DNA of 64,000 nucleotides from Halobellus sp. MBLA0158 (GTDB lineage Archaea > Halobacteriota > Halobacteria > Halobacteriales > Haloferacaceae). Location of the stretch: positions 496,001-560,000 of the forward strand of contig NZ_JBGNYA010000001.1 of the NCBI RefSeq assembly GCF_041477585.1, in the 5' to 3' direction. A program made the translations under genes and the position numbers. Numbering within the stretch: position 1 is the first letter of the stretch; every line of letters starts with the position of its first letter. The notes under the pieces are model-generated. The model was not told the DNA's origin and did not search any database. It saw nothing but the letters and a program-made list of their open reading frames with translations. Positions 1-64,000 of this stretch are shown here, piece by piece.

Positions 1-786
1 GTGCCGGAAACAGTGCCACGTCTCGCCACCTTCGAAGACTTTGAAGTTCGTGCCAGTTTCGGACCCGTGGTAGGGGTGACTGACCCGCTTATCCTCCGAA
101 AATGACGAACTGAGTACGTCGAATACGTCGAGTTCGACATCGTTCGGTGGACTATTGGAAAACGTCTGTACTTCCGATGACTCGAGGGTATCATCTTCGG
201 TGTGGCTCTGCAACCATTCCTCGAATTCGGACGGAGTGTTACAAGTCGTGGGAGTTACCGACAGATGGTCTCCCGTCATCGTGATGTACTGGCCGGAATC
301 GTAGACTTCGATACAGTCAGTATCAATCCACCAGTCCGGTTCCTGCACATCCTTCAACCAAATGTGGAGGCCCGTCGCGGATGGCGATACTTCGGCGTAG
401 GAGTCGCACTCGCGTAGTGCATCGATCACCCACTCCTCTGGCTCACCGGTCTCAGGGTTGCACACATCGTCAAAGTCGATGGCGAGGAATGGGTCATCTT
501 CAGTGAGGACGAAACCAACTTGAAGTCCGACCTGATTCGAGGAGGCTTCAACAGCTTCCTCGAAACTGCCCCACGTCGTTGGGTCATTCGTTCGGGCCGT
601 TCGGCCACTCCCGTTCGGTACTCGGGGGATCTTCCGCTTCCGGTCTCCATCTTCGACCCGCTCCCAACATACCCACTGGTCGAGGGCCTGCAACTCCTCA
701 GGAACAGGATGTTCCGTTTCCTGTTCCTCATCGGATGGATCAGCCAAGCCTAGTTCCTCGTCCGTAATTCGGACTTCTCCACTCAT
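1..786 (-). CDS. Primase-polymerase (AEP superfamily, NrS-1-like), 5' part only
   Basis: The first 262 codons are visible; the gene continues beyond the left edge. I read this frame from the sequence: ATG at 786 with no stop down to base 1. Visible motifs fit an archaeo-eukaryotic primase/polymerase of the phage NrS-1 polymerase type: an N-terminal segment with QWVCWERVEDGDRKRKIPR (about residues 37-55), the acidic metal-binding motif AIDFDD (102-107), SPSATGLH with the motif II histidine (134-141), and IEVYDSGQYITMTG (159-172) carrying the third acidic residue. Past about residue 245 a possible zinc-binding HCFRH begins. Such proteins prime and copy DNA of plasmids and viruses; a C-terminal helicase part may lie outside the window. 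The start overlaps the stop of the upstream small gene (ATGA), so the two are translationally coupled. The family is inferred from motifs only. Confidence 0.8.
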   Translation of the reverse strand, partial: MSGEVRITDEELGLADPSDEEQETEHPVPEELQALDQWVCWERVEDGDRKRKIPRVPNGSGRTARTNDPTTWGSFEEAVEASSNQVGLQVGFVLTEDDPFLAIDFDDVCNPETGEPEEWVIDALRECDSYAEVSPSATGLHIWLKDVQEPDWWIDTDCIEVYDSGQYITMTGDHLSVTPTTCNTPSEFEEWLQSHTEDDTLESSEVQTFSNSPPNDVELDVFDVLSSSFSEDKRVSHPYHGSETGTNFKVFEGGETWHCFRH

Positions 787-1094
787 TGGTGACCCTCGTA
801 GAGAATCGTCCCATCGCTCAGACGTGCGGAACTCGCGTAGTTGACTGTCCAGTGACTGCTGTGCAGCTTGTCGAAATCATCGAACTCCTCTGACTCACCG
901 GACTCAGATTCATCAACGACTCGAATACCGTTGAAGTGTGTGACTTTACCCTGCTCGGCAAAATCTTCGTGTGCGTAGCCGTGATGCTTCACGTAGTGGA
1001 AGCCTGGCTTCTCTTTGCTCATTGGTTCGTTCTGCTCATCGTTCGGTCGCGGACGGTACACCTGTCGCTCGTCGTGCGATTTGTTCGGGTTCAT
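783..1094 (-). CDS. Small acidic hypothetical protein, cotranscribed with primase-polymerase
   Basis: A 103-residue hydrophilic, acidic protein with no recognised domain and no membrane segment. Its stop codon overlaps the start codon of the primase-polymerase by 4 bases, so it is the promoter-proximal gene of that operon. An internal ATG at residue 25 (MSKEKPGF) is an alternative start. A TATA-like TTTAAGTA on the minus strand near 1155-1164 and a perfect palindrome at 1169-1185 lie upstream. The role is unknown; from position it may be a replication accessory protein of the integrated element, which is inference only. Confidence 0.65.
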   Translation of the reverse strand: MNPNKSHDERQVYRPRPNDEQNEPMSKEKPGFHYVKHHGYAHEDFAEQGKVTHFNGIRVVDESESGESEEFDDFDKLHSSHWTVNYASSARLSDGTILYEGHQ

Positions 1095-1168
1095 AGTCGG
1101 TCAAGCGCCCGGATCAGTTTTCGACCAGACGCATCTACACAAACGGGCCATTGATACTTAAATGACCT

Positions 1169-1185
1169 TTGCACTAGTAGTGCAA
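1169..1185. promoter_or_regulatory. Perfect 17-bp palindrome, probable operator
   Basis: TTGCACTAGTAGTGCAA: two 8-bp arms with perfect dyad symmetry around base 1177. It sits immediately upstream of a TATA-like element for the leftward gene that starts at 1094, and about 170 bp before the rightward gene at 1361. Position and symmetry suggest the binding site of a dimeric repressor controlling the replication operon. The regulator is not identified; the 45-aa protein at 2210-2347 is a candidate. Confidence 0.5.
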
Positions 1186-1360
1186 CGCCCCACAAAAAAG
1201 ATGAATTTAAATTTTGAAGAGGGAATAAAATACAATGATGCTCCAATTGGTGTAGAAAGAAAGCAAACAGAGTATTTGACTTCGAGTACCCCCGTCCAAA
1301 TTAATCCAATATACCGACTCCCATCACAGCAGTCAAATAGTCTGTCGCGGAGGTCTGAAT

Positions 1361-1636
1361 ATGAGCGAGTCCTATCTGGTTGAGGTCAAAAAATCTGTTT
1401 TAGTCGAGACTTCTTTGACGCCTAAAGACTTCGACCCAGTGAGCAATCTTACACTTACTGACGATTTCGACGAACGGATTCTGATGGAGTTTACATCACC
1501 AGATGACGCGAGAGAGTGGATCAATACACTAAATCCAAAGCTATCTCATAGGGTTGGACGGCTTTCTATTTATGATACTCATCCTCAAGATGAATCTGAG
1601 GTAGATGCCTACCTTAGATTCAGTCCCCGACATTGA
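1361..1636 (+). CDS. Hypothetical 91-aa protein
   Basis: A 91-residue soluble protein with no family I recognise. The ATG at 1361 follows a good Shine-Dalgarno (GGAGGT, 8 bases upstream), the reason for this start. Codon use is AT-richer than in the core genome, as in the rest of the island. It stands alone on the plus strand, with a minus-strand operon converging on it from the right and a divergent replication operon on its left. No signal peptide or membrane segment. The function is unknown. Confidence 0.6.
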   Translation: MSESYLVEVKKSVLVETSLTPKDFDPVSNLTLTDDFDERILMEFTSPDDAREWINTLNPKLSHRVGRLSIYDTHPQDESEVDAYLRFSPRH

Positions 1637-1660
1637 CCGTACATAATTGCGGAAGATATC

Positions 1661-1993
1661 CTATAACCGAAGTACACCCTCAGGGACGACAGCAGAGTGC
1701 TGCGAGGTCGCTCGCAGCGATGTCTGAAGGACCAGTGCGGTAATCGGGAGGCTTCCCTTGACTCCAGTGATTGACTCCTCCTCAAAGTCGTTCGGAGCGA
1801 TCTGTTGTCCATCTGTCCCTCGAAGCGATTCTACCTCGAAGTGTGGATGACGGAGTAGTCGTCGCATCAGACCAGCCTCTTCCGAGTAGACAGAGACGCG
1901 GTCATCGACCTTCGAGAAACTCATAGTCGTCTCTTTCTCGACAGAGTGAAGGGACGTATCTTCTTCAACTGCGTCAACCAGCTCACTCATCAT
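1661..1993 (-). CDS. Hypothetical 110-aa protein, last gene of small-gene operon
   Basis: I place the start at the ATG at 1993 (MSELVDAVEED), which overlaps the end of the upstream 76-codon gene (stop at 1983-1985). The frame stays open further upstream to 2155, but that stretch runs inside the upstream gene and is probably not translated. A second ATG at 2014 is possible. The protein is soluble and mixed acidic/basic with no recognised domain. It is the third gene of a tightly packed minus-strand operon starting at 2347. The function is unknown. Confidence 0.5.
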   Translation of the reverse strand: MMSELVDAVEEDTSLHSVEKETTMSFSKVDDRVSVYSEEAGLMRRLLRHPHFEVESLRGTDGQQIAPNDFEEESITGVKGSLPITALVLQTSLRATSQHSAVVPEGVLRL

Positions 1994-2213
1994 CGTAATC
2001 TGGTCGCTCATCGATTGAGGTACCACGTCGGCGAATTCGACGGAGCCGACGTCGTTTCCGTTCAGCCTTCGATAACTCCTCGTGATCGATCTCATCAATA
2101 GGCGGAGCTTCTTCTTCGACGAGAGATTCGAGTGCTGCGATGATTCGTTTCTCATTGACTTTCTTCAACTGTGTTGCGAGATCATCATTGACGTCGACGT
2201 AGTAGCGAGTCAT
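1983..2213 (-). CDS. Hypothetical 76-aa protein with basic RRIRRR cluster
   Basis: A 76-residue protein starting with MTRYYVDVNDDLATQLKKV and ending in a highly charged tail containing KAERKRRRLRRIRRR (about residues 49-63). Its ATG overlaps the stop of the 45-aa gene upstream (ATGA at 2210-2213), and its 3' end overlaps the next gene. The basic cluster suggests nucleic-acid contact, but no family is recognised. Middle gene of a three-gene operon; a plasmid-maintenance or regulatory role is conceivable but not shown. Confidence 0.55.
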   Translation of the reverse strand: MTRYYVDVNDDLATQLKKVNEKRIIAALESLVEEEAPPIDEIDHEELSKAERKRRRLRRIRRRGTSIDERPDYDDE

Positions 2214-2347
2214 CGTTCTTCCACCTCATCAAGCAATTGTCCGATGACGTATCCGAGCGGGATACTTTCAGAGTATTCGTAATCGCGATACTTCTTCAAC
2301 CGTGCGTGCTCCTCATCGGAGACACGCACTCTTTTATGTCTCACCAT
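2210..2347 (-). CDS. 45-aa ribbon-helix-helix-like regulator or antitoxin
   Basis: A short frame (ATG at 2347, stop overlapping the next ATG) encoding 45 residues that begin MVRHKRVRVSDEEHARLKKY. The pattern of a basic beta-strand-like start (KRVRVSDEEHARLKKY) followed by a helix ending in VIGQLLDEVEE resembles ribbon-helix-helix proteins. A TATA-like TTTAAGTT on the minus strand at 2373-2379 lies about 28 bp before the ATG, consistent with a leaderless transcript. As first gene of the operon it may autoregulate it, and it could act as the antitoxin or copy-control protein of the element. The fold is inferred from a short sequence, so confidence is limited. Confidence 0.55.
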   Translation of the reverse strand: MVRHKRVRVSDEEHARLKKYRDYEYSESIPLGYVIGQLLDEVEER

Positions 2348-2661
2348 TTATATAATATATGCGTCGGATAACTTAAATGAAACAAGGATTCACCAGTTGT
2401 AGGATTACAGTGACAGAGGCTCATAGAGAGAATCAGCATTTTCCGGTTTGCGAGCCAATGACGGCACCATACGGGTAAATCCGTGGCACATTCGGTTAAC
2501 GCAGTATAGTGGTCTCAGCCGCTTCTGGAATTAGATCCGAATAGGCGGCTCTGTATAAAAAACCATTTATAAAATATTTAAAATAAAACTATTTGGGCAG
2601 AATATTGAATCACTCACCGGGACGGGAAAGTTCTATAGGGTCTTCTCGACTGGTTTGGTCT
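2348..2661. other. AT-rich intergenic region with divergent promoters
   Basis: About 310 bp between the leftward small-gene operon and the rightward ATPase-PIN cassette. It holds the TATA-like sequence of the leftward operon (2373-2379) and, at 2566-2574, TTTATAAAA within a run of AT that could serve the ATPase gene. In-frame codons upstream of the ATPase ATG (2593-2661) are open but start with TTG and lack a ribosome binding site. I see no RNA gene. Confidence 0.5.
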
Positions 2662-4416
2662 ATGACCGAGTATATGCTCAAATCGTATAGGTTAGAAAAT
2701 TACAAGTCCATCAAAAACTCGCCCGATATTGATTTGAACGGGCTAACACTCATTTTGGGTCCAAATAGTTCTGGGAAGACAAATATACTTGAGTCTTTGA
2801 TTTTATTAAAACAATCTCTTGACCAAGGAGATATTAGCTTAACACTCAATGGAGATTATATTGACTTAGGAGAATATAGAGATATTGTCCATATGAAGGA
2901 CCCTTCTGAGAGGATTGGATACAGGTTCACTTTTCGAAGAGATTCAACAGAGGGTGACGAAGATGTAGAATACGAGTGCCCTATCTGCCACAAAGAATAC
3001 CTTAGATACGAGGGGCATTATACAAATCATTTAGCCGATGAACATCCACAATTTTGGGAAATTTGTGGTGGAAAATATGGAGAAGATATAAAAAAGTATG
3101 AAGACTTCCTCATTTCTGATATGAATGTTGAGATATACCACAAATATAATGAAGAGGTTAAGTCAAGTATGTTTGACGAATTGCGATTTGTTAATCCTCC
3201 ACCGTTCTCTGGTCTATTCCTCTCTGAACTACGAATACAGGCTACAGAATCCGGATTTACTGTAACTGCCGACGATATTGAAGGAAGGAGAATATTAGAG
3301 ATCTCGGTCAGAGAAGAGGAGTTGGATGCTGACTATCCAGATGATTTATCTGGCCTAATAAGATTGATTAGAAGAATAGCATTTCTCTATGTCGGAGGGT
3401 CTGATGACGATAACAGGCTTCCTTGGCAGTATAGGTACGAAATCAGTAAGAGCGGCGAAAACGGGTCTTTCCCAGACATATACAAACACTCTGAACAACT
3501 TGCTGAAATATACGATAGCGTTTACCAACAAGGAATAGAATACGCTAAAAATTATGAGGACAGCATTCAGGCCCTCGCAGCCGGTCTATTAGGTCGAACC
3601 AGTTCAATCGCAAGGAGTCAACTGGAGCCAATAAAGATTCTTAGCGAGTCATTAGATGAGCTGGTGCATATTGGTCCACTCAGAAGGAATCCTCAAAGAA
3701 TATATTTCGGAAGTGGTGGGAGGCCAGGTCAGCTTTACTCTCAAGGAGAAAATATAGAAGATATGATATTTAAGGCTCAACAGAGCGGTGAGTCTCAATT
3801 AATAGAGAAGACGAACCAGTGGTTATCTGATTGTGGATTTGATGTTCAATTAGGAATATCTGAGGTTGGATTCGGTGATTTATACCAGTTAGTGGTGGAA
3901 GAAGATGGTCTCTCGATAAATTTAGCTGATTCTGGGTTTGGATTGTCCCAGACTTTGCCAATTATTGTTAGAGCTGTGAATATGGACTTAAAAAGAGAGC
4001 AAGAGCAGGAGCGCTCCAATATGACCCGCTGGGTCCCACCCCGTTCAAGACAAGTTCAAAATAGGTTTATGATGTTAATTGAACAGCCGGAGATTCATCT
4101 TAATCCACGAATAGAAGCTGATATAGGTGACTTTTTCATCGATATTATTGAGAGCGACATAGATTTGATTATTGAAACTCATTCTGAACACCTCCTAAAT
4201 CGAATACAGAGAAGAGTCGCAGATGATACCATTGAAGATGACCGTGTATCTATATATTTCGTTTCAAAACCGGAGGAAGAGAGCGATATCGAGGAAATTA
4301 TTATGGATTCAAATGGGAGATTTGACAATTGGCCAGCCGGATTCTTCCAGGACGATTTTGAGGAAGCAATTGAAATCTTGAAAGAATCACTACCAAACTC
4401 TGAGACTATTCAATAA
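2662..4416 (+). CDS. AAA family ATPase with DUF3696-type C-terminus and embedded C2H2 zinc finger
   Basis: A 584-residue ABC/RecF-type ATPase. Walker A GPNSSGKT lies at about residues 33-40, preceded by the usual YRLENYKSIKNSP start; Walker B MMLIEQPE ends at E477; the H-loop IETHSEH is at 504-510. The C-terminus (about 527-572, with NWPAGFFQDDF) matches the DUF3696 signature seen at the end of many OLD/RecF-like defence ATPases. Between Walker A and the lid is a C2H2-like zinc finger: C106, C109, H123, H128. I chose ATG 2662 because it places the beta-strand directly before Walker A; ATG 2674 is the alternative. Base composition is near 40% GC, far below the core genome, a sign of transfer. 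The stop overlaps the ATG of the PIN nuclease by one base, so the ATPase probably regulates or loads that nuclease. The defence role is inferred from family and context. Confidence 0.88.
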   Translation: MTEYMLKSYRLENYKSIKNSPDIDLNGLTLILGPNSSGKTNILESLILLKQSLDQGDISLTLNGDYIDLGEYRDIVHMKDPSERIGYRFTFRRDSTEGDEDVEYECPICHKEYLRYEGHYTNHLADEHPQFWEICGGKYGEDIKKYEDFLISDMNVEIYHKYNEEVKSSMFDELRFVNPPPFSGLFLSELRIQATESGFTVTADDIEGRRILEISVREEELDADYPDDLSGLIRLIRRIAFLYVGGSDDDNRLPWQYRYEISKSGENGSFPDIYKHSEQLAEIYDSVYQQGIEYAKNYEDSIQALAAGLLGRTSSIARSQLEPIKILSESLDELVHIGPLRRNPQRIYFGSGGRPGQLYSQGENIEDMIFKAQQSGESQLIEKTNQWLSDCGFDVQLGISEVGFGDLYQLVVEEDGLSINLADSGFGLSQTLPIIVRAVNMDLKREQEQERSNMTRWVPPRSRQVQNRFMMLIEQPEIHLNPRIEADIGDFFIDIIESDIDLIIETHSEHLLNRIQRRVADDTIEDDRVSIYFVSKPEEESDIEEIIMDSNGRFDNWPAGFFQDDFEEAIEILKESLPNSETIQ

Positions 4417-4907
4417 TGCCTGACTCAGCAGCCGTAGATACGAATATATTGGTTCACGCGTCAGACGGTGATATCGACGCTGACCAGTATATGGAATCTC
4501 TCTATATTTTAGTACGCCTTCTTGAAGATAATTTATTTGCGCTGGCTATCGACAATGAATATGAAATATTAGATGAATATCGACAGAATTTGGATTCAAT
4601 CAACACAGACCACTGCAATGCACTCCAGGAATTTATTCAGCGACAAGTCTACCAGAAACAGGGTGAAGAAGGGGTAGCTATTCATATTCCAATCCCAGAG
4701 AGCCAAGTTTCGGAATTAGATGAAATGGGCTTCCATAGCTCAGATATGAAATTTGTTCGAATTGCTCCTGCTACAGGAATGGAAATCATCGCCAGTTCTG
4801 ATGGACGTTCCTTTTTAGAAGATGAGTATAAAGATTGGATAGAGAGTAATTTAGATGTTAATGTCCACGATACTTCAGAATTCAAAGAATATTTAGACGA
4901 TTTATAA
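4416..4907 (+). CDS. PIN-domain nuclease, partner of the AAA ATPase
   Basis: A 163-residue protein with the PIN acidic tetrad: D8 in VDTNILVH (with N10), E50 in EYEILDEY, D110 in SSDMKFVRIA and D129 in IIASSDGRSF. PIN proteins are metal-dependent nucleases, mostly acting on RNA. The ATG overlaps the stop of the ATPase (TAATG), and both share AT-rich codon use, so they form one unit. Unlike VapC toxins it has no small antitoxin beside it; the partner is a large ATPase, which argues for a regulated effector rather than a simple toxin-antitoxin. Substrate unknown. Family assignment is good; function in defence is inference. Confidence 0.8.
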   Translation: MPDSAAVDTNILVHASDGDIDADQYMESLYILVRLLEDNLFALAIDNEYEILDEYRQNLDSINTDHCNALQEFIQRQVYQKQGEEGVAIHIPIPESQVSELDEMGFHSSDMKFVRIAPATGMEIIASSDGRSFLEDEYKDWIESNLDVNVHDTSEFKEYLDDL

Positions 4908-5394
4908 GCACGGAGGAATTGAGATTGGTCCTCATTCTCACTTATTATCTTGTAGTTAGAGAAGCACCTCCCACGCAGTTTGAACATACGCAGACCCACC
5001 TCGACGAACGTAGACATCTGAATACCGAGGGAGTTTAACAGGTGTCACGACAATTGTTCTGTACACCCTGCTACACAGTATTGGAGTTTCTCCTCCGACT
5101 CAATCGACCACAAGCCGTGACAGTAGGTACACCCACCGGTAATCAGGCGACCATCTCGTCCGAGGATTGCTGTTTACCGACTTGTCCCTCATCGGTAGAA
5201 TAGCACAGTCGGACGAGTGGAAAGTTCTGACATAGAATCAACACGAACCATACCGCTCCTTTTCATCCAAACCGTCCATAATTAGGATGTATGAGCTTTC
5301 TACCAAGGAATTAAGTTTCCCCACCGTATCAAACATTGCAGAACGCAACACGCTGTCGGGTGCTCCGGAACTGGGAACCCCTCCGTGAACTACA
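4908..5394. other. Intergenic region with repeat copy A
   Basis: Nearly 490 bp between the PIN gene and the end of the convergent lipoprotein gene. No frame looks coding. Its central part (5041-5150) is a diverged copy of a sequence found again at 8302-8420; the remainder shows nothing I can interpret. Confidence 0.6.
5041..5150 (+). repeat. Diverged direct repeat, copy A (after ATPase-PIN cassette)
   Basis: Matches 8302-8420 in the same orientation. The best core, 5117-5146 versus 8386-8416, agrees at 28 of 31 positions with one single-base gap; a second conserved block, 5044-5059 versus 8308-8323, agrees at 14 of 16. The blocks are 73 and 78 bp apart in the two copies. Both copies lie just downstream of the last gene of a nuclease cassette. 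It may be a remnant end of a mobile unit, a recombination site or a shared terminator. Confidence 0.65.
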
Positions 5395-6246
5395 CTATAC
5401 TACCTCAAAGGACCACACTTCACCAATATCGTCTATCCGGAATGTATACTCCCCGGAATCAGATGGAGCAGTAACAGTTCCCGATTCCCGAGTTCTCGTT
5501 TCTCCTGCTGGAATTGTTAGTTCGAATTGTGTATCCTCATAAGTGTACCATTCTGAACGATCTCTTTTCACAGATAGGGTAGAGACAATACTACTATCTC
5601 GGTTTGCGGTGTTCTCTAATTCCAGACTATAGCTGTACGACTCGTCTGGCTGGAGTGACTCTGGCCCACTATATGAAATCAGTTTGGCCTCTCCGTCACC
5701 TAATGGTGAATTTAAACTAAACTCCCCGATTGTTTTGGATGAGACTTTTCCACTAATGTTGTCCTTGATTATGACCTCCGCCTCATATTCACCAAGATCC
5801 CAGCCTTCGGTTTCAAAATCGAAGGCTCCTTCCCACTCTTGATACCCTTCTCCGTCTACTAATTGTTGATCTTCGCTTGAGGTTTGAGCAACCCTTGTGC
5901 CAGAGGAATCGAAAATTCTCGCTTGTTTCGTTATGTCGTGCTCGCCGTCGTGGACTTGAACGCTGTACCTGTAGCCGATAACAATAGAAGCACCTCGGCC
6001 AGCTCCTTCGATAGATCTCGCTGTAACATCCCCGAATTCCTGCCACTCTGATACAAGATTTACATTAGAAACTACGGGCTTTAGCGAGGTTGGTGTTGAA
6101 CTTCTTGTCGGAGTTGAGGTTTCTATCGGTGAGGGCGTCGGGGTGTTCTCAGCAGTATCTTCTGTCTCCTCTTCACTTTGAGAATCTCCTAAACATCCAG
6201 CCAGAAGAGCTAATGATGTGCCCGTGATAACCTCTCTTCGCTTCAT
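5395..6246 (-). CDS. Tat-dependent lipoprotein, hypothetical
   Basis: A 283-residue secreted protein. The N-terminus MKRREVITGTSLALLAGC has a twin-arginine start and a lipobox with Cys18, typical of haloarchaeal lipoproteins exported by Tat and anchored by lipid. A Thr/Ser/Pro-rich linker (about residues 30-55) leads to a beta-rich region, probably two immunoglobulin-like domains; the C-terminal part (about 190-283) resembles the CARDB-type fold used in many haloarchaeal surface proteins. It is divergent from the three-gene nuclease cassette (106 bp apart) and could be part of the same mobile unit, since both lie between the two repeat copies. The ligand is unknown. Confidence 0.75.
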   Translation of the reverse strand: MKRREVITGTSLALLAGCLGDSQSEEETEDTAENTPTPSPIETSTPTRSSTPTSLKPVVSNVNLVSEWQEFGDVTARSIEGAGRGASIVIGYRYSVQVHDGEHDITKQARIFDSSGTRVAQTSSEDQQLVDGEGYQEWEGAFDFETEGWDLGEYEAEVIIKDNISGKVSSKTIGEFSLNSPLGDGEAKLISYSGPESLQPDESYSYSLELENTANRDSSIVSTLSVKRDRSEWYTYEDTQFELTIPAGETRTRESGTVTAPSDSGEYTFRIDDIGEVWSFEVV

Positions 6247-6352
6247 AATACCATCTTAACAGGTGGTGGCTTATGATTTTGCCTAACACCATCTCCTCTA
6301 TCCATAGCGGCAATCAATAGAAGTCAAAGATTTTTGACGACCGCTCATTTTT

Positions 6353-6964
6353 ATGCGGAATATGAAATCCTCTGTGCTACTGGAGCAACTTGCTGATGAC
6401 TTCGCTTCAATAATCTCTTCTATTGATACAGAGGCAGAACACGATCGATGGCAAGCAGGTATCGGCCCCTTCGAGGAAGAGCGACAAATCGAGATGCTCC
6501 GAGATGCTCTCGAAGGAGACATCAGCTACTCCATCGAGACGGAAGCGCCGTATCTTGATGGAGGACAACGTGTTGACCTCTTCATCGAGAGCGAGGAGAC
6601 AGCGATTCCGGTCGAGGCGAAGCTCCTCCGCTTCCGTTACGACAATGGGAATATTGACCCGAACAGTTTTGCGAAGGTTTTCAGCCCCTTCCCCGAACGG
6701 ACCACGTCGACCCTCCTCACAGACGCTCAAAAGCTCCACGAGGCAGGCTTTGAGGAGAGTGGCGGACTGCTTGGACTCTACTACGAGCCCGCAGACGAGT
6801 CATATGAGCGGATGAGTCCCGAAGCTGTCGCGGAAAAGTTCGCTCTCGATGTCGACTATTGGTATGAATTCGAGGTTGAGCTGAGGAACATCGCTCACTT
6901 CGAGGGACTGCGTCACCCTGTGCATCAACAGGGAGCCATCATAACGTGGGAGATTATCGAATGA
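6353..6964 (+). CDS. PD-(D/E)XK nuclease-like protein, first gene of cassette
   Basis: A 203-residue protein with a plausible PD-(D/E)XK core: D75 in GGQRVDLFIES and E88-x-K90 in TAIPVEAKLL, separated by a predicted hairpin as in restriction-endonuclease-like folds. An upstream helix (about residues 40-55) may carry the supporting glutamate. No helicase or methylase domain is attached. The start at 6353 is followed by another ATG at 6362, which is equally possible. Its stop overlaps the next ATG (ATGA, 6961-6964), so it is translationally coupled to the DUF6884-like gene. It probably cuts nucleic acid or senses it; the target is not visible. GC content is intermediate between the ATPase cassette and the core genome. 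Confidence 0.6.
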   Translation: MRNMKSSVLLEQLADDFASIISSIDTEAEHDRWQAGIGPFEEERQIEMLRDALEGDISYSIETEAPYLDGGQRVDLFIESEETAIPVEAKLLRFRYDNGNIDPNSFAKVFSPFPERTTSTLLTDAQKLHEAGFEESGGLLGLYYEPADESYERMSPEAVAEKFALDVDYWYEFEVELRNIAHFEGLRHPVHQQGAIITWEIIE

Positions 6965-7389
6965 CCCGAGAAATCGGTCTCGTCAGTTGCGTCAAGACCA
7001 AGCGAGACGAGCCTGCAATGCCGAAGGAACTCTACACCTCCGACTACTTCGAGAAGATGCATTTCTACGCCGAACAGTATCACGACGACTGGTGGATACT
7101 CTCGGCCAAACACGGTCTCCTTGACCCAGACGGAGAGCCTATCGAACCATACGACGAAACACTCAGTGGCGCGAGAGTGGCGACAAAGCGAGAGTGGGCC
7201 GAGAGGGTAGCTGGCCAGTTAGACGAGGAAGGCTTGCTTTCGGACGACGTGACGCTCGTTCTCCACGCGGGCAAGGACTACTACGAAGAATTGCTCCCAC
7301 TCATCGAAGACAGAGGGGTTTCTGTCGAGATACCGACTGAGGGCTTACGAATTGGGAAGACGAAGGCTTGGTACAAGGAACGGATATGA
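6961..7389 (+). CDS. DUF6884-like protein
   Basis: A 142-residue protein starting at ATG 6961, overlapping the stop of the preceding gene; the open frame begins a few codons earlier but that ATG lies inside the upstream gene. The pattern LVSCVKTKRDEPAMPKELY near the N-terminus, then WWILSAKHGLLDP (about 45-57) and IEPYDETL, matches the family I know as DUF6884, whose members occur in phages and mobile elements and resemble nucleotide- or base-handling enzymes. Cys10 and His50 are conserved-looking candidates for active-site residues. The stop overlaps the ATG of the GIY-YIG gene. The biochemical activity is unknown. Confidence 0.65.
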   Translation: MTREIGLVSCVKTKRDEPAMPKELYTSDYFEKMHFYAEQYHDDWWILSAKHGLLDPDGEPIEPYDETLSGARVATKREWAERVAGQLDEEGLLSDDVTLVLHAGKDYYEELLPLIEDRGVSVEIPTEGLRIGKTKAWYKERI

Positions 7390-8276
7390 CGGAAGCTGAT
7401 TTCTACGCTCTCGACTGGCTTGACCTCAACTGGTCCGAGTGGAAACCACTCGACGCAGACTCGTTCTCGGGGGTGCCCAAAGAAGCGGGACTGTACCGTA
7501 TCCGCCATCGGGAAAACGAACGCGACCACCTCGAATATATCGGTGAGTCCGGTGATACACGAAGACGGATTCAGAGCCTCGCCAGAGGAACCTACGCAGA
7601 GGAGATGCCCTACCGTGACCCACATACTGCGGCTCCCTGCCTCTGGGCAGTTCGAGATGACGTTGGCTCTGCGCTCGAAGTCTCACACACGACTTCGCCA
7701 AAGGCACAAGACGAGCAACATCGTAAAGGCATAGAGGCGGCTCTCATCGCCCTCCACCGACGCGAGACGAACCGTAGCCCGACAGCGAACTTCGGTCGAA
7801 TCATCGACGGCTACAAGCAATCTTCATACAGCTACAACGATCCTGCGTACAAGGGTGGCCGTCTCGAATCGGGTGAGGAGGAACCTAATTCTGCGAGTGG
7901 CATCGAGCCTCCAGACTGGCAGAACTGGTGTGAACCACTCGCCCGAGACTGGATGGGCCTCGACTGGTCGGAGCCGTACCGACTTGCAGAACGCCTCGAC
8001 GCCGACCCACCTGACACGGGGGTCTATCGTATCTGGTACGAGGGGCAGGCTTCGACCTTGGCATACATCGGGGAATCCAGCAATATCTCTTCACGTCTCT
8101 ACAACCACGAGCAGACCTTCGGAGAGAACACGCTCTTTGCCTACGCTAAGCGGAGTGATCTCAATGCCCCGCACAAGCGCGCGGAAGTAGAAACTGACCT
8201 CATCGGAGCCTACTACCTCGAAATCGGGGAAGCACCGCTCGTGCAGTTTGGATATTCGGGAAACAATCCTCCGTGA
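7386..8276 (+). CDS. Tandem GIY-YIG nuclease-like protein
   Basis: A 296-residue protein with two GIY-YIG-type units. Unit 1 has GLYRIRH at about 37-43 and LEYIGESGDTRRRI, with a catalytic-glutamate candidate in IEAALIALH. Unit 2 has GVYRIWY and LAYIGESSNISSRL, with a glutamate in EVETDLIGAYYLEIGEAPLVQFG. Each unit is introduced by a similar WLDLNWSEW / WMGLDWSEP segment, so the protein arose by internal duplication. GIY-YIG domains cut DNA in homing and restriction enzymes. The ATG at 7386 overlaps the stop of the DUF6884-like gene; the protein is the last member of a three-gene unit. Two nuclease folds in one operon without a methyltransferase suggest a modification-dependent restriction or a DNA-processing system; this is inference. 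Confidence 0.7.
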   Translation: MTEADFYALDWLDLNWSEWKPLDADSFSGVPKEAGLYRIRHRENERDHLEYIGESGDTRRRIQSLARGTYAEEMPYRDPHTAAPCLWAVRDDVGSALEVSHTTSPKAQDEQHRKGIEAALIALHRRETNRSPTANFGRIIDGYKQSSYSYNDPAYKGGRLESGEEEPNSASGIEPPDWQNWCEPLARDWMGLDWSEPYRLAERLDADPPDTGVYRIWYEGQASTLAYIGESSNISSRLYNHEQTFGENTLFAYAKRSDLNAPHKRAEVETDLIGAYYLEIGEAPLVQFGYSGNNPP

Positions 8277-8301
8277 CCACCGATAATTGGATACCGGGGT
8301 T

Positions 8302-8420
8302 GGTGCTGTCACAACAATTTTTCGGATCCACTTTTGCCACACACATAGTATCAACAGTTCTCTTCGATTCAATTGATTGAGACCTGTGACAGTTGGTACA
8401 CCCCACCGGTATTCAGTTGA
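8302..8420 (+). repeat. Diverged direct repeat, copy B (after GIY-YIG cassette)
   Basis: Second copy of the repeat at 5041-5150, same orientation, beginning 25 bp after the stop of the tandem GIY-YIG gene. The core 8386-8416 is the best conserved part. The two copies bracket the lipoprotein and the three-gene cassette, a unit of about 3.2 kb. The rest of the intergenic stretch to 8550 shows nothing recognisable. Confidence 0.65.
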
Positions 8421-8550
8421 TTATGTTGTTCAGTTCTATTGTATACTGAGTTGCTTCCCGCGGGTAGAGTTGTGCGATCAAGCTATCGGTGAGTCCCATT
8501 CCTATCGACAGCGTATTCTGACCCTGTAGAGTAACTAAATATATCTCAGA

Positions 8551-9699
8551 TCATATCTTGTCCAGTAGGTCAGACTTCTTTTCCGCAAATTCCTCATCGT
8601 TAACGACGCCTTGATCATGTAGTGCTTTTAACTGTTCAAGCTGTTCCAGCGGATCTGGTTCGGAGTTTTTCGCTTGAACAGTATTGGGTTGCTTTGCCTC
8701 GGACATCTTCTCGCGAATGAAGCGGGTTATCTCACGGAGTTCATCTTTCCCAGGCTCATGCGCCTCAATATGGTAGGTTTGACCTGGTGTCTGAAGCGTA
8801 AGACGCTTGTTTACCAGTCCTGTGTCCATATCGACGCTCGTGATGTTTGAATATGGAACCGATCTTTCATCATTACCGAGGAACTGCGGCACTTTCACCG
8901 CGACTCGACGGTCGGTAACCACTGCGCGGACGTAGCCTCTTGTCCCTGACTTTCGGCTGCGGTCGTCGCCAAACAGTGACCCACCTGCTCCAGAACCTTC
9001 CACGTCAACCGTCGATCCCCTTGTCAAGAAATGGACGACCTCATCGTCATCAAGGATGTCGACTATCTTCTTTAGTCGATCAGGCGTTACATAGCTTCCA
9101 CACGGTTTGTCGCTTTCGGGCAGTCGTTCATCTAGAGAGAGTTGTTTCTTATCAGTACTCTCATTCCAGAGCGCTCCAAAATCCGAAATCGGCGTCAGAT
9201 AATTTTCACCATTCGCCTCACCGGCAGAATCAGCCTTATCTCGAATGTATTCCGCGGCATCTTCCAGTTCTCCTTTATTCTGACTGACGTACATATCATA
9301 CTCTGCTCTCTCCGTAACGATGGTTAACTTTGATTTTGTAAGGCCAGTCTTGCTCCGAGCATCTTCCACCATCTCATATGATGCTGCCATCGCTTCGTTA
9401 CCGTTAGCGAAAAAAATAATTCGTTGGTCTGTTATAAGACAGAGACTCCGATTCTCATTAGTTACACCGCTCCCTACGGCCTCCCCGTTTTTTTGAATCC
9501 CTTTGCTTACGTTGAAAAAGAAATGGTGCGGCTGCTCATCCTCTTTTAGCACCTCAAGAAGGGGCTTTACTGTGAGGTAGTCACTTTCCAAGCGCTTTGT
9601 CGTCACCGTGAGAACATCACTTGTAACGCTATCACCACGGGCGCTTGACGCCAAAGTGTCGGCTTCCCCACCGTCTCCACCGCTTCCGAATAAACCCAT
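8551..9699 (-). CDS. Bacterial-PH-domain and SHOCT-domain protein
   Basis: A 382-residue soluble protein. It has two PH-like modules: one around residues 50-160 with RSLCLITDQRIIFFANG, and one around 210-340 with YVRAVVTDRRVAVKVP and the following SNITSVDMDTG strand, both typical of bacterial PH (YvbH/bPH) domains. The C-terminus (about 350-382, PLEQLEQLKALHDQGVVNDEEFAEKK) is a SHOCT oligomerisation motif. The Gly-rich start MGLFGSGGDGG is usual for this architecture. Proteins of this type are thought to scaffold at membranes; substrates are unknown. It is the last gene of the island before the tRNA and stands alone on its strand. Domain calls are firm, function open. Confidence 0.8.
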   Translation of the reverse strand: MGLFGSGGDGGEADTLASSARGDSVTSDVLTVTTKRLESDYLTVKPLLEVLKEDEQPHHFFFNVSKGIQKNGEAVGSGVTNENRSLCLITDQRIIFFANGNEAMAASYEMVEDARSKTGLTKSKLTIVTERAEYDMYVSQNKGELEDAAEYIRDKADSAGEANGENYLTPISDFGALWNESTDKKQLSLDERLPESDKPCGSYVTPDRLKKIVDILDDDEVVHFLTRGSTVDVEGSGAGGSLFGDDRSRKSGTRGYVRAVVTDRRVAVKVPQFLGNDERSVPYSNITSVDMDTGLVNKRLTLQTPGQTYHIEAHEPGKDELREITRFIREKMSEAKQPNTVQAKNSEPDPLEQLEQLKALHDQGVVNDEEFAEKKSDLLDKI

Positions 9700-10011
9700 A
9701 TCATCTCGTATTGTCCTTACTACTTAATTGTCACTTGTGTTATTATCACTGGTCAGACCTGGATATGAAAGATTCGAGTATTGTGTGTCGTGTCGCTCGT
9801 GAAAACCCTCACCTGTTGATGGTCCCAACAAGGCCAAAAACAACCATCGAAAGAACTAGATGGCTACAGTCAGTAGTTCTTCGTACCGACAGACGGGAGC
9901 ATCCTGCGTCTCGTCACATCCGCTCGGTGGAACTGTGGACGGTTTGAGCAATAAATGCCTATCGCACAATTCCATCGCTGTGCAGTGATTCCGAAACGAG
10001 ACGTACGAGAA
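9700..10011. other. Non-coding island edge next to tRNA-Arg
   Basis: About 310 bp between the SHOCT gene and the 3' end of tRNA-Arg. Open frames here overlap each other and look non-coding. No integrase gene and no second copy of the tRNA 3' end is visible inside the window, so the other attachment site must lie left of base 1 if the element is intact. Confidence 0.5.
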
Positions 10012-10084
10012 CGGACCCGACGGGATTTGAACCCGCGACATCCTGGTCCGGAACCAGGGACTCTGTCCACTGAGCTACGGGCCC
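10012..10084 (-). tRNA. tRNA-Arg (anticodon CCG)
   Basis: The minus strand folds as a complete 73-base tRNA: acceptor stem GGGCCCG paired with CGGGUCC (one G-U), D-arm with GCUC/GAGU, anticodon stem CCUGG/CCAGG with loop UUCCGGA giving anticodon CCG (Arg, codon CGG), and T-arm GCGGGUUCAAAUCCCGU. The discriminator is G and CCA is not encoded. No intron. The 3' end faces the accessory island, the orientation expected when a tyrosine integrase has used the tRNA 3' half as its attachment site. Confidence 0.95.
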
Positions 10085-10167
10085 TCGAACACGAGTAGAC
10101 CGTCGGGTGGTTTAACCGTTGTGAACGGAGGAAAGCGGGGTCGAAAGGAAAGGCGATGTCGATCGTC

Positions 10168-10755
10168 TCAGGGCGCCTCGCCCGTCTCGATCGTGAAGTC
10201 CGCGCGGGGGTACGCGACGCAGGTGAGGGTGTAGCCCTCGTCGAGTTCGGCGTCGTCGAGCATCTGTTGGTTGTCGTGCTCGACGTAGTCCTCGGAGTTG
10301 CCGCCGGACGTGATCTGGCCGGCACAGGAGACACACTGCCCCTGGCGGCAGGCGTAGGGGAGATCCCAGCCGTGGTCTTCGCCCTGATCGAGGATCGGCT
10401 CGTTGTTCGCGAGCTCGATCGTCTCGCCCTGCTTGGCGAACTCGACCTCGTAGTACTCGATCTCGTCTTCGGGGATGTCGGCGGGACTCGATTCCTCGGC
10501 CTCGCCGCCCTCTTCGAGTTCGGCGCCCTCCTCGCCGCCGGCGACCGCTCCCGCGGGCGCCGCGCCGCCGCCGATGGATCGGTTCATCGGCTCCGGGAAG
10601 TCCGTCTCCGGCAGGGTGCTCGCGCGCTCGTCGAGCACCTCCTGGGAGATATCACCGGTGGGCGTCCACCCGGTGCCGCGGGCGTAGTGAAGCGCAACCG
10701 CGAGAAGCGTCAGGGTCACCCCGAGACCCAGCCCCACGAAGTTGATTTCGACCAT
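10168..10755 (-). CDS. Membrane-anchored 2Fe-2S ferredoxin
   Basis: A 195-residue protein with an N-terminal hydrophobic segment (about residues 5-23), a long acidic Gly/Glu linker (about 60-95) and a C-terminal plant-type [2Fe-2S] ferredoxin domain. Cluster ligands are Cys136, Cys141 and Cys144 in ACRQGQCVSCAG, plus Cys179 in YTLTCVAYP. The domain probably carries electrons at the inner face of the membrane. The linker and anchor set it apart from the soluble haloarchaeal ferredoxin, so the partner is likely a membrane complex or desaturase-type enzyme, which is inference. Monocistronic on the minus strand. Confidence 0.88.
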   Translation of the reverse strand: MVEINFVGLGLGVTLTLLAVALHYARGTGWTPTGDISQEVLDERASTLPETDFPEPMNRSIGGGAAPAGAVAGGEEGAELEEGGEAEESSPADIPEDEIEYYEVEFAKQGETIELANNEPILDQGEDHGWDLPYACRQGQCVSCAGQITSGGNSEDYVEHDNQQMLDDAELDEGYTLTCVAYPRADFTIETGEAP

Positions 10756-10827
10756 ATCGGCGGTATGAAGTCGGGGGTTAAGGAAATTGTGATTGCCGCG
10801 CCGCCGCTCCGGCGCCGTTCGCGGATC

Positions 10828-11730
10828 TCACTCCTCGCGCCGCTGTACTTCGTGGCGGCCGAAGCCGTAGCGCAGGCGGTTCGCGAGCCGCCGGCTGAAC
10901 CGTCCGTCGTCGGCGCGGCTGCCGAAGCGCTCGGCGAGCGCCTGGTAGATGAGCGGGACCGGCACCTCCTGTTCGAGCGCCTCCTGGACGGTCCAGGTGC
11001 CGGTCGACCCGCCCGCGACGTGGTCGGCGACGTCGCCGAGGTCGGTACCCTCCTCGCGGAAGGCCTCCTCGCAGAGTTCGAGCAGCCACGAGCGGATGAC
11101 CGCGCCGTTGTTCCAGGTGCGGGCGACCGACTCCAGGTCGAGGTCGTAGCGGCCGTCCGCCAGGAGCTCGAAGCCCTCGCCGTAGGCCTGCATCAGGGCG
11201 TACTCGACGCCGTTGTGGACCATCTTGACGTAGTGGCCCGAGCCGCTCTCGCCCATCCTGTCGTGGCCGTCGGGGCCGGTCGCGACGGCGTCGAAGACGG
11301 GCGTCATCGCCTCGTAGGCCCACTCGGGCCCGCCGATCATCAGCGAGAAGCCGAGTTCGGCGCCCGCGGGGCCGCCGGAGGTCCCGCAGTCGAGGTAGGC
11401 CGCGTCGGTCGAGTCGGCCCGCCGGACCGACGCCTCGAAGTGGGAGTTGCCGCCGTCGACGACGACGTCTTCGGGGCCCAGGTGCGGTTTGAGTTCTTCC
11501 AGGGTCGCGTCGACGGCCTCGCCGGCCGGCACCATCAGCCAGATCCGCTTGTCGTCGCCGAGCCGATCGGTGAGGTCGTCGAGGTCCTCCGCGGGCGTCG
11601 CGCCCGCGTCGGCGGCGGTCGCGACCGCCTCCGCGTCGAGGTCGAACGCCACCACGTCGTGTCCGGCTTCGAGAACGCGGTCGACGACGATCTGTCCCAT
11701 CCGGCCGAGCCCGACTACGCCCAGTTGCAT
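10828..11730 (-). CDS. gnd: 6-phosphogluconate dehydrogenase, decarboxylating (short archaeal type)
   Basis: Oxidises 6-phosphogluconate to ribulose 5-phosphate and CO2 with NAD(P); in haloarchaea this is the oxidative pentose phosphate route to ribose. The 300-residue length fits the short YqeC/GndA class rather than the ~470-residue enzyme. Visible motifs: GLGRMG nucleotide-binding loop (7-12), VVVDGGNSHFEAS (89-101), GTSGGPAGAE (116-125), and the catalytic Lys169 in HYVKMVHNGVEY. C-terminal all-helical domain complete. It lies on the same strand as the ferredoxin gene but separated by about 70 bp. Confidence 0.93.
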   Translation of the reverse strand: MQLGVVGLGRMGQIVVDRVLEAGHDVVAFDLDAEAVATAADAGATPAEDLDDLTDRLGDDKRIWLMVPAGEAVDATLEELKPHLGPEDVVVDGGNSHFEASVRRADSTDAAYLDCGTSGGPAGAELGFSLMIGGPEWAYEAMTPVFDAVATGPDGHDRMGESGSGHYVKMVHNGVEYALMQAYGEGFELLADGRYDLDLESVARTWNNGAVIRSWLLELCEEAFREEGTDLGDVADHVAGGSTGTWTVQEALEQEVPVPLIYQALAERFGSRADDGRFSRRLANRLRYGFGRHEVQRREE

Positions 11731-11809
11731 ACGAGCGCCTCCAGTCGCGGGCGGCGTAGTGATTGCGGTTTGCCGGCGGTGCGCTGGTGTGGTTGCCGAT
11801 GCCAGCGGC

Positions 11810-12682
11810 TCAGAGCCGACCCACGAGCGCGTCGGCGAGGCGGCCGGCCGCGTCCGGGTCGGCCCGGAAGAACAGTTCGGGCTCGACGAGTTCGACCTCG
11901 ATCAGCCGGAACGTGCCGTCCCGCTCGATGCCGTCGACGCGGGCGTACAGCGGACGCTCGCCGTTCAGTTCGGCGGTAACGGCCTCGACGACCCGGCGTC
12001 CCTGTGCTTTGATCTCCGCGCGCGGGGACGCGGCCGCGACACGTCCGCCGTGTTCTGACTGGACCCGGAAATCGCCGCGTTCCGGCTCCTTGCGGACCGC
12101 GTGGCTGTACTCGCCGTCGAAGTAGACCAGCGACAGTTCGCCGCGGACGATCTCCGGGGCGTACCGCTGGATCAGGACGTCCCGCCGCGCGAGGAGGTCC
12201 GAAAGCCAGTCCTGCTCGGCGTCGGCGTCGCCCTTCGGGATCCGTTTCGTCTCAAACGCGCCCGCGCTCACGGCGGGCTTGACGACCGCTTCGTCCCACC
12301 CGCGCGCGTCGAACACGTCCGCGAGCGCGACGTCGGTCCCGCGCTCGACGTACTCGGTTTCGAGCACTGGGATCCCTCGCTCGGCCAGATCCCGGAGGTA
12401 GCGCTTGTGGCCGTTCCACCGCAGCGTCGCCGGCGGATTCCACACCGCAGACGAGGCGGTATCGAGCCGGTCGACCCACGCCGCGAATGCTTCCGGATGC
12501 CGGTAGTAGTCCCAGATCGAGCGGACCACGACCGCGTCGTAGTCGCCCCACGCGACCGACTCGTCGGACCAGACGACGGGCTCGGGATCGGCTCCGCGGT
12601 CGCGGAGCGCGGCGACGAAGTCCGCGTCGTCGTCGATGAGCGAGGGCAGATCCGCGGAGGTAGCGAGGGCGATGTCGGTCAC
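11810..12682 (-). CDS. ATP-grasp family ligase (RimK / glutathione synthase-like)
   Basis: I start this at GTG 12682 (VTDIALATSADLPSL), because the longer frame to 12754 would overlap the divergent aminopeptidase start at 12741. The product of 290 residues has an N-terminal pre-ATP-grasp fold with VVVRSIWDYYRHP (about 50-62), a central AVVKPAVSAGAFET region for the ATP-binding lysine, LIQRYAPEIVRGELSLVYFDG with the hinge, and LYARVDGIERDG...LIEVELVEPELFF, where metal-binding Asp and Glu residues sit. ATP-grasp enzymes join a carboxylate to an amine. The substrate pair is not predictable from sequence; a peptide-like or glutathione-like product is possible. Confidence 0.8.
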   Translation of the reverse strand: MTDIALATSADLPSLIDDDADFVAALRDRGADPEPVVWSDESVAWGDYDAVVVRSIWDYYRHPEAFAAWVDRLDTASSAVWNPPATLRWNGHKRYLRDLAERGIPVLETEYVERGTDVALADVFDARGWDEAVVKPAVSAGAFETKRIPKGDADAEQDWLSDLLARRDVLIQRYAPEIVRGELSLVYFDGEYSHAVRKEPERGDFRVQSEHGGRVAAASPRAEIKAQGRRVVEAVTAELNGERPLYARVDGIERDGTFRLIEVELVEPELFFRADPDAAGRLADALVGRL

Positions 12683-12740
12683 GACCGCACTCGCACGCGT
12701 CGGGCGATAAGCGTTTTTCACTGCGCTCGCGAGGGGACGT

Positions 12741-13838
12741 ATGGACGAACGCATTCGCGAACACGCCGAGCTGTTGGTCGACTGGAGCGCCCGAATCGAA
12801 GCCGGGGACGACGTCGTCCTCAGCGTCGAGGAGGACGCCCACGACCTCGCGGTCGCCGTCGCCGAGGTGCTCGGCGAGCGCGGCGCGAACGTCGTGACGA
12901 CCTACGACTCCGCGGAGGTCTCCCGCGCGTACCTGCGCGCCCACGACGACGACTTCGAGGCGCCGGACCACGAACTGGCGCTCTACGAGAACGCCGATTC
13001 GGTGCTGGCGTTGCGCGGCGGCCGCAACACCTACGCGACCGCGGACGTCGACGGCGAGACCCGGCAGGCGGTCTCGCGGGCGAAACAGCCCGTCCGGGAG
13101 GCGCGCCTCGCGACCGACTGGGTGCTGACAGTCCACCCCACCCGCTCGCTCGCCCAGCAGGCCGGGATGTCCTACGAGGCGTATCGGGACTTCGTCTACG
13201 ACGCCGTCCTCCGCGACTGGGAGTCGCTGGCCGAGGAGATGCAGGAACTGAAGGAGATCCTCGACGCCGCCAGCGAGGTCCGACTGGTCTCGGCCGGGAC
13301 CGACCTCACGATGTCGATCGAGGGCCGAACGGCCGTCAACTCCGCCGCCTCGGTCGCCTACGACTCCCATAATCTCCCCTCCGGCGAGGTCTTCACCGCG
13401 CCCGCCGACACCGAGGGGACGGTCCACTTCGACGTGCCGATGACGATCGAGGGCTCGCGCGTGCGCGACGTGACGCTCGAATTCGCGGACGGCGAGGTCG
13501 TCGACTACGCGGCCGACGTCGGCGAGGCGGCGATCGCGGACGTCCTCGACACCGACGAGGGGGCCCGTCGCCTCGGCGAACTCGGGATCGGGATGAACCG
13601 CGGCATCGACCGCGTCACCGAGAACATCCTCTTCGACGAGAAGATGGGCGATACGGTACATCTCGCGCTCGGGCGCGCGTACGAGGCCTGTCTGCCCGAG
13701 GGCGAGTCGGGCAACGACTCGGCCGTCCACGTCGACCTCATCACCGACGTGAGCGAGGACTCGCGGATCGAAGTCGACGGCGAGGTCGTCCAGCGGAACG
13801 GCCGCTTCCGCTGGGAGGACGGCTTCGAGTCCGCGTAG
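12741..13838 (+). CDS. Aminopeptidase, M29 family
   Basis: A 365-residue metallo-aminopeptidase of the thermophilic (AmpS/AmpT) family, which removes N-terminal residues using two metal ions. Ligand candidates are visible: Glu216 in [10 protein letters not shown], Glu280 in LGELGIGMN, Glu300 and His307 in [16 protein letters not shown], His330 and Asp332 in AVHVDLITD. Length is close to family norm (about 365-410). The start at 12741 lies 58 bp from the divergent ATP-grasp GTG, so both share a short promoter region. The protein is cytoplasmic, with no signal peptide. Confidence 0.92.
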
Positions 13839-13915
13839 GCGCTCTGGCGCCGCTGGAGCGTTTCGAGGGAGTCGCTTTCGACGTACTTTTTATCGGCGGC
13901 CGTCTCGCCTTCCGT

Positions 13916-14377
13916 ATGGCTGAATTCAAAGTCGTCGTCTCCGACGAGACCGGAGACACCCAGCAGTTCGAGGTCGACGGACAGGACGCGAACCGATTCC
14001 TCGGTCGCGAGCTCGGCGACGAGGTCGACGGCGGCGCCGTCGGCCTCGACGGCTACACGCTCGAACTCACCGGCGGCTCCGACGAAGCGGGCCGTCCGAT
14101 GCGCGCCGACGTCGCCGGCGCGAACCTGAAGGAGCTCCTCCTCGAAGGCGGGGTCGGTTACAACCCCTCCCGCGACGGCGAGCGCAAGCGCATCACCGTC
14201 CGGGGCCGGCAGGTCTCCGAGGCGACCGCGCAGGTGAACGCCTCGCTCGTCGACGGCACGTTCGGCGACGACGAAGACGAGACCGAAGCCGAGGACGAAG
14301 CGGAAGCGGCCGAGGACGACGCCGACGAGGCTGACGCCGACGAAGACGAAGACGAAGACGAAGACACCGAAGAGTAG
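13916..14377 (+). CDS. rps6e: 30S ribosomal protein S6e
   Basis: Component of the small ribosomal subunit, archaeal/eukaryotic S6e type. The core (about residues 1-115) includes [25 protein letters not shown] and the glycine-rich [11 protein letters not shown] strand. The last 38 residues are almost entirely Asp/Glu/Ala, a haloarchaeal extension. A short spacer and GTG start link it to the downstream conserved gene. Assignment is secure. Confidence 0.96.
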
Positions 14378-14388
14378 CTCACTCGACC

Positions 14389-14817
14389 GTGGCCGAGCGC
14401 GTCCCGAGCGATCACGACTCCGTGACCTCCTTCCGGGCGAGCGTCGCCCGCAGCGGCGGGACTCGCCGTCCCTGCCTCCGGCTCCCCGACGACGCCGCGG
14501 TCGCAGAGGGTGACGTCGTCCGCCTGCTGCTCGACGGCACCACTACCTTTGCCCGGGTGAGCGCCGACTCCCGCGGCCTCCTCGTCCGCGGCGCCTACGA
14601 CAACGAGCGACTGGCCCGCGAGCCCCGCGAGGGCGAGAACCGCCTCGTCGAGTGGTGCGAGCGCCACGACCGCGGCCCCGACGACGCCGTCGAACTCGAC
14701 GAACTCGATCCCGGCTACTGCTACGGCCTCCGCGAGCCCGGCGACCGCGTGGTCTACGACGTCCCGGCCCGTCCGAACGAGTCGCTCCGGGACATCGCCT
14801 CTTCCTTCCGCGACTGA
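14389..14817 (+). CDS. Conserved haloarchaeal protein downstream of S6e
   Basis: A 142-residue acidic protein with a GTG start 12 bp after the S6e stop, so probably cotranscribed. It begins MAERVPSDHDSVTSFRASV and contains a compact beta-rich region (LRLPDDAAVAEGDVVRLLL) that could be an SpoVT/AbrB-like or small-barrel fold. I think this belongs to a DUF7112-type haloarchaeal family, but I am not certain of the number. No catalytic motif is visible; the function is unknown. Confidence 0.75.
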   Translation: MAERVPSDHDSVTSFRASVARSGGTRRPCLRLPDDAAVAEGDVVRLLLDGTTTFARVSADSRGLLVRGAYDNERLAREPREGENRLVEWCERHDRGPDDAVELDELDPGYCYGLREPGDRVVYDVPARPNESLRDIASSFRD

Positions 14818-14875
14818 CCTGGCTCGCCCCGTCCGCGTGAGTAAGTCTTACCACCGCTCCGTCGCTCCTTCGGGT

Positions 14876-16666
14876 ATGAGTCAGGTTCCCGAGCGCGACG
14901 CCATCGACCCCGAGTACAAGTGGGACCTCACGGACATCTACCCGGACGACGAGGCCTGGGAGGCGGCCTACGAGGCCGTTTCCGACCGCGTCGACGAGCT
15001 CCGCGAGTACGAGGGCCACGTGACCGACGACCCCGAGACGCTGCTGGAGCTGCTCGAACTCCGCGAGGAGATCCTCCGGGAGGTCTCGAAGGTCACGAGC
15101 TACGCGAGCCTCCGGAGCGCCGAGGACACCCGGAATCAGGAGTACCAGGCGCTCCAGGCGAAGGCCGAGTCGCTGTCGTCGTCGGCGCGCTCTGCGGTCA
15201 GCTACCTCGATCCCGAGATTCAGGAGTTCGACGAGGACGAGGTCGAGGCGTTCATCGACGCCGAGCCCGCCCTCGCCGCGTACGAACACTACTTCGACGA
15301 CGTGTTGCGGACGAAGCCCCACACCCGCTCGGCGGAGGTCGAAGAGCTCCTGGCCGAACTCGGGGAGATCGCGGGCGCGTCCTCCGACATCTACGGGATG
15401 CTCTCGAACGCGGATATGACGTTCCCGACCGTCGAGCGCCCGGACGGCGAATCGGTGGAGATCACCCAGGGCAACTTCACGAAGCTCCAGAAGCACCCCG
15501 ACCGCGACTTCCGCCGCGAGGTCTACGAGTCCTTCTACGAGGAGTGGGCCGACGTCCGCAACGCCGTCGGCACGTCGCTGAAGAACAGCGTGAAGAAGGA
15601 CGTGAAGTACGCCCGAGCGCGGAACTACGACACCGCCCGCCAGGCCGCCCTCGACGGGCCGAACGTCCCGGTCGAGGTCTACGACACGCTCGTCGAGACG
15701 GTCCGGGACAACCTCGACAGCCTCCACCGCCACGCCGAACTCAAGCGGGAGGCCCTCGGCTTCGATGACCTCCGGATGTGGGACCTGTATATGTCGCTGA
15801 CGGGCGACGAGGGACCGGAGATCCCCTACGAGCGGGCGACCGAGTACATCGTCGAGTCGGTGGCGCCGCTCGGCGAGGCCTATCAGTCGCGCGTCCGCGA
15901 GGGGCTCGACGCCCGATGGGTCGACGTCTACGAGAACCGCGGGAAGCGCTCGGGGGCCTTCTCGGCGGGCACCTACGACACCCAGCCGTTCATCCTGATG
16001 AACTACCAGGACGACATCTCCTCGATGTTCACGCTGGCGCACGAGCTGGGCCACTCGCTGCACTCCGAACTCGCGAAGGACGCCCAGCCGTGGCAGTACG
16101 CCGACTATACGATCTTCGTCGCGGAGGTCGCCTCGACGGTCAACGAGACGCTCCTCACGCATCACCTCCTGGAGACCGTCGAGGACGACGATCTCCGGAT
16201 GCACGTCCTCGACGAGTACCTGGAGCGGTTCCGCTCGACGCTCTTCCGACAGACGATGTTCGCGGACTTCGAGCTCCGGATCCACGAGATCGCCGAGGAC
16301 GACGGCGCCCTCACGCCCGACCGCTTCGACGAGCTCTACCGCGACCTGAAGGGGGAGTTCTACGCGCCCGCGGAACTGGACGACCACATCGCCCGCGAGT
16401 GGATGCGGATTCCGCACTTCTACTACAACTACTACGTCTACCAGTACGCGACGGGCATCTCGGCGGCGGTCGCGATCGTCGATCGGATCCTCGACGACGG
16501 CGAGGACGCGGCCGACGCCTACCGCGAGGCGCTGGCGCTCGGCGGCTCGGAGTACCCGATGGACGTGCTCCGGACCGCCGGCGTCGAGATGACCGACTCG
16601 GCGCCGATCGAGTCGGCCATCTCGGTGTACGACGACTACCTCGACCGGATGGCCGAACTGCTCTGA
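14876..16666 (+). CDS. pepF: Oligoendopeptidase F, M3B family
   Basis: A 596-residue zinc peptidase that degrades peptides of roughly 7-17 residues in the cytoplasm. The zinc site HELGH is at residues 389-393 (TLAHELGHSLHSEL), with the third ligand Glu in FVAEVASTVNE about 28 residues later, as in M3 enzymes. Flanking motifs GAFSAGTYDTQPFILMNY and HFYYNYYVYQYATG are family hallmarks. I use ATG 14876 (MSQVPERDAIDPEYKW); a 13-codon extension exists upstream but contains no conserved sequence and overlaps the promoter region. Confidence 0.95.
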   Translation: MSQVPERDAIDPEYKWDLTDIYPDDEAWEAAYEAVSDRVDELREYEGHVTDDPETLLELLELREEILREVSKVTSYASLRSAEDTRNQEYQALQAKAESLSSSARSAVSYLDPEIQEFDEDEVEAFIDAEPALAAYEHYFDDVLRTKPHTRSAEVEELLAELGEIAGASSDIYGMLSNADMTFPTVERPDGESVEITQGNFTKLQKHPDRDFRREVYESFYEEWADVRNAVGTSLKNSVKKDVKYARARNYDTARQAALDGPNVPVEVYDTLVETVRDNLDSLHRHAELKREALGFDDLRMWDLYMSLTGDEGPEIPYERATEYIVESVAPLGEAYQSRVREGLDARWVDVYENRGKRSGAFSAGTYDTQPFILMNYQDDISSMFTLAHELGHSLHSELAKDAQPWQYADYTIFVAEVASTVNETLLTHHLLETVEDDDLRMHVLDEYLERFRSTLFRQTMFADFELRIHEIAEDDGALTPDRFDELYRDLKGEFYAPAELDDHIAREWMRIPHFYYNYYVYQYATGISAAVAIVDRILDDGEDAADAYREALALGGSEYPMDVLRTAGVEMTDSAPIESAISVYDDYLDRMAELL

Positions 16667-16731
16667 GGTCGCGATCCTAAGAGGGTCGCCCCCAACCCAA
16701 GCGGTAAGCCGCTCGCGTCCCCCGATCCGGT

Positions 16732-18120
16732 ATGGACCCGCACCACGCCGCACGCGAGCGCGCGGCGTCGCTGCCGCTCGATGCCCTTTCGACGCGGCTC
16801 GCCGGCGACGTCGTCGTGCCGACCGACGACGGCTACGACGAGGCGCGCCGCGTCTGGAACGGGATGGTGAACGCCTACCCGATGGTCATCGCGTACTGCC
16901 GGTCGGCCGACGACGTCGTCGACTGCGTCGCCTTCGCTCGCGACCACGGTCTCTCCGTGTCGGTTCGGAGCGGCGGTCACAGCGTCTCGGGGGCGTCCGT
17001 CGCGGGGGACCTCGTCGTCGACTGCTCGCGGATGGAGTGGGTCCGCGTCGACCCCGACGCGCGGACGGCACGGGTCGGCCCGGGGGCGACGTGGGGGACG
17101 GTCGACCGCGCGACGCAGTCGGTCGGACTCGCGACGCCCGGCGGTGTCTACTCCGAGACGGGCGTCGCGGGGCTCACGCTCGGCGGCGGCACCGGCTACC
17201 TCTCGCCGAAGCACGGATTCACGGCTGACAATCTCCGTGCCGTCGACGTCGTCACCGGATCGGGCGAGCGCATCACCGCGGACGCAGAGCGCAACGCGGA
17301 TCTCCTCTGGGCCGCCCGCGGCGGCGGCACCGTCGGCGTCGTCACGGCCTTCGAGTTCGAGCTCCACCCGCTCGATCACGACATCGCCTACGCCGAGTCG
17401 TGGCTGCCGCTCGACGAGGCGGACGCGACGCTCGCCGCGTACCGCTCGTATCAGCGGACCGCGCCCGCCGAGTCCTGCATCTTCCCGTACTTCGATACGG
17501 TGCCATCGACGGCCGCGTTCCCGAGCGAGCGACGCGGCGACCCGGCGTTGGTCCTCGCGGGCGTCTACGCCGGCGCGCCGGAACACGCTCGCGAGGGGCT
17601 CGGCCCCGTTGTCGACCACGACGCGGCGTTCGCGTCGTCGTTCGAGACGATGTCGTACCTGGAGCTCCAGACGATGATGGACGACGACTTCCCCGCGGGC
17701 CGGCGCTACTACTGGAAGTCGGTCCCGCTCGCGACGCTCGAAGACGGGGCTATCGAGACGTTGCGGGACGCGGCCGAGCGTGCGCCCTCGTCGCTGTCGA
17801 CGATCGTCCTCTGGCCGATGCACGGCGCAGTCTCGGAGGCCGAGGCCGACACGAGCCCCGTCGTCGGTCGCGACGCGGCGGTCGTCGCGAACGTCGAGGC
17901 CGCGTGGGACGATCCGCTGGCGACCGAGCGGACCGTCGAATGGGTTCGCGAGACCTGTCGGGAACTCCGGGCGGATGCGTCGCTCGCGGGAACGCTTCCG
18001 AACTTCGCGGGCGGCAGCGACCCCGACGCCGACGACGTGTACGCGGGGAACGCGGCGCGGCTTCGGGAGGTCCGGGAGCGGTACGATCCGGACGGGATCT
18101 TCACTCACGAGCGCGAGTGA
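16732..18120 (+). CDS. FAD-binding oxidoreductase, berberine-bridge/PCMH type
   Basis: A 462-residue flavoprotein. The PCMH FAD domain shows SVRSGGHSVSG with His83, the position that carries covalent 8-alpha FAD in this family, and AGLTLGGGTGYLSPKHGFTADNL (about 144-166). The second FAD-linking cysteine of bicovalent members is not seen at the usual position, so a single covalent link is likely. The C-terminus has a BBE domain (DDVYAGNAARLREVRERYDPDGIF), complete. Substrates of haloarchaeal members are mostly unknown; oxidation of sugars or other alcohols is typical. No signal peptide. Confidence 0.9.
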   Translation: MDPHHAARERAASLPLDALSTRLAGDVVVPTDDGYDEARRVWNGMVNAYPMVIAYCRSADDVVDCVAFARDHGLSVSVRSGGHSVSGASVAGDLVVDCSRMEWVRVDPDARTARVGPGATWGTVDRATQSVGLATPGGVYSETGVAGLTLGGGTGYLSPKHGFTADNLRAVDVVTGSGERITADAERNADLLWAARGGGTVGVVTAFEFELHPLDHDIAYAESWLPLDEADATLAAYRSYQRTAPAESCIFPYFDTVPSTAAFPSERRGDPALVLAGVYAGAPEHAREGLGPVVDHDAAFASSFETMSYLELQTMMDDDFPAGRRYYWKSVPLATLEDGAIETLRDAAERAPSSLSTIVLWPMHGAVSEAEADTSPVVGRDAAVVANVEAAWDDPLATERTVEWVRETCRELRADASLAGTLPNFAGGSDPDADDVYAGNAARLREVRERYDPDGIFTHERE

Positions 18121-18151
18121 GCGGAGCGACAGCTAGTGGTGGCGTCGTATG

Positions 18152-18290
18152 GCGAACAGTCGGCACCTGATTTCCGAACCGCTCCCCGCGCCGACGTGCC
18201 GAGCGACCGCGGCCCGACGCGGAGCGTCTCTCAGATCACGGCGGCGTTGGCCGCGGCTTCGCACATAAACGCCCGCCTCCGACTCGTCGT
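18152..18290 (+). repeat. Intergenic repeat element E1
   Basis: Similar to 54091-54230 in the same orientation. Both start with GCGAACAG, have a GC-rich hairpin-capable core (CGCGCCG paired with a CG-rich partner about 20 bases later), then align without gaps for 46 bases up to an ATAA. E1 lies just past the FAD oxidoreductase gene, E2 just past another gene. No coding potential is evident. Possible structured RNA, promoter remnant or dispersed repeat. Confidence 0.45.
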
Positions 18291-18362
18291 GAAGGCGGGA
18301 TCCGGACCGCCCGGCAGAGCCGTAGCCGACAGTATAAGTGAACCGACGCCCAATCCGATGGT

Positions 18363-19445
18363 ATGAATCATCGGACACTGGGCGATTCCGACGTGGAAGT
18401 GAGCGAAGTCGGGTTCGGCGCGTGGGTCGTTGGCACCGACTGGTGGGGCGATCGGACTCGGGACGACGCGATCGGGATGCTCCACCACGCGATCGAGGAG
18501 GGCATCACCTACTTCGACACCGGCGACGTGTACGGCCACGGCGAGAGCGAGGAGGTCCTCGGCGAGGCCCTCGCGGACTACCGCGAGGAGGTCACCGTCG
18601 CCACGAAGGTCGGCTACGACTTCTACAATCACCCGCAGGCCGGCCACGGCGAACTCCCGAAGGAGATCACCGGCGAGTGGATCCGTTCGGCGACCGAAAA
18701 GAGCCTCGATCGGCTGGATATGGAGTACGTCGACGTCCTCCAGCTGCACAACGCCAACGTCGACGAGGTCGACGAGGACGTGCTCGAAACCCTCGACGAG
18801 CTCCGCGAGGAGGGCCTCGTCCGCGCGGTCGGCTGGGCGCTCGGCCCCTCGATCGGCTGGCTCGCCGAGGGAGATATGGCGATCGAAGCGGAGTTCGACT
18901 CCGTCCAGCTGGTCTGGAACCTCTTCGAGCAGGAGGTCGGCAACCACTTCCTGGAGACCATCGAGGAGACGGGCTCTTCCACGAGCCTGATCCCCCGCGT
19001 GCCCCACTCGTCGGGCCTCCTGAACGAACAGGTGACGCCCGAGACCGGTCACGACCTCGACGACCACCGCGGCTTCCGCCCCGACGCCTGGTACGAGACG
19101 GGCTGGGAGAAGATCGAGTCCCTCCGCTTCCTCGAACGCGACGGCGAGCGCACGATGGGTCAGGCCGCCATCGCGTATCTCCTCTCCCACGATCCGGTCG
19201 CGACCGTGACGCCGACCTTCCACACGAAGGAGGACATCACCGCGTGGGCGGCCGCCTCGGAGGTCCCGAAGCTCACAGACGAGGAGTTGGCCCGCGTCGC
19301 CGACCTCTACGAGACGAACTTCGGCGTCGACCGCGACGACGGGATGGACGAGCTCCGCTCGTCGGTCGGCGGCGAGGACATCCGGGCGGCGGGTATCGAC
19401 AAGCGGGCGACGAGCGGCCCGCGGAACACGGCCTCGTCGGACTGA
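18363..19445 (+). CDS. Aldo/keto reductase
   Basis: A 360-residue NAD(P)-dependent oxidoreductase of the TIM-barrel family that reduces aldehydes or ketones. Catalytic tetrad candidates are Asp52 and Tyr57 (YFDTGDVYGHGESEEVLG), Lys82 (VATKVGYDF) and His129 (VLQLHNAN). The C-terminal coenzyme region (about 260-300, with TVTPTFHTKEDI) is present. A TATA-like AGTATAAGTG lies about 25 bp before the start. A GTG-initiated small membrane gene begins one base after its stop, so the two are probably one transcript. Confidence 0.92.
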   Translation: MNHRTLGDSDVEVSEVGFGAWVVGTDWWGDRTRDDAIGMLHHAIEEGITYFDTGDVYGHGESEEVLGEALADYREEVTVATKVGYDFYNHPQAGHGELPKEITGEWIRSATEKSLDRLDMEYVDVLQLHNANVDEVDEDVLETLDELREEGLVRAVGWALGPSIGWLAEGDMAIEAEFDSVQLVWNLFEQEVGNHFLETIEETGSSTSLIPRVPHSSGLLNEQVTPETGHDLDDHRGFRPDAWYETGWEKIESLRFLERDGERTMGQAAIAYLLSHDPVATVTPTFHTKEDITAWAAASEVPKLTDEELARVADLYETNFGVDRDDGMDELRSSVGGEDIRAAGIDKRATSGPRNTASSD

Positions 19446-19446
19446 C

Positions 19447-19629
19447 GTGCGCGGTTTCACTCCGAGCCGACGCGCGGCGTTCGCCGCGCTGACGGCGGTC
19501 GCCCACCTCGCGCTGACCGCGTGGGTCCGCCGCGACGCCCGCGAGCGCGGGACGGACCCGTTCCCCTGGGACGTCCTGACGCTCTTGACCGGCGTCGCCG
19601 GCGCACTCGCGTACCGCCGGCGCCGCTGA
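19447..19629 (+). CDS. Small membrane protein, 60 aa
   Basis: GTG start one base after the aldo/keto reductase stop. The 60 residues contain one clear hydrophobic segment (about 11-25, AFAALTAVAHLALTAWV) and a second weaker one (about 40-54, DVLTLLTGVAGALAY) before an RRRR end, giving a probable helical hairpin with the basic tail in the cytoplasm. No family recognised. Translational coupling to the reductase is likely from spacing. Confidence 0.55.
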   Translation: MRGFTPSRRAAFAALTAVAHLALTAWVRRDARERGTDPFPWDVLTLLTGVAGALAYRRRR

Positions 19630-19702
19630 GCGTCGACGCGAACGCTGCGTCGGGGGACGCCCCCACCGAACTTACTTTTCCTCCGACACACAACTCGGCG
19701 CT

Positions 19703-20203
19703 ATGACGGTCCTCCACCGCCTCGGAACGCGGCTCTCCGCGTACGTCGCCGCCGTCGCGCGGAGCCCTCCCCTGTTCGGCCTCGTCGTCGGGCTCTGGAT
19801 CGCCGTGCTGTCGGCGTTCACGCTCGCGAATCCGCTGATAGCGTTCCTCGTCACCGCCCCGACCGCGATGCTCTTCTGGTACGGCGTGCTGTACGCGTCC
19901 GACCGCCTCCGCGGCACCGACGCCGGCGAGTCGACGCCGTTAGCGTCGGCGGACACGCAGCGATCCGAGGCCGACTCGGCCTCTGGACGGCTGGGCGGGC
20001 TCTTCGGCGGCGACGACCGCGACGACGCCCCGACCGAAGAGCGCGCGATCCAGCGCCTCCGCACCCGGTACGCCGAGGGCGAGATCGACCACGAGGAGTT
20101 CGAGCGCCGCCTGGAGGCGCTCGTCGAGACCGAGGGACTGCTCGACGGGTCGGGCGACGACCGCGCTGCAGACCGCGAGCGATCGGTCGCCCGCGAGCGC
20201 TGA
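19703..20203 (+). CDS. SHOCT-domain membrane protein
   Basis: A 166-residue protein with two hydrophobic segments near residues 22-40 and 44-65, a variable Ser/Asp-rich linker, and a C-terminal SHOCT motif (about 112-140, AIQRLRTRYAEGEIDHEEFERRLEAL). SHOCT motifs mediate oligomerisation in many haloarchaeal membrane proteins. It could associate with other SHOCT proteins at the membrane. The function is unknown. Confidence 0.78.
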   Translation: MTVLHRLGTRLSAYVAAVARSPPLFGLVVGLWIAVLSAFTLANPLIAFLVTAPTAMLFWYGVLYASDRLRGTDAGESTPLASADTQRSEADSASGRLGGLFGGDDRDDAPTEERAIQRLRTRYAEGEIDHEEFERRLEALVETEGLLDGSGDDRAADRERSVARER

Positions 20204-20289
20204 GTACCCCTCCGTTTCGCTTCGAAACCACGCGACGGCGACGCGTCTGACGCTGGAGTCGCAGCCGACGAAGAACGGTTCGCTGAGGG

Positions 20290-21804
20290 TTACGCCAGGA
20301 AGACGTGTCGCGGCCGGTCCGCGAGGACGTCGCGACCCCACTTGACGGTCTCGCTGAACTCCTCGGAGCGGAAGAACGCCATCGCGTTCTCGCGGGCGTC
20401 CCACTGGCTGGCGATGAACATGTCGTTCTCGTCTTCGACGTTCACCATCAGGTCCGTGTCCTGGTGGCCCTCCATTTCGGCGAGGAGGCCCTCGACCTCG
20501 TCGAACGTCTCGTGGAAGTCCTCGCGGAACTCCGGTTTCACCGTGTAGAACATCCCCATCGTCCCGAAGCCCGAGCCGGACTCCTCGCCGGCGCGGGCGA
20601 CGATCCCGGGGAGGTCCGAGAGGAATCCCGCCGCGGTTTCGGCGGCCGACTGGGTGTCCCAGATGCTCACGACGGCGCTGCGGTCACGGTTTCGGGCCTC
20701 GTAGACGGCCGTCTTGACGTGCGTGCCGTAGTGCTCGAAGTTGCCCCGGAGCCCTTCGACCTCGTCGAACAGCTCGTCGGTCTCGGCCTCCGAGTAGAGG
20801 ACCGTCGCGTAGACGTCCTCGCCGTGGGGCTGGCCGGCGTAGATGTCCATATCCGCCAGCGCCTCGCGGATGTCGACGTCCTCGTCGTCGGCGTCGTCGG
20901 CGTCGGCGGAGTCGTCGCCGTGGGCGTGCTCGTGGTCGCCGCCGTGCCCGTGTGCGTCGCCCGAACCGTGCTCGTGTCCGTGACCGTGGCCCTCACCGTG
21001 CGGGTGGCCGGACTCGTCGCCGTCGCTCGTCGGCACGGTTTCGCCCTCCAGGTACGCGCCGAGGTCCGCGGGCGGGAAGCGCCGGCCGACGTAGAACTGG
21101 CCGAACTCCCCGTACTTCGAGGAGACCTCGTCGAAGCGCATGTCGTAGACGATGTCCTTGATGTGTGTCGGCTCGTCCGAAAAGAGCGTCACGCCCCACT
21201 CGTAGTCGTCGAAGCCGACCGACGAGGAGATGACCTGCTTGATCTTTCCGGCGTAGGCCTTGCCGGTCTCGGCGTGGGTCTCCATCATGTCCGCGCGCTC
21301 TTCGAAGTCGAGGTCGTACCAGTTGTGCTCCTCCCCGCGGCGCTTCGACATCGGGTAGAAGGAGACGTACTCGCCGTCGGGGATGTCGGGCGTCAGTTTG
21401 CCCTCCATGTACTCCCGGAGCCGGTCCTCGACCGACTCGGGGTCCTCGAAGTACTCCGGCGTGGAGTACCCCGAGATCTCGGTCACGGAGACGTATGAGG
21501 TCGGCTGTGCTGTGAACGCTGCGAGAGCGGTCTGCTCGAACTGGCGCTCCGCCCTGGAGAGGTCGTCGAGCGTCGGCCGGAAGTGGACGACGAGCAGGTC
21601 GGCCTTGTGGCCGAGGACCGAGAAGACGGCCGAGTCGCCCTCCTCGGCGTCTGTGACCTCCTCGTGGCGGCGGAGGTATTCGGTCCCCTCTGCGATCGCG
21701 CGGTCCCGCTCGTGCTCGGGCGCGTCGCGCCACCCGTCCCAGTCGACGGTGCGGAAGTCGTGCAGCACGAACCAGCCCTCGTCTGTCGGTGGGGCCTCAG
21801 GCAT
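20290..21804 (-). CDS. pitA: PitA-type fusion: chlorite dismutase/HemQ-like plus antibiotic biosynthesis monooxygenase domain
   Basis: A 504-residue haloarchaeal fusion. Residues about 1-240 are a chlorite-dismutase-like heme-binding domain (WFVLHDFRTVDW, then YVSFYPMSKRRGEEHNWYDL, and a proximal histidine candidate in MMETHAETGKAY); the family includes HemQ, which makes heme b from coproheme. A His/Gly/Glu-rich linker follows (about 250-295). Two ferredoxin-like ABM modules occupy about 305-504 (ATVLYSEAETDELFDEV and GMFYTVKPEFREDFHETF). The fusion is known as PitA in Haloferax. The linker could bind metal. A heme-synthesis role is the best guess. Confidence 0.85.
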   Translation of the reverse strand: MPEAPPTDEGWFVLHDFRTVDWDGWRDAPEHERDRAIAEGTEYLRRHEEVTDAEEGDSAVFSVLGHKADLLVVHFRPTLDDLSRAERQFEQTALAAFTAQPTSYVSVTEISGYSTPEYFEDPESVEDRLREYMEGKLTPDIPDGEYVSFYPMSKRRGEEHNWYDLDFEERADMMETHAETGKAYAGKIKQVISSSVGFDDYEWGVTLFSDEPTHIKDIVYDMRFDEVSSKYGEFGQFYVGRRFPPADLGAYLEGETVPTSDGDESGHPHGEGHGHGHEHGSGDAHGHGGDHEHAHGDDSADADDADDEDVDIREALADMDIYAGQPHGEDVYATVLYSEAETDELFDEVEGLRGNFEHYGTHVKTAVYEARNRDRSAVVSIWDTQSAAETAAGFLSDLPGIVARAGEESGSGFGTMGMFYTVKPEFREDFHETFDEVEGLLAEMEGHQDTDLMVNVEDENDMFIASQWDARENAMAFFRSEEFSETVKWGRDVLADRPRHVFLA

Positions 21805-21888
21805 AGGATCCGGTAGGGACGCCTCCCGTATGGGCGTTGCGAGTCGTTCTCGGGCCGCGGGAATCGAACCGCTCGACGGCGGCCGCGA

Positions 21889-23703
21889 CTACCCGCCGAG
21901 GACCGTCGGCCCGAAGACCAACAGCAGCAGCGAGGCCAGCATCGTCAGGCCGATCCCGGTCGTGATCGTGGTCACGACCCGGTCCCGGTCCGCGATGGGC
22001 AGCCGGGAGACGACCGCCTCGACGCTCGCCCGGAGGATCCGACCGCCGTCGAGCGGGTAGCCCGGGATGCAGTTGAACAGACCCAACTGGAGGTTGATCC
22101 AGGCCGTCCAGAAGGCGACGTTCGCGAGCAGGAACACGCCCGATCCGAGGAAGCCGAGCGGCCCGGCGACGGCGTAGAAGTTGGACACGCTCCCGGTGAA
22201 GCCGGGGAAGTTCGGGATGCCCAGGACGAGCGACGCGAGCGGCAGCACGAGGGAGACGTACACCGTCGCCAGCGGCGACTCGCCGATCGCGCCCGACAGG
22301 CCGGAGGCGTCGGGGCCGCCGTCGCCGCCGAGGAGTTCGAGGTACGTGCCGGCGGGGTAGGACTGCACGCCGAAGTCGGTGAGGAGCAGCCCGCTCGTCC
22401 CCGGGAAGATGTTGACGCCGAGGAAGCCGTTGCCGTCCTGTGGGTTCTCCCCGAGCGTCACGTCGTAGGTCTCGACCGAGCCGTCGTGATAGACCTCCAC
22501 CGGGACCGTCTCGCCCGGCGCGGTCCCGTCGAGGACGCGAGTGAGCTCCGTCGAGGAGACCACGCGCCGGCCGTCGATCGCGGTCACGATCACGCCCGGC
22601 TCAGTCGGCGCGCCGGCCTGCGCGAGGGGCCCGTCCGCGACGACGCGGGTCAGGTAGGCGCCGACCGGGATCGTGACGGTCCCGCGGTCGGTCGTGAGCC
22701 GCGCGAAGCGGTCCTCGCCGACGGCCTCGGCGAAGCCGGTGCGGGTGTAGACCGCCGTGCCGTTCACCCGCGTGACGCCGATCGGATCGCTCCCGACGCT
22801 GATGTTCGCCGGGTTGCCGGCGACCGAGCCCGCGACGATCAGCGACCGCTCGACGTCGACCGTCCGACGCGCGCGGTCGGCGGCGCTCTCGCCGCCGTCG
22901 ACTTCGACCGTGACGGTCCGCGCGTCGGTGCCGAGCAGGGCGGCGTCGAGCGAACTCTCGTTGCCGACCGGCACGCCCCCGACGGCGGTGATCCGATCGC
23001 CCTGTCCGATGCCCGCCTCCGCGGCCGGCGAGCCGTCGTAGGCGCCCTGCACGGCCATCCCGGAGGCGACGCCGATGCTCCCGATGATCGGCCCGAAGAG
23101 CAGGGCGAACGCGACGAAGGTGACGAAGAAGTTGTTCGTGACGCCCGCGGCGAACATCCGCGTCCGGCCGCCCCTGTCGGCGTTCCGCTGGCTCTCCTCG
23201 TCCGGCTGGACGAACGCGCCGAGCGGAATGATGGTGAAGAGGAAGACTCCCATCGACTCGATGTCGATGTCCTCGACGCGACAGAGGATCCCGTGGCCGC
23301 CCTCGTGGACGACGAGGCCGACGAGCAGACCGAAGACGATCTCCGGCGCGACAGACAGCGGCAGGAAGTCGTTGACGCCGGGGATGACGAGGAAGTTCTG
23401 CGGCTGATTCACCTGCGAGGGCGCCGGGGGGTTCCGCGCGATGGCGATCCCCTGGACGAGCAGGAAGAGGAACATCCCCGCCATGATGACGAGCGCGGCG
23501 CCGACGCCGAGGTTCGTCCACGCGCGCCAGAAGCGCTTCGGCGTCGCGATCCAGTCGATGAAGTCGCGGCCGCGCTTGGTGTGTATGGTCGTGAACGGCC
23601 CGCGGATCCGCACCGAGTCCGGGAGCAGGCCGCGCTGTGAGAGGAAAAACGTCGCCATCGAGTACGCGGCGAGGCCGACGAGTACCCACAGAAGCGTGTT
23701 CAT
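21889..23703 (-). CDS. Site-2 protease, M50, with PDZ domains
   Basis: A 604-residue integral membrane metalloprotease that cuts membrane-embedded substrates. The zinc motif HEGGH is at residues 133-137 in LVVHEGGHGILC; the third ligand Asp552 is in NCIPGYPLDGGRI near the C-terminus. Between them is a large insert with two PDZ-like modules (about 195-260 with GSPAAEAGIGQGDRI, and about 335-420 with GPLAQAGAPTEPGVIVTAIDG). About six to eight membrane segments. Members of this type process regulators or signal-peptide remnants. Alone on the minus strand. Confidence 0.92.
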   Translation of the reverse strand: MNTLLWVLVGLAAYSMATFFLSQRGLLPDSVRIRGPFTTIHTKRGRDFIDWIATPKRFWRAWTNLGVGAALVIMAGMFLFLLVQGIAIARNPPAPSQVNQPQNFLVIPGVNDFLPLSVAPEIVFGLLVGLVVHEGGHGILCRVEDIDIESMGVFLFTIIPLGAFVQPDEESQRNADRGGRTRMFAAGVTNNFFVTFVAFALLFGPIIGSIGVASGMAVQGAYDGSPAAEAGIGQGDRITAVGGVPVGNESSLDAALLGTDARTVTVEVDGGESAADRARRTVDVERSLIVAGSVAGNPANISVGSDPIGVTRVNGTAVYTRTGFAEAVGEDRFARLTTDRGTVTIPVGAYLTRVVADGPLAQAGAPTEPGVIVTAIDGRRVVSSTELTRVLDGTAPGETVPVEVYHDGSVETYDVTLGENPQDGNGFLGVNIFPGTSGLLLTDFGVQSYPAGTYLELLGGDGGPDASGLSGAIGESPLATVYVSLVLPLASLVLGIPNFPGFTGSVSNFYAVAGPLGFLGSGVFLLANVAFWTAWINLQLGLFNCIPGYPLDGGRILRASVEAVVSRLPIADRDRVVTTITTGIGLTMLASLLLLVFGPTVLGG

Positions 23704-23873
23704 CGTCCGATTCGAAGTGGCGGGCGCGGAAATGTGTTATTACCCACCTCGTCCTGGGGACGGCTCCCGCCCACTCCGCTCGCGACGGTCGAGCGTGCTA
23801 TGCGGAGCGGCGTACAGCCCCGAACGGCAGTCTTACGGTCTCCGACGGAGCAGAGGAGCGACAGCCGAGCCCG

Positions 23874-24074
23874 TCACACGTCGAATCCGTTCCGCCTGAG
23901 CGCTTCCGCCAGCTCGCCGTCGGGCTCTGCGGAGAACTCGACCAGCGACGACTCCGGCCGCGTCGTCGTGTACAGATCGGAGTCGATGTTGTCCGGAATC
24001 TCGTTCGCGTGCGTCTTATCGACGACTGCAACCGTTATCTTCGGTCCCGTGTTCGCGTCTTTCGACTCACTCAT
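23874..24074 (-). CDS. Small hypothetical protein, 66 aa
   Basis: I start at ATG 24074 (MSESKDANTGPKITVAVV) rather than further upstream, because the extension runs through the promoter region of the opposite-strand gene and is Ser/Thr-rich shadow sequence. The acidic 66-residue product has ITVAVVDKTHANEIPDNIDSD and ends in a short predicted helix AEALRRNGFDV. Its size and charge resemble small haloarchaeal regulatory or output-domain proteins, but I do not recognise a family. Divergent from the membrane-protein gene at 24184. Confidence 0.55.
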   Translation of the reverse strand: MSESKDANTGPKITVAVVDKTHANEIPDNIDSDLYTTTRPESSLVEFSAEPDGELAEALRRNGFDV

Positions 24075-24183
24075 CGATCGGATATACGGGCGAGGGACGT
24101 TTGGCCTTTGGCATTCGGGTGTGGGATCCAGCGACGCGCCGGCCTGCTTCCTAAGTGGCTCCAGACGGGAACTGGGCGATGCG

Positions 24184-24408
24184 ATGGACGAAGCACTCGA
24201 AGTCGTCGACGTCGTGGCCGACTCGGGGCTGGAAGGCGTCGTGACCTGGCTGCTGCGTCTGCTCGGACTCGTCGCCCTCGTCGCGGGCGTCGGGCTCTGG
24301 CTCCTCACCGAGATGGGGCTGCTCTGGCTTCCGGCCCTCCTGATCCTCGTCGGACTCGTCCTGCTCGTCGCGCCCAGCATCCTCCTCGTGGTGGCGGAAT
24401 TCGCGTAG
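24184..24408 (+). CDS. Small two-helix membrane protein, 74 aa
   Basis: ATG 24184 gives 74 residues: a short acidic N-terminus (MDEALEVVDVVADSG) followed by two strongly hydrophobic segments, about 25-45 (WLLRLLGLVALVAGVGLWLL) and 49-72. Helical hairpin in the membrane, no charged catalytic residues. No family recognised. It lies 93 bp before the LURP-one-like gene on the same strand. Confidence 0.6.
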   Translation: MDEALEVVDVVADSGLEGVVTWLLRLLGLVALVAGVGLWLLTEMGLLWLPALLILVGLVLLVAPSILLVVAEFA

Positions 24409-24501
24409 GTCCGATTGAGGAGTCGACCGACGACTCGACGAACGGACGACCCGACGACCCGACGAACAACCCTTTTGCCGATGCCGACCCACACCTCGTA
24501 G

Positions 24502-25041
24502 ATGTTCGACAGCCGCTCCTACGAGGTCCGCCAGCGCATCTCGATCGGGAACAAGTACCGGATCTACGAGGGCGATTCACCCATCCTCGAATCCGCACAG
24601 AAGAAGCTCCGGCTCAAGGAGGACTTCCGCTTCACCGACCCGGAGACCGGGACAGAGCGCTACCGCGTGAAGGCCGACAGTGTGCTCGACATCGCCGCCG
24701 CCTACGACATCGTCGACTCGCAGACCGGCGAGCGCGTGGGCGCGGTCAAGCGCGAGGCCGTCTCGTTTTTCAAACACGAGTACTCCCTGCTGGGCCCCGA
24801 CGGCGACCTCGTGGCGACGATCCGCGAGGACAACGTCCCGCTGGCGATCGCGCGCCGGCTGCTCACGACGCTGATCCCCTTCTCCTACGAGATCGTCACG
24901 CCGGAGGGCGACACCGTCGGCGAGGCGAACGGGGCGTTCTCGCTCCGCGACAGGTACTCGATCGACCTCTTCGACGACGCGCTCGATCCGCGGCTCGCCG
25001 TGGTCGGGATGGTCGTCATCGACGCGATCGAGGAGAACTAA
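24502..25041 (+). CDS. LURP-one-related (Tubby/scramblase-like fold) protein
   Basis: A 179-residue soluble protein of the LURP-one-related family: repeated beta-strands with YEVRQRISIGNKYRIYEG at the start, KEDFRFTDPETGTERYRVKAD, YSLLGPDGDLVATIREDN and a C-terminal central helix LAVVGMVVIDAIEEN. The fold is a 12-stranded barrel around a hydrophobic helix, as in plasma-membrane scramblases. Prokaryotic members have no established role. Complete at both ends. Confidence 0.82.
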   Translation: MFDSRSYEVRQRISIGNKYRIYEGDSPILESAQKKLRLKEDFRFTDPETGTERYRVKADSVLDIAAAYDIVDSQTGERVGAVKREAVSFFKHEYSLLGPDGDLVATIREDNVPLAIARRLLTTLIPFSYEIVTPEGDTVGEANGAFSLRDRYSIDLFDDALDPRLAVVGMVVIDAIEEN

Positions 25042-25155
25042 CCCACCCTTTTCTCGACCAAAAAACGGCCGCTCGGCTCGCACCGCGAGCCTCGCGGTAC
25101 GACCGCTGGAGACTCCGCAACCGCACCGCTTCTGCACCGCTCCGACGACGCCCCG

Positions 25156-26802
25156 TTATCCTTCGCGCCGCAACCGCGTCACCACGAACTCCGTGTCGAG
25201 TTCCCCGAGGAACTCCCCGAGGCGCGGCCCCTGCGGCTGGTCGAAGAAGAGCCGGTAGCCCGCCTCGAAGAAGTCGCCGACATCGACGTCGTGCCGACGC
25301 GCGGTCTCGTACATCTCCCCTTGGATCTCCTCGCCGTCGTGGCCGGCTTCGACGAAGTCCGCGAGGTCGGAGAGCGCGGCCGCGACGTCGCCGTCGACCT
25401 CGGAGAAGTCGACGTCGGGCAGCTCCTCTTGGATCCGGTAGTTGTACTCGTTGTCCAGGCGCTCGGCCCACGCGCGCGCCCGGTCGACCCGTTCGAGGGC
25501 CTCCTCGATCGCCCACTCGGGGGTGTCGTCGTCGACGTAGCCCTCGTTTCTGGCCATCTCGATCCGGAGGTCGCGGTCGTCTGTCATCCCCAGGACGGCC
25601 GCGAACGTGTAGGGAAGGCGGATCCGATCCTCGCGCACCTCGTCGACGACGAACGGGTACGCCCGCTCGGCGAACGCCGAGAGCGTCTCGTCGTCGACGT
25701 CGCCGAAGTACGCCCGCTCGAAGCGGTCGAAGTCGTCGACCAACTGATCGAGTCTGGAGATATCGAGGTCGCGGGCCTTCCGCGGATTGAGCACGAAGAA
25801 GTACCGGAGGACCTCCGGTTCGAGGAGGTCGAGCATCTCCGCGACGGTGACGATGTTGCCCTGCGACGAGGAGAGCGCCTCGCCGTTGAGCGTGAACCAC
25901 TCGTAGACCATCGGGACCGGCGGCTCGATCCCGAGGACGTTGCGGGCGATGTCCTGGCCGGAGGGCCACGACCCCTCGGCGTGGTCCTTGCCGAACGGCT
26001 CGAAGTCGACGCCGAGCACCTGCCACTGGGCGGGCCACTCGAAGCGCCAGGGCAGTTTGCCCTCGCGGAAGGTCGCGGTGCCCTCGTGGCCGCAGCCCTC
26101 GATGGTCTCGTCGCCGACGGTCATATCGGTGCAGACGTACTCGACCGTCCGCGAGTCGAGGTCGACCGACGTCACCGTCTCGGTGATCTTCCCGCACTCC
26201 GCACAGATCGGATTGAAGGGGACGTAGTCCTCGTCGACCTTCGACTGGTATTCGGAGAGCACGTCCCGCGCCTCGTCGGCGTGTTCGAGCACGTGCGCGA
26301 CGACGTCCTCGAAGGTGCCGTCCTCGTAGAGATCCGTGTTCGAGACCATCTCGACGGGGACCCCGAGGCGGTCGGCGTCGGCCTTCAGGAGCGCCGCGAA
26401 GTGCGCGGCGTAGGAGTCGGACTCGCCGAAGGGGTCCGGGATGTCGGTGTAGGGTTTCCCCAGGTTCCGCCCGAGCGCGCCGGCGTCGACGTCGCCGAGG
26501 CCGACGATCTCGCCGTCGACGTCCGCGAGCTTCCGGGGGAGCTTCCGGAGCGGGTCGCGGTCGTCGCTCGTGAACACCTGCCGGACCTCGTGGCCGCGCT
26601 CGCGGAGCACCTCGGCGACGAAGTACCCGCGGATGATCTCGTTGAAGTTCCCGAGGTGGGCGACGCCGGAGGGCGAGACGCCGCCCTTGATGACGATCGG
26701 CTCGTCGGGCTCGCGGGCCTCGATCTCGTCGGCGACCGCCTCGGCCCAGAAGTCGCGCTTCGATTCGCCCGCCGGCTCCGCGTCCGCCGTCTCGTCACTC
26801 AT
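25156..26802 (-). CDS. lysS: Lysyl-tRNA synthetase, class I
   Basis: Charges tRNA-Lys; the class I form is typical of Euryarchaeota. The 548 residues show the HIGH-like HLGN (49-52), a four-cysteine zinc-binding insert (CAECGKITETV and CGHEGTATF), and the KMSKS-equivalent SSSQGN near residue 313. The C-terminal anticodon-binding alpha-helical cage is complete. Its start overlaps the end of the uridylate kinase gene by 8 bases, so the two are cotranscribed with pyrH first. Confidence 0.96.
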   Translation of the reverse strand: MSDETADAEPAGESKRDFWAEAVADEIEAREPDEPIVIKGGVSPSGVAHLGNFNEIIRGYFVAEVLRERGHEVRQVFTSDDRDPLRKLPRKLADVDGEIVGLGDVDAGALGRNLGKPYTDIPDPFGESDSYAAHFAALLKADADRLGVPVEMVSNTDLYEDGTFEDVVAHVLEHADEARDVLSEYQSKVDEDYVPFNPICAECGKITETVTSVDLDSRTVEYVCTDMTVGDETIEGCGHEGTATFREGKLPWRFEWPAQWQVLGVDFEPFGKDHAEGSWPSGQDIARNVLGIEPPVPMVYEWFTLNGEALSSSQGNIVTVAEMLDLLEPEVLRYFFVLNPRKARDLDISRLDQLVDDFDRFERAYFGDVDDETLSAFAERAYPFVVDEVREDRIRLPYTFAAVLGMTDDRDLRIEMARNEGYVDDDTPEWAIEEALERVDRARAWAERLDNEYNYRIQEELPDVDFSEVDGDVAAALSDLADFVEAGHDGEEIQGEMYETARRHDVDVGDFFEAGYRLFFDQPQGPRLGEFLGELDTEFVVTRLRREG

Positions 26803-27517
26803 CGCCCACCCAGTAGCTCGGTTCGTCGTCGCTTCCCGCGGGCACGATGTCGGTCCCGCCGTGGTCGCCCCGGAGCACCGCGTCGGCGATCCGCTCGGGG
26901 TCGGTCCCGTCGAGGACGACCGTCCGCATCTCCGCGCGCTCGATGAGCTTCGCCGCGAGCAGGTCGACGGGCGCGGAGGCGCCCGCGTCGCGGCTCATCG
27001 GCGCGATCACGTCGACGAGTTCGCCCGCCGTCAGCCGCTCGTACTTCTCGGCGCCGTCGTCGGCGCTCGGGTCGGCGCTGTAGACGCCGTCGACGCTCGT
27101 GGCGTAGATGAGGAGATCCGCGTCGACGTACTCCGCGAGCGCGGCCGCGACCGCGTCGGTGGTCTGGCCGGGCATAATGCCGCCCATCACCGAAATGTCG
27201 CCGTGGCGGAGGGCGTCGCCGGCCTCCTCGTAGTCGTGGGCGACCTTCGGATCGACCTGCGAGCCGAGGGCGGCGATCAGGAGCCGCGCGTTGATCCGCG
27301 TGACGTCGATGCCGATCTGGTCGAGCTGGACCTCGTTGGCGCCGAGTTCGCGGGCCGCTCCGATGTAGTCGCGGGCGACGCCGCCGCCGCCGACGACGGC
27401 GCCGATCTCGCAGCCCTCGTCCGCGAGCCGTTCGACGACCGCTGCGTGGCCCTCGACCCGGCGGGCGTCGAGGTCCGGCGCGAGCACGCTCCCACCGATG
27501 GAGACGACGACTCTCAT
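26795..27517 (-). CDS. pyrH: Uridylate kinase (UMP kinase)
   Basis: Phosphorylates UMP to UDP in pyrimidine synthesis. The 240-residue amino-acid-kinase fold has VVSIGGSVLAPD (about 3-14), GAVVGGGGVARDYIGAA (about 40-55) and VMGGIMPGQTTDAVAAALAEY, the archaeal UMP-binding loop. Length matches archaeal PyrH. Overlap with lysS downstream indicates an operon. Confidence 0.94.
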   Translation of the reverse strand: MRVVVSIGGSVLAPDLDARRVEGHAAVVERLADEGCEIGAVVGGGGVARDYIGAARELGANEVQLDQIGIDVTRINARLLIAALGSQVDPKVAHDYEEAGDALRHGDISVMGGIMPGQTTDAVAAALAEYVDADLLIYATSVDGVYSADPSADDGAEKYERLTAGELVDVIAPMSRDAGASAPVDLLAAKLIERAEMRTVVLDGTDPERIADAVLRGDHGGTDIVPAGSDDEPSYWVGDE

Positions 27518-27670
27518 TGCCCCGTCGTTGCCGCGAACCGGGCTTAAGGGTTGTCAACCGCGTATGCCGGCGCGTCGCCGGCGGTCGTCCGACCGTCGTC
27601 GCGCGGCCCGCCGTCTCGTCCACTCGCCCGTCCGACAGTGTAAAGCCGATCGCCGCCCCGACACGGGAGT

Positions 27671-28483
27671 ATGCAGGTACTCGGAGTCGTCGGCGCCGGC
27701 GCGTCGACCCTGTGCGAGCGCGTCGCGCCCCACCTCGACGGCCGTGTCGCCGTGGTCGAACGCCGCGCGGGCGACGCCGACGGCGACTCGTCGGCCGCGC
27801 CCGAGACGGATGCCAACCATCCCGACGGCGTCGATACCGCTTACGCGCTCGGTGACGGATCGTGGAGCGCCGCCGGCGGCGACCGCTCGCTGGACGACGT
27901 GCTCGACGACCTCGCCCCGACGTACGACCACGCGCTGCTCGTCGGCTTTCCGGACGCCGCGTTCCCGACGGTCGCGCTGGGCGACGCCACGGCCTCGAAC
28001 GTCGCTCTCGACGCCGCCGACGCCGACGCGGTCGACGTCGAATCCGTCCTGGAGACGATCGCCGACGCCGAGCCCCACGTCACGCTCGAAGCGCTCGTCG
28101 AGCAGGTGAAGGCCTCCCCCCGGGCCGACCGCGCCGGCGCGATCGCGACGTTCACCGGCCGGGTCCGGACCAAGGACGGCGAAGAGGACCCCGAGACGCT
28201 CGAACTGACCTTCGAGAAGTACGAGGGCGTCGCCGAAGAGCGGATGCGGGAGATCGAGTCCGAACTGATGGAGCGCGACGGCGTCCAGGAGGTCGTCTGC
28301 TTCCACCGCACCGGCACCCTTCAGTCGGGCGAGGACATCGTCTTCGTCGTCGTCCTCGCCGGCCACCGCGAGGAGGCCTTCGAGACCGTCTCGGACGGCA
28401 TCAACCGCCTGAAGGACGAGGTCCCGATCTTCAAGCGCGAGACCACGGTCGAAGAGGACTTCTGGGTCCACGACCGCCAGTAA
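27671..28483 (+). CDS. moaE: MoaE-type molybdopterin synthase large subunit with N-terminal MobB-like domain
   Basis: A 270-residue fusion. The C-terminal half (about 135-270) is MoaE, which inserts dithiolene sulfur with MoaD to make molybdopterin: ATFTGRVRTKDGEE, LEYEKYEGVAEERM-type segment (here FEKYEGVAEERMREIE), VCFHRTGTLQSGEDIVFV and the active-site lysine region VPIFKRETT. The N-terminal half resembles MobB, but its P-loop VGAGASTL lacks the Lys of a normal Walker A, so nucleotide binding is doubtful. The short MoaD partner is not in this window. Confidence 0.88.
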   Translation: MQVLGVVGAGASTLCERVAPHLDGRVAVVERRAGDADGDSSAAPETDANHPDGVDTAYALGDGSWSAAGGDRSLDDVLDDLAPTYDHALLVGFPDAAFPTVALGDATASNVALDAADADAVDVESVLETIADAEPHVTLEALVEQVKASPRADRAGAIATFTGRVRTKDGEEDPETLELTFEKYEGVAEERMREIESELMERDGVQEVVCFHRTGTLQSGEDIVFVVVLAGHREEAFETVSDGINRLKDEVPIFKRETTVEEDFWVHDRQ

Positions 28484-28794
28484 TCGGCCGCGATTCCGCC
28501 TCTCGATCGATTTCTTCTCGCCGGATTCGACTCCGCGCGCTGTGATTTCTCGTCGCCACCGCGGCCGTCTCGTGCGGAATCTGCCTCGAATTGGGCCGTT
28601 TCACCGGGATATAAATTCATTCTTTATTCTGTGAACTAAAGACTTAGAAGACGATATAAAACGTAAAAACGAATTTGAACTGCTTCTAAACGATCCGAAC
28701 GATCACGGTTTACCGGTGAATCGAGCCGAATTCCTCCCAACGTTCCTCCCTTTATATACTCCCCCGACGACAAGCGGGGAGCGAGGTGACACAG
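28484..28794. other. Intergenic region with promoter of the 28795 gene
   Basis: About 310 bp, AT-rich in the second half. TTTATATA at 28751-28758 is a good TATA box; transcription would start near 28780, and GAGGTGA at 28783-28789 is a strong ribosome binding site just before ATG 28795. No RNA gene or frame is convincing in the rest. Confidence 0.6.
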
Positions 28795-29061
28795 ATGAGC
28801 GCAACCACGACACCCTCCACCGAGACTGCCGCCGACGACGTACCCAAAGAAGAGCGCTTGAAGTCCTTCCTCCTGGAGAAGGCCCAGGACGGGGAGATGT
28901 ACTTCAAGTCCAAGTTCATCGCCGAGGAGGTCGGTCTCTCGCCCAAGGAGATCGGCGCCCTGATGGTGAAGCTCAAGGACTCCGCCTCGGAACTCACCGT
29001 CGAGAAGTGGTCGTACACGAGCGCGACCACTTGGCGAGTCGAACCCGCCGACGCGGCGTAA
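28795..29061 (+). CDS. Small winged-helix-like haloarchaeal protein (probably DUF7123)
   Basis: I use ATG 28795 (MSATTTPSTETAADD), which has the GAGGTGA ribosome binding site; a second ATG three codons upstream overlaps that site. The 88 residues contain EERLKSFLLEKAQDGEMYFKSKFIAEEVGLSPKEIGALMVKLKD, a clear winged helix-turn-helix pattern. A strong promoter suggests abundant expression. Such proteins are conserved in haloarchaea and are probably DNA-binding; targets unknown. The DUF number is from memory. Confidence 0.78.
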   Translation: MSATTTPSTETAADDVPKEERLKSFLLEKAQDGEMYFKSKFIAEEVGLSPKEIGALMVKLKDSASELTVEKWSYTSATTWRVEPADAA

Positions 29062-29225
29062 GCGCTCATCGCCCCTGAATTGGTCCGCGCGACCGCCGCG
29101 TCGTCTCCGAACCGCCCGCCGAACTGACTTCCTCCCCGTTTCCACGCCCGTAGCGACGCCTCCGCCCCCGCCGTGCGTCGCCTCTGTCGGGGAGTTTATC
29201 CGACTGTGCGCCCTACCGGCGTTCG

Positions 29226-30365
29226 ATGGATTCCCCCGATTCGGTGGCCGGACCGCCGGTCGACGCCCTCCGATCGGTGTTCCACCTCCAGGAGACCAGA
29301 CGCGACGGGGACCGGGTGGTCTTCTACGGCGAGTCGCTCGTCCCCGAGCAGATGCTCCTCCGCGAGGTGTGGGGGGCGTTCCGCGAGGCCGGCTACGAGA
29401 TACAGGTCTCGACGACCCGCGGCCCCCGCGACGACGTCGTCGTCGCCCGGCCGACGGCGAACGGCGTCGACGGGATCCCCTGGAAGAACCTCGTGCTCTT
29501 TTCGGCGACGATCGTCTCGACGCTCCTGGTCGGGGCGCTTACGTGGTACTACATTCCGCTCTCGGACCTCCTCGCGGATCCCCTCCTGGTGCTCCGCGCC
29601 TGGCCGTTCACGGTCGCGATCCTGGGCGTCCTCGCGACGCACGAACTCGGCCACTACGTGATGGGGCGCTACCACGGCGTCGACGTCTCCCTGCCCTACG
29701 TGATCCCCTTCATCTTCCCGTTCGGCACGCTCGGCGCGATCATCCGGATGCGCGGGCAGATGCCCGACCGCGAGACGCTCTTCGACATCGGCGTGGCCGG
29801 GCCGCTGGCCGGGCTGGCCGCGACGATCGTGGTCACCGCGGTCGGCCTCTCGCTGCCGCCGATCGAGGTCCCGCCGTGGGCGCTCCGGGGTTCCGGCCAG
29901 GTGATCGTCTTCAACAATCCGCCGCTGTTGAACCTCCTCGCGTCGCTGCTGGGCGAGCCGACAGAGTACGCCGACCCGAGCGTCGCCGTCAATCCGGTGA
30001 TCATCGGCGGCTGGGTCGGGATGTTCTTCACCGTCCTCAATCTCCTCCCCGTCGGACAGCTGGACGGCGGCCACATCCTCCGGGCGATGCTCGGTGAGTC
30101 CCAGGAGCGCGTCGCGGCGGTCGTCCCCGCGGCCCTCTTCGGCATCGCGGCGTACCTCCACTACGGTCTCGGCTACGCGCTGAACGAGTCGGTCGGCCTC
30201 TGGGCGTTCTGGGGGCTGCTCTCGGCGTTCATCGCGTTCAAGGGCCCCGCGAACCCGATCGACGATTCGCCGCTCGATGCGCCCCGGCTGGTCGTCGGCG
30301 TCCTCACCTTCGCGCTCGGGGCGCTCTGCTTCCTGCTCGTCCCGGTCGAAGTGATGGCTGCATAG
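29226..30365 (+). CDS. Site-2 protease, M50, without PDZ
   Basis: A 379-residue membrane metalloprotease. A cytoplasmic N-terminal domain of about 90 residues (FHLQETRRDGDRVVFYG) precedes the membrane part; HELGH lies at about residues 139-143 in ATHELGHYVMGRYHGV, and the second motif LNLLPVGQLDGGHILRA carries the Asp ligand. The architecture resembles the plant EGY1/cyanobacterial type. Six or more membrane helices. A second, PDZ-containing S2P is at 21889-23703, so the cell has at least two. Substrate unknown. Confidence 0.92.
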   Translation: MDSPDSVAGPPVDALRSVFHLQETRRDGDRVVFYGESLVPEQMLLREVWGAFREAGYEIQVSTTRGPRDDVVVARPTANGVDGIPWKNLVLFSATIVSTLLVGALTWYYIPLSDLLADPLLVLRAWPFTVAILGVLATHELGHYVMGRYHGVDVSLPYVIPFIFPFGTLGAIIRMRGQMPDRETLFDIGVAGPLAGLAATIVVTAVGLSLPPIEVPPWALRGSGQVIVFNNPPLLNLLASLLGEPTEYADPSVAVNPVIIGGWVGMFFTVLNLLPVGQLDGGHILRAMLGESQERVAAVVPAALFGIAAYLHYGLGYALNESVGLWAFWGLLSAFIAFKGPANPIDDSPLDAPRLVVGVLTFALGALCFLLVPVEVMAA

Positions 30366-30405
30366 CCGGGCTTTCGAGTCCCGGGCGAATCACCTCGTCT
30401 CGGAC

Positions 30406-31284
30406 TCACTCGTGGGTGTAGCCCTCGTCGGCGAGCGGCTCGCCGTCCATCCGGACGCCCTCGCTCGCCTCCGTGACCGTCCCGATCGCCGAGAGCGGCA
30501 CCGGCGAGGCGGCGCGCGCGTCGCCGAGGCTCGCCCGCGGGAGCGCACAGACGAGTTCGAAGTCCTCGCCGACGCCCGTCGCCATTCGCTTCCGGTCCGC
30601 CGCGTCGGTCGCGTACTCCTCTACCGCGTCGTGGACCGGAATCCGGTCCCACGAGACGTCGAAACCGACCTCCGAGGCCTCCGCGAGCTGGTGGAGCGAC
30701 CGCGCGAGGCCGTCCGAGGAGTCCATCATCGCGGTCGCGTGCGGCGCGAGCGCCTGTCCGGCCGCGACCCGCGGCGGGAACCGAAAGAGGTCGTTGCCGC
30801 GGTCGACGTCGTCGGCCTCGAACGCCCGGAGCGCCGCGGCGGTCCGACCCACGGTCCCAGTGACGCAGACGACGTTGCCGGGCTCCGCTCCCGACCGGCG
30901 GACCGGCGCGTCGGTCTCGCCGAGGGCGGTCGACGCGACCGTGAACTCCGTCCCGGTGTCGAGGTCGCCGCCGACGTACTCGGCGCCGACGGCGTCGCAG
31001 ACGTCCACCGCGCCCTCGACGAACGCGTCGAGTTCCTCCTCCACGAGGCTCGGAGCGGCGTAGGCGGCGACTGCGGCGGTCGCGTCGGCGCCCATCGCGG
31101 CCACGTCCGACAGCGACGCGCCGACGGAGCGCCAGCCGGCGGTGTAGCGGGTCGTCCCCGCCGGGAAGTCGGTCGCCTCGTGGAGCATATCGGTCGTCAC
31201 CACGAGGCCGTCGACGACGGCGGCGTCGTCGCCGGCGGCGGGGAGCGCGGCCGCGAGTCGCCGGAGCGCCGAGCGTTCGTCCAT
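30406..31284 (-). CDS. thiL: Thiamine-monophosphate kinase
   Basis: Last step of thiamine diphosphate synthesis: ATP plus thiamine monophosphate to thiamine diphosphate. 292 residues with DDAAVVDGLVVTTDMLHEATDF near the start (metal-binding Asp residues), GADATAAVAAYAAPS, EYVGGDLDTG, VCVTGTVGRTAAAL and MMDSSDGLARSLHQLAE, all ThiL/PurM-type signatures. Convergent with the site-2 protease gene (40 bp apart). Confidence 0.93.
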   Translation of the reverse strand: MDERSALRRLAAALPAAGDDAAVVDGLVVTTDMLHEATDFPAGTTRYTAGWRSVGASLSDVAAMGADATAAVAAYAAPSLVEEELDAFVEGAVDVCDAVGAEYVGGDLDTGTEFTVASTALGETDAPVRRSGAEPGNVVCVTGTVGRTAAALRAFEADDVDRGNDLFRFPPRVAAGQALAPHATAMMDSSDGLARSLHQLAEASEVGFDVSWDRIPVHDAVEEYATDAADRKRMATGVGEDFELVCALPRASLGDARAASPVPLSAIGTVTEASEGVRMDGEPLADEGYTHE

Positions 31285-31430
31285 ACCCGCGATCCGGCCC
31301 CGTCGGGCAAAAAGCCGACGTCACGCTGGCGCGGGCGGCGGACCAGCCCTCGCGCGTTCGCGAGCGGCAACGGTTCGCACACTGCCGCCGGTTTCGATGG
31401 CTTGATGGCCGGAAGGGCCGAGGTCCGGAT

Positions 31431-32480
31431 ATGGTCCGCGAGAACCTCCGAGCGACGGTCCTCGGGTTCGTCGCGGCCGTCGGCGTCTTCGCGCTCCTGT
31501 TCTACTTCGCGGGCGTCGACGACCTCGTGGCCACGCTTCGGGACGCGGACCCGCAGTACCTCGTCTTCGTGCTCCTCGCGACGCTCGCGTGGCTGGCGGC
31601 CTGGAGCCTCTCGCTGAACACGGTGCTCGACGTGCTCGGCGTCGAACTCTCCTACGTCTCGTCGTTCCTGGTCTTCGCCGGCGCGACGTTCTCGAACAAC
31701 ATCACCCCCTTCGGACAGGCCGGCGGCGAGCCCGTGACGGCGTACCTCATCTCCCGCGCCGCCGACGCCGAGTACGAGCGGAGCCTCGCGGCCATCGCCA
31801 GCGTCGACACGCTGAACTTCGTCCCCTCGATCACGATCGCGCTCGTCGGCGCGGGCTACTTCGCCACCGAGGTCGCGCTCAGCACGAACGAGAACATCCT
31901 GGCCGCCATCGGCGCCGTGGTCGCGCTCGCGGTGCTCGTGCCCGGCCTCGTCTACGCCGGCTGGCGCCGCCGCTACCGGCTCGAAGCCCGCGTCGTCAGC
32001 GCGCTCACGCCGCTGATCCGCTCGCTCGCCGACCGGCTCCCGCGCGTGTCGGTCCCGACGCCCGAGGGGATCGAGCGCCGGATCAACGGCTTCTTCCGGG
32101 CGATCGAGCGCGTCGCCTCCAACCCCCGGGGGCTGGCGCTGGCGCTCGGCGCGTCGGCGGCGGGCTGGCTCTGTCAGATGCTCGCGCTCTGGCTCGCGTT
32201 CGGCGCCATCGGCGTCGACGTGCGGCTCTCGGTCGCGCTCGTCGTCGTCCCGATCGCCGCGATCGCGGGCGTGACACCGCTTCCCGGCGGGGCCGGCGGG
32301 ATCGAGACCGTGCTCGTAGTCCTGCTCTTGGCCGCGCCGCTCCCTACCATCACCGAACCGATCGCCGTCGCCGCCGTCGTCATCTTCCGCGGCGCGATCT
32401 ACTGGGTGCCGACGATCCTCGGCGGCGCGGTCGTCGCCTGGATCGGCTCCGGGCTCGGCATCGGCGCCGGTCCCGAGTAG
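31431..32480 (+). CDS. AglD/MprF-type (UPF0104) integral membrane protein
   Basis: A 349-residue protein with about eight membrane helices of the lysylphosphatidylglycerol synthase transmembrane family. Family features include NNITPFGQAGGEPVTAYLISR (about 86-106) and GVTPLPGGAGGIETVLVVLLL near the C-terminus. Haloarchaeal relatives include AglD-associated proteins in N-glycosylation and putative lipid flippases. A role in moving a lipid-linked substrate across the membrane is likely; no aminoacyltransferase domain is attached. Confidence 0.85.
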   Translation: MVRENLRATVLGFVAAVGVFALLFYFAGVDDLVATLRDADPQYLVFVLLATLAWLAAWSLSLNTVLDVLGVELSYVSSFLVFAGATFSNNITPFGQAGGEPVTAYLISRAADAEYERSLAAIASVDTLNFVPSITIALVGAGYFATEVALSTNENILAAIGAVVALAVLVPGLVYAGWRRRYRLEARVVSALTPLIRSLADRLPRVSVPTPEGIERRINGFFRAIERVASNPRGLALALGASAAGWLCQMLALWLAFGAIGVDVRLSVALVVVPIAAIAGVTPLPGGAGGIETVLVVLLLAAPLPTITEPIAVAAVVIFRGAIYWVPTILGGAVVAWIGSGLGIGAGPE

Positions 32481-32608
32481 GTCGAACGCGACGGCGGCGG
32501 CTCCGCGACGAGTCCGCGATCGGTTCTCGCCGGACCCCCGAGAGTGCCTCTCACGCCCCGTAGCGCCGATACGATGGCTTTAAACGACGCCGTCGGGAAT
32601 TGGTCCCT

Positions 32609-33064
32609 ATGGTAAGTGTCTACGACGTTCCGGCCGACGCCCTCATCGAGGACGTCGCCGACCGGCTCGCGGACCGAATCGAGGAGCCCGACTGGATCGA
32701 CTTCGCCAAGACCGGCCAGACCAAGGAACTGCCGCCCCAGCAGGACGACTTCTGGTACGTCCGCGCGGCGTCGCTCCTCCGCAAGGTCGCAAAGGAGGGC
32801 CCGATCGGCGTCGACCGCCTCTCGACGGAGTACGGCGGCCGCAAGCGTGGCTCGAACCGCTACAAGGTCTCGGGCAACAGCTCCGGCACCGGGAGCAAGA
32901 AGGTCATCCGGAAGGCGCTCCAGCAGCTCGAAGAGGAGGGCCTCGTCGAGACCGCGAAGGGCCAGGGCCGCCGCATCACCGCCGAGGGCCAGAGCTTCCT
33001 CGACAACGCCGCCGCCGACGTCCTCGACGAGCTCGACCGGCCGGAACTCGAACGCTACGCGTAA
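32609..33064 (+). CDS. rps19e: 30S ribosomal protein S19e
   Basis: Small-subunit ribosomal protein. ATG 32609 (MVSVYDVPADALI) gives the conserved N-terminus; a GTG-like extension of three codons is not conserved. The sequence contains DDFWYVRAASLLRKVAKEGP and LQQLEEEGLVETAKGQGR, standard S19e. It is followed after 76 bp by the PDCD5-like gene, a pairing usual in archaea. Confidence 0.96.
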   Translation: MVSVYDVPADALIEDVADRLADRIEEPDWIDFAKTGQTKELPPQQDDFWYVRAASLLRKVAKEGPIGVDRLSTEYGGRKRGSNRYKVSGNSSGTGSKKVIRKALQQLEEEGLVETAKGQGRRITAEGQSFLDNAAADVLDELDRPELERYA

Positions 33065-33140
33065 CCTCGATCCGCGCGTCGATATCAGCCGCCTCCCGAC
33101 GACGTAACCGTTTTTAGCACTGCGACGGAATTTCACACCG

Positions 33141-33503
33141 ATGAGTGGATCCCCCGACGACGACCGACTGGAGGAACTGCGCGAACAGAAGATGCAGGAG
33201 CTCCGCGAGCAGGCCCAGGGCGGACAGGGCGGGCAGGACCGCGAGGCCGCCCAGGAAGCCGCACGCGAGCAGGCGGAGGCCAAACAGGAGGCGATGCTGA
33301 AGCAGTATCTCACCGACGGCGCCCGCCAGCGGCTCAACGCCGTCGAGATGTCGAAGCCCGACTTCGCGGAGAAGGTGAAAAAGCAGGTCCTCGCCTTGGC
33401 CCAGAGCGGCCGCATCCAGGGCCGCATCGACGAAGACCAGATGCGCGACCTGCTCAAGGAACTGCAGCCCGAGTCGAAGAGCTTCGACATCCGGCGCCGA
33501 TAG
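33141..33503 (+). CDS. PDCD5-like DNA-binding protein
   Basis: A 120-residue member of the PDCD5/TFAR19 family: a charged N-terminal helix ([18 protein letters not shown]), a Gln/Ala-rich stretch, then a three-helix bundle ([45 protein letters not shown]) ending in RRR. Archaeal members bind DNA; role unclear. Directly upstream of a GTG-started PP-loop gene (7 bp). Confidence 0.94.
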
Positions 33504-33510
33504 CGGACCC

Positions 33511-34107
33511 GTGGACCTCGCGCTCCTCTTCAGCGGCGGCAAGGACTCGACGCTCGCGGGGTTGTTCCTCGATTCCTTCTACGACGTGCGGCTGGTGACG
33601 GGCCGCTTCGGCGTCACCGACGACTGGGAGCACGCGGCGGCGGCCGCCGACCGGCTCGGCTACCCCTTCGAGGCCGTCGACCTCGACCGCGACGTCGCCG
33701 AGGAGGCGGCGGCGCGGATGCGCGAGGACGGCTACCCCCGAAACGGGATCCAGCGCGTCCACGAGCACGCCCTCGAACGCGCCGCCGACCTCGACGTCGA
33801 CGCCGTCGCCGACGGCACCCGCCGGGACGACCGCGTCCCCACCGTCTCGCGCGCCCAGGCCCAGAGCCTCGAAGACCGCCACGGCGTCGACTACCTCTCG
33901 CCGCTGGCCGGCCTGGGCCGCCACGCCGTCGACCGCCTCGTCGACGAGAACTTAGACGTCGAGACCGGCCCCTCCGCGGAGATCCCGAAGGGCGACTACG
34001 AGGCCGAACTCCGCGAACTGATCGCCCGCGAGGGCGGCCGCGAGGCCGTCGATCGGGTGTTCCCGGACCACGAGCAGTCGTACGTCCGCGGGTTCGCCGA
34101 CGACTGA
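33511..34107 (+). CDS. PP-loop (adenylation-type) ATPase
   Basis: GTG start 7 bp after the PDCD5 gene. 198 residues of the HUP-type ATP pyrophosphatase fold with the PP-loop FSGGKDSTLAG (about 7-17). Enzymes of this class adenylate a substrate, often in tRNA thiolation or diphthamide synthesis. Residues VADGTRRDDRVPTVSRAQAQSLEDRHGVDYLSPL resemble the asparagine-synthase-like archaeal subfamily. No cysteine or zinc motif for thiolation is visible. The substrate is unknown; the ribosomal neighbours fit a translation-linked role. Confidence 0.82.
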   Translation: MDLALLFSGGKDSTLAGLFLDSFYDVRLVTGRFGVTDDWEHAAAAADRLGYPFEAVDLDRDVAEEAAARMREDGYPRNGIQRVHEHALERAADLDVDAVADGTRRDDRVPTVSRAQAQSLEDRHGVDYLSPLAGLGRHAVDRLVDENLDVETGPSAEIPKGDYEAELRELIAREGGREAVDRVFPDHEQSYVRGFADD

Positions 34108-34200
34108 CCGCCGGCGGCGACCGCCTCCGCTCCGGCGCTTCGCCCCGCGTTTTCGATCCGAATCCGAACCCCTTTCTCCCGGCGTCTTCGACCTCCGCTC

Positions 34201-35103
34201 GTGTTCTCGCTCGGCCCCGGCGTCGCCTACTCCGTCGTCGCCGCCTTCGTCTGGGGGACGTACATCTTCGTTCTGAAGCGCTACTTCCGCGGGTATCCCG
34301 GAACCGTCCTCACCGCTGGCATCAACGCCGCCGCGGTCGCGTGGTACCTCCCGCTCGTGACGCTGCGGTCGCGGGCTCTGCGGACGGCCCCGGACCCCGC
34401 GTCGCTCGGCGCCGCCGCGCTAGCCGATCCTTTCGGGACCGCCGTCCTCGTCGCGACCGTCCTCTCGACCGCGGCGGCGTTCCTGGCGTTCCTGCGGGCG
34501 ATCGACGTCGGCGAGGTGTCCTACGTGGCGCCGATCAGCAAGATCGTCCCCGTCTTCGTGCTCCCGATCGAGGTGCTCTTTCTCCACCAGCGGCTGACCC
34601 CGTTGCAGGTCGCGGGCGTCGTCGTCGCCACACTCGCGGTCTACGTCGCGAACTACCGCTCGGGACCGCTCCTGGCTCCGCTCCGCAAGGCGGCGTCCTC
34701 GCGGGCGGCACAGCTGGCGCTCGCGAGCGCGGCGTGCTACGCGATCAGCGACGTGGGAAAGCGCGTCGTCCTCCAGGAGCTGTCCGTTCCGCTGTCGCTG
34801 TGGGTGCCGACCGTCTTGGGCGGCGTGCTGCTCGTCGTGCTCCCGCTGGCCGCCCGCGAGTGGGTCCCGCTCCGGGGCGACCTCCCGAAGTTCGTGCTGG
34901 CCGGTGCTGGCGTCGCGCTCGGCGAGCACGTGACCGCGCTGGCGTTCTCGGCCGCGCCGGCGTCGGTCGCCTCGCCCATCATCAACACCCAGGCCGTCGT
35001 CGCGGTCGTCCTCGGTGGGCTCGTCCTCCGCGAGGAGGCGTTCGGCACGCGGCTCGTCGCCGCCGGGCTGGCGGTCGCGGGCGTGGGGCTCATCGCGGTG
35101 TAG
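34201..35103 (+). CDS. EamA/DMT-family transporter
   Basis: A 300-residue membrane protein with ten predicted helices arranged as two EamA repeats (about 5-150 and 162-300). Start is GTG 34201 (MFSLGPGVAYSVVAAFVWG). Members export or import metabolites such as amino acids, sugars or nucleotides; no sequence feature shows the substrate. It sits between the PP-loop gene and hisS on the same strand but with separate spacing. Confidence 0.88.
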   Translation: MFSLGPGVAYSVVAAFVWGTYIFVLKRYFRGYPGTVLTAGINAAAVAWYLPLVTLRSRALRTAPDPASLGAAALADPFGTAVLVATVLSTAAAFLAFLRAIDVGEVSYVAPISKIVPVFVLPIEVLFLHQRLTPLQVAGVVVATLAVYVANYRSGPLLAPLRKAASSRAAQLALASAACYAISDVGKRVVLQELSVPLSLWVPTVLGGVLLVVLPLAAREWVPLRGDLPKFVLAGAGVALGEHVTALAFSAAPASVASPIINTQAVVAVVLGGLVLREEAFGTRLVAAGLAVAGVGLIAV

Positions 35104-35151
35104 TCACGCGGCTTCAACAGTTTCAAGCGCGACACCGCCGAAACCCGGCGT

Positions 35152-36447
35152 ATGTACGACCGACTCAAGGGCTTTCGCGACTTCTACCCCGAGGAGATGG
35201 CCCCGCGGCGGGAGGTCATCGACACGCTGGAGGCGACCGCCGCCCGCTACGGCTTCCGCGAGATCTCGACGCCCGCGCTGGAGCGCACCGAGATGTACGT
35301 CGACAAGAGCGGCGAGGAGATCGTCGAAGAGCTGTACGCCTTCGAGGACAAGGGCGGCCGCGAGGTGTCGCTGACGCCGGAGCTGACGCCGACGGTCGCC
35401 CGGATGGTCGTCGCCAAACAGCAGGAGCTCTCCAAGCCGATCAAGTGGGTCTCGACCCGCCCGTTCTGGCGCTTCGAGCAGGTCCAACAAGGGAGATTCA
35501 GGGAGTTCTACCAGACCAACGTCGACATCTTCGGCTCCGCGGAGCCGGAGGCCGACGCCGAGATCCTGGCGTTCGCGGCCGACGCGCTCACCGACCTCGG
35601 CCTGACGGGCGAGGACTTCGAGTTCCGGGTCTCCCACCGGGACATCCTCAGCGGGCTCCTCGACGCCTTCGACGCCGAGGTCGACACCCGCGACGCGATC
35701 CGCGCGGTCGACAAGCGCGCCAAGGTCGGAGAGACCGAGTACCTGGGCCTGCTCTCCGATGCGGGCCTCTCCTACGACCAGGCCCGGGAGTTCGACGACC
35801 TCGTCGCGACCGGCGACCTCGACGCGATCGCCGAGTTCGGCGGCGACGACGTCGCGGCGGCCGTCGGAAACCTGGAGAACGTCCTCGCGGCGGCCGAGGA
35901 CTTCGGCGCCCGCGAGTACTGCGAGGTGTCGCTGACGACCGCACGCGGCCTCGATTACTACACGGGCGTCGTCTTCGAGTGCTTCGACTCGACGGGCGAG
36001 ATCTCCAGATCCGTGTTCGGCGGCGGCCGCTACGACGACCTCATCGAGAGCTTCGGCGGCCAGCCCACGCCCGCGGTCGGCGTCGCGCCCGGCCTCGCGC
36101 CGCTTTCCCTCCTGTGTCAGCGCGCCGGCGTCTGGCCCGAGGAGGCGCTCGCGACCGACTACTACGTCCTCACGGTCGGCGACACCCGCGACGTGGCGTC
36201 CCGGATCGCCCGCGACCTCCGCGCCGCGGGCAACGTCGTCGAGGTGGACGTCTCCGGCCGGAGCTTCGGCGCGCAGATGGGCTACGCCGACAGCATCAAC
36301 GCCGAGACGGTCGTGATCGTCGGCGAGCAGGATCTCGCGAACGGCGAGGTGACGGTGAAGGACATGGCCTCCGGCGACCAGACCACTGCCCCCGTCGAGG
36401 AGTTCCCCGGCGACCGCGACGCGCCGACCTACGACGACCTCGCGTAG
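35152..36447 (+). CDS. hisS: Histidyl-tRNA synthetase
   Basis: Class II synthetase charging tRNA-His. 431 residues with motif 1 region near EVIDTLEATAARYGF, motif 2 RPFWRFEQVQQGRFREFYQ, the HisRS signature GLDYYTGVVFE and motif 3 VGVAPGLAPLSLL, and a C-terminal anticodon-binding domain (about 335-425). Length is normal. The TruA gene begins 3 bp after its stop. Confidence 0.96.
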   Translation: MYDRLKGFRDFYPEEMAPRREVIDTLEATAARYGFREISTPALERTEMYVDKSGEEIVEELYAFEDKGGREVSLTPELTPTVARMVVAKQQELSKPIKWVSTRPFWRFEQVQQGRFREFYQTNVDIFGSAEPEADAEILAFAADALTDLGLTGEDFEFRVSHRDILSGLLDAFDAEVDTRDAIRAVDKRAKVGETEYLGLLSDAGLSYDQAREFDDLVATGDLDAIAEFGGDDVAAAVGNLENVLAAAEDFGAREYCEVSLTTARGLDYYTGVVFECFDSTGEISRSVFGGGRYDDLIESFGGQPTPAVGVAPGLAPLSLLCQRAGVWPEEALATDYYVLTVGDTRDVASRIARDLRAAGNVVEVDVSGRSFGAQMGYADSINAETVVIVGEQDLANGEVTVKDMASGDQTTAPVEEFPGDRDAPTYDDLA

Positions 36448-36450
36448 GCG

Positions 36451-37371
36451 ATGGGCACTGACACGGACTCCGATATCGATGTCGACCCCGACGCCGATGC
36501 CGACACCGACGCTCGTCCCGACTCGGAGTACCGGATGCGCGCCTTCCGCGTCGCCTACGACGGCCGTCCGTTCTACGGCTTCCAGCGCCAGCCCTCGGTC
36601 CCGACCGTCGAGGACGCGATCTTCGACGCGCTCGACGACCTCGGCGTCTTCGACCGCGAGAGCGCCCACCGGCCGGACGGCTACGCCGCGGCCGGCCGGA
36701 CCGACGCGGGCGTCTCCGCGCTCGCCCAGACGGTCGCTTTCCGCTGTCCCGAGTGGTGTACGCCGCGCGCGCTGAACGGCGAACTCCCGGCGGACGTCCG
36801 GGCGTGGGCCGCCGCAGAGGCCCCCGCGGAGTTCCACGCGACCCACGACGCCGAGCGCAGAACGTACGTCTACGACCTCTACGGACCGACTCTCGACGAC
36901 GAACGCGTCGACGCGGCGGCCGCGGCGCTGTCGGGCCAACACGACTTTCACAACCTCACGCCCGACGACGCGGGCACCGAACGCGAGGTCGCGATCCGGG
37001 CCGAGCGCGACGGCGACTTCGTGACGCTCCGAGTCGCGGCCGGCGGTTTCCCCCGCAATCTCGTCCGGCGACTCGCTTCGGTCATCCGGTGCGTCGGGAG
37101 CGGCGAGCGGGGGACCGCGTGGGTCGACGACCTGCTCGGCCCCGAGGCGCTCAACGGCCCCGACGGGGTGCCGCCGGCGCCGCCCGAACCGCTGCTGCTC
37201 GCCGACGTCGACTATCCGGGGCTGGCGTTCGACCGCGACGACCGGGCCGCGACGAGCGCGGCCGCGGTCTTCTCGGCGCGACGGCGCGACCATCTCGTCC
37301 GCGCCCGCGTGGCCGGTCGAGTGGCCGACGGAGTCGGAGAGGGCGAGACGTCGCCGGAACGCCCCGACTGA
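36451..37371 (+). CDS. truA: tRNA pseudouridine synthase A
   Basis: Makes pseudouridine at positions 38-40 of the tRNA anticodon arm. The catalytic Asp85 is in AAGRTDAGVSALAQ; FRVAYDGRPFYGFQRQP and the RNLVRRLASVIRCVG motif confirm TruA. The first 28 residues are an acidic Asp-rich lead typical of haloarchaea, and ATG 36535 would give a conserved-core start. Translated just behind hisS, a tRNA-maturation pair. Confidence 0.94.
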   Translation: MGTDTDSDIDVDPDADADTDARPDSEYRMRAFRVAYDGRPFYGFQRQPSVPTVEDAIFDALDDLGVFDRESAHRPDGYAAAGRTDAGVSALAQTVAFRCPEWCTPRALNGELPADVRAWAAAEAPAEFHATHDAERRTYVYDLYGPTLDDERVDAAAAALSGQHDFHNLTPDDAGTEREVAIRAERDGDFVTLRVAAGGFPRNLVRRLASVIRCVGSGERGTAWVDDLLGPEALNGPDGVPPAPPEPLLLADVDYPGLAFDRDDRAATSAAAVFSARRRDHLVRARVAGRVADGVGEGETSPERPD

Positions 37372-37419
37372 AGAACGACCCGGCTGAACAGTTATCACCG
37401 GCGTTGGCGAAACGCCCGT

Positions 37420-37710
37420 ATGGTTCCCTCCCCGCCGCCCACCGCACAGCCCCACCGCGACGCCGCCTACCGCTTCGCCGTCGGCGCGGCGTACTTCGCG
37501 GTCATCTCCGGGCTCGGCTCGCTCGCGGCCGTGCTCTTCGGCCCGTTCGGCGTCGTCGTGAGCGTCCTCGTCTCGCTCGTCGGCGTCTACTACGGCGGCA
37601 TCGAGGTCGCACGCGGCGTCGATATCGTGGTCAGATACGCGATGCGCGAATCCGGCGGTGAGAGCGAGCCGGCGGACGGTGGGCCACAGGAGCCGGACTC
37701 GGCGGAGTGA
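37420..37710 (+). CDS. Small membrane protein, 96 aa
   Basis: 96 residues with two hydrophobic segments (about 21-40 and 43-60) and a polar, Glu/Pro-rich C-terminus. No family recognised. It lies 48 bp after truA on the same strand and converges with the SDR gene, their ends being one base apart. Confidence 0.65.
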   Translation: MVPSPPPTAQPHRDAAYRFAVGAAYFAVISGLGSLAAVLFGPFGVVVSVLVSLVGVYYGGIEVARGVDIVVRYAMRESGGESEPADGGPQEPDSAE

Positions 37711-37711
37711 C

Positions 37712-38443
37712 CTACCAGCCGTCGAACTTGTCGCGCCGGTAGAGGTCGATCTCGTGGACGGTCGAGCGGTCCTGCGCGGCGGCGAAGGCGATGGCCTCGG
37801 CGACCTCCTCGGGCTCTGTCACCTCGCCGGGCTCGAAGCGCTCCTCGAAGGTCTCGCCGGACTCGCTGCCGAACTCGGTTCGGACCTCGGTGGGGTTGAC
37901 GACGCTGACGCCGATCCCGTCCGAGCCGACCTGTCCCTCGACGCTGTGGGCGAAGCCGCGGACCCACCATTTCGTCGCCGCGTAGACCGGATTGAACGGC
38001 CGGGGGTACTGGCCGGCGAAACTGCCGACGAAGACGAGGTTGCCCTCGGTCTCCCGGAGGTGCGGGATCGCCGCCCGGGTTGCGAAGAAGTAGCCGTCGG
38101 CGTTCGTCTCCATCATCAGGCGGTAGTCCTCGGTCGAGAGCTCCTCGACGTCGCTGCCGACGCCGACGCCGACGTTGTTCACGAGGACGTCGAGGCGGCC
38201 GAACGTCTCGACGGTCTCTGCGACCATCGCCTCGACCTGGTCCTCCTCGCGGACGTCCGTCGGGACGACGAGCGTCTCGACGCCGTGCGCGGCTTCGAGG
38301 TCGTCGGCGAGGGCGTCGAGCCGCTCGCGACGCCGCGCCGCGACTGCGACGTCCGCGCCCTCGCGGGCGAGCGCGTGCGCCGTCTCTTCGCCGATTCCCG
38401 AGCTGGCCCCCGTGACGAGGGCGACGCTGTCCTGGAGTGTCAC
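37712..38443 (-). CDS. Short-chain dehydrogenase/reductase
   Basis: A 243-residue classical SDR. TGASSGIGEETA at 11-22 binds NAD(P); NNVGVGVG and the YAATK catalytic pair near residue 156, with Ser in VFVGSFAG, complete the active site. No membrane segment. The substrate is not predictable. It lies on the same strand as, and about 70 bp downstream of, the GbsR-type regulator gene. Confidence 0.92.
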   Translation of the reverse strand: MTLQDSVALVTGASSGIGEETAHALAREGADVAVAARRRERLDALADDLEAAHGVETLVVPTDVREEDQVEAMVAETVETFGRLDVLVNNVGVGVGSDVEELSTEDYRLMMETNADGYFFATRAAIPHLRETEGNLVFVGSFAGQYPRPFNPVYAATKWWVRGFAHSVEGQVGSDGIGVSVVNPTEVRTEFGSESGETFEERFEPGEVTEPEEVAEAIAFAAAQDRSTVHEIDLYRRDKFDGW

Positions 38444-38513
38444 GTCCGAGTGGTCTCGACCGAGCGCCTTGAGTCCTCGGCCCGTCGAGCCCTCGCCCGC
38501 GGTTCTCTCCGAC

Positions 38514-39065
38514 TCAGTCGCGACGCAGCCGTTCGAGGAGCCCCGTCAGCCGGTCGATCGAACTGCTCGTGAGGATGTCCAGCAGCCGCTCGCTCCGGTC
38601 GTACATCGTTCGGAGGGACTCGATCCGTTCGAGGTCCGCCTGCGCCTGCTCGTCGTCGACGCCGTCGAGGCGGTCGGCGGCCGAATCGAGCGCCCGCGTC
38701 ATCACGTCGATCTCGCGGCGGACCTCGTGCTGGAGGAACTTCTGGACCACGTGCCAGAAGTCCGTCTCGGCCTCGTAGAACGCCTTCTTCCCCTCGCCCG
38801 GGACCGACCGCCGGTGGACGAGGTGGAGTCGGTTCAGCTTCTGCATCGCGGTGCTGACCGTCGACTTGGCGTACCCGCTCTCTTCGACCAGTTCGTCGAG
38901 CGAGAGCGGTTCGTTCTCGAAGAAGAGGACGCCGTAGAGCCGGCCGTAGCTCTGATTCAGACCGTACACCTCCGCGCTCCGCTCTAGGGCCTGGATGACT
39001 TCCTCGCGCGCCTGTTCGACCGGGTCGTCGCGGGCCGTGCCGGCGTCGTCGGCACCTTCGTTCAT
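38514..39065 (-). CDS. GbsR/MarR-type transcriptional regulator
   Basis: A 183-residue DNA-binding protein. The winged helix shows LYGVLFFENEPLSLDELVEESGYAKSTVSTAMQKLNRLHLV (about 43-83), then a coiled dimerisation region. GbsR-type repressors control transporters for glycine-betaine-like compounds or other stress genes. It is divergent from the secreted protein-ABC operon, and two copies of a 22-bp palindrome lie right at its start and upstream, so autoregulation and repression of that operon are likely. The start codon at 39063-39065 lies only one base from the first palindrome. Confidence 0.88.
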   Translation of the reverse strand: MNEGADDAGTARDDPVEQAREEVIQALERSAEVYGLNQSYGRLYGVLFFENEPLSLDELVEESGYAKSTVSTAMQKLNRLHLVHRRSVPGEGKKAFYEAETDFWHVVQKFLQHEVRREIDVMTRALDSAADRLDGVDDEQAQADLERIESLRTMYDRSERLLDILTSSSIDRLTGLLERLRRD

Positions 39066-39066
39066 A

Positions 39067-39088
39067 ATATTCGGTAACTCCCGAAAAT
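39067..39088. promoter_or_regulatory. Probable GbsR-type operator, copy 1
   Basis: Arms ATATTCGG and CCGAAAAT around a 6-bp spacer; 7 of 8 positions are symmetric. It abuts the start codon of the regulator gene, consistent with autorepression. Copy 2 has the same arms and spacing, 42 bp away centre to centre, close to four helical turns. Confidence 0.65.
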
Positions 39089-39108
39089 ACTAAATCTTAT
39101 CGAACAGA

Positions 39109-39130
39109 ATATTCGGAACACACCGAATAT
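39109..39130. promoter_or_regulatory. Probable GbsR-type operator, copy 2
   Basis: Perfect arms ATATTCGG and CCGAATAT with a 6-bp spacer (AACACA). It sits about 76 bp before the ATG of the secreted-protein gene, in the place expected to control the rightward operon. A second, slightly imperfect copy is at 39067-39088. Confidence 0.7.
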
Positions 39131-39205
39131 GATGAATACAGTCTCCGCGGGATCGTCCCGCACGCGGCGGATCGATGCCCTCCCGAGCGCCGGAGGTGAA
39201 CCCCG

Positions 39206-40792
39206 ATGAAGCGGCTCGCTCTGGCCCTCCTGCTCGTCGGCTCGCTGTTCTCGGTCGGGGCGGCGGCCGAGGTCCGCGGCAGCCCCGAACTGCACGCCTC
39301 CCTCCCGGACGACACCGTGGTCCCCGGGTCGGAGACGACTCTCCGCGTCACCGTCACCAACGACGGTACGCTCCGGAGCGGCGAACGCCCGGCTCTCGAC
39401 GAGATGGCCACGACGGCCCGGGGCGTCGACGTCTCGCTCGACGCCGGCGGCGCGCCGATCGAGATCGACACCGGGAGTCGATCGATCGGCCGGCTCCGCG
39501 CGGGCGACCAGGCGCGAATCGGCTTCGACGTCACCGTTCCGGAGGACGCGGCGCCGGGAACGTACGCGCTCGATCTCACCGCGACCTACGAGTACTACGG
39601 GACGATCGACACCGGCGGCACCGACACTCGCTACGTCGAGCGGACCAGGACCCGGCACTTCGACCTCAGCGTCGAGGTCGACGACCGGGCGGCGTTCGCG
39701 GTCGTCGCCACCGACGCCGACGTCCGCGTCGGCTCCGTCGGGACGGTGAACGTGACGATGCGGAACGTCGGCTCGGAGGCGGCCAACGCGACGCGCGTCC
39801 GGCTCGCCTCCGAGGCCCCGGCGCTCCGGTTCGGCGGCACCGCCGAGGCCAGCCGCTTCGCGGGCGACTGGGCCCCCGGAGAGACGCGCACGCTCTCGTA
39901 CCAGGTCGCCGCCGCGCCCGACGCCGCCGTCGAGCGGCACGCAGTCACCGCTGTCGCGACCTTCGAGGATGACGACGGCGTCGCCGTCGAATCCGACCGA
40001 CTCGGCCTCGGCGTGGTTCCCCGCCCCGAGCAGACGTTCCGCGTCGTCGCCACCGAGCGCGACGTCGCGGTCGGCGAGGACGGCACCGTCTCGCTGACGC
40101 TCCGCAACGACGGTCCCCTGGCGGTGACCGACGCGACCGTCACGGTCGGATCGCCCCGTCACCTCCGCGTGGCCGGCGGGGCGAACGCCACGCGCTTCCT
40201 CGGCGACTGGGCCCCCGGCGAACGCCGGACCGTCACGTACGAGCTTCGGGCCACGGAGGCGGCCGAGCCGCGGAACTACTCGCTTCCGGTCTCGGTCGGC
40301 TACCGCGACGCCGACGGCGACCGGGCGACAGAGCGCGTCGGCCCGGTCGGCGTGCGACCCGCGGCCGAGCCGACGACGCTCGCCGTCGAGCCGGTGAACG
40401 CCACCCTCGGCATCGACGCCGCGAACGCCGTCCGGGTCCGCGTGCGGAACGTCGGCGACGAGCGGCTCACCGACGTCCGCGCCCGACTGGCCGTCGAGGA
40501 TCCCTACGAGAGCGACAACCCGACGAGCTACGTCGACTCCCTGGCGCCGGGCGAGAGCACGACGATGACCTTCGAGCTGACGACCCCCGAGGACGGTGTC
40601 CCCACGCGCGATGCGATCCCGCTCGCGGTGACCGCCGACACGCCCGACGACGAGCGCGTCACCTACGACGGGTACTACGTCCCGGTCACGATCTCGGACG
40701 CCGGCGGTGCGACCCGACTTCTCCCGATCGTCGGCGTCGGCGCGGCGGCCCTCGCCGCTCTCGGCGGCGCGTGGTGGTGGTACGAGCGATGA
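39206..40792 (+). CDS. Secreted CARDB/COG1361-like repeat protein with C-terminal membrane anchor
   Basis: A 528-residue surface protein. Residues 1-21 are a Sec signal peptide (MKRLALALLLVGSLFSVGAAA). The body has four beta-sandwich repeats, each containing a strand pattern such as TTLRVTVTNDGTL, GTVNVTMRNVGSEAA, GTVSLTLRNDGPLAVTDA and AVRVRVRNVGDERLTD, typical of CARDB/COG1361 modules. A C-terminal hydrophobic helix (about 505-525) ends in WWWYER, probably a membrane anchor. The stop overlaps the ABC ATPase ATG, so it is part of the transporter and may hold or guide the exported substrate outside the membrane. Confidence 0.85.
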   Translation: MKRLALALLLVGSLFSVGAAAEVRGSPELHASLPDDTVVPGSETTLRVTVTNDGTLRSGERPALDEMATTARGVDVSLDAGGAPIEIDTGSRSIGRLRAGDQARIGFDVTVPEDAAPGTYALDLTATYEYYGTIDTGGTDTRYVERTRTRHFDLSVEVDDRAAFAVVATDADVRVGSVGTVNVTMRNVGSEAANATRVRLASEAPALRFGGTAEASRFAGDWAPGETRTLSYQVAAAPDAAVERHAVTAVATFEDDDGVAVESDRLGLGVVPRPEQTFRVVATERDVAVGEDGTVSLTLRNDGPLAVTDATVTVGSPRHLRVAGGANATRFLGDWAPGERRTVTYELRATEAAEPRNYSLPVSVGYRDADGDRATERVGPVGVRPAAEPTTLAVEPVNATLGIDAANAVRVRVRNVGDERLTDVRARLAVEDPYESDNPTSYVDSLAPGESTTMTFELTTPEDGVPTRDAIPLAVTADTPDDERVTYDGYYVPVTISDAGGATRLLPIVGVGAAALAALGGAWWWYER

Positions 40793-41541
40793 TCGGGGGC
40801 GCCGCCGACTCACCGAAGCGTAAATCCGGCGGAGAGTCCGGATCGGACGAGTCCGGTGGACCCAACGCGGAGGTCGTCCTCCGGGGGTCCGACCTGGCGA
40901 AGACTTACTCCTCTAAGCTCCCCTTCGGCCGCGATATCGAGGTGCTGACCGGCGCGAGCGTCGCCATCCGGCGCGGCGAGGTCGTCGGCATCGTGGGCGG
41001 CAACGGCTCGGGCAAGTCGACGCTGATGAAGATCCTGGTGGGCGCGCTCGACGCCGACGACGGCTCCGTGACGGTCAACGGACGCATCGGCTGGTGCCCC
41101 CAGGACGAACTGCTGTACGACCGGCTCACCGTCGCGGAGACCTTCCGGCTGTTCGGCGAGGGCTACGGGATGGACCGTTCGGAGATCGAAGCCGCCCGCG
41201 ACCGCCTCGCCGAGACGCTGGACTTCGAGGCGTTCCTCGACTACCGGATCGACCGGCTCTCGGGCGGCAATCGCCAGAAGGTGAACCTCTCGATCGCCCT
41301 GATGCACGACCCCGACGTGCTCCTCTTAGACGAGCCCTACACGGGCTTCGACTGGGAGACCTACCTCGCCTTCTGGGACCTCACCGAAGAGCTCAGAGAG
41401 CGCGGGACGGCGGTGGCGATCATCTCGCACCTGATCAACGAACAGGAGCGGTTCGATCGCATCCTCGAACTCGCCGACGGCACGCTCAGCGACGTGACGG
41501 ACCAGGGATCGAGCCAGGCCGGCGCGGAGGGGATACGATGA
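40789..41541 (+). CDS. ABC transporter ATP-binding protein
   Basis: A 250-residue ATPase starting at ATG 40789, overlapping the upstream stop. Walker A GGNGSGKST is at about residues 70-78, Q-loop WCPQDELLYDRLT, signature LSGGNRQKVNLSIAL near 155-170 and Walker B DVLLLDEPYTGFD. The residue order matches exporters of the multidrug/lantibiotic type. It is coupled to both permease genes by ATGA overlaps. Confidence 0.9.
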   Translation: MIGGAADSPKRKSGGESGSDESGGPNAEVVLRGSDLAKTYSSKLPFGRDIEVLTGASVAIRRGEVVGIVGGNGSGKSTLMKILVGALDADDGSVTVNGRIGWCPQDELLYDRLTVAETFRLFGEGYGMDRSEIEAARDRLAETLDFEAFLDYRIDRLSGGNRQKVNLSIALMHDPDVLLLDEPYTGFDWETYLAFWDLTEELRERGTAVAIISHLINEQERFDRILELADGTLSDVTDQGSSQAGAEGIR

Positions 41542-42287
41542 CGGCGGACGCCCGCGCGGGCGAGCGACTGCGGGTCGGCCTCGGCGCGGCGATCAGGGAG
41601 TTCGTCCGCGAGCCGATCAACCTCGCCCTCATCCTCGCGCTGCCGCCGGTCGTCATCACGAGCTACGAGTCGGTGCTGTCGGCGTTCCCGCGGCTCCCGT
41701 ATATGACGACGGACCCGGAGGCGCTCGGCGCCACCGCCGGAGCGCTCTTCGTCGCCGCGTTCCTCCCGGGCGTGATCGGGCTCTTTCAGGTGATCAGCGC
41801 CCAGCGCGCCGACGAGCGGCTCTCGCTCGCGGGCTTTCCGACGCCGGTGCTCTTCGCCTCCCGGCTGGCCGCGGTCTGTCTCGCCGCCGTCGTCACCGCC
41901 GCGCTCTCGCTGGCCGTGCTGGCGACGAGCACCGAGGTCGAGTCCCTCGCGTTGGGGTTCCTGACGCTGGCGTTCGTCGGCGGACTCTACGGGCTCGTCG
42001 GGATGCTGATCGGGACGGTCCTCCCCCGCGAACTCGAAGGGTCGCTGGCGCTGATCTTCGTCGTCGACGTCGACGAGGCGCTCGCGAGCGGCGTGATGGC
42101 GACCGACGCGGCGGCGACGAAGCTCTTCCCGCTCCACTACCCGCATCAGGTGTTCCGAGCCGCGGTCGACGGCCGAGCCCCGGACCTCGTCGACCTCGTC
42201 GCCGCCGGCACCTACGGCCTCGTCGTCCTCGCTACGACCGTCCTCGTCTACACCGTGCTCGCCGGTGCCGGGGGTGAGACGAGATGA
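41538..42287 (+). CDS. ABC transporter permease 1
   Basis: A 249-residue membrane protein with six hydrophobic segments of the ABC-2 exporter type. The ATG overlaps the ATPase stop. A short VREPINLALILALPPVVI N-terminal helix opens the first segment. It pairs with the second permease encoded next. Substrate unknown. Confidence 0.85.
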   Translation: MTADARAGERLRVGLGAAIREFVREPINLALILALPPVVITSYESVLSAFPRLPYMTTDPEALGATAGALFVAAFLPGVIGLFQVISAQRADERLSLAGFPTPVLFASRLAAVCLAAVVTAALSLAVLATSTEVESLALGFLTLAFVGGLYGLVGMLIGTVLPRELEGSLALIFVVDVDEALASGVMATDAAATKLFPLHYPHQVFRAAVDGRAPDLVDLVAAGTYGLVVLATTVLVYTVLAGAGGETR

Positions 42288-43018
42288 GCACGCTCCGGAC
42301 GGCCTTCGAGATGGGCGTCCGCGAGTACGCGCGGACGCCGGTCCTGCTCGCGCTCTTGGCGTTCCTCCCGGTATACCTGATTCTGGTCTTCGCCTGGGTA
42401 ATGCCGGAGAGCCGAGCCGCGGTCGAGGTCCCCGTTCAGGGCGCGATGTCCGTCGAGATGGCGACGCTCACGACGGTCCTGACGACGCCGATGGCCGCCG
42501 CGTTCGTCGGCGGGGCGGCCGGGCTGTTCCTGATGCAGTCCGCGAGCGCAGTCGACGGCCGGCTCGCGCTCGTCGGCGCCGACGCCTCCGAGATCGTCGC
42601 CGCCCGCGCCGGCGTCTTGGTGCTCGCGGCCGCCGCGGGCAGCGTCGTCTCCGTCGGCGTCCTGTCGACGGTCGCGTCGGTCGAGCGCGGCCTGTGGTAC
42701 CTGCTCGCGACCTTCCTCGTCGGTCTGCTGTACGGCGGCGTCGGGGCGCTCGTCGGCCTCGCGCTGAACCGGCTCGCGGGGATCTACGTCCTGATGTTCG
42801 GCCCGTTCCTCGACCTGTTTCTCGCCCAGAGCCCGCTGACCGACGAGACGCACGTCCTCGCGCCGCTTCTCCCCGGCCACTTCCCGATGAAACTGGCCTT
42901 CGACGCCGCGCTGACCGCGCGCGTGAGGCCGGCGAATCTGTGGTTCAGTCTCGCATACCTAACCGTCCTCGCCCTCGTGGTCGGCGCGGCCTTCAGGCGC
43001 GCGATACGCGTCGACTGA
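42284..43018 (+). CDS. ABC transporter permease 2
   Basis: A 244-residue ABC-2-type permease with six membrane helices, overlapping the stop of permease 1 by 4 bases. The MGVREYARTPVLLALLAFLPVYL start is the elbow helix of this fold. It completes a four-gene coupled unit (secreted protein, ATPase, two permeases). Its stop codon is the first base of a palindromic repeat. Confidence 0.85.
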   Translation: MSTLRTAFEMGVREYARTPVLLALLAFLPVYLILVFAWVMPESRAAVEVPVQGAMSVEMATLTTVLTTPMAAAFVGGAAGLFLMQSASAVDGRLALVGADASEIVAARAGVLVLAAAAGSVVSVGVLSTVASVERGLWYLLATFLVGLLYGGVGALVGLALNRLAGIYVLMFGPFLDLFLAQSPLTDETHVLAPLLPGHFPMKLAFDAALTARVRPANLWFSLAYLTVLALVVGAAFRRAIRVD

Positions 43019-43096
43019 TAGTGATTACACTCGTCCCTTACCGCCGAACGCCACCCCAGTGACGGCGTTCGGCAGTAAACAGTGAGAGTAATTACT
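43016..43096. repeat. ~80-bp palindromic repeat, copy R1
   Basis: Starts at the stop codon of the ABC permease (TGATAG). The inner hairpin has perfect 10-bp arms GCCGAACGCC (43043-43052) and GGCGTTCGGC (43064-43073) with an 11-base loop; the outer flanks are also inverted (left AGTGATTACACTC, right GAGAGTAATTACT). A second copy at 43653-43733 has the same layout with changed bases. The whole can fold as one long stem. Possible mobile element of MITE type or structured terminator. Confidence 0.7.
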
Positions 43097-43169
43097 ATGA
43101 CCCGAGTCTCTCAGGGGCTCGATGCCGTCGACCTCAAGCTTTATGATATGTCTCCCGAGATACACCTGT

Positions 43170-43655
43170 ATGGGACTCGCGCGAGGCGTTCGACAGGTAT
43201 ACAGGGGATACGGCATCGCCGCGGTCGTCTGGGCCGGCTGGTCGCTCGTCTGGATCGCGACCGACATCCGGATGGACCCCGCGACTATCGGCTACGGGTG
43301 GCTCACCATCGCGGCGGTCGGATTCGTCCTGGGCGTCACGATGACCGGGATGCGCGTCCACGGCGACTTCCAGCTCTTCCGGGTCGCCGAGAACCGCCGG
43401 CACATTCGACGGTTCAACGACCACTCGCTGAGCGGGGCGCCGCTGAATCTCTACGCCGGGCTGCTCGCCGTGTGGGCCGTTCTCACGGTGGCGTGGGTGA
43501 CCGGGGCGATCACCGCGGTCGGAACGGCGCTCATCGGCTACGGCTGGCTCGCGATCGCGCTGTACGGCGGCGTCCTCACCCTCGGCCTGGCGGTCGAACA
43601 CAAACAGCAGCTCCTCGATGCGGTCGACGACGTCGCGCCGATCGCGACCAACTGA
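43170..43655 (+). CDS. Hypothetical four-helix membrane protein bracketed by palindromic repeats
   Basis: I start at ATG 43170 (MGLARGVRQVYRGYG) because the upstream ATG at 43122 lies in spacer sequence and its product lacks conserved character. The 161-residue product has four hydrophobic segments (about 20-38, 42-60, 102-120 and 125-143). No family recognised. The gene lies between palindromic repeats R1 (ends 43096) and R2 (starts at its stop codon), which suggests that the gene and repeats moved as a unit. No promoter is obvious apart from the AT-rich R1 end. Confidence 0.6.
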   Translation: MGLARGVRQVYRGYGIAAVVWAGWSLVWIATDIRMDPATIGYGWLTIAAVGFVLGVTMTGMRVHGDFQLFRVAENRRHIRRFNDHSLSGAPLNLYAGLLAVWAVLTVAWVTGAITAVGTALIGYGWLAIALYGGVLTLGLAVEHKQQLLDAVDDVAPIATN

Positions 43656-43733
43656 TAGCGATCACTCTCACTGTTTACCGCGAACGCCACTCCCGGTGAC
43701 GGCGTTCGGTGCTAAGAAACGAGAGTAATCACT
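43653..43733. repeat. ~80-bp palindromic repeat, copy R2
   Basis: Begins at the stop codon of the 161-aa membrane protein (TGATAG), as R1 does at the permease stop. The left arm AGCGATCACTCTC and right arm GAGAGTAATCACT are inverted; the central CGAACGCC / GGCGTTCG hairpin is kept. R2's left arm resembles the reverse complement of R1's right arm, and vice versa, so the two copies could also pair with each other across the gene. Confidence 0.7.
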
Positions 43734-43751
43734 TGAGCCGTCGGCCCTACC

Positions 43752-43997
43752 TCAGTACTCGTCGCCGTCGATCAGCAGTTGTTCCGTCGGCGAGCGGTCG
43801 AACTGGTAGACGCGGACGTCCGAAAACAGCAGTAGCGTCCCCAGGATGACCCAGACGCTTCCGATCGCCGCCGCCCAACCCCAGCTGGTGAACACCCCCA
43901 CGGCGTAGTGCAGAAGCCACGTCCCGACGCCGAATCCGACGAGGAGCACCCCGGCGGAGACGCTGGTTTCCGCGTGCGACGATTTCTTGTCACTCAT
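43752..43997 (-). CDS. Small membrane protein, 81 aa
   Basis: ATG 43997 (MSDKKSSHAETS) follows a good GAGGTG ribosome binding site; the upstream extension is not needed. Two hydrophobic segments (about 14-32 and 36-54) followed by a charged tail SDVRVYQFDRSPTEQLLIDGDEY. No family recognised. Monocistronic, minus strand. Confidence 0.65.
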   Translation of the reverse strand: MSDKKSSHAETSVSAGVLLVGFGVGTWLLHYAVGVFTSWGWAAAIGSVWVILGTLLLFSDVRVYQFDRSPTEQLLIDGDEY

Positions 43998-44170
43998 ACC
44001 ACCTCGTAGGTCGGACTCCCTGTTATATGCTCGCCCTTGATTATCACACACGATATCTGAATCCGAGAAATCAGTAATTCACCTAAATTCCGCACTATGG
44101 GGCTATATTGACGCAGTATATTCTCATCTCTGGATATCACAGCTGAAACAGAACGCGTCGGTGTGATCGC

Positions 44171-44620
44171 TCACTTCACGACCGTCACGGGGACGGTCGC
44201 CTTCTCGACCAGTCCCTTGGCGACGCTTCCCACGATCTCGACGCGGCCCGAAAGCCCGCGGTGGCCGACGATGATGCCGTCGATCGCCTCCTCGTCGGCG
44301 TACTCGACGATGCTCTCGACCGGGTCGCCGTAGAGGAGCGTCGTCTCGACGTCCACGTCGGCGTCGGCCGCCCGTTCCCGGGCGTCGTCGAGGACCTCTT
44401 GGCCCCGGCGCTCGGCGACCTCGATGTCCTCGGTGTAGATCCGCTCGCCCACCTCGGAGTGGGTCGGCGCCTCCGCTTCGGCGTCCTCGACGAGCACGCG
44501 CGGCTCGACCGCGTACGCGACGACGAGGGACGCGTCGGCCCGCTCACCGACGTCGAGCGCGTGTTCGAGCGCCTCGGTACTCGACTCCGAACCGTCGACG
44601 GCGACGAGGTACTGCATCAC
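44171..44620 (-). CDS. Universal stress protein
   Basis: A 149-residue UspA-fold protein. LVAVDGSESSTEALEHAL opens the domain and the nucleotide-binding G-2x-G-9x-G(S/T) motif is GHRGLSGRVEIVGSVAK near residues 122-138, so ATP binding is likely. Two adjacent ATGs (44620, 44617) are equally possible starts. Members respond to stress and starvation in haloarchaea. Confidence 0.9.
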   Translation of the reverse strand: MMQYLVAVDGSESSTEALEHALDVGERADASLVVAYAVEPRVLVEDAEAEAPTHSEVGERIYTEDIEVAERRGQEVLDDARERAADADVDVETTLLYGDPVESIVEYADEEAIDGIIVGHRGLSGRVEIVGSVAKGLVEKATVPVTVVK

Positions 44621-44719
44621 TCCTCGGACTTGGACCGGAAGCGGTATAGTAGTTAGTCACAGCACAGACGAGCGCCGGATGACTGCCGGCCGATACGCCG
44701 GGCAGTCGGAGAGCGGCGA

Positions 44720-45241
44720 TCAGTAGAGCAGTTGGCTGCAGGTCCCACAGAGGTTCTCCTCTTTGACGTCGACCTCGCGGACCGTCGGGGAGAACGACAT
44801 CACGCACTTGCTGTTGTCGCAGTGCTCCAGGCCGAGAGTGTGGCCGATCTCGTGGACGACCTCCTTGCGGACCCGGTCGGCGAACACCTCCGACTGAGGC
44901 TTGGTCGTGATTCCGCCGTCCGAGGACGTCTGGAGCCGGTGGGTGGAGATCACGGAGCCGTTGCCGTTCAGGTACGCGAGGCCGAAGACGTAGTTCCGCC
45001 GCCGGTAGTAGAGGTCCTGGGAGGTGATGCCGATGTTCTTCTCGCCCGTCCCGACCCGGCTCGCCAGCTCGATGAACTGCTCGGCCCGGTACTGATTCCG
45101 GCTCCGGTCGAACGCGCCGTCGGGGATCGACTGCTCCTCCTGCACCGTCACGTCGCAATCGTAGACCCCTCGAAGCGCGGCCGAGGCCTCGCGCTTGACC
45201 TGCGCGGAGAGGTCCCCGATCGGCACGATGTCGACGAGCAT
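44720..45241 (-). CDS. amzA: Archaemetzincin
   Basis: A 173-residue metalloprotease, start ATG 45241 (MLVDIVPIGDLSAQV). The zinc motif HEIGHTLGLEHCDNSKCVM, then CGTC, fits the archaemetzincin consensus in which four cysteines bind a second structural zinc. The frame is open upstream but the longer product would run into the divergent UPF0146 gene. Substrate unknown; intracellular. Confidence 0.94.
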   Translation of the reverse strand: MLVDIVPIGDLSAQVKREASAALRGVYDCDVTVQEEQSIPDGAFDRSRNQYRAEQFIELASRVGTGEKNIGITSQDLYYRRRNYVFGLAYLNGNGSVISTHRLQTSSDGGITTKPQSEVFADRVRKEVVHEIGHTLGLEHCDNSKCVMSFSPTVREVDVKEENLCGTCSQLLY

Positions 45242-45280
45242 AGCAGGGCTTATGGGGGGTGGACTGATAAATATCCCGCC

Positions 45281-45700
45281 GTGAATACGCCGCGTGAGAA
45301 CGCCCTCGTCGGCCGATTTTCGACCTACGGGTCGGCCGTCGAGATCGGCGTCGGTCGCCGTCCCGACGTCGCGGTCGCGCTCGCCGAGGCGGGGGTCGAC
45401 GTCACCGTCACCGACGTCGCCGCGGCCGACGAACTGGGAGTTCCGTCGTCGCTCCGATTCGTCCGCGACGACGTCGTCGCCGCCGGCGAGCGCGACCACC
45501 CCGGCGAGTCCTACGAGGCCGCCCTGGTCTACGGGCTGAATCTCCCGCCGGAGCTCCACCGCCCAACACGAAACGTCGCCCGCGCGGTCGACGCCGACTT
45601 CCTGTTCACGACGCTCGGTTACGACTCGCCGGCGATTCCCGTAGACACCGAGTCGCTCCCCGAAGGCGAGACGCTGTACGTCGCCCGCGAGGGCGTGTAA
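45281..45700 (+). CDS. UPF0146 family protein
   Basis: GTG 45281 (VNTPRENALVGRFSTYG) gives 139 residues of the UPF0146 family: YGSAVEIGVGRRPDVAVALAEAGV resembles the SAM-binding start of a methyltransferase fold, but the usual C-terminal catalytic residues are absent. Only 39 bp separates it from archaemetzincin, so their promoters overlap and the transcripts are likely leaderless. The function is unknown. Confidence 0.85.
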   Translation: MNTPRENALVGRFSTYGSAVEIGVGRRPDVAVALAEAGVDVTVTDVAAADELGVPSSLRFVRDDVVAAGERDHPGESYEAALVYGLNLPPELHRPTRNVARAVDADFLFTTLGYDSPAIPVDTESLPEGETLYVAREGV

Positions 45701-45781
45701 GTCCGGTCCAATTGTACCGATAGTACCAATTCTCGAATGCCGAAAAAGCCGACCTGGCGGGCGCTCCGGGACGAAGCGGCG

Positions 45782-46222
45782 TTACTCGATGTCGATCCGG
45801 TGGGACTCGTCGTCGTCGACGACGAGCTTGGGGAGCGACACGGTGAGGACGCCGTTGTTGTAGCCCGCCGAGGCGCCGTCGGGGCGTACCTCACCGGGGA
45901 GTCGGATCGAGCGGTGCGCCGACTGCGAGCGGCGCTCGCGGTGGACGTAGTGGTCGCGTTCGTCGGCCTCGTCGGCCTCGCGCGCGGCCTCGATCGTCAG
46001 CATCCGGTCGTCGACCGTGATCTCGATGTCGTCCTTCTCGTAGCCCGGGAGGTCGACGACCGCGACGAACGCCTCGGGCTCCTCGCGGAGGTCGATCGCC
46101 ATCTCGCGGCCGAACGATCGGGGGCCGTCGAGCTGGCTGCTCATCTCCTCGAACTGTCGGGACATCCGCGCGAAGAGGTCATCGAACGCGAATTCGTCGA
46201 AACCGGGGGAACGCTTCATCAT
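45782..46222 (-). CDS. Hsp20/alpha-crystallin small heat shock protein
   Basis: 146-residue chaperone that binds unfolded proteins. Start at ATG 46222 or 46219 (MMKRSPGFDEF). The alpha-crystallin domain (about 48-146) includes EAFVAVVDLPGYEKDDIEITVDDRMLTIEA and the G-x-L-related GVLTVSLPK motif. A short N-terminal Phe-rich arm (FDEFAFDDLFARM) is the usual oligomer contact. Confidence 0.94.
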   Translation of the reverse strand: MMKRSPGFDEFAFDDLFARMSRQFEEMSSQLDGPRSFGREMAIDLREEPEAFVAVVDLPGYEKDDIEITVDDRMLTIEAAREADEADERDHYVHRERRSQSAHRSIRLPGEVRPDGASAGYNNGVLTVSLPKLVVDDDESHRIDIE

Positions 46223-46326
46223 TGTAAATTCACCGACCACCAGGAGGCGCGCTGAGATAATAAATACAGACGGACGTATGCGCGCAGATCGCACGCTCGG
46301 GCGCCGAAAGTGCCGGATTCTGGACT

Positions 46327-47133
46327 TCAGTCGACGACGTGCTGGCGGTCGTAGGAGCCGAGCCGCTTCACCCACCCGTCGGCGGCGATCTCTTCGACCT
46401 CTTCGAGCGCCTCCTTCGCGCGGTCCTCGTAGAGGCCGGCCTCGAAGTCGATGTGGAAGAGGTAGTCGCCGAGGCGGTTGCCGCTCGGGCGCGATTCGAT
46501 CCGCGAGAGATTGATGTCCCGCTCGGCGAACGCTTCCAGCAGTTCGAGGAGGAGCCCCGGATAGTTCGCGTTCGGGTAGACGACGACCGTCGACTTGCCG
46601 CCGCCCTGCGAGCGCTCGCTGGCGGGCGCGACGACGAAAAAGCGCGTCGAGTTCGAAGAGCGGTCCTGGATGTCCTCGGCGACGACGACGAGGTCGTCGC
46701 CGGCGTTGCCGGGGTGGCCGATCCCGGCGACGGTGGGGTCATCGCGGGCGTACTCGACGCCCTTCGCGGTGCTCGTGACCGCCTCCAGGTCGACGTCGGG
46801 GTACTCGCGTTCGAGGTACGAGCGGCACTGCGCGAGCGCCTGGGAGTGGGAGGCGACCGTCTCGAAGTTGGGGGACTGCGCGAGGAGGGCGTGGCGGATC
46901 GGCGTGACGATCTCCTGGGTCACGGCGATGTCGGAGTCGGCGATGGCGTCGAGCGTCTCGGTGACGCTGCCCTCGATGCTGTTTTCGATGGGCACGACGC
47001 CCCGCTCGAACTTCCCGGCGTCGACGGCGGCCACGATCGCCGAGACCGACTCGCGGAAGACCACGTCGTCGGAGACGGCGCTGGCGGCGCGGTGGGAGTA
47101 CGTTCCTTCGGGGCCCAGCGTGACTACCTGCAT
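46327..47133 (-). CDS. pheA: Prephenate dehydratase
   Basis: Makes phenylpyruvate in phenylalanine synthesis. 268 residues with LGPEGTYSHRAASAV start, ENSIEGSVTETLDAI, the active-site NSTRFFVVA near residue 160, and a C-terminal ACT domain (NYPGLLLELLEAFAERDINLSRIESRPSG) for feedback control. No chorismate mutase domain, as usual for archaeal monofunctional forms. Confidence 0.94.
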   Translation of the reverse strand: MQVVTLGPEGTYSHRAASAVSDDVVFRESVSAIVAAVDAGKFERGVVPIENSIEGSVTETLDAIADSDIAVTQEIVTPIRHALLAQSPNFETVASHSQALAQCRSYLEREYPDVDLEAVTSTAKGVEYARDDPTVAGIGHPGNAGDDLVVVAEDIQDRSSNSTRFFVVAPASERSQGGGKSTVVVYPNANYPGLLLELLEAFAERDINLSRIESRPSGNRLGDYLFHIDFEAGLYEDRAKEALEEVEEIAADGWVKRLGSYDRQHVVD

Positions 47134-47205
47134 AGGGCCGTCTACTCCGAGGGATCCTAAAAGCCCGTCGGGGACGCGCCCCGCCGCTCCGGCGGCGTGG
47201 GACGG

Positions 47206-47850
47206 TTACCGCTCGGCGCAGTACTCGACGAAGTTCCGCAGGATCCGCAGGCCGGTCTCGCCGGACTTCTCGGGGTGGAACTGCGTGCCGAAGACGTTGC
47301 CCGCCTCGTTGGCGATCACCGCCGGGAACGACACGCCGTAGTCGGCGGTCGCCACCACGGCGTCGGGGTCGTCCGGCTCGGCGTAGTAGGAGTGGACGAA
47401 GTAGGCGTACTCCCCGTCGACTCCCTCGACGATCGGGTGCTCGCGCTCGATACGCAGTTCGTTCCAGCCCATGTGCGGCACCTTCCGGTCGCGCTCGAAC
47501 CGGACGTTCGTCCCGGGGACGAAATCGAGCCCCTCCACTTGGCCCTGGCCGGCGTGGTCGGCCTCCTCGCTCGTGGTGAGGAGCATCTGCATCCCGAGGC
47601 AGATCCCGAAGATCGGCTGGCCCCGGTCGGCGGCGGCGGCGAGCGGTTCGCGGAAGGGCCCCGCGTTCTCCATCCCCTCGCTGAACGCGCCCACGCCCGG
47701 GAGCACGATCCCGTCGGCGGCCGCGAAGTCGTCGGGGTCGTCGGTGATCTCGACCGCGGCGCCGGCGCGTTCGAGCCCGCGCTGTGCGCTACGGAGGTTT
47801 CCGAGTCCGTAGTCGACGAGGACGACCTCCGCTACCGTCTGAGCGCTCAT
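47206..47850 (-). CDS. hisH: Imidazole glycerol phosphate synthase, glutaminase subunit HisH
   Basis: Supplies ammonia from glutamine to HisF in histidine synthesis. Start ATG 47850 (MSAQTVAEVVLVDYGLGNL). The nucleophile Cys is in GICLGMQML (about 82-90), and the catalytic His and Glu are in TQFHPEKSG near residue 192. 214 residues, normal length. HisF is not in this window. Confidence 0.95.
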   Translation of the reverse strand: MSAQTVAEVVLVDYGLGNLRSAQRGLERAGAAVEITDDPDDFAAADGIVLPGVGAFSEGMENAGPFREPLAAAADRGQPIFGICLGMQMLLTTSEEADHAGQGQVEGLDFVPGTNVRFERDRKVPHMGWNELRIEREHPIVEGVDGEYAYFVHSYYAEPDDPDAVVATADYGVSFPAVIANEAGNVFGTQFHPEKSGETGLRILRNFVEYCAER

Positions 47851-47996
47851 ACGACCACTTCGAGGGGGCGGGTGAAATCGCTTCCGACACTCTCGATTAC
47901 CTCCCGGATCACTGTTGATTTTATTCGTCACTGTTTGGCTATATATTGTGGAATCAGAATCTTTATGCGGCTGATACAGTAGTTCCATATGATCGT

Positions 47997-49037
47997 ATGA
48001 CGAAACGACGTGCGTTTCTCAAGTCCGCGGGGGCCGTCGGGGTCGCCGGACTCATCGCTGGGTGTAGCGGCGGTTCGAGTGGCGGCGGAAGTACCGAATC
48101 CGATGGAGAGACCGATACGGCGACGGCGACACAGACCGCGACGCCGGCCGCGGGGATGACCTTCGGCGGCGACGACACGGTCAACTTCGGCATCTCGCCG
48201 TCGGTCCCCCAGGAGGACCTTGAGGTCCAGTACGCGCCCTTCATGGACCACATCGGGAGCTACCTACGGGAAAACCACGACGTTCCCGAGGGTCTGGCGG
48301 TCGAAGGGACCGTCGGCAGCAACTACAGCGCCATCATCCAGTCGCTCGGCCAGGGCACGACCGACATCGCCGAGACCGGACCGTTCGCGGCCGCGCTCGG
48401 CGTGAAGACCGGCAACGCGGAGATCATCCTCCAGCGGTACGGCTACGGCAGCTGGGAGTACACGAGCATCATCGCCACTCCCAACGACAGCGACATCACG
48501 GAGCTGTCGGACCTCTCGGGCAAGACCGTCGCCTTCTCCGACCGGCTGTCGACGAGCGGCTGCCTGTACCCCCTGTACAGCATGTCCACGCAGGGCGGCC
48601 TCGACGTCGGCGAGCTCCCCGAAGGGAACGGCTCGCAGGCCGAGTTCGACGCGCGGTTCGCCGGCGGCCACGTCGGGTCCTACACCCTCCTCGAACAGGG
48701 CCAGGTCGACGCCGCCGCGATGGGCGGCTTCGTCCGCGACACAAGCACCGGGCCCGCGCCCGAGGACTGGCAGGAGGTCGCTACGACCCTCCACGAGGAC
48801 AACGGGCTGCCGCGCGCCCCGCTCGTCGTCTCGCCGGAACTGAGCGACGAGGCCAAGACCGCCTTGCAGCAGTCGATCCTCGAAGGGCCCGACAGCATCT
48901 ACTACGGCCAGGACGGCGAGGACGGCACCGACGACGACCTCTGGTTCGGCGACGTCCGCGAGGCCTCCCAGGACCGCTACCAGTCCGTCATCGACGTTGC
49001 GAACGAACTCGGCGTCGGCACCGACATCTTCGAGTAA
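47997..49037 (+). CDS. phnD: PhnD-type phosphonate/phosphate ABC substrate-binding lipoprotein
   Basis: A 346-residue binding protein. The Tat lipoprotein leader MTKRRAFLKSAGAVGVAGL leads to the lipobox Cys23 (IAGCSGG), followed by a Ser/Thr-rich linker. The mature part has NFGISPSVPQEDLEVQYAPFMDHI and DITELSDLSGKTVAFSDRLSTSG, typical of PhnD. The promoter region upstream carries a TATA-like sequence about 25 bp before a short leader. Binds phosphonate or phosphate-like anions outside the cell for uptake. Heads the phnDCE unit. Confidence 0.87.
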   Translation: MTKRRAFLKSAGAVGVAGLIAGCSGGSSGGGSTESDGETDTATATQTATPAAGMTFGGDDTVNFGISPSVPQEDLEVQYAPFMDHIGSYLRENHDVPEGLAVEGTVGSNYSAIIQSLGQGTTDIAETGPFAAALGVKTGNAEIILQRYGYGSWEYTSIIATPNDSDITELSDLSGKTVAFSDRLSTSGCLYPLYSMSTQGGLDVGELPEGNGSQAEFDARFAGGHVGSYTLLEQGQVDAAAMGGFVRDTSTGPAPEDWQEVATTLHEDNGLPRAPLVVSPELSDEAKTALQQSILEGPDSIYYGQDGEDGTDDDLWFGDVREASQDRYQSVIDVANELGVGTDIFE

Positions 49038-49113
49038 TCGCTCGACCCGGCCGCCCGGCTACATCCGCGTCGTTTTTCGGGCCACCGGGCCTCCATCCAC
49101 CCACCACTGACAG

Positions 49114-49935
49114 ATGCCCACAATCGAATTCGAGAACGTCACCAAAGTATACGGGGAAGACACCGTCGCGCTGGACGACGTGTCGTTCACCATCTCGGAA
49201 GGCGAGTTCGTCATCCTGCTCGGGCCGTCGGGAGCGGGCAAGTCGACGATGCTCCGGGTGCTGAACGGCCTCACGGATCCGACCGAGGGAACGGTCCGGA
49301 TCGGCGGCGCGGAGATCTCCGGGAACCGGAGCGAGGTCGGGATGGTGTTCCAGGAACACTACCTCATCGAGAGCAAGAGCGCCTTCGGCAACGCCCTCAC
49401 GGGGGCGCTGTCCCGAAACGGCCTGCTGCGTAGCCTCCTCGGTCTGCACTCGGACCACGACAAGACCACCGCCCTGGAGTCGCTCCAGACCGTCGGGCTG
49501 CTCGACGAGGCCGGCCAACGCGCGGAGTCGATGAGCGGCGGCCAAAAGCAGCGGGTCGGGATCGCCCGTGCGCTCGTCCAGGAGCCCGAGATCCTGCTCG
49601 CCGACGAGCCGGTCGCCAGCCTCGACCCGAAGGCCGCCCGCGAGGTGATGCGCTATCTCAAGAAGGCCGCGACCGAACAGGACCTCACAACGGTGACGAG
49701 TCTCCACCAGGTGAACATCGCCCGCGAGTTCGGCGACCGCTTCCTCGGGATCCGCGACGGCGAAGTGATCTTCGACGGCGACGCCGACGACCTCACGATG
49801 GAAGAGATGGACCGAATCTACTACGGCGGCGAGGCCGGCGACGAGTCGCTCAAGAACGACCCGACGGGCACCGATTCGGTGCCGTCCGGAGCGCCCGGAG
49901 CGAACGCCGCCGCCGACGGAGGTGACGGAACGTGA
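49114..49935 (+). CDS. phnC: PhnC-type ABC ATPase
   Basis: A 273-residue ATPase. Walker A GPSGAGKST is at 37-45, signature MSGGQKQRVGIARAL about 145-159, Walker B ILLADEPVASLDP about 168-180 and the H-loop region TVTSLHQVNIARE. Sequence pattern matches phosphonate importers. A Gly/Ala-rich tail carries the overlap with the permease GTG. Confidence 0.9.
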   Translation: MPTIEFENVTKVYGEDTVALDDVSFTISEGEFVILLGPSGAGKSTMLRVLNGLTDPTEGTVRIGGAEISGNRSEVGMVFQEHYLIESKSAFGNALTGALSRNGLLRSLLGLHSDHDKTTALESLQTVGLLDEAGQRAESMSGGQKQRVGIARALVQEPEILLADEPVASLDPKAAREVMRYLKKAATEQDLTTVTSLHQVNIAREFGDRFLGIRDGEVIFDGDADDLTMEEMDRIYYGGEAGDESLKNDPTGTDSVPSGAPGANAAADGGDGT

Positions 49936-50954
49936 GCTCCGAATCCGCCGGCTCCGCCGGCTCCGACGTCCGGGAGAAGCTCCGCTCGCTGGACCGGCTG
50001 CGGCGCCTCCGCTATCTGCTGTGGCTGGCGATCCTCGGCGCCGTCGTCGGCGTGACCTACTGGGGATTCGGCTTCATCGGCTTCCAGGCCGGCGTGGTCG
50101 CCGGGCGGTTCCCCGCGATGTACGACTTCATCGCGCAGGGCTTCTTCCCGCCCGATTTCCAGAACTTCACCATCTACACGAAGGACAACGACATCACCGG
50201 GCTCCAGGCGATCCCGGCGAGCTTCCGGAACTGGGGCGCGCCGATCTTCCAGAGCTTCGGCTCGCCGCGGCTGTCGCTCGTGAAGGCCAGCCTGGTGACG
50301 CTGCTGCTCGGCTTTATGGGCACCGTGCTCGCGTTCCCCGGGGCGCTGATCCTCGGCGTCCTGGGGAGCGAACGCGTCACGCCGTTTCCCTTCAACTTCA
50401 TCTTCCGCGGCACGCTGAGCGCGATCCGCGCGATCCCCGCGATCGTCTGGATCTTCCTCTACATCCCGATCGGCCCGCCGAGCCAGATCACCGCGGTGCT
50501 GGCGATCGGCACCGACAGCATCGGGAACCTCGGCCGCCTGTTCACCGACGACCTCGAAGAGATCGACGAGGGGCCGATCGAGGCCATCCGATCGACCGGC
50601 GCGTCGGGCACACAGACGGTGAGCTTCGGGATGCTGAGTCAGGTGTCGCGCTCGTTCATCGCCTGGACGCTGTACATCCTGGAGATCAACACCCGGATCG
50701 CCATCTCGCTCGGCGTCGTCGGCGCCGGCGGCCTCGGGCTGATGATCCGGAACAGCCAGGACCTCTTCCAGTTCAGACAGACCGCCGCGGGCCTGATCAT
50801 GGTGTTCATCGTCGTCCTCGGGATCGAGCTGATCTCCTCGCGGATCCGGGCTCGGCTCCGCCCCGGCGAACACTCCGGCAAGGGCCTCGTCGAGGCCGTA
50901 CGCGACCTCTTCGACCCGAAGAAGTGGCTCGGCGTCGGAAAGCCCCGCGACTAG
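49932..50954 (+). CDS. phnE: PhnE-type ABC permease
   Basis: A 340-residue permease, GTG start overlapping the PhnC stop by 4 bases. Six membrane segments plus an extended N-terminus; the EAA loop IEAIRSTGASGTQTVSFGMLSQV (about 217-239) contacts PhnC. Completes a three-gene importer. No phosphonate-degrading genes are seen nearby, so the natural substrate could be phosphate, phosphite or a related anion. Confidence 0.9.
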   Translation: MSSESAGSAGSDVREKLRSLDRLRRLRYLLWLAILGAVVGVTYWGFGFIGFQAGVVAGRFPAMYDFIAQGFFPPDFQNFTIYTKDNDITGLQAIPASFRNWGAPIFQSFGSPRLSLVKASLVTLLLGFMGTVLAFPGALILGVLGSERVTPFPFNFIFRGTLSAIRAIPAIVWIFLYIPIGPPSQITAVLAIGTDSIGNLGRLFTDDLEEIDEGPIEAIRSTGASGTQTVSFGMLSQVSRSFIAWTLYILEINTRIAISLGVVGAGGLGLMIRNSQDLFQFRQTAAGLIMVFIVVLGIELISSRIRARLRPGEHSGKGLVEAVRDLFDPKKWLGVGKPRD

Positions 50955-51589
50955 AACTCTCCGAGGCTCGACTGCCCGCCGCCGCCCTCTCCGACGCCGG
51001 CGATGTCGGCGGCGCGGGCGATCGTCTCGAAGAACGTCTCGCGCTGACTCCCGTCGTAGAGGGTCGCCGCCGGGTGGACGGAGATCACGGTCCGGTAGCT
51101 CCGGTCGCCGACCCGAGCGTCGACGACGTCGCCCGCCTCGTTCGTGACGGCCACCGACCGGTCCAGCAGGTGCTCTGAGGGCACCTTCCCGAGCGTCACG
51201 AGCAGTTCCGGATCGACGGCGTCGAGTTCGCGTTCGAGGTGACCGCGGCAGTTCGCGAGCTCGCCGCTCCTGGGATCGCGGTTCTCCGGCGGGCGACAGC
51301 GCACGCAGTTCGTGATCCGGACGTCGGCGCGGGCGAGCCCGGCGTCTCGGAGGGCCTCGTCGAGGACGCTCCCGGAGCGTCCCACGAACGGCTCGCCCTC
51401 CGCGTCCTCGTTGGCGCCGGGCGCCTCGCCGAGGAACACCAGCTCGGCGTCGTCGGGGCCGACCCCGTTGACGATCCGCGAGCGCGACGCGACCAGGTCG
51501 GGACACCGCTCGCAGGCCGCGACGTCGGGCCCGTCGGTCCGCACGGTCGCGTCCCCGCCGTCGGCGTCGCCGCCTCCATCCTGGGTCAT
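50951..51589 (-). CDS. Uracil-DNA glycosylase, family 4
   Basis: Removes uracil from DNA. 212 residues with ACERCPDLVASR (cysteine ligands of the 4Fe-4S cluster), motif A FLGEAPGANEDAEGEPFVGRSG, TNCVRCRPPENRDP and motif B VISVHPAATLY. Convergent with the PhnE gene (4-bp overlap of ends). Confidence 0.92.
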   Translation of the reverse strand: MTQDGGGDADGGDATVRTDGPDVAACERCPDLVASRSRIVNGVGPDDAELVFLGEAPGANEDAEGEPFVGRSGSVLDEALRDAGLARADVRITNCVRCRPPENRDPRSGELANCRGHLERELDAVDPELLVTLGKVPSEHLLDRSVAVTNEAGDVVDARVGDRSYRTVISVHPAATLYDGSQRETFFETIARAADIAGVGEGGGGQSSLGEF

Positions 51590-51613
51590 ATCGGAGAGGC
51601 GACCGGGCGCGAC

Positions 51614-52216
51614 TTACCCGTGACGGTCCTCGCCGTCTTCGTCTCCCTCGCGGTCGTCGCGGGCGCGCCACTCCCGGGCCCCGCGGGCGGCGAGGCGCGC
51701 GACCCGCAGAGGCTCGGGGCGACCGCCCGCGGGCGTGAAGCCGCGGACGACACGCTCGGCGTCGTCACCGTCGAGCCCGAGGCTCCGCACGAACACCATC
51801 TCGCCGTTCACCTCCATCTCCCGGCGCGGCGGCAACCCCTCGTAGACGCCGAGCCGCGCGTCGCGCGCGTCGCCGTCGAAGTGCTCGCGGAGCGCGGTCT
51901 CGAGCCCCGGGCTGTCCTCGTAGGAGACGGCACAGACCGGCCGGTCGGCGGCGTCGACGACCGCCTCAAGGTCGACGAGGTTGAACCACGCGGGCGCGAC
52001 GCCCGAGAGCAACACGTACTGGACGTCCTCGCGGGCCGTTCGATCGACGACGTCGCAGACGGCGTCGGTGGCGTCGAGACCGCCGACGGTCGCCGTCGCG
52101 AACCCGACGCCGTCGACCGTCCGGTCGGCGCGGACGACCGCGCCGCAGAAGACACAGCGGCCGCTGGCCTCGTCGGTCGACTCCGCGATGCCGAGCGCTC
52201 GCGTGCCCGGCTTCAC
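51614..52216 (-). CDS. DUF99 family protein
   Basis: A 200-residue protein of the DUF99/UPF0215 family: MKPGTRALGIAESTD, then VDGVGFATATVGGLDATDAV and a QYVLLSGVAPAWFNLVDLEAV segment are characteristic. The fold resembles endonuclease V but without a full catalytic set, so a nucleic-acid-related role is possible. It directly precedes the glycosylase gene on the same strand (25 bp). Confidence 0.85.
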   Translation of the reverse strand: MKPGTRALGIAESTDEASGRCVFCGAVVRADRTVDGVGFATATVGGLDATDAVCDVVDRTAREDVQYVLLSGVAPAWFNLVDLEAVVDAADRPVCAVSYEDSPGLETALREHFDGDARDARLGVYEGLPPRREMEVNGEMVFVRSLGLDGDDAERVVRGFTPAGGRPEPLRVARLAARGAREWRARDDREGDEDGEDRHG

Positions 52217-52312
52217 CTGCGAGTCAGCCCCCGCCGGCCGCGCCGACGTTCCGCTGTCGGCCCCGCCGTTCGTCCGGCGACGGCGACACCCCCGGTCGCG
52301 CGGTTCGGGTCG

Positions 52313-52489
52313 TCACTCCTCTTTGATGTCTTTGAGCCGATCCAGGAGTTCGTCGTTCGATGCCCCGATTTCGAACTCTACGTCTCCCCGGTGGTCCGCC
52401 TGGGAGGTAGCGACGCCGTCGTCGTCTTCGAGATCGGTATCGAAGTCCTGGTTCTCTTGTTCGGACTCGTCGTAGCTCCCAAATCCCAT
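52313..52489 (-). CDS. Small acidic haloarchaeal protein (DUF5786-like)
   Basis: ATG 52489 (MGFGSYDESEQENQD) gives 58 residues; the longer frame to 52525 lacks conservation. The sequence ends in SNDELLDRLKDIKEE. I recognise the MGFGSYDESEQENQ start as the haloarchaeal DUF5786 family. Function unknown. Confidence 0.75.
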   Translation of the reverse strand: MGFGSYDESEQENQDFDTDLEDDDGVATSQADHRGDVEFEIGASNDELLDRLKDIKEE

Positions 52490-52614
52490 ACACGGATAGA
52501 TACCGTCGGCAGCGGTAAAAAACACACGCAGGTCCGAGACCGAATCCGGTGACTGGGAGGCCCCGCCGACCGCGCCGCCAGAGCCTTTTTCGCCGCGGCT
52601 TCGAATCGGGAGGT

Positions 52615-53247
52615 ATGGAGATCCACACCGTCACCGAGAGCGCCGAGGAGTTCACCTGCAACGCGTACCTGCTCGCCGGCGAGTCGTCCGCGCTGGTCGA
52701 TGCGGGCACGATGCCGGGCGTCGAGGACGTCGTCGCCGACCACGTCGACGACCTCGACGCGGTGGTCCTGACACACCAGCACCGCGATCACGTGGGCGAA
52801 CTGGACGCCGTTCTCGATCGGTTCGACGCCGACCTCTACGCCTACGGCGACCACCCGCGCCGAACCGCGGCGCTGGAAGACGGACAGACGATCGAGCTTG
52901 CGGGCGAGGCCTACGAGGTCGTCCACACGCCCGGCCACGCCGACGACCACGTGTCGCTCGTCGGCGAGACGCGCGTCTTCAGCGGCGACGTCGTCGTCTA
53001 CAACGACGGCGCCTTCGACGACGGGAGCTTCGGCCGGACGGATATGCCCGGCCAGTCCCGCGAGGAGCTCATCGAGAGCCTCCGGCGGCTGCTGGACCGG
53101 CTGCCGGAGACGGTGGAGGCGCTGTACGCGGGCCACGGCGACGTCTACCGCGCGGACCCGGTGGGCGAAGCAGACTCCGTCCGCGACGTGATCGAGCGCG
53201 CGCTCGACCGCGCCGAGCGCCGGGAGCCGAAGTACCCCGACGAGTAG
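52615..53247 (+). CDS. MBL-fold metallo-hydrolase
   Basis: A 210-residue glyoxalase II-like hydrolase, start ATG 52615 (MEIHTVTESAEEF) with GGAGGT just before it. Metal ligands: His54, His56, Asp58, His59 in LTHQHRDHVG, His in HTPGHADDH, Asp in FSGDVVV and His in YAGHGDVY. Likely hydrolyses a thioester or cyclic ester; substrate unknown. Confidence 0.9.
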   Translation: MEIHTVTESAEEFTCNAYLLAGESSALVDAGTMPGVEDVVADHVDDLDAVVLTHQHRDHVGELDAVLDRFDADLYAYGDHPRRTAALEDGQTIELAGEAYEVVHTPGHADDHVSLVGETRVFSGDVVVYNDGAFDDGSFGRTDMPGQSREELIESLRRLLDRLPETVEALYAGHGDVYRADPVGEADSVRDVIERALDRAERREPKYPDE

Positions 53248-53373
53248 CGCGGCTCTCCGCCCGTGTCCCCGCTTCAGCGAGCGACGGTCGTCGGCGTCAG
53301 CGACGGATCGCCCGCCGGAGGCGGCCGCCCCTCGCCCTAAATATTATTTTCGTTCACTACAAACCGGCTGGCG

Positions 53374-53529
53374 ATGCCGACATGCGAGAACTGCGGCTCG
53401 TTCGTCACCGCGGAGTACGTCCGGGTGTTCGCCCCGAACGGGATGGAGAACCCGCGCGTCTGCCCCAACTGCGAGGACAAGGTCCGCGACGGGGCCGACG
53501 TCCGAGAGGCCCGAGCGACGCGACACTGA
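53374..53529 (+). CDS. 51-aa zinc-ribbon protein (DUF7563-like)
   Basis: A short frame read directly from the sequence: MPTCENCGSFVTAEYVRVFA at the start, then CPNC about residues 33-36, giving two CxxC pairs that can bind one zinc. The start context and codon use are clearly coding. Very small zinc-ribbon proteins of this type are widespread in haloarchaea; I believe this is DUF7563. Role unknown, perhaps in transcription or RNA contact. Confidence 0.85.
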   Translation: MPTCENCGSFVTAEYVRVFAPNGMENPRVCPNCEDKVRDGADVREARATRH

Positions 53530-53580
53530 CGCGGCGGCGGATTCCAGCCTCCTTTTACCGCTCCGCGCCGTCTCGACCCT

Positions 53581-54090
53581 ATGAGCAAACTCGAGGCGTT
53601 CCTCGCGGGCGAGCGCCACGACGACGTCGCGCTGTTCCTCACGGAGTCGTACCTCGACAGCCAGCACAAGCTCCCGAAGATGGGCGAGACCGTCGAGAAC
53701 GGCTACGTGCTCGTGGTCCCGGGCGACGACGGCCGGCGGGCGTTCTCCGCGGGCACCGGGATGGACGCGATGGAGTTCGCCCGCGGCGCGATGGAACGGC
53801 GGGGCCACATCTCCCGATCGCTGGACGGCGGCGAGTGTCCGGCGCGGGAGGACGGCGACGCCGGAGACGAGGCCGACGCTGACGGGGCGGACGCTCACGA
53901 GGTGGAGTTCATCTTCGCCTTCTCGGAGGCGCAAAACGAGGAGGTCGGCGGCCTCTACGAGCGCGGCGACGTGGTCCACGCGTATGCACACTGCGCCTGC
54001 GGCGCGAGCTACTCGGACAAGTGGGTCGTCGGCGCGGAGGGAGAGACGGGCGTCCAGCCCGGCGAGTCCGAGCCGGCCGAAGCGGAGTAA
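53581..54090 (+). CDS. DUF5807-like haloarchaeal protein
   Basis: 169 residues beginning MSKLEAFLAGERHDDVALFL, with a soluble domain and an acidic Asp/Glu/Ala linker (about 85-105). The second half has VVHAYAHCACGASYSDKWVVG with two cysteines. I recognise this as the haloarchaeal DUF5807 family. Function unknown. Followed immediately by repeat element E2. Confidence 0.8.
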   Translation: MSKLEAFLAGERHDDVALFLTESYLDSQHKLPKMGETVENGYVLVVPGDDGRRAFSAGTGMDAMEFARGAMERRGHISRSLDGGECPAREDGDAGDEADADGADAHEVEFIFAFSEAQNEEVGGLYERGDVVHAYAHCACGASYSDKWVVGAEGETGVQPGESEPAEAE

Positions 54091-54230
54091 GAGCGAACAG
54101 CCGACACGGCCGCTCCCGCGCCGACGTGTCGGGCAACCGCGTCCCGGCGCGGGACTGGCGTCAAACCACACCGCGGCTGGCCGCGTGTTCGTATATAAGG
54201 GTTCGCGCCGTCGCTCTTGTTCCGTCTTCG
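54091..54230 (+). repeat. Intergenic repeat element E2
   Basis: Second copy of the element at 18152-18290. The GC-rich core (54117-54151) can fold into a hairpin with stem CGCGCCG/CGGCGCG. Further along is TATATAA (54193-54199). It lies between two convergent genes, so the TATA-like sequence has no gene in front of it. Confidence 0.45.
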
Positions 54231-54233
54231 CTC

Positions 54234-55493
54234 TTATTCCGCGGACGACTCGTCGCTTTCGACGTCGGCTTCGCTCTCTTCTTCGGCTTCGCTTTCGACG
54301 TCGGCCGCGACTTCTTCGAACGCCCGGAGGATCACCCGCTTCGCGGTCGCGCCCTGGGTCGTCCAGTGGTGGGCGTAATCGAGCATATCGTCGTAGATCT
54401 CGGGCTTGCAGCCCGCGGCGCGCGGGTGGCCGCCGCCGTTGACCTTCCGGGCGACCTCGTGGGCGCGCTCGAACCCCTCGGAGCCGCGGATGCTCGCGCT
54501 CCCGGCGGGCTTGACGATCACGGCCCCGTCGGCGCCCTCCTCGCGCAGCGCCTCGGCGACCTCGTTCTGCGAGCACCGGCCGTAGGTGACGCCGATCGTC
54601 CAGGGGCCGACCGACTTCAGTTCCGCGCGGGCGACGGCGGCCTCGATCAGCTGCTGTTTTTCGACCCGCCGGAGTTCGATGTACTCTTCGACGACCTCGG
54701 GGAGGTCGACGCCGAAGACGCCGACGACGGTGACGTACTCCTCGGGGTCTGTCCAGTAGGCGTAATCCGCGAGGTCGTCGCTCCGTGGGTCTTCCTTCAG
54801 CCAGAGGTCGTGGTCGCGGGTGACGGCCGCGAGTTCGGTCCACCGCTCGTCGAAGTCGTAGTCGAGTTCGCGGAGCGTCACGTCGGTCGAGCACTCCTCG
54901 TCGGACGCGCCGACGACGAGGTCGGCGCCGGTCTCGCGGACCTTTTCGGCCGTTTCGTCGTCCCACTGGTGGTGGTCGTACCAGGCGACCGACGCCGCCA
55001 GGTCGGAGACGGCGGCGAGCTCGTCTTCGATCCACGCGTACTCGTCGGGACAGATGTCGCAGACGTAGAGGTCGATCCCCGCGGCCGCGTACTCGGCGAC
55101 GTGTTCGAGCGCCTCGTCCAGCGAATATGGCCCCGCGCCGACGAGCGCGACCGTCGAGCGCGCGGCCGCCTCGTCCGTCTCCTCCTCGTCTTCGTCGCTC
55201 TCATCGTCGAGGGGCTCGTCGCGCTCCCAGCGCTCGACGCGGTCTGTCACCGACTCCTCGAACGTCGCCCACTCCAGGGTGGCGTCGTACATCTCCCGAA
55301 CGAGCGCGACACAGCCCAGCCCGTCGGCGTCGGTGTCGGCGACGACGACCGCCTCCGCGCCGTCGACCGCCTCGGCGATCCGCTCTTCGGTCCGGTCTTC
55401 GTCCAGGGAGTCCGGGTAGAAGAAGCCCGTCCCCGGAAGCTGTGACTTCCGCGGGAGCGAGAGGCTCGCGCTGTCGATGAGTTCGTCTTCCAT
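54234..55493 (-). CDS. DHH family phosphoesterase
   Basis: A 419-residue protein, start ATG 55493 (MEDELIDSASLSLPRKSQ). DHH motifs: ADTDADGLGC (about 51-60), the D in VCDICPDE, YDHHQWDD, and the DHHA1-type end GGGHPRAAGCKP. RecJ/NrnA-like enzymes cut short nucleic acids or dinucleotides. The acidic C-terminal tail is a haloarchaeal trait. The substrate may be a nanoRNA or nucleotide signal. Confidence 0.88.
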   Translation of the reverse strand: MEDELIDSASLSLPRKSQLPGTGFFYPDSLDEDRTEERIAEAVDGAEAVVVADTDADGLGCVALVREMYDATLEWATFEESVTDRVERWERDEPLDDESDEDEEETDEAAARSTVALVGAGPYSLDEALEHVAEYAAAGIDLYVCDICPDEYAWIEDELAAVSDLAASVAWYDHHQWDDETAEKVRETGADLVVGASDEECSTDVTLRELDYDFDERWTELAAVTRDHDLWLKEDPRSDDLADYAYWTDPEEYVTVVGVFGVDLPEVVEEYIELRRVEKQQLIEAAVARAELKSVGPWTIGVTYGRCSQNEVAEALREEGADGAVIVKPAGSASIRGSEGFERAHEVARKVNGGGHPRAAGCKPEIYDDMLDYAHHWTTQGATAKRVILRAFEEVAADVESEAEEESEADVESDESSAE

Positions 55494-55561
55494 ACCCCCG
55501 ACGACGGGAGCCGCGGTGAAAACCGACGTGGTTCCGCGGGCGCGTCCGCCGGCCCTGTCGG

Positions 55562-56032
55562 TCAGCCCGCCTGCTCGGGCGTCCCGATCAGCTCCTCGTC
55601 GCTCTCGTCGGTGGCGAGCTGTCGGACCGTGAGCACCGGCACCGGACACGTCCGGACCACGCGCTCGGCGACCGATCCGATGAGGAATCGGTTCTCGCCG
55701 TGTCGGCCGCGGGTCCCCATCGCGACGACGTCGGCGTCGACCTCGCGGGCGTACTCGTCGATCACGGAGGGCGGGTGGCCCTCCTCGATCGCGCCGGTCA
55801 CCTCGCGATCGGTCGACTCGCGGACCTCCGCGATCGCTTCCGTGCCCCGGTCTTCGAGCGCCTCGGCCATCTCGTCGCGGAGCCGCTCCGGCGACGAGGC
55901 CACGTCGCCCTCGTCGATGACATAGAGGCAGTGGACCGCCGCGTCGAAGCGGTCGGCGAGGTCCAGCGCCACGTCGACGGCCCGCCTGACGCTCTCGGAG
56001 CCGTCGGTCGCGATGACGATGGTCTCGAACAT
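55562..56032 (-). CDS. Universal stress protein
   Basis: ATG 56032 gives 156 residues: MFETIVIATDGSESVRRAVD start and nucleotide-binding GTRGRHGENRFLIGSVAE near residue 110. A C-terminal QLATDESDEEL tail is acidic. Divergent from a second Usp gene about 109 bp away, so a shared promoter region controls both. Confidence 0.88.
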   Translation of the reverse strand: MFETIVIATDGSESVRRAVDVALDLADRFDAAVHCLYVIDEGDVASSPERLRDEMAEALEDRGTEAIAEVRESTDREVTGAIEEGHPPSVIDEYAREVDADVVAMGTRGRHGENRFLIGSVAERVVRTCPVPVLTVRQLATDESDEELIGTPEQAG

Positions 56033-56141
56033 ACCCCCGGATTCGCCGGGGTCCGGGATAAATCCCCGCGGGCCGCGGCGGTCGGGAGCGGGCGCGCCGA
56101 TAGTATGTGGATTTTTGCCGCCGGGCGTCACAGAGGGGAGT

Positions 56142-56600
56142 ATGACTGACCGCCGGCCGCTGTCCGTCGACCTCGTGCTCGTCCCGGTGGACGCGAGCGA
56201 CGAGTCGACGGAGGCGGTAACGTACGCGACCGCGATCGCCGACGAGTACGACGCGGGCGTCCACGTCGTCCACGTGCTCGGCGAGGACGTCGTCAAGGCC
56301 ATCGAGGAGGGACGCGTCGACGACGAGGCGGTCGCCGCCGACGGCGAGGCGATAATGGAGTCCGCCGAGTCGATCGCCGCCGAGCAGGGCGTCGAGCTCT
56401 CGACTTCGGTCGCCTACGGCTTCTCGACGAAGATGAAGCTCCGTCATCCGGGAAGCGTCGTCCTCGACACCGCAGAGGAGCTGTCGGCGGACTTCCTCGT
56501 CGTCCCGCGCGAGCCGCTGTCGGGCGATCCCGGCGAGGTGCTCGCGAAGGCCGCCGAGTACGTGCTCCTGTATGCGAGCCAGCCCGTGCTGTCGGTCTGA
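56142..56600 (+). CDS. Universal stress protein-like, degenerate nucleotide loop
   Basis: 152 residues of the Usp fold starting MTDRRPLSVDLVLVPVDASDES. The usual G-2x-G-9x-G-S motif is replaced by PREPLSGDPGEVLAKAAEY, so ATP binding is doubtful. Divergent from the 55562 Usp. It may sense another ligand. Confidence 0.8.
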   Translation: MTDRRPLSVDLVLVPVDASDESTEAVTYATAIADEYDAGVHVVHVLGEDVVKAIEEGRVDDEAVAADGEAIMESAESIAAEQGVELSTSVAYGFSTKMKLRHPGSVVLDTAEELSADFLVVPREPLSGDPGEVLAKAAEYVLLYASQPVLSV

Positions 56601-56621
56601 GCGGTCGATTCTGCCTTCCCG

Positions 56622-57176
56622 TCATCCCCCCTCGTCGCGCCCGTCGGCCAGTCGGATCGCCATCTCCAGCTCGAAGCTCTCGGAGTCGCTGACCTCGAAG
56701 CCGATCTTCTTGTAGAGGCCGACCGCGGGGCTGTTCCACCGCTCGACGGTGAGCCACACCTTCTCGACGCCCTGTTCGGCCCCGTAGCCCAGCAGGGTCT
56801 TCATCAGGCGCGTGCCGATCCCCGCCTCCTGGTACTTCTGGAGGACGAAGATCGCGAGCTCGTAGGCGTCCTGGTCGGGCACGAGCGTCGCGTGGCCCGC
56901 GGCGTCGTCGCCGTCCCACGCGATGACGTTGAGGCAGTCGCCGCTCAGGATGTTGTCGAGCCACTCGCGGATGCGTCGCTCCTGGCTCGGCGGGATGCCC
57001 TGGGCGCGGTCCGCCGGGTCGAACGCCACGTACATCGACGCGAGCGCCTCGTACTCCGCGTCGCTTCCGTCGTACGCGCGGATCTCGATGTCGCGGCCCT
57101 CGCGGTCCTCGAAGGTCAGGGGCGGTCCCTCGAACGGCCCGGCCACCACGTCGGGGAACAGACGGTCTCGGGTCAT
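56622..57176 (-). CDS. GNAT family N-acetyltransferase
   Basis: A 184-residue acetyltransferase. The acetyl-CoA loop region is LQKYQEAGIGTRLMKTLLGYGAEQG (about 119-143), preceded by a beta-strand with LVPDQDAYELAIFV. The start ATG overlaps the stop of the Usp gene at 57173 (4-base overlap), so the two are coupled; acetylation of a small molecule or protein in a stress response is possible. Confidence 0.86.
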   Translation of the reverse strand: MTRDRLFPDVVAGPFEGPPLTFEDREGRDIEIRAYDGSDAEYEALASMYVAFDPADRAQGIPPSQERRIREWLDNILSGDCLNVIAWDGDDAAGHATLVPDQDAYELAIFVLQKYQEAGIGTRLMKTLLGYGAEQGVEKVWLTVERWNSPAVGLYKKIGFEVSDSESFELEMAIRLADGRDEGG

Positions 57177-57538
57177 CGGACGAGCGTCACGCTGACGTGG
57201 GAGTTCAGGAGGACGAACTCGGCCGTACTGCCCAGTTGGATCTTCCCCATCGGACTGGTCGTGCCGCCGCCGATGACGATCCGGTCGAAGCCCTCCGATT
57301 CGGCGATGTCGACCAGTTCGCTCCCGGCGTCGGCGTCCAGGTACCTGATCTCCGCGGTGAGGCCCCGCTCGTCGAGGGCCTGCTGTACGTCGGCTTCGAT
57401 GTCGTCGACCGACCGCTCGCCGTCGTCGTCGATGATCGCAACCGTCAGATCGTCGCCCGCCTCGACCGCGCGCTCGGCAGTCCGCTCTAGCGCCTGGAGG
57501 GAGTCGTCGCCGGCGCCGAGTCCCAGCAGAATTCTCAT
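57173..57538 (-). CDS. Universal stress protein
   Basis: 121 residues, ATG 57538 (MRILLGLGAGDDSLQALERT). Usp fold with the nucleotide-loop GGGTTSPMGKIQLGSTAEF, keeping the last G-S. Upstream partner of the acetyltransferase in a two-gene coupled unit. Confidence 0.86.
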   Translation of the reverse strand: MRILLGLGAGDDSLQALERTAERAVEAGDDLTVAIIDDDGERSVDDIEADVQQALDERGLTAEIRYLDADAGSELVDIAESEGFDRIVIGGGTTSPMGKIQLGSTAEFVLLNSHVSVTLVR

Positions 57539-57582
57539 ACGCCGGATGTCGACGGCGGAGTAGAAAAATCGTCGGGTACGAA

Positions 57583-58503
57583 CTACGGCGAGGCGTCGGA
57601 CTCTATGGGGCTCGCTTCCCGTTCGATCTCGTGGACCGTCAGATCGTCGTCGAAGGTGAGCGTGATCGAATCGCCCTCGTACGCGTAGGTGACGGTCACG
57701 CGCCAGGGATCCTCCGAACGGATCCGTGGGCGCTGGACCTCGATCGGGACTTTCAGCATCAGGTGCTCTCGGAGGTCGATGCCCCGTCGGTGACAGAACG
57801 ACACCACCGCCGGGTGTAGATAGCCGGCGTACTCGACGCCCGTCGTGAGAAACCAGTGACAGACGGTACAGTTGAAGCGGATCACCGGCTCCGACTCGGT
57901 GGCGTCGTCGACGTCCGAGCCTCGGTACGGGTAGTCGAATCCGGTGTCCACCGATCCCCCGCAGTACAGACAGTACCCCTGAGTCAGCGCGAAGTTCTCC
58001 GACCACATCTGCTTCCGCATCCCCTCCCGGAGCGACTCCGGCCGCTCGGGATCGAACGCGCTCGGTCGGAGGGGCGAGCCCTCGATCACGACGTCGCAGT
58101 GTTCGCACTCGCCGTACACGCGGTGGTCCTCGTACCGGATCGACAGCGGCTTCCCGCACTCCTCGTGGTCGAGGTCCAACTCGAACGGGCCGACCGCCGG
58201 GCTCCCGCTGAGAACGCCCGATCGGACGAACTGGTAGATCCGGAGGCCCCGGAGTGTCAGCCGGTAGCCCTCCTCGGTCCGCTCGACGTACCCCTGTTCG
58301 CGGAGCTTGTCGAGGTGATAGGTGGTCTGTCCGCTGTCGGACAGGCCGATCTGCTCCATCAGTTCGGAGAACCGTCGGGTGCCGTACCGCCCGTCTCGGA
58401 CGACCGCCCCGAGGCTCGCGATGATCCGGAGCCGGGTCTCGTTGGCGACCGCCTTGAGCGCTTCGTCGTCGAGTCCGACGTGGTCCGGCGGTTGTCGGCT
58501 CAC
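57583..58503 (-). CDS. ArsR-type HTH regulator with zinc-binding C-terminal domain
   Basis: 306 residues. The N-terminal winged helix (about 12-95) shows LKAVANETRLRIIASL and GQTTYHLDKLREQGYVERTE. The C-terminal part (about 110-300) has cysteines in ECGKP, YGECEHCDV, YCLYCGG and NCTVCHW, arranged as two zinc-binding pairs, and a beta-rich sensor domain. I believe this matches the haloarchaeal DUF7351-containing type. Likely senses a metal or redox signal and represses the neighbouring stress genes; this is inference. Confidence 0.85.
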   Translation of the reverse strand: MSRQPPDHVGLDDEALKAVANETRLRIIASLGAVVRDGRYGTRRFSELMEQIGLSDSGQTTYHLDKLREQGYVERTEEGYRLTLRGLRIYQFVRSGVLSGSPAVGPFELDLDHEECGKPLSIRYEDHRVYGECEHCDVVIEGSPLRPSAFDPERPESLREGMRKQMWSENFALTQGYCLYCGGSVDTGFDYPYRGSDVDDATESEPVIRFNCTVCHWFLTTGVEYAGYLHPAVVSFCHRRGIDLREHLMLKVPIEVQRPRIRSEDPWRVTVTYAYEGDSITLTFDDDLTVHEIEREASPIESDASP

Positions 58504-58701
58504 GCTCGGGCCTCGTCGCCGAGACGGAAAACGATTCTGTCAGTGGGGGTTCTCGCTCGGGAACGATCGCCGTCGCTGTCGTCTTCGTCGACGCCGTCGG
58601 GACGGGCCGCAGGCTGCGTGTACGAAAGGTGCGCGACCGTCGCCGGTGCAGAGGCACAAACACCGGACGACGCCCGGCCGAGTTACCACCCCGGCGTATT
58701 A

Positions 58702-58723
58702 TTTCACTCGACGCGAGTTGAAA
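58702..58723. promoter_or_regulatory. Inverted repeat between regulator and DUF5806 gene
   Basis: Arms TTTCACTCG and CGAGTTGAAA around an ACG spacer; they are complementary except for one extra base. A further ATTTCAC...GTGAAAT pair encloses it (58701-58707 and 58732-58738). The region lies upstream of both the leftward HTH gene (start 58503) and the rightward gene (start 58838), so an operator of that regulator is possible. The remaining spacer shows nothing recognisable. Confidence 0.4.
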
Positions 58724-58837
58724 AACCCGCGGTGAAATTTTCTTCACAAACGGCGCCGACACGAATCCGACCGTGTCGTGATGCGGTTTCGCCCCGGCGA
58801 CAGAACGCTTTTTGCCGTCGGCGCGACACGCGGCAGT

Positions 58838-59611
58838 ATGGACGACGACGCCGAGGCGCCGACGCCGGACGCGCCGCGGGCCGACGAGGACGTGGACCGC
58901 CCGGCCGAGGGGAGCGACGCCGGCGGCGGCGAGACCGACCGCGACGGCGACGGCTCGTCGAGTGCGCGCGATCGCTCCAACACCGACGGGCCCTCGGACG
59001 CCGGCGACTCCTCTGAGGTCGGCGACGTCGCCGCCGGCGATGCGGCGGCCGACACCGACGCCGATGCCGACGACGCGGCCGGCACAGCCCCCGAGGACGG
59101 GACGCCGGCCGACGTGCGGAAGTACGCCCGGTTCAAGAAGGTCGACGGCGCGCAGTACGACCGCGTCAACGACTTCCTCCGGGACCGCACGTACATCACC
59201 GCCCGCGAGTGGGCGATCGCCCGCCTGTGTGCGGACTTCCGGACCGAGACCGGCGTCGAGATGACCAAGATCGGCGAGAATCTCCCCGAACTGGTCCCCT
59301 TTATGACCGACACCTACACGCCGCAGGCGGTCAATCAGGCCCGCTCGTCGTTCGAGGACAAGATCCGAAAGTCGGGCGCGACGTTCCTCTACGGCGCGAT
59401 GTCGGGCTTTTTCACCGCCGAGGAGCTCGACGAGATGATGTACGAGGTCACAGAGATCGCGAAATTCTTACTCGAGGTCGAAGGCGTCGACCTCTCCGTC
59501 GAGGAGGAACTGGAGGCCGAAGAGCGGATCTCGAGCGTGATGCGGGAAGTCCGGGAAGCGAGCGCCGACCTGCGGGCCGAAGAACTCACCGAAGACGGCG
59601 ACGACGCGTAA
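58838..59611 (+). CDS. DUF5806-like haloarchaeal protein
   Basis: ATG 58838 (MDDDAEAPTPDAPR) gives 257 residues; the upstream in-frame ATGs at 58778/58781 add unconserved sequence. After an acidic, low-complexity first third, the conserved part begins VRKYARFKKVDGAQYDRVND and continues with AREWAIARLCADFRTETGVEM and FLYGAMSGFFTAEELDEMMYE, a pattern I know as DUF5806. Helical, soluble. Function unknown. Confidence 0.82.
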   Translation: MDDDAEAPTPDAPRADEDVDRPAEGSDAGGGETDRDGDGSSSARDRSNTDGPSDAGDSSEVGDVAAGDAAADTDADADDAAGTAPEDGTPADVRKYARFKKVDGAQYDRVNDFLRDRTYITAREWAIARLCADFRTETGVEMTKIGENLPELVPFMTDTYTPQAVNQARSSFEDKIRKSGATFLYGAMSGFFTAEELDEMMYEVTEIAKFLLEVEGVDLSVEEELEAEERISSVMREVREASADLRAEELTEDGDDA

Positions 59612-59835
59612 TCGGGGCCGCATCCTCCGTCGGCAGTCCGTCCGGCATCGAATCGCCGATCGATCGGCGATCGATTGTCGACCGATCGTCGAGTAATTCT
59701 CCGCCGACTGACGTATCTACTCGCTGTCTCTTCGGGATCCGTTTCTGGACGTCTCCCGACTCACTCGCGTATAACCCCACGTTGTCGAATCTGACCCGAT
59801 CGAATCTCTCGTCTTACAATCCCGCCGAAACGGCC

Positions 59836-59848
59836 GTACATATTGTAT
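59836..59848. promoter_or_regulatory. Dyad GTACA-TAT-TGTAT, possible operator copy 1
   Basis: Nine of ten arm positions symmetric. It is 33 bp (about three turns) from copy 2, so two dimers could bind on one DNA face upstream of the symporter. Confidence 0.45.
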
Positions 59849-59868
59849 AAACACGTACCCGCAGAATG

Positions 59869-59881
59869 GTACAGTTTGTAC
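59869..59881. promoter_or_regulatory. Dyad GTACA-GTT-TGTAC, possible operator copy 2
   Basis: Perfect 5-bp arms around a 3-bp spacer, about 84 bp before the leader frame and 164 bp before the symporter start. The neighbouring AbrB-PhoU regulator is one candidate binder. Confidence 0.5.
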
Positions 59882-59964
59882 GTGCAAGGCTTCCTTACGA
59901 CTAACTATACAAATACAGGAAAGATCTTTTTAATCATCTTCAAGCTTCCACTGATGACGGTAAT

Positions 59965-60048
59965 ATGAGCGCAAACGACTGCAAATCGATCGAAATAACG
60001 AACAATACGAAACCTACTGGCGCGTCGGTTCGGGGGGTGTGCCAGTGA
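59965..60048 (+). CDS. Possible 27-aa leader peptide upstream of symporter
   Basis: ATG 59965 to TGA 60046-60048, 27 residues (MSANDCKSIEITNNTKPT and nine more), ending across the GTG at 60045 that could start the symporter. Overlapping stop-start order suggests coupling, but the peptide has no membrane segment or conserved motif I recognise, so it could be a chance frame. Confidence 0.25.
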   Translation: MSANDCKSIEITNNTKPTGASVRGVCQ

Positions 60049-61595
60049 GCGTCATCGTCTACGGGCTGGCGGCGATCATCGTCCTGATGATGGTCATCGG
60101 GCTCTACGTCGCCCGGAAGGTCAAGGGCGACAGCATCAACTACATCGTCGCCGGTCGGGGGCTCATCCTTCCGTTGGCCGCCGCGACGCTTATGGCGCAA
60201 TCGCTGGACTCGAACGCCACACTCGGGAACACGGACCTCGTCGCGGCCGCCGGCTTCTGGGCCGGCGCGGCGCTGCCGGTCGGCCTGGCGCTGTGTCTCA
60301 CCCTCACCGGGCTCTTCTTCGCCAAGCCGATGAACCGGATGAACCTCACGACGCTCCCGGACTTCTTCCGCCGGAAGTACGGCCGGTCGTCCGAGATCGT
60401 CGCCAGCCTGATTATGTCCGTCGCGTACGCGTTCCTCCTCGCGGGGAACCTCGTCGCCGGCGGCTATCTCTTCCAGATCTTCGTCGGCACGAGCTTCGAG
60501 CTCGGCGTGTTCATCATCGCGGGGCTCGTGCTCGCGTACACCGTCGCCGGCGGGCTGTTCGCCGTGGCCTACACCGACGTGTTGCAGGCGCTCGTCGCCT
60601 TCGTCGGGTCGATGGCGCTCATCGTCTTCGTCGCGACCCAGTACGGCATCACCATCCCGAGCGGGATGGGGCCCACGAACCTCGGGCAGCTCACCGACCC
60701 GAGCCAGGGCGCCTACATCAACCTCGCGACCATCGTCGCGCTCGGCCTGGGCGACATCGTCGCCATCGACTTCATGGAGCGGGTGTTCGCGGCCGACAGC
60801 CCCGAGACCGCACAGAAGGCCTGCTTCGTCGGGGCCGCGGGCACGCTGATCATCGGCATCCCGTTCTCGATGGTGGCGCTATCGGCGAACTCCATCCTGG
60901 CGGCGCTGGGCGTCCAGTCCGGTAGCCAAGCGGTGCTGTACACGCTGCTGCAGAACGCGGTCCCGCCGTGGCTGGCGGCGCTCGTCCTCGCGGGCATCGT
61001 CGCCGCCTCCTTCTCGACGAGCGACGGGGCCATCCTCGGCACCTCGGCGGTCATCGCCCGGAACGTCGGCGACATCCGCGTGAACGAGCAACCGAGCAAC
61101 GCGGTCGCGGCCGACGGCGGCACCGAGGAGGGCTTCTTCGGCACCGAGAGCGACAAACTGCTCACGGTCACCCGCCTGATGTCCGTCCCGATCACGCTGC
61201 TCGGCATCTTCTTCGCCATCCAGGTATCGGCCACCGGGATGCTGCTGGTGCTCGCGTTCGACATTATGCTGGCGGGCGCGTTCGTCCCGCTTCTGTTCGG
61301 CCTCTACTGGTCGGAGATGGCGAACACGCCCGCCGCGCTCGCCTCGATGCTCGCGGGGTCGGCGACGCGCCTGCTGCTGTTCGTGCTCGTGCCGACGACC
61401 TACGCCTACGAGAACACGCTCCTGTACATCCCCAACGACATCTTCACCTCGGCCTTCGACGGCCTGCCGACGTTCATCGCCGCGGGCGTGAGCCTCGTCG
61501 TCTTCGTCGCCGTCGCCTACGCGACGCGCAACACCCACGACGCGCGCACGCTCTCGATCCACGAGCAGGGGCAGGGCCAGTACGCCGACGACTGA
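60039..61595 (+). CDS. Sodium:solute symporter (SSS family)
   Basis: 518 residues from GTG 60039 (a second GTG at 60045 is equally likely), about 13 membrane helices. Family features: YIVAGRGLILPLAAATLMAQS, ATLGNTDLVAAAGFWAGAALPVG, and the sodium-site region ASFSTSDGAILGTSAVIARN. Takes up an organic solute with Na+. The substrate is not clear; the AbrB-PhoU regulator and agmatinase downstream make a nitrogen compound such as agmatine, a polyamine or urea plausible. Confidence 0.9.
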   Translation: MPVSVIVYGLAAIIVLMMVIGLYVARKVKGDSINYIVAGRGLILPLAAATLMAQSLDSNATLGNTDLVAAAGFWAGAALPVGLALCLTLTGLFFAKPMNRMNLTTLPDFFRRKYGRSSEIVASLIMSVAYAFLLAGNLVAGGYLFQIFVGTSFELGVFIIAGLVLAYTVAGGLFAVAYTDVLQALVAFVGSMALIVFVATQYGITIPSGMGPTNLGQLTDPSQGAYINLATIVALGLGDIVAIDFMERVFAADSPETAQKACFVGAAGTLIIGIPFSMVALSANSILAALGVQSGSQAVLYTLLQNAVPPWLAALVLAGIVAASFSTSDGAILGTSAVIARNVGDIRVNEQPSNAVAADGGTEEGFFGTESDKLLTVTRLMSVPITLLGIFFAIQVSATGMLLVLAFDIMLAGAFVPLLFGLYWSEMANTPAALASMLAGSATRLLLFVLVPTTYAYENTLLYIPNDIFTSAFDGLPTFIAAGVSLVVFVAVAYATRNTHDARTLSIHEQGQGQYADD

Positions 61596-61659
61596 CGCAA
61601 ATATTTCCACGTTCGTATTCATTTTGCGACCGTCAGAAAATATTCGAACATATCAAAGA

Positions 61660-61701
61660 GCATTTATCGCTACTCCGTAAATCATAGGCCGAAATAAATG
61701 C
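61660..61701. promoter_or_regulatory. 8-bp inverted repeat upstream of AbrB-PhoU gene
   Basis: GCATTTAT (61660-61667) and ATAAATGC (61694-61701), perfect complement with a 26-base spacer. It lies between the symporter stop and the GTG at 61757 and could be a transcript stem or two half-sites. Confidence 0.35.
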
Positions 61702-61756
61702 GAACATCTGGGTCTCGATCTCGGACATACCGCGAGCGCCGTCGGGAGGATCCGCC

Positions 61757-62803
61757 GTGAGCTCGGACGACCTCAGGATGAAGCGGAAGATCCAGAAACT
61801 GGGATCTTCCACGCTCGCGGTGACGCTCCCGGCGGAGTGGGCGCGCGAGCAGGGCCTCGAAAAGGGCGACGAACTCGTCGTCCAGCGCGACGAGAGCAGC
61901 GGGTCGCTGCTTGTGGTCCCGGACACGCCCGCCGAGACGGAGGCGACGGCGACGATCGACGTCGCGTCGCTCGACCCGGAGTCCGTCCGACGGGCCATCC
62001 TCGCGCAGTACGTCCTCGGCCGGCAGCTCATCGAGGTCGAGAGCGACGGGCCGATCGGGCCGCCGATCTTCGAGGCCATCACCGAGACCGAGCGCCGGCT
62101 GATGGGCCTGGGCGTCGTCGAGGAGGGGATCGACACGGTCGCGATCCGCTGTTCGGTCGACCCCGGCGACTTCGAGCTCCCGACGCTGATGGACCGGCTG
62201 TGGCGCACGGAGGCGACGATGCGGTCGGAGGCCGTCGAGGCGCTCCTCTCGTCGGACACCGACCTCGCAGAGCGAGCCATCGGCCGCCAGCGCCAGGTCG
62301 AGAAGCTGTTCTACCTCTTTCTCCGCCTGGTGTTCACGACCTACCGCAACCCCCGCCTCAACGAGTCGGTCGGCCTGGAGACCGGCTTCCCCCTGATCGG
62401 CTACCGGTCCGTCGCCCAGGACGTCGTGCTGATGGCGGGCGCGGCCCGCGACCTGGCCGACGACGTCATCGATGCCGGCGGCGTCGCCCTCGACGCGGAG
62501 ACCCAGGAGCTGCTGACGGAGGTCGCGACCGCGCTCGAAGACGCCGCGACCGCGACCCGCCAGGCGGTCACGAACCCGACGACGACCGCGACGAGCGAGG
62601 GCCGCGAGGCGCTCGCGACGTTCGCGTCACACGCCGACCGAGCCCAGGAACACCTCGAATCGGCCCGGCCCGAACCCCTGCTCGCGCTCCAGCGAATCCT
62701 GCTCGCGCTCCGCCGGAGCGCCGACCACGCCGAAGACAGCCTCGACGTGGCGACGCACTTCGCCTTCCACTCGACCGGCGCCGTCGAGACGAACGGCGTC
62801 TGA
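61757..62803 (+). CDS. AbrB/SpoVT-domain and PhoU-domain regulator
   Basis: GTG 61757 (MSSDDLRMKRKIQKLGSS) gives 348 residues. Residues about 7-50 are a SpoVT/AbrB swapped-hairpin DNA-binding domain (RKIQKLGSSTLAVTLPAEWAREQ); the rest is a PhoU-like helical bundle (EAITETERRLMGLGVVEEG; FYLFLRLVFTTYRNPRL). Proteins of this type regulate phosphate or other uptake genes in haloarchaea. Here it sits between a symporter and agmatinase, so it may control them instead; this is inference. Confidence 0.88.
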   Translation: MSSDDLRMKRKIQKLGSSTLAVTLPAEWAREQGLEKGDELVVQRDESSGSLLVVPDTPAETEATATIDVASLDPESVRRAILAQYVLGRQLIEVESDGPIGPPIFEAITETERRLMGLGVVEEGIDTVAIRCSVDPGDFELPTLMDRLWRTEATMRSEAVEALLSSDTDLAERAIGRQRQVEKLFYLFLRLVFTTYRNPRLNESVGLETGFPLIGYRSVAQDVVLMAGAARDLADDVIDAGGVALDAETQELLTEVATALEDAATATRQAVTNPTTTATSEGREALATFASHADRAQEHLESARPEPLLALQRILLALRRSADHAEDSLDVATHFAFHSTGAVETNGV

Positions 62804-63026
62804 GCGCCGGTAGGCGGCCGTCCCTCGGTTCTCTTCTCCATCCCCCAGCACCGTCGCCTTCCACTTGTGACGCGGGCCTTCCCTTACCTTCGACACCTCC
62901 TCGCGAATATAAGGTCTCAAAGGTCACATCGAGAGTACATACCCGCACAAGCCTGTGTGAGGTGCTTGGATATATTCCAAGAAACGCTTTTCTAAGTAAA
63001 CGAACCACGCTTATTTGTCGTGAATT

Positions 63027-63045
63027 AGCCGACGTACGTTCGGCT
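63027..63045. promoter_or_regulatory. 19-bp near-palindrome upstream of agmatinase
   Basis: AGCCGACGTACGTTCGGCT, symmetric except one base pair. It ends about 30 bp before the agmatinase ATG. An operator or a hairpin in a short leader are both possible. Confidence 0.45.
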
Positions 63046-63074
63046 ATTTCGGCGACTACGACCGATCCACTACA

Positions 63075-64000
63075 ATGACAGAGGACAGATCCGGCCGCGA
63101 CATCTACGGCGAAGCGTACGAGGAAGCGAACGAACCCATCTTCAGCGGCATCCCGACGTTCCTGAAGCTCCCCCAGGTCGACCGCGACAGCCTGGCGGAC
63201 GAGGACGTCGACATCGGCATCCTGGGCGCGCCGCTGGACACGGCCACGACGATCCGGCCGGGCACCCGCTACGGCCCCCGCGCGGTCCGCGCGGCGTCGA
63301 CGGTGCCCTCGCCGCCGTACCAGCACTTCAACATCGAGACCGGCGTCGACCCCTTCGACACCTTCAGCGTCGCCGACACCGGCGACGCGGCGGTCTCGCC
63401 CGGCGACACGCGCCAGAGCCAGCTCAACATCGAGGACGCCGTCTACGAGATCTCCGAACAGGCGACGCCGATCGTCATCGGCGGCGACCACTCCATCTCC
63501 TATCCCGACATCAAGGGCTGGGCGGAGGCCAACGGCTACGACGACATCGGCCTGATCCACTTCGACTGCCACGCCGACACCGGCGACGAGGGCCTCACCG
63601 GCTTCGAGTACGACCACGGCGCCTGGGTCAAGCGCGTCTACGACGACGACCTGATGGCCGGCGAGAACTACACGCTCATCGGCCCGCGCGGCTTCTGGCC
63701 CGGCCCCGACACCTACGAGGAGATGCGCGAGGCCGGAATGAAGTGGTACACCGCGATGGAGGTCGGCAATATGGACCTCGACGACATCGTCGCCGACGCC
63801 GTCGAGCGCGCGACCGACGGCACAGACGCCGTCTGGGTCTCCTTCGACGTCGACGTGATGGAGCCCGCCTACGCGCCCGGCACCGGCGAGCCCGAACCGG
63901 GCGGCCTCATCCCGCGCGAGGCGATCTATATGGTCCGCGAGGTCGTCAAGGCGCTCGATCCCGACGACTTCGGCTTCGACGTCGTCGAGGTCTCGCCCGC
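63075..64000 (+). CDS. speB: Agmatinase/ureohydrolase, 3' end beyond window
   Basis: ATG 63075 (MTEDRSGRDIYGEAYE); 308 codons are visible and the gene runs off the right edge. Ureohydrolase metal ligands: His139 in GGDHS, Asp164, His166 and Asp168 in FDCHADTG, Asp258 and Asp260 in SFDVDVMEPA, with PGTGEPEPGG following. It hydrolyses agmatine to putrescine and urea, or a related guanidino compound. The upstream symporter and regulator make a catabolic unit plausible. Confidence 0.88.
   Translation, partial: MTEDRSGRDIYGEAYEEANEPIFSGIPTFLKLPQVDRDSLADEDVDIGILGAPLDTATTIRPGTRYGPRAVRAASTVPSPPYQHFNIETGVDPFDTFSVADTGDAAVSPGDTRQSQLNIEDAVYEISEQATPIVIGGDHSISYPDIKGWAEANGYDDIGLIHFDCHADTGDEGLTGFEYDHGAWVKRVYDDDLMAGENYTLIGPRGFWPGPDTYEEMREAGMKWYTAMEVGNMDLDDIVADAVERATDGTDAVWVSFDVDVMEPAYAPGTGEPEPGGLIPREAIYMVREVVKALDPDDFGFDVVEVSP

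Follow-up and report, generated by a model that had tools for sequence, protein, structure and literature searches.

The antiviral systems of archaea are poorly known, and HEC-03, the named candidate under which we would file the gene pair described here, is listed in the catalogue with no mechanism attached. The HEC systems are Hma-embedded candidates obtained via guilt-by-embedding, and several of them, such as HEC-06, showed activity (PMC12988326). The one paper found to mention HEC-03 is a survey (PMC13356809); our literature search found no report of tested HEC-03 activity and none on the combination of DUF3696 with PIN. An established case of an ATPase acting with a small nuclease is PARIS, in which AriB is released via the AriA-AriB module on sensing of a phage protein (PMC12948488) and cuts tRNAs (PMC12409363).

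The window, by which we mean the whole stretch of 64,000 nucleotides of Halobellus sp. MBLA0158 that was analysed, contains two ORFs on the forward strand (+), of 584 aa (2662-4416) and 163 aa (4416-4907), which share one base (TAA at 4414-4416, ATG at 4416-4418). On re-reading the window we recovered the ORFs, strand, coordinates and one-base overlap that had been given by a previous sequence-only reading. The ATPase start, ATG 2662, is backed by alignment, the haloarchaeal orthologue starting at the same residue. Directly upstream of the ATPase gene lie short ORFs only and, because the PIN gene is followed by a lipoprotein-like ORF lying on the opposite strand, the cassette comprises two genes. 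Between 3 and 5 kb the G+C content is 40%, and from 10 kb onward it is about 69%, which bears out the AT-richness of the pair relative to the chromosome. A chance origin is excluded, since both proteins retain family-invariant residues and co-recur in 93 loci.

The larger product is predicted to be an ABC/AAA_15-type, HEC-03B-like ATPase with a DUF3696 C-terminus. Three Pfam domains score above their cut-offs, AAA_15, AAA_21 and DUF3696 (PF13175, PF13304 and PF12476), the last at residues 524-567 (4231-4362, E 4.6e-9), where 36.8 bits against a cut-off of 22 agree with the DUF3696 end reported earlier. The motif residues of a family of 54 ATPases are all retained. Invariant among the 54 are G33, N35, G38 and K39 of the Walker A motif GPNSSGKT (residues 33-40, 2758-2781), G425, G427 and Q430 of the ABC signature-like DSGFGLSQ (residues 423-430, 3928-3951), and E505, H507 and S508 of the H-loop ETHS (residues 505-508, 4174-4185); the Walker B motif EQPE (residues 474-477, 4081-4092) is nearly invariant, and its P476 is invariant. 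The structural model (pLDDT 74.8, with poor stretches at 97-136 and 220-253) is nearest to Rad50 and SMC heads and to retron Eco7 PtuA (Z 17.6), GajA (Z 16.8) and an OLD nuclease (Z 16.0); no TOPRIM domain was found in the window ATPase. A C2H2 zinc-finger-like insert, CPICHKEYLRYEGHYTNHLADEH (residues 106-128, 2977-3045), with putative ligands C106, C109, H123 and H128, is common to the window ATPase and its orthologue in genome G572, in which the four metal-ligand positions are kept. Elsewhere among the compared ATPases the C2H2 pattern occurs only in one gene, present in loci L005 and L012, with a non-PIN partner. The insert is a possible sensor.

The smaller product (4416-4907, +) is a predicted stand-alone, HEC-03A-like PIN nuclease. 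Searches of Pfam, NCBIfam and PDB sequences with the window protein alone did not call PIN. In the alignment of 81 partners just four columns are nearly invariant, namely D8, E54, D110 and D129 in window numbering, which we assign from the alignment as the PIN acidic quartet. The best PDB matches of the AF2 model (pLDDT 80.7) are PIN proteins, headed by P. horikoshii VapC4 and related proteins (Z 10.2, 135 residues, 3.7 A), with several VapC toxins and HARP, a protein-only RNase P (Z 8.6), also among them; Foldseek alone gave marginal E-values (best 5e-3). The fold and the conserved acidic quartet of the PIN-domain superfamily are both present in the window protein, so that the stand-alone PIN nuclease of the sequence-only reading is upheld by family alignment and predicted fold, without a Pfam call.

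In PADLOC, HEC-03A is the sole match of the window PIN protein within E 0.001 (E 9e-5, 20.6 bits, positions 6-131 of 163), and the G572 orthologue scores 25.9 bits against the same model. Among the relatives, 65 of 81 PIN partners have HEC-03A as their sole PADLOC family, and every one of the 54 ATPases matches HEC-03B (E<=1e-30). The window ATPase matches NsnB with 208 bits, PDC-M55A with 199 and HEC-03B with 179 (E 3.5e-53), and in the tree it is sister to a 70-row HEC-03 clade (SH-aLRT 85) on a long branch of 1.73. On the strength of these PADLOC matches and of the sister position we file the pair as a putative divergent haloarchaeal branch of HEC-03. The earlier view that it was undescribed, with no named system, has to be given up, as PADLOC-DB v2 already lists such a pair as candidate HEC-03. 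The likeness lies in adjacent same-strand genes, the first for a DUF3696-type ATPase and the second for a PIN-like protein about 160-180 aa long. The window pair differs in being a deep sister branch with a weak HEC-03A score and an ATPase whose best match is elsewhere and, together with the G572 pair, in having the zinc-finger insert and no RNA ligase.

Other systems share parts of this plan. Menshen (NsnA-NsnB-NsnC) uses the same DUF3696 ATPase family, whereas the window ATPase has a PIN partner, with neither a DUF262 NsnA nor an NsnC of about 300 aa adjoining; identity with Menshen was rejected because, although NsnB is the top ATPase match, neither NsnA nor NsnC is found among the proteins of 4416-9699. 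PDC-M55, a PADLOC candidate, resembles the pair through the PDC-M55A match of the ATPase, but the small partner matches no PDC-M55 model. PARIS likewise joins an ABC-type ATPase to a separate small nuclease and offers a working model for gated RNA cutting; however, AriB is a TOPRIM nuclease, and AriA scores only 84 bits. The window partner, a PIN fold in place of TOPRIM, has no AriB match, and identity with PARIS was rejected. Septu and the retrons Ec78 and Ec83 (PtuA-PtuB) also consist of an ATPase and an effector nuclease, and the resemblance of the window ATPase to retron Eco7 PtuA was given above. PtuB, however, is an HNH nuclease, and no retron was noticed at the window pair. This ATPase-plus-effector architecture resembles known defences of that plan, as the sequence-only reading had remarked, and the pair sits in a mobile island.

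The pair is carried by an integrative element of 13,053 bp that encodes an integrase. The target of the element is a tRNA-Arg(CCG) gene on the reverse strand (10012-10084, -; ARAGORN), and attR, a 25-bp direct repeat of the tRNA 3' end, is at 10010-10034; the attL copy, also of 25 bp, is found 3.0 kb beyond the left edge of the window (G000:C1:492982-493006). Of the 'tRNA-flanked island' proposed earlier, the tRNA-Arg in the window therefore stands, whereas the other end is a copy of the tRNA 3' end and no second tRNA. From attL inwards come an adjoining tyrosine integrase gene and a gene for a D5/primase-helicase-like protein of 835 aa, the start of which occupies 1-786 (-) and which continues past the left edge; D5_N and DUF5906 are in the C-terminal part of the protein. 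Hma-type genes are absent from the element. The empty site is uninterrupted in four congeners (G094, G122, G033 and G053). The ATPase-PIN pair is thus cargo of a mobile element integrated at tRNA-Arg, and this site is an integration hotspot with exchangeable cargo. In a further congener, G068, a different element occupies the same tRNA-Arg (L198, G068:C22:98000-113000), with an integrase 46% identical and unrelated cargo that by eye includes a P-type ATPase and UspA-like proteins. Outside attL, at a distance of 103 bp, there is an extra partial copy of the tRNA-Arg end, 17 bp long (L181 16879-16895, G000:C1:492879), which is perhaps the scar of an earlier insertion.

Relatives were fetched as 160 loci by a search with the ATPase alignment. 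Among the 80 closest genome loci, 71 have a PIN gene directly after the ATPase gene, a proportion biased upwards by the seeding of the alignment with PIN-paired ATPases; this is the adjacency of homologues that the sequence-only reading had named as a check. The same arrangement is present in 13 of 80 loci from the viral collection, in 3 of 7 from plasmids and in 6 of 10 from whole genomes (among them the window's own locus), which makes 93 pairs in total. When the window ATPase alone was the query, a PIN gene was present in 5 of 9 other archaeal matches. The commonest spacing in the relatives is a 4-base overlap, the PIN start lying inside the ATPase gene. Within the haloarchaea, an orthologous pair exists in G572, from another family of the order (ATPase 48% and PIN 40% identical); its genes overlap by 8 bases and are AT-rich like those of the window. 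The ATPase occurs in 1 of 148 genomes of the family and 2 of 392 of the order, counting the window's own. Single-protein scans of viral contigs with the window ATPase or PIN protein gave no match, and when the two haloarchaeal ATPases served as queries there were just two distant P-loop matches.

Where the PIN gene is missing, another gene takes its place, mostly encoding 290-400 aa and in some cases the NsnC of Menshen. In the ATPase tree the PIN-paired members cluster, yet in several separate places and, because of this distribution, we read the family as a common ATPase with exchangeable partners. Menshen, HEC-03 and several unnamed partners all make use of this one family, which gives the ATPase the look of a sensor core to which different effectors can be coupled. 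Members of the family also occur in viral-collection loci, L102, L112, L120 and L121 among them, beside partners of 290-400 aa that have no Pfam match above cut-off, and these appear as further unnamed pairs. Another viral-collection group (L129, L150, L154, L157, L173-L175 and L180) has a PIN-like partner starting xIDACVxxSA and is probably a separate prophage-borne version.

The surroundings of the relatives were also considered. In L078 the pair lies between type III methylase and nuclease genes, with overlapping genes, and in L049 and L065 it belongs to a helicase-ATPase-PIN-type III methylase-type III nuclease array, the helicase being our reading of the sequence. These three cases agree with the guilt-by-embedding origin of HEC-03. 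An uncontrolled tally of 139 neighbour proteins from 27 related loci gave mostly metabolic functions and no clear defence-island signal, the defence matches being scattered (MADS, PD-T4-6).

The genes, their intact active-site residues, the fold class, the conserved adjacency and the mobile carrier being established by computation, we propose, as the reading that on balance seems probable, that the pair is a two-gene, HEC-03-type module which serves abortive defence against viruses by means of an ATPase-gated PIN ribonuclease. The ATPase, a Rad50/PtuA/AriA-like head without a TOPRIM nuclease of its own, probably oligomerises, and we infer that it forms a complex with the PIN protein and keeps it silent. 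An infection cue sensed by the ATPase would then release or activate the PIN protein, which would cut RNA, most likely tRNA or another RNA of translation, so that virus production would be stopped at the expense of cell growth. PARIS appears to be the best precedent for such a scheme. In favour of defence are the PIN adjacency in 93 loci, the conservation of the quartet and of the ATPase motifs, the HEC-03 matches, the AT-rich haloarchaeal orthologous pair, the embedding of relatives in type III R-M genes, the adjacent RNA ligase described below, the mobile element with its cargo exchange, and the PARIS precedent itself. Against this reading, or against the HEC-03 label, count the higher scores of NsnB and PDC-M55A over HEC-03B, the weak HEC-03A match, the long branch, the mostly metabolic neighbours and the breadth of the PIN superfamily, which includes DNA-acting and structural members too.

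The VapC-like fold of the effector (Z about 10) and its carriage by an integrative element would also suit a toxin-antitoxin-like addiction or stabilisation module, in which the ATPase would keep the PIN toxin neutralised until loss of the element sets it free. We consider this unlikely, because the partner is a 584-aa ATPase rather than a small DNA-binding antitoxin and because the same ATPase family pairs with non-PIN proteins of 290-400 aa and is part of the Menshen defence system. Identity with VapBC itself was rejected, the ATPase lying upstream and the opposite-strand lipoprotein-like ORF downstream, with no VapB-type gene adjoining.

The substrate of an ATPase-gated PIN nuclease is pointed to, in the bacterial branch, by a third gene. 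An RNA ligase homologue directly follows the PIN gene in 40 of the 93 pairs (43%), mostly overlapping it by a few bases, and is the commonest third gene among the relatives; two tested examples were confirmed as PF09414 RNA ligases. Examples are L015 (of the Azotobacter type, 5924-6625), L018 (5526-6227) and L026 (7901-8602), and 37 other loci are alike. To our knowledge, this gene is not in the HEC-03 definition, and we regard it as a newly noticed feature of HEC-03 relatives. No RNA ligase lies beside the window pair, the haloarchaeal branch having no third gene, and the sole PF09414 match in the host genome, below cut-off, lies in a 595-aa ORF that is probably the DNA ligase. The general chemistry of PIN/FEN enzymes suggests 5'-phosphate and 3'-OH ends. 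One paper states that VapC products carry 5'-OH ends (PMC6459853), and with the end chemistry thus disputed, we give little weight to the idea that an Rnl-type ligase would suit the products of PIN enzymes. The RNA ligase also bears on a DNA-acting module, in which a Rad50/OLD-like ATPase would load the PIN protein onto invading DNA as a flap or restriction nuclease. The nearness of the ATPase model to Rad50/SMC, the degradation of phage DNA by Septu PtuAB (PMC12948488) and the pairs inside type III R-M operons are in keeping with this idea, but the ligase as commonest third gene and the solved structures matching the PIN model, mostly ribonucleases, make it quite improbable. A role in housekeeping or the cell cycle, such as has been proposed for Cran1, an archaeal OLD ATPase of Sulfolobales (PMC12796447), is very hard to credit, since Cran1 is essential and vertically inherited whereas the window pair is rare and mobile.

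Extending the ATPase-gated ribonuclease reading to the whole HEC-03 superfamily, we tentatively speculate that it may be a reversible immune module, in which the ligase of many bacterial versions would reseal cut RNA or buffer leakage and the ligase-less haloarchaeal branch would carry a zinc-finger sensor insert. The comparison offers a testable mechanism for HEC-03, namely a PIN nuclease with a fixed quartet, gating by a DUF3696 ATPase and a frequent RNA ligase, and the small haloarchaeal pair, both genes of which are intact, is suited to a transfer experiment.

The second nuclease cassette noted nearby in the sequence-only reading is present at 6353-8276. It consists of three overlapping genes, which encode a PD-(D/E)xK-like protein (VDLFIES...PVEAK), a DUF6884 protein matching PADLOC PDC-M57A with 112 bits, and a protein with two GIY-YIG halves.
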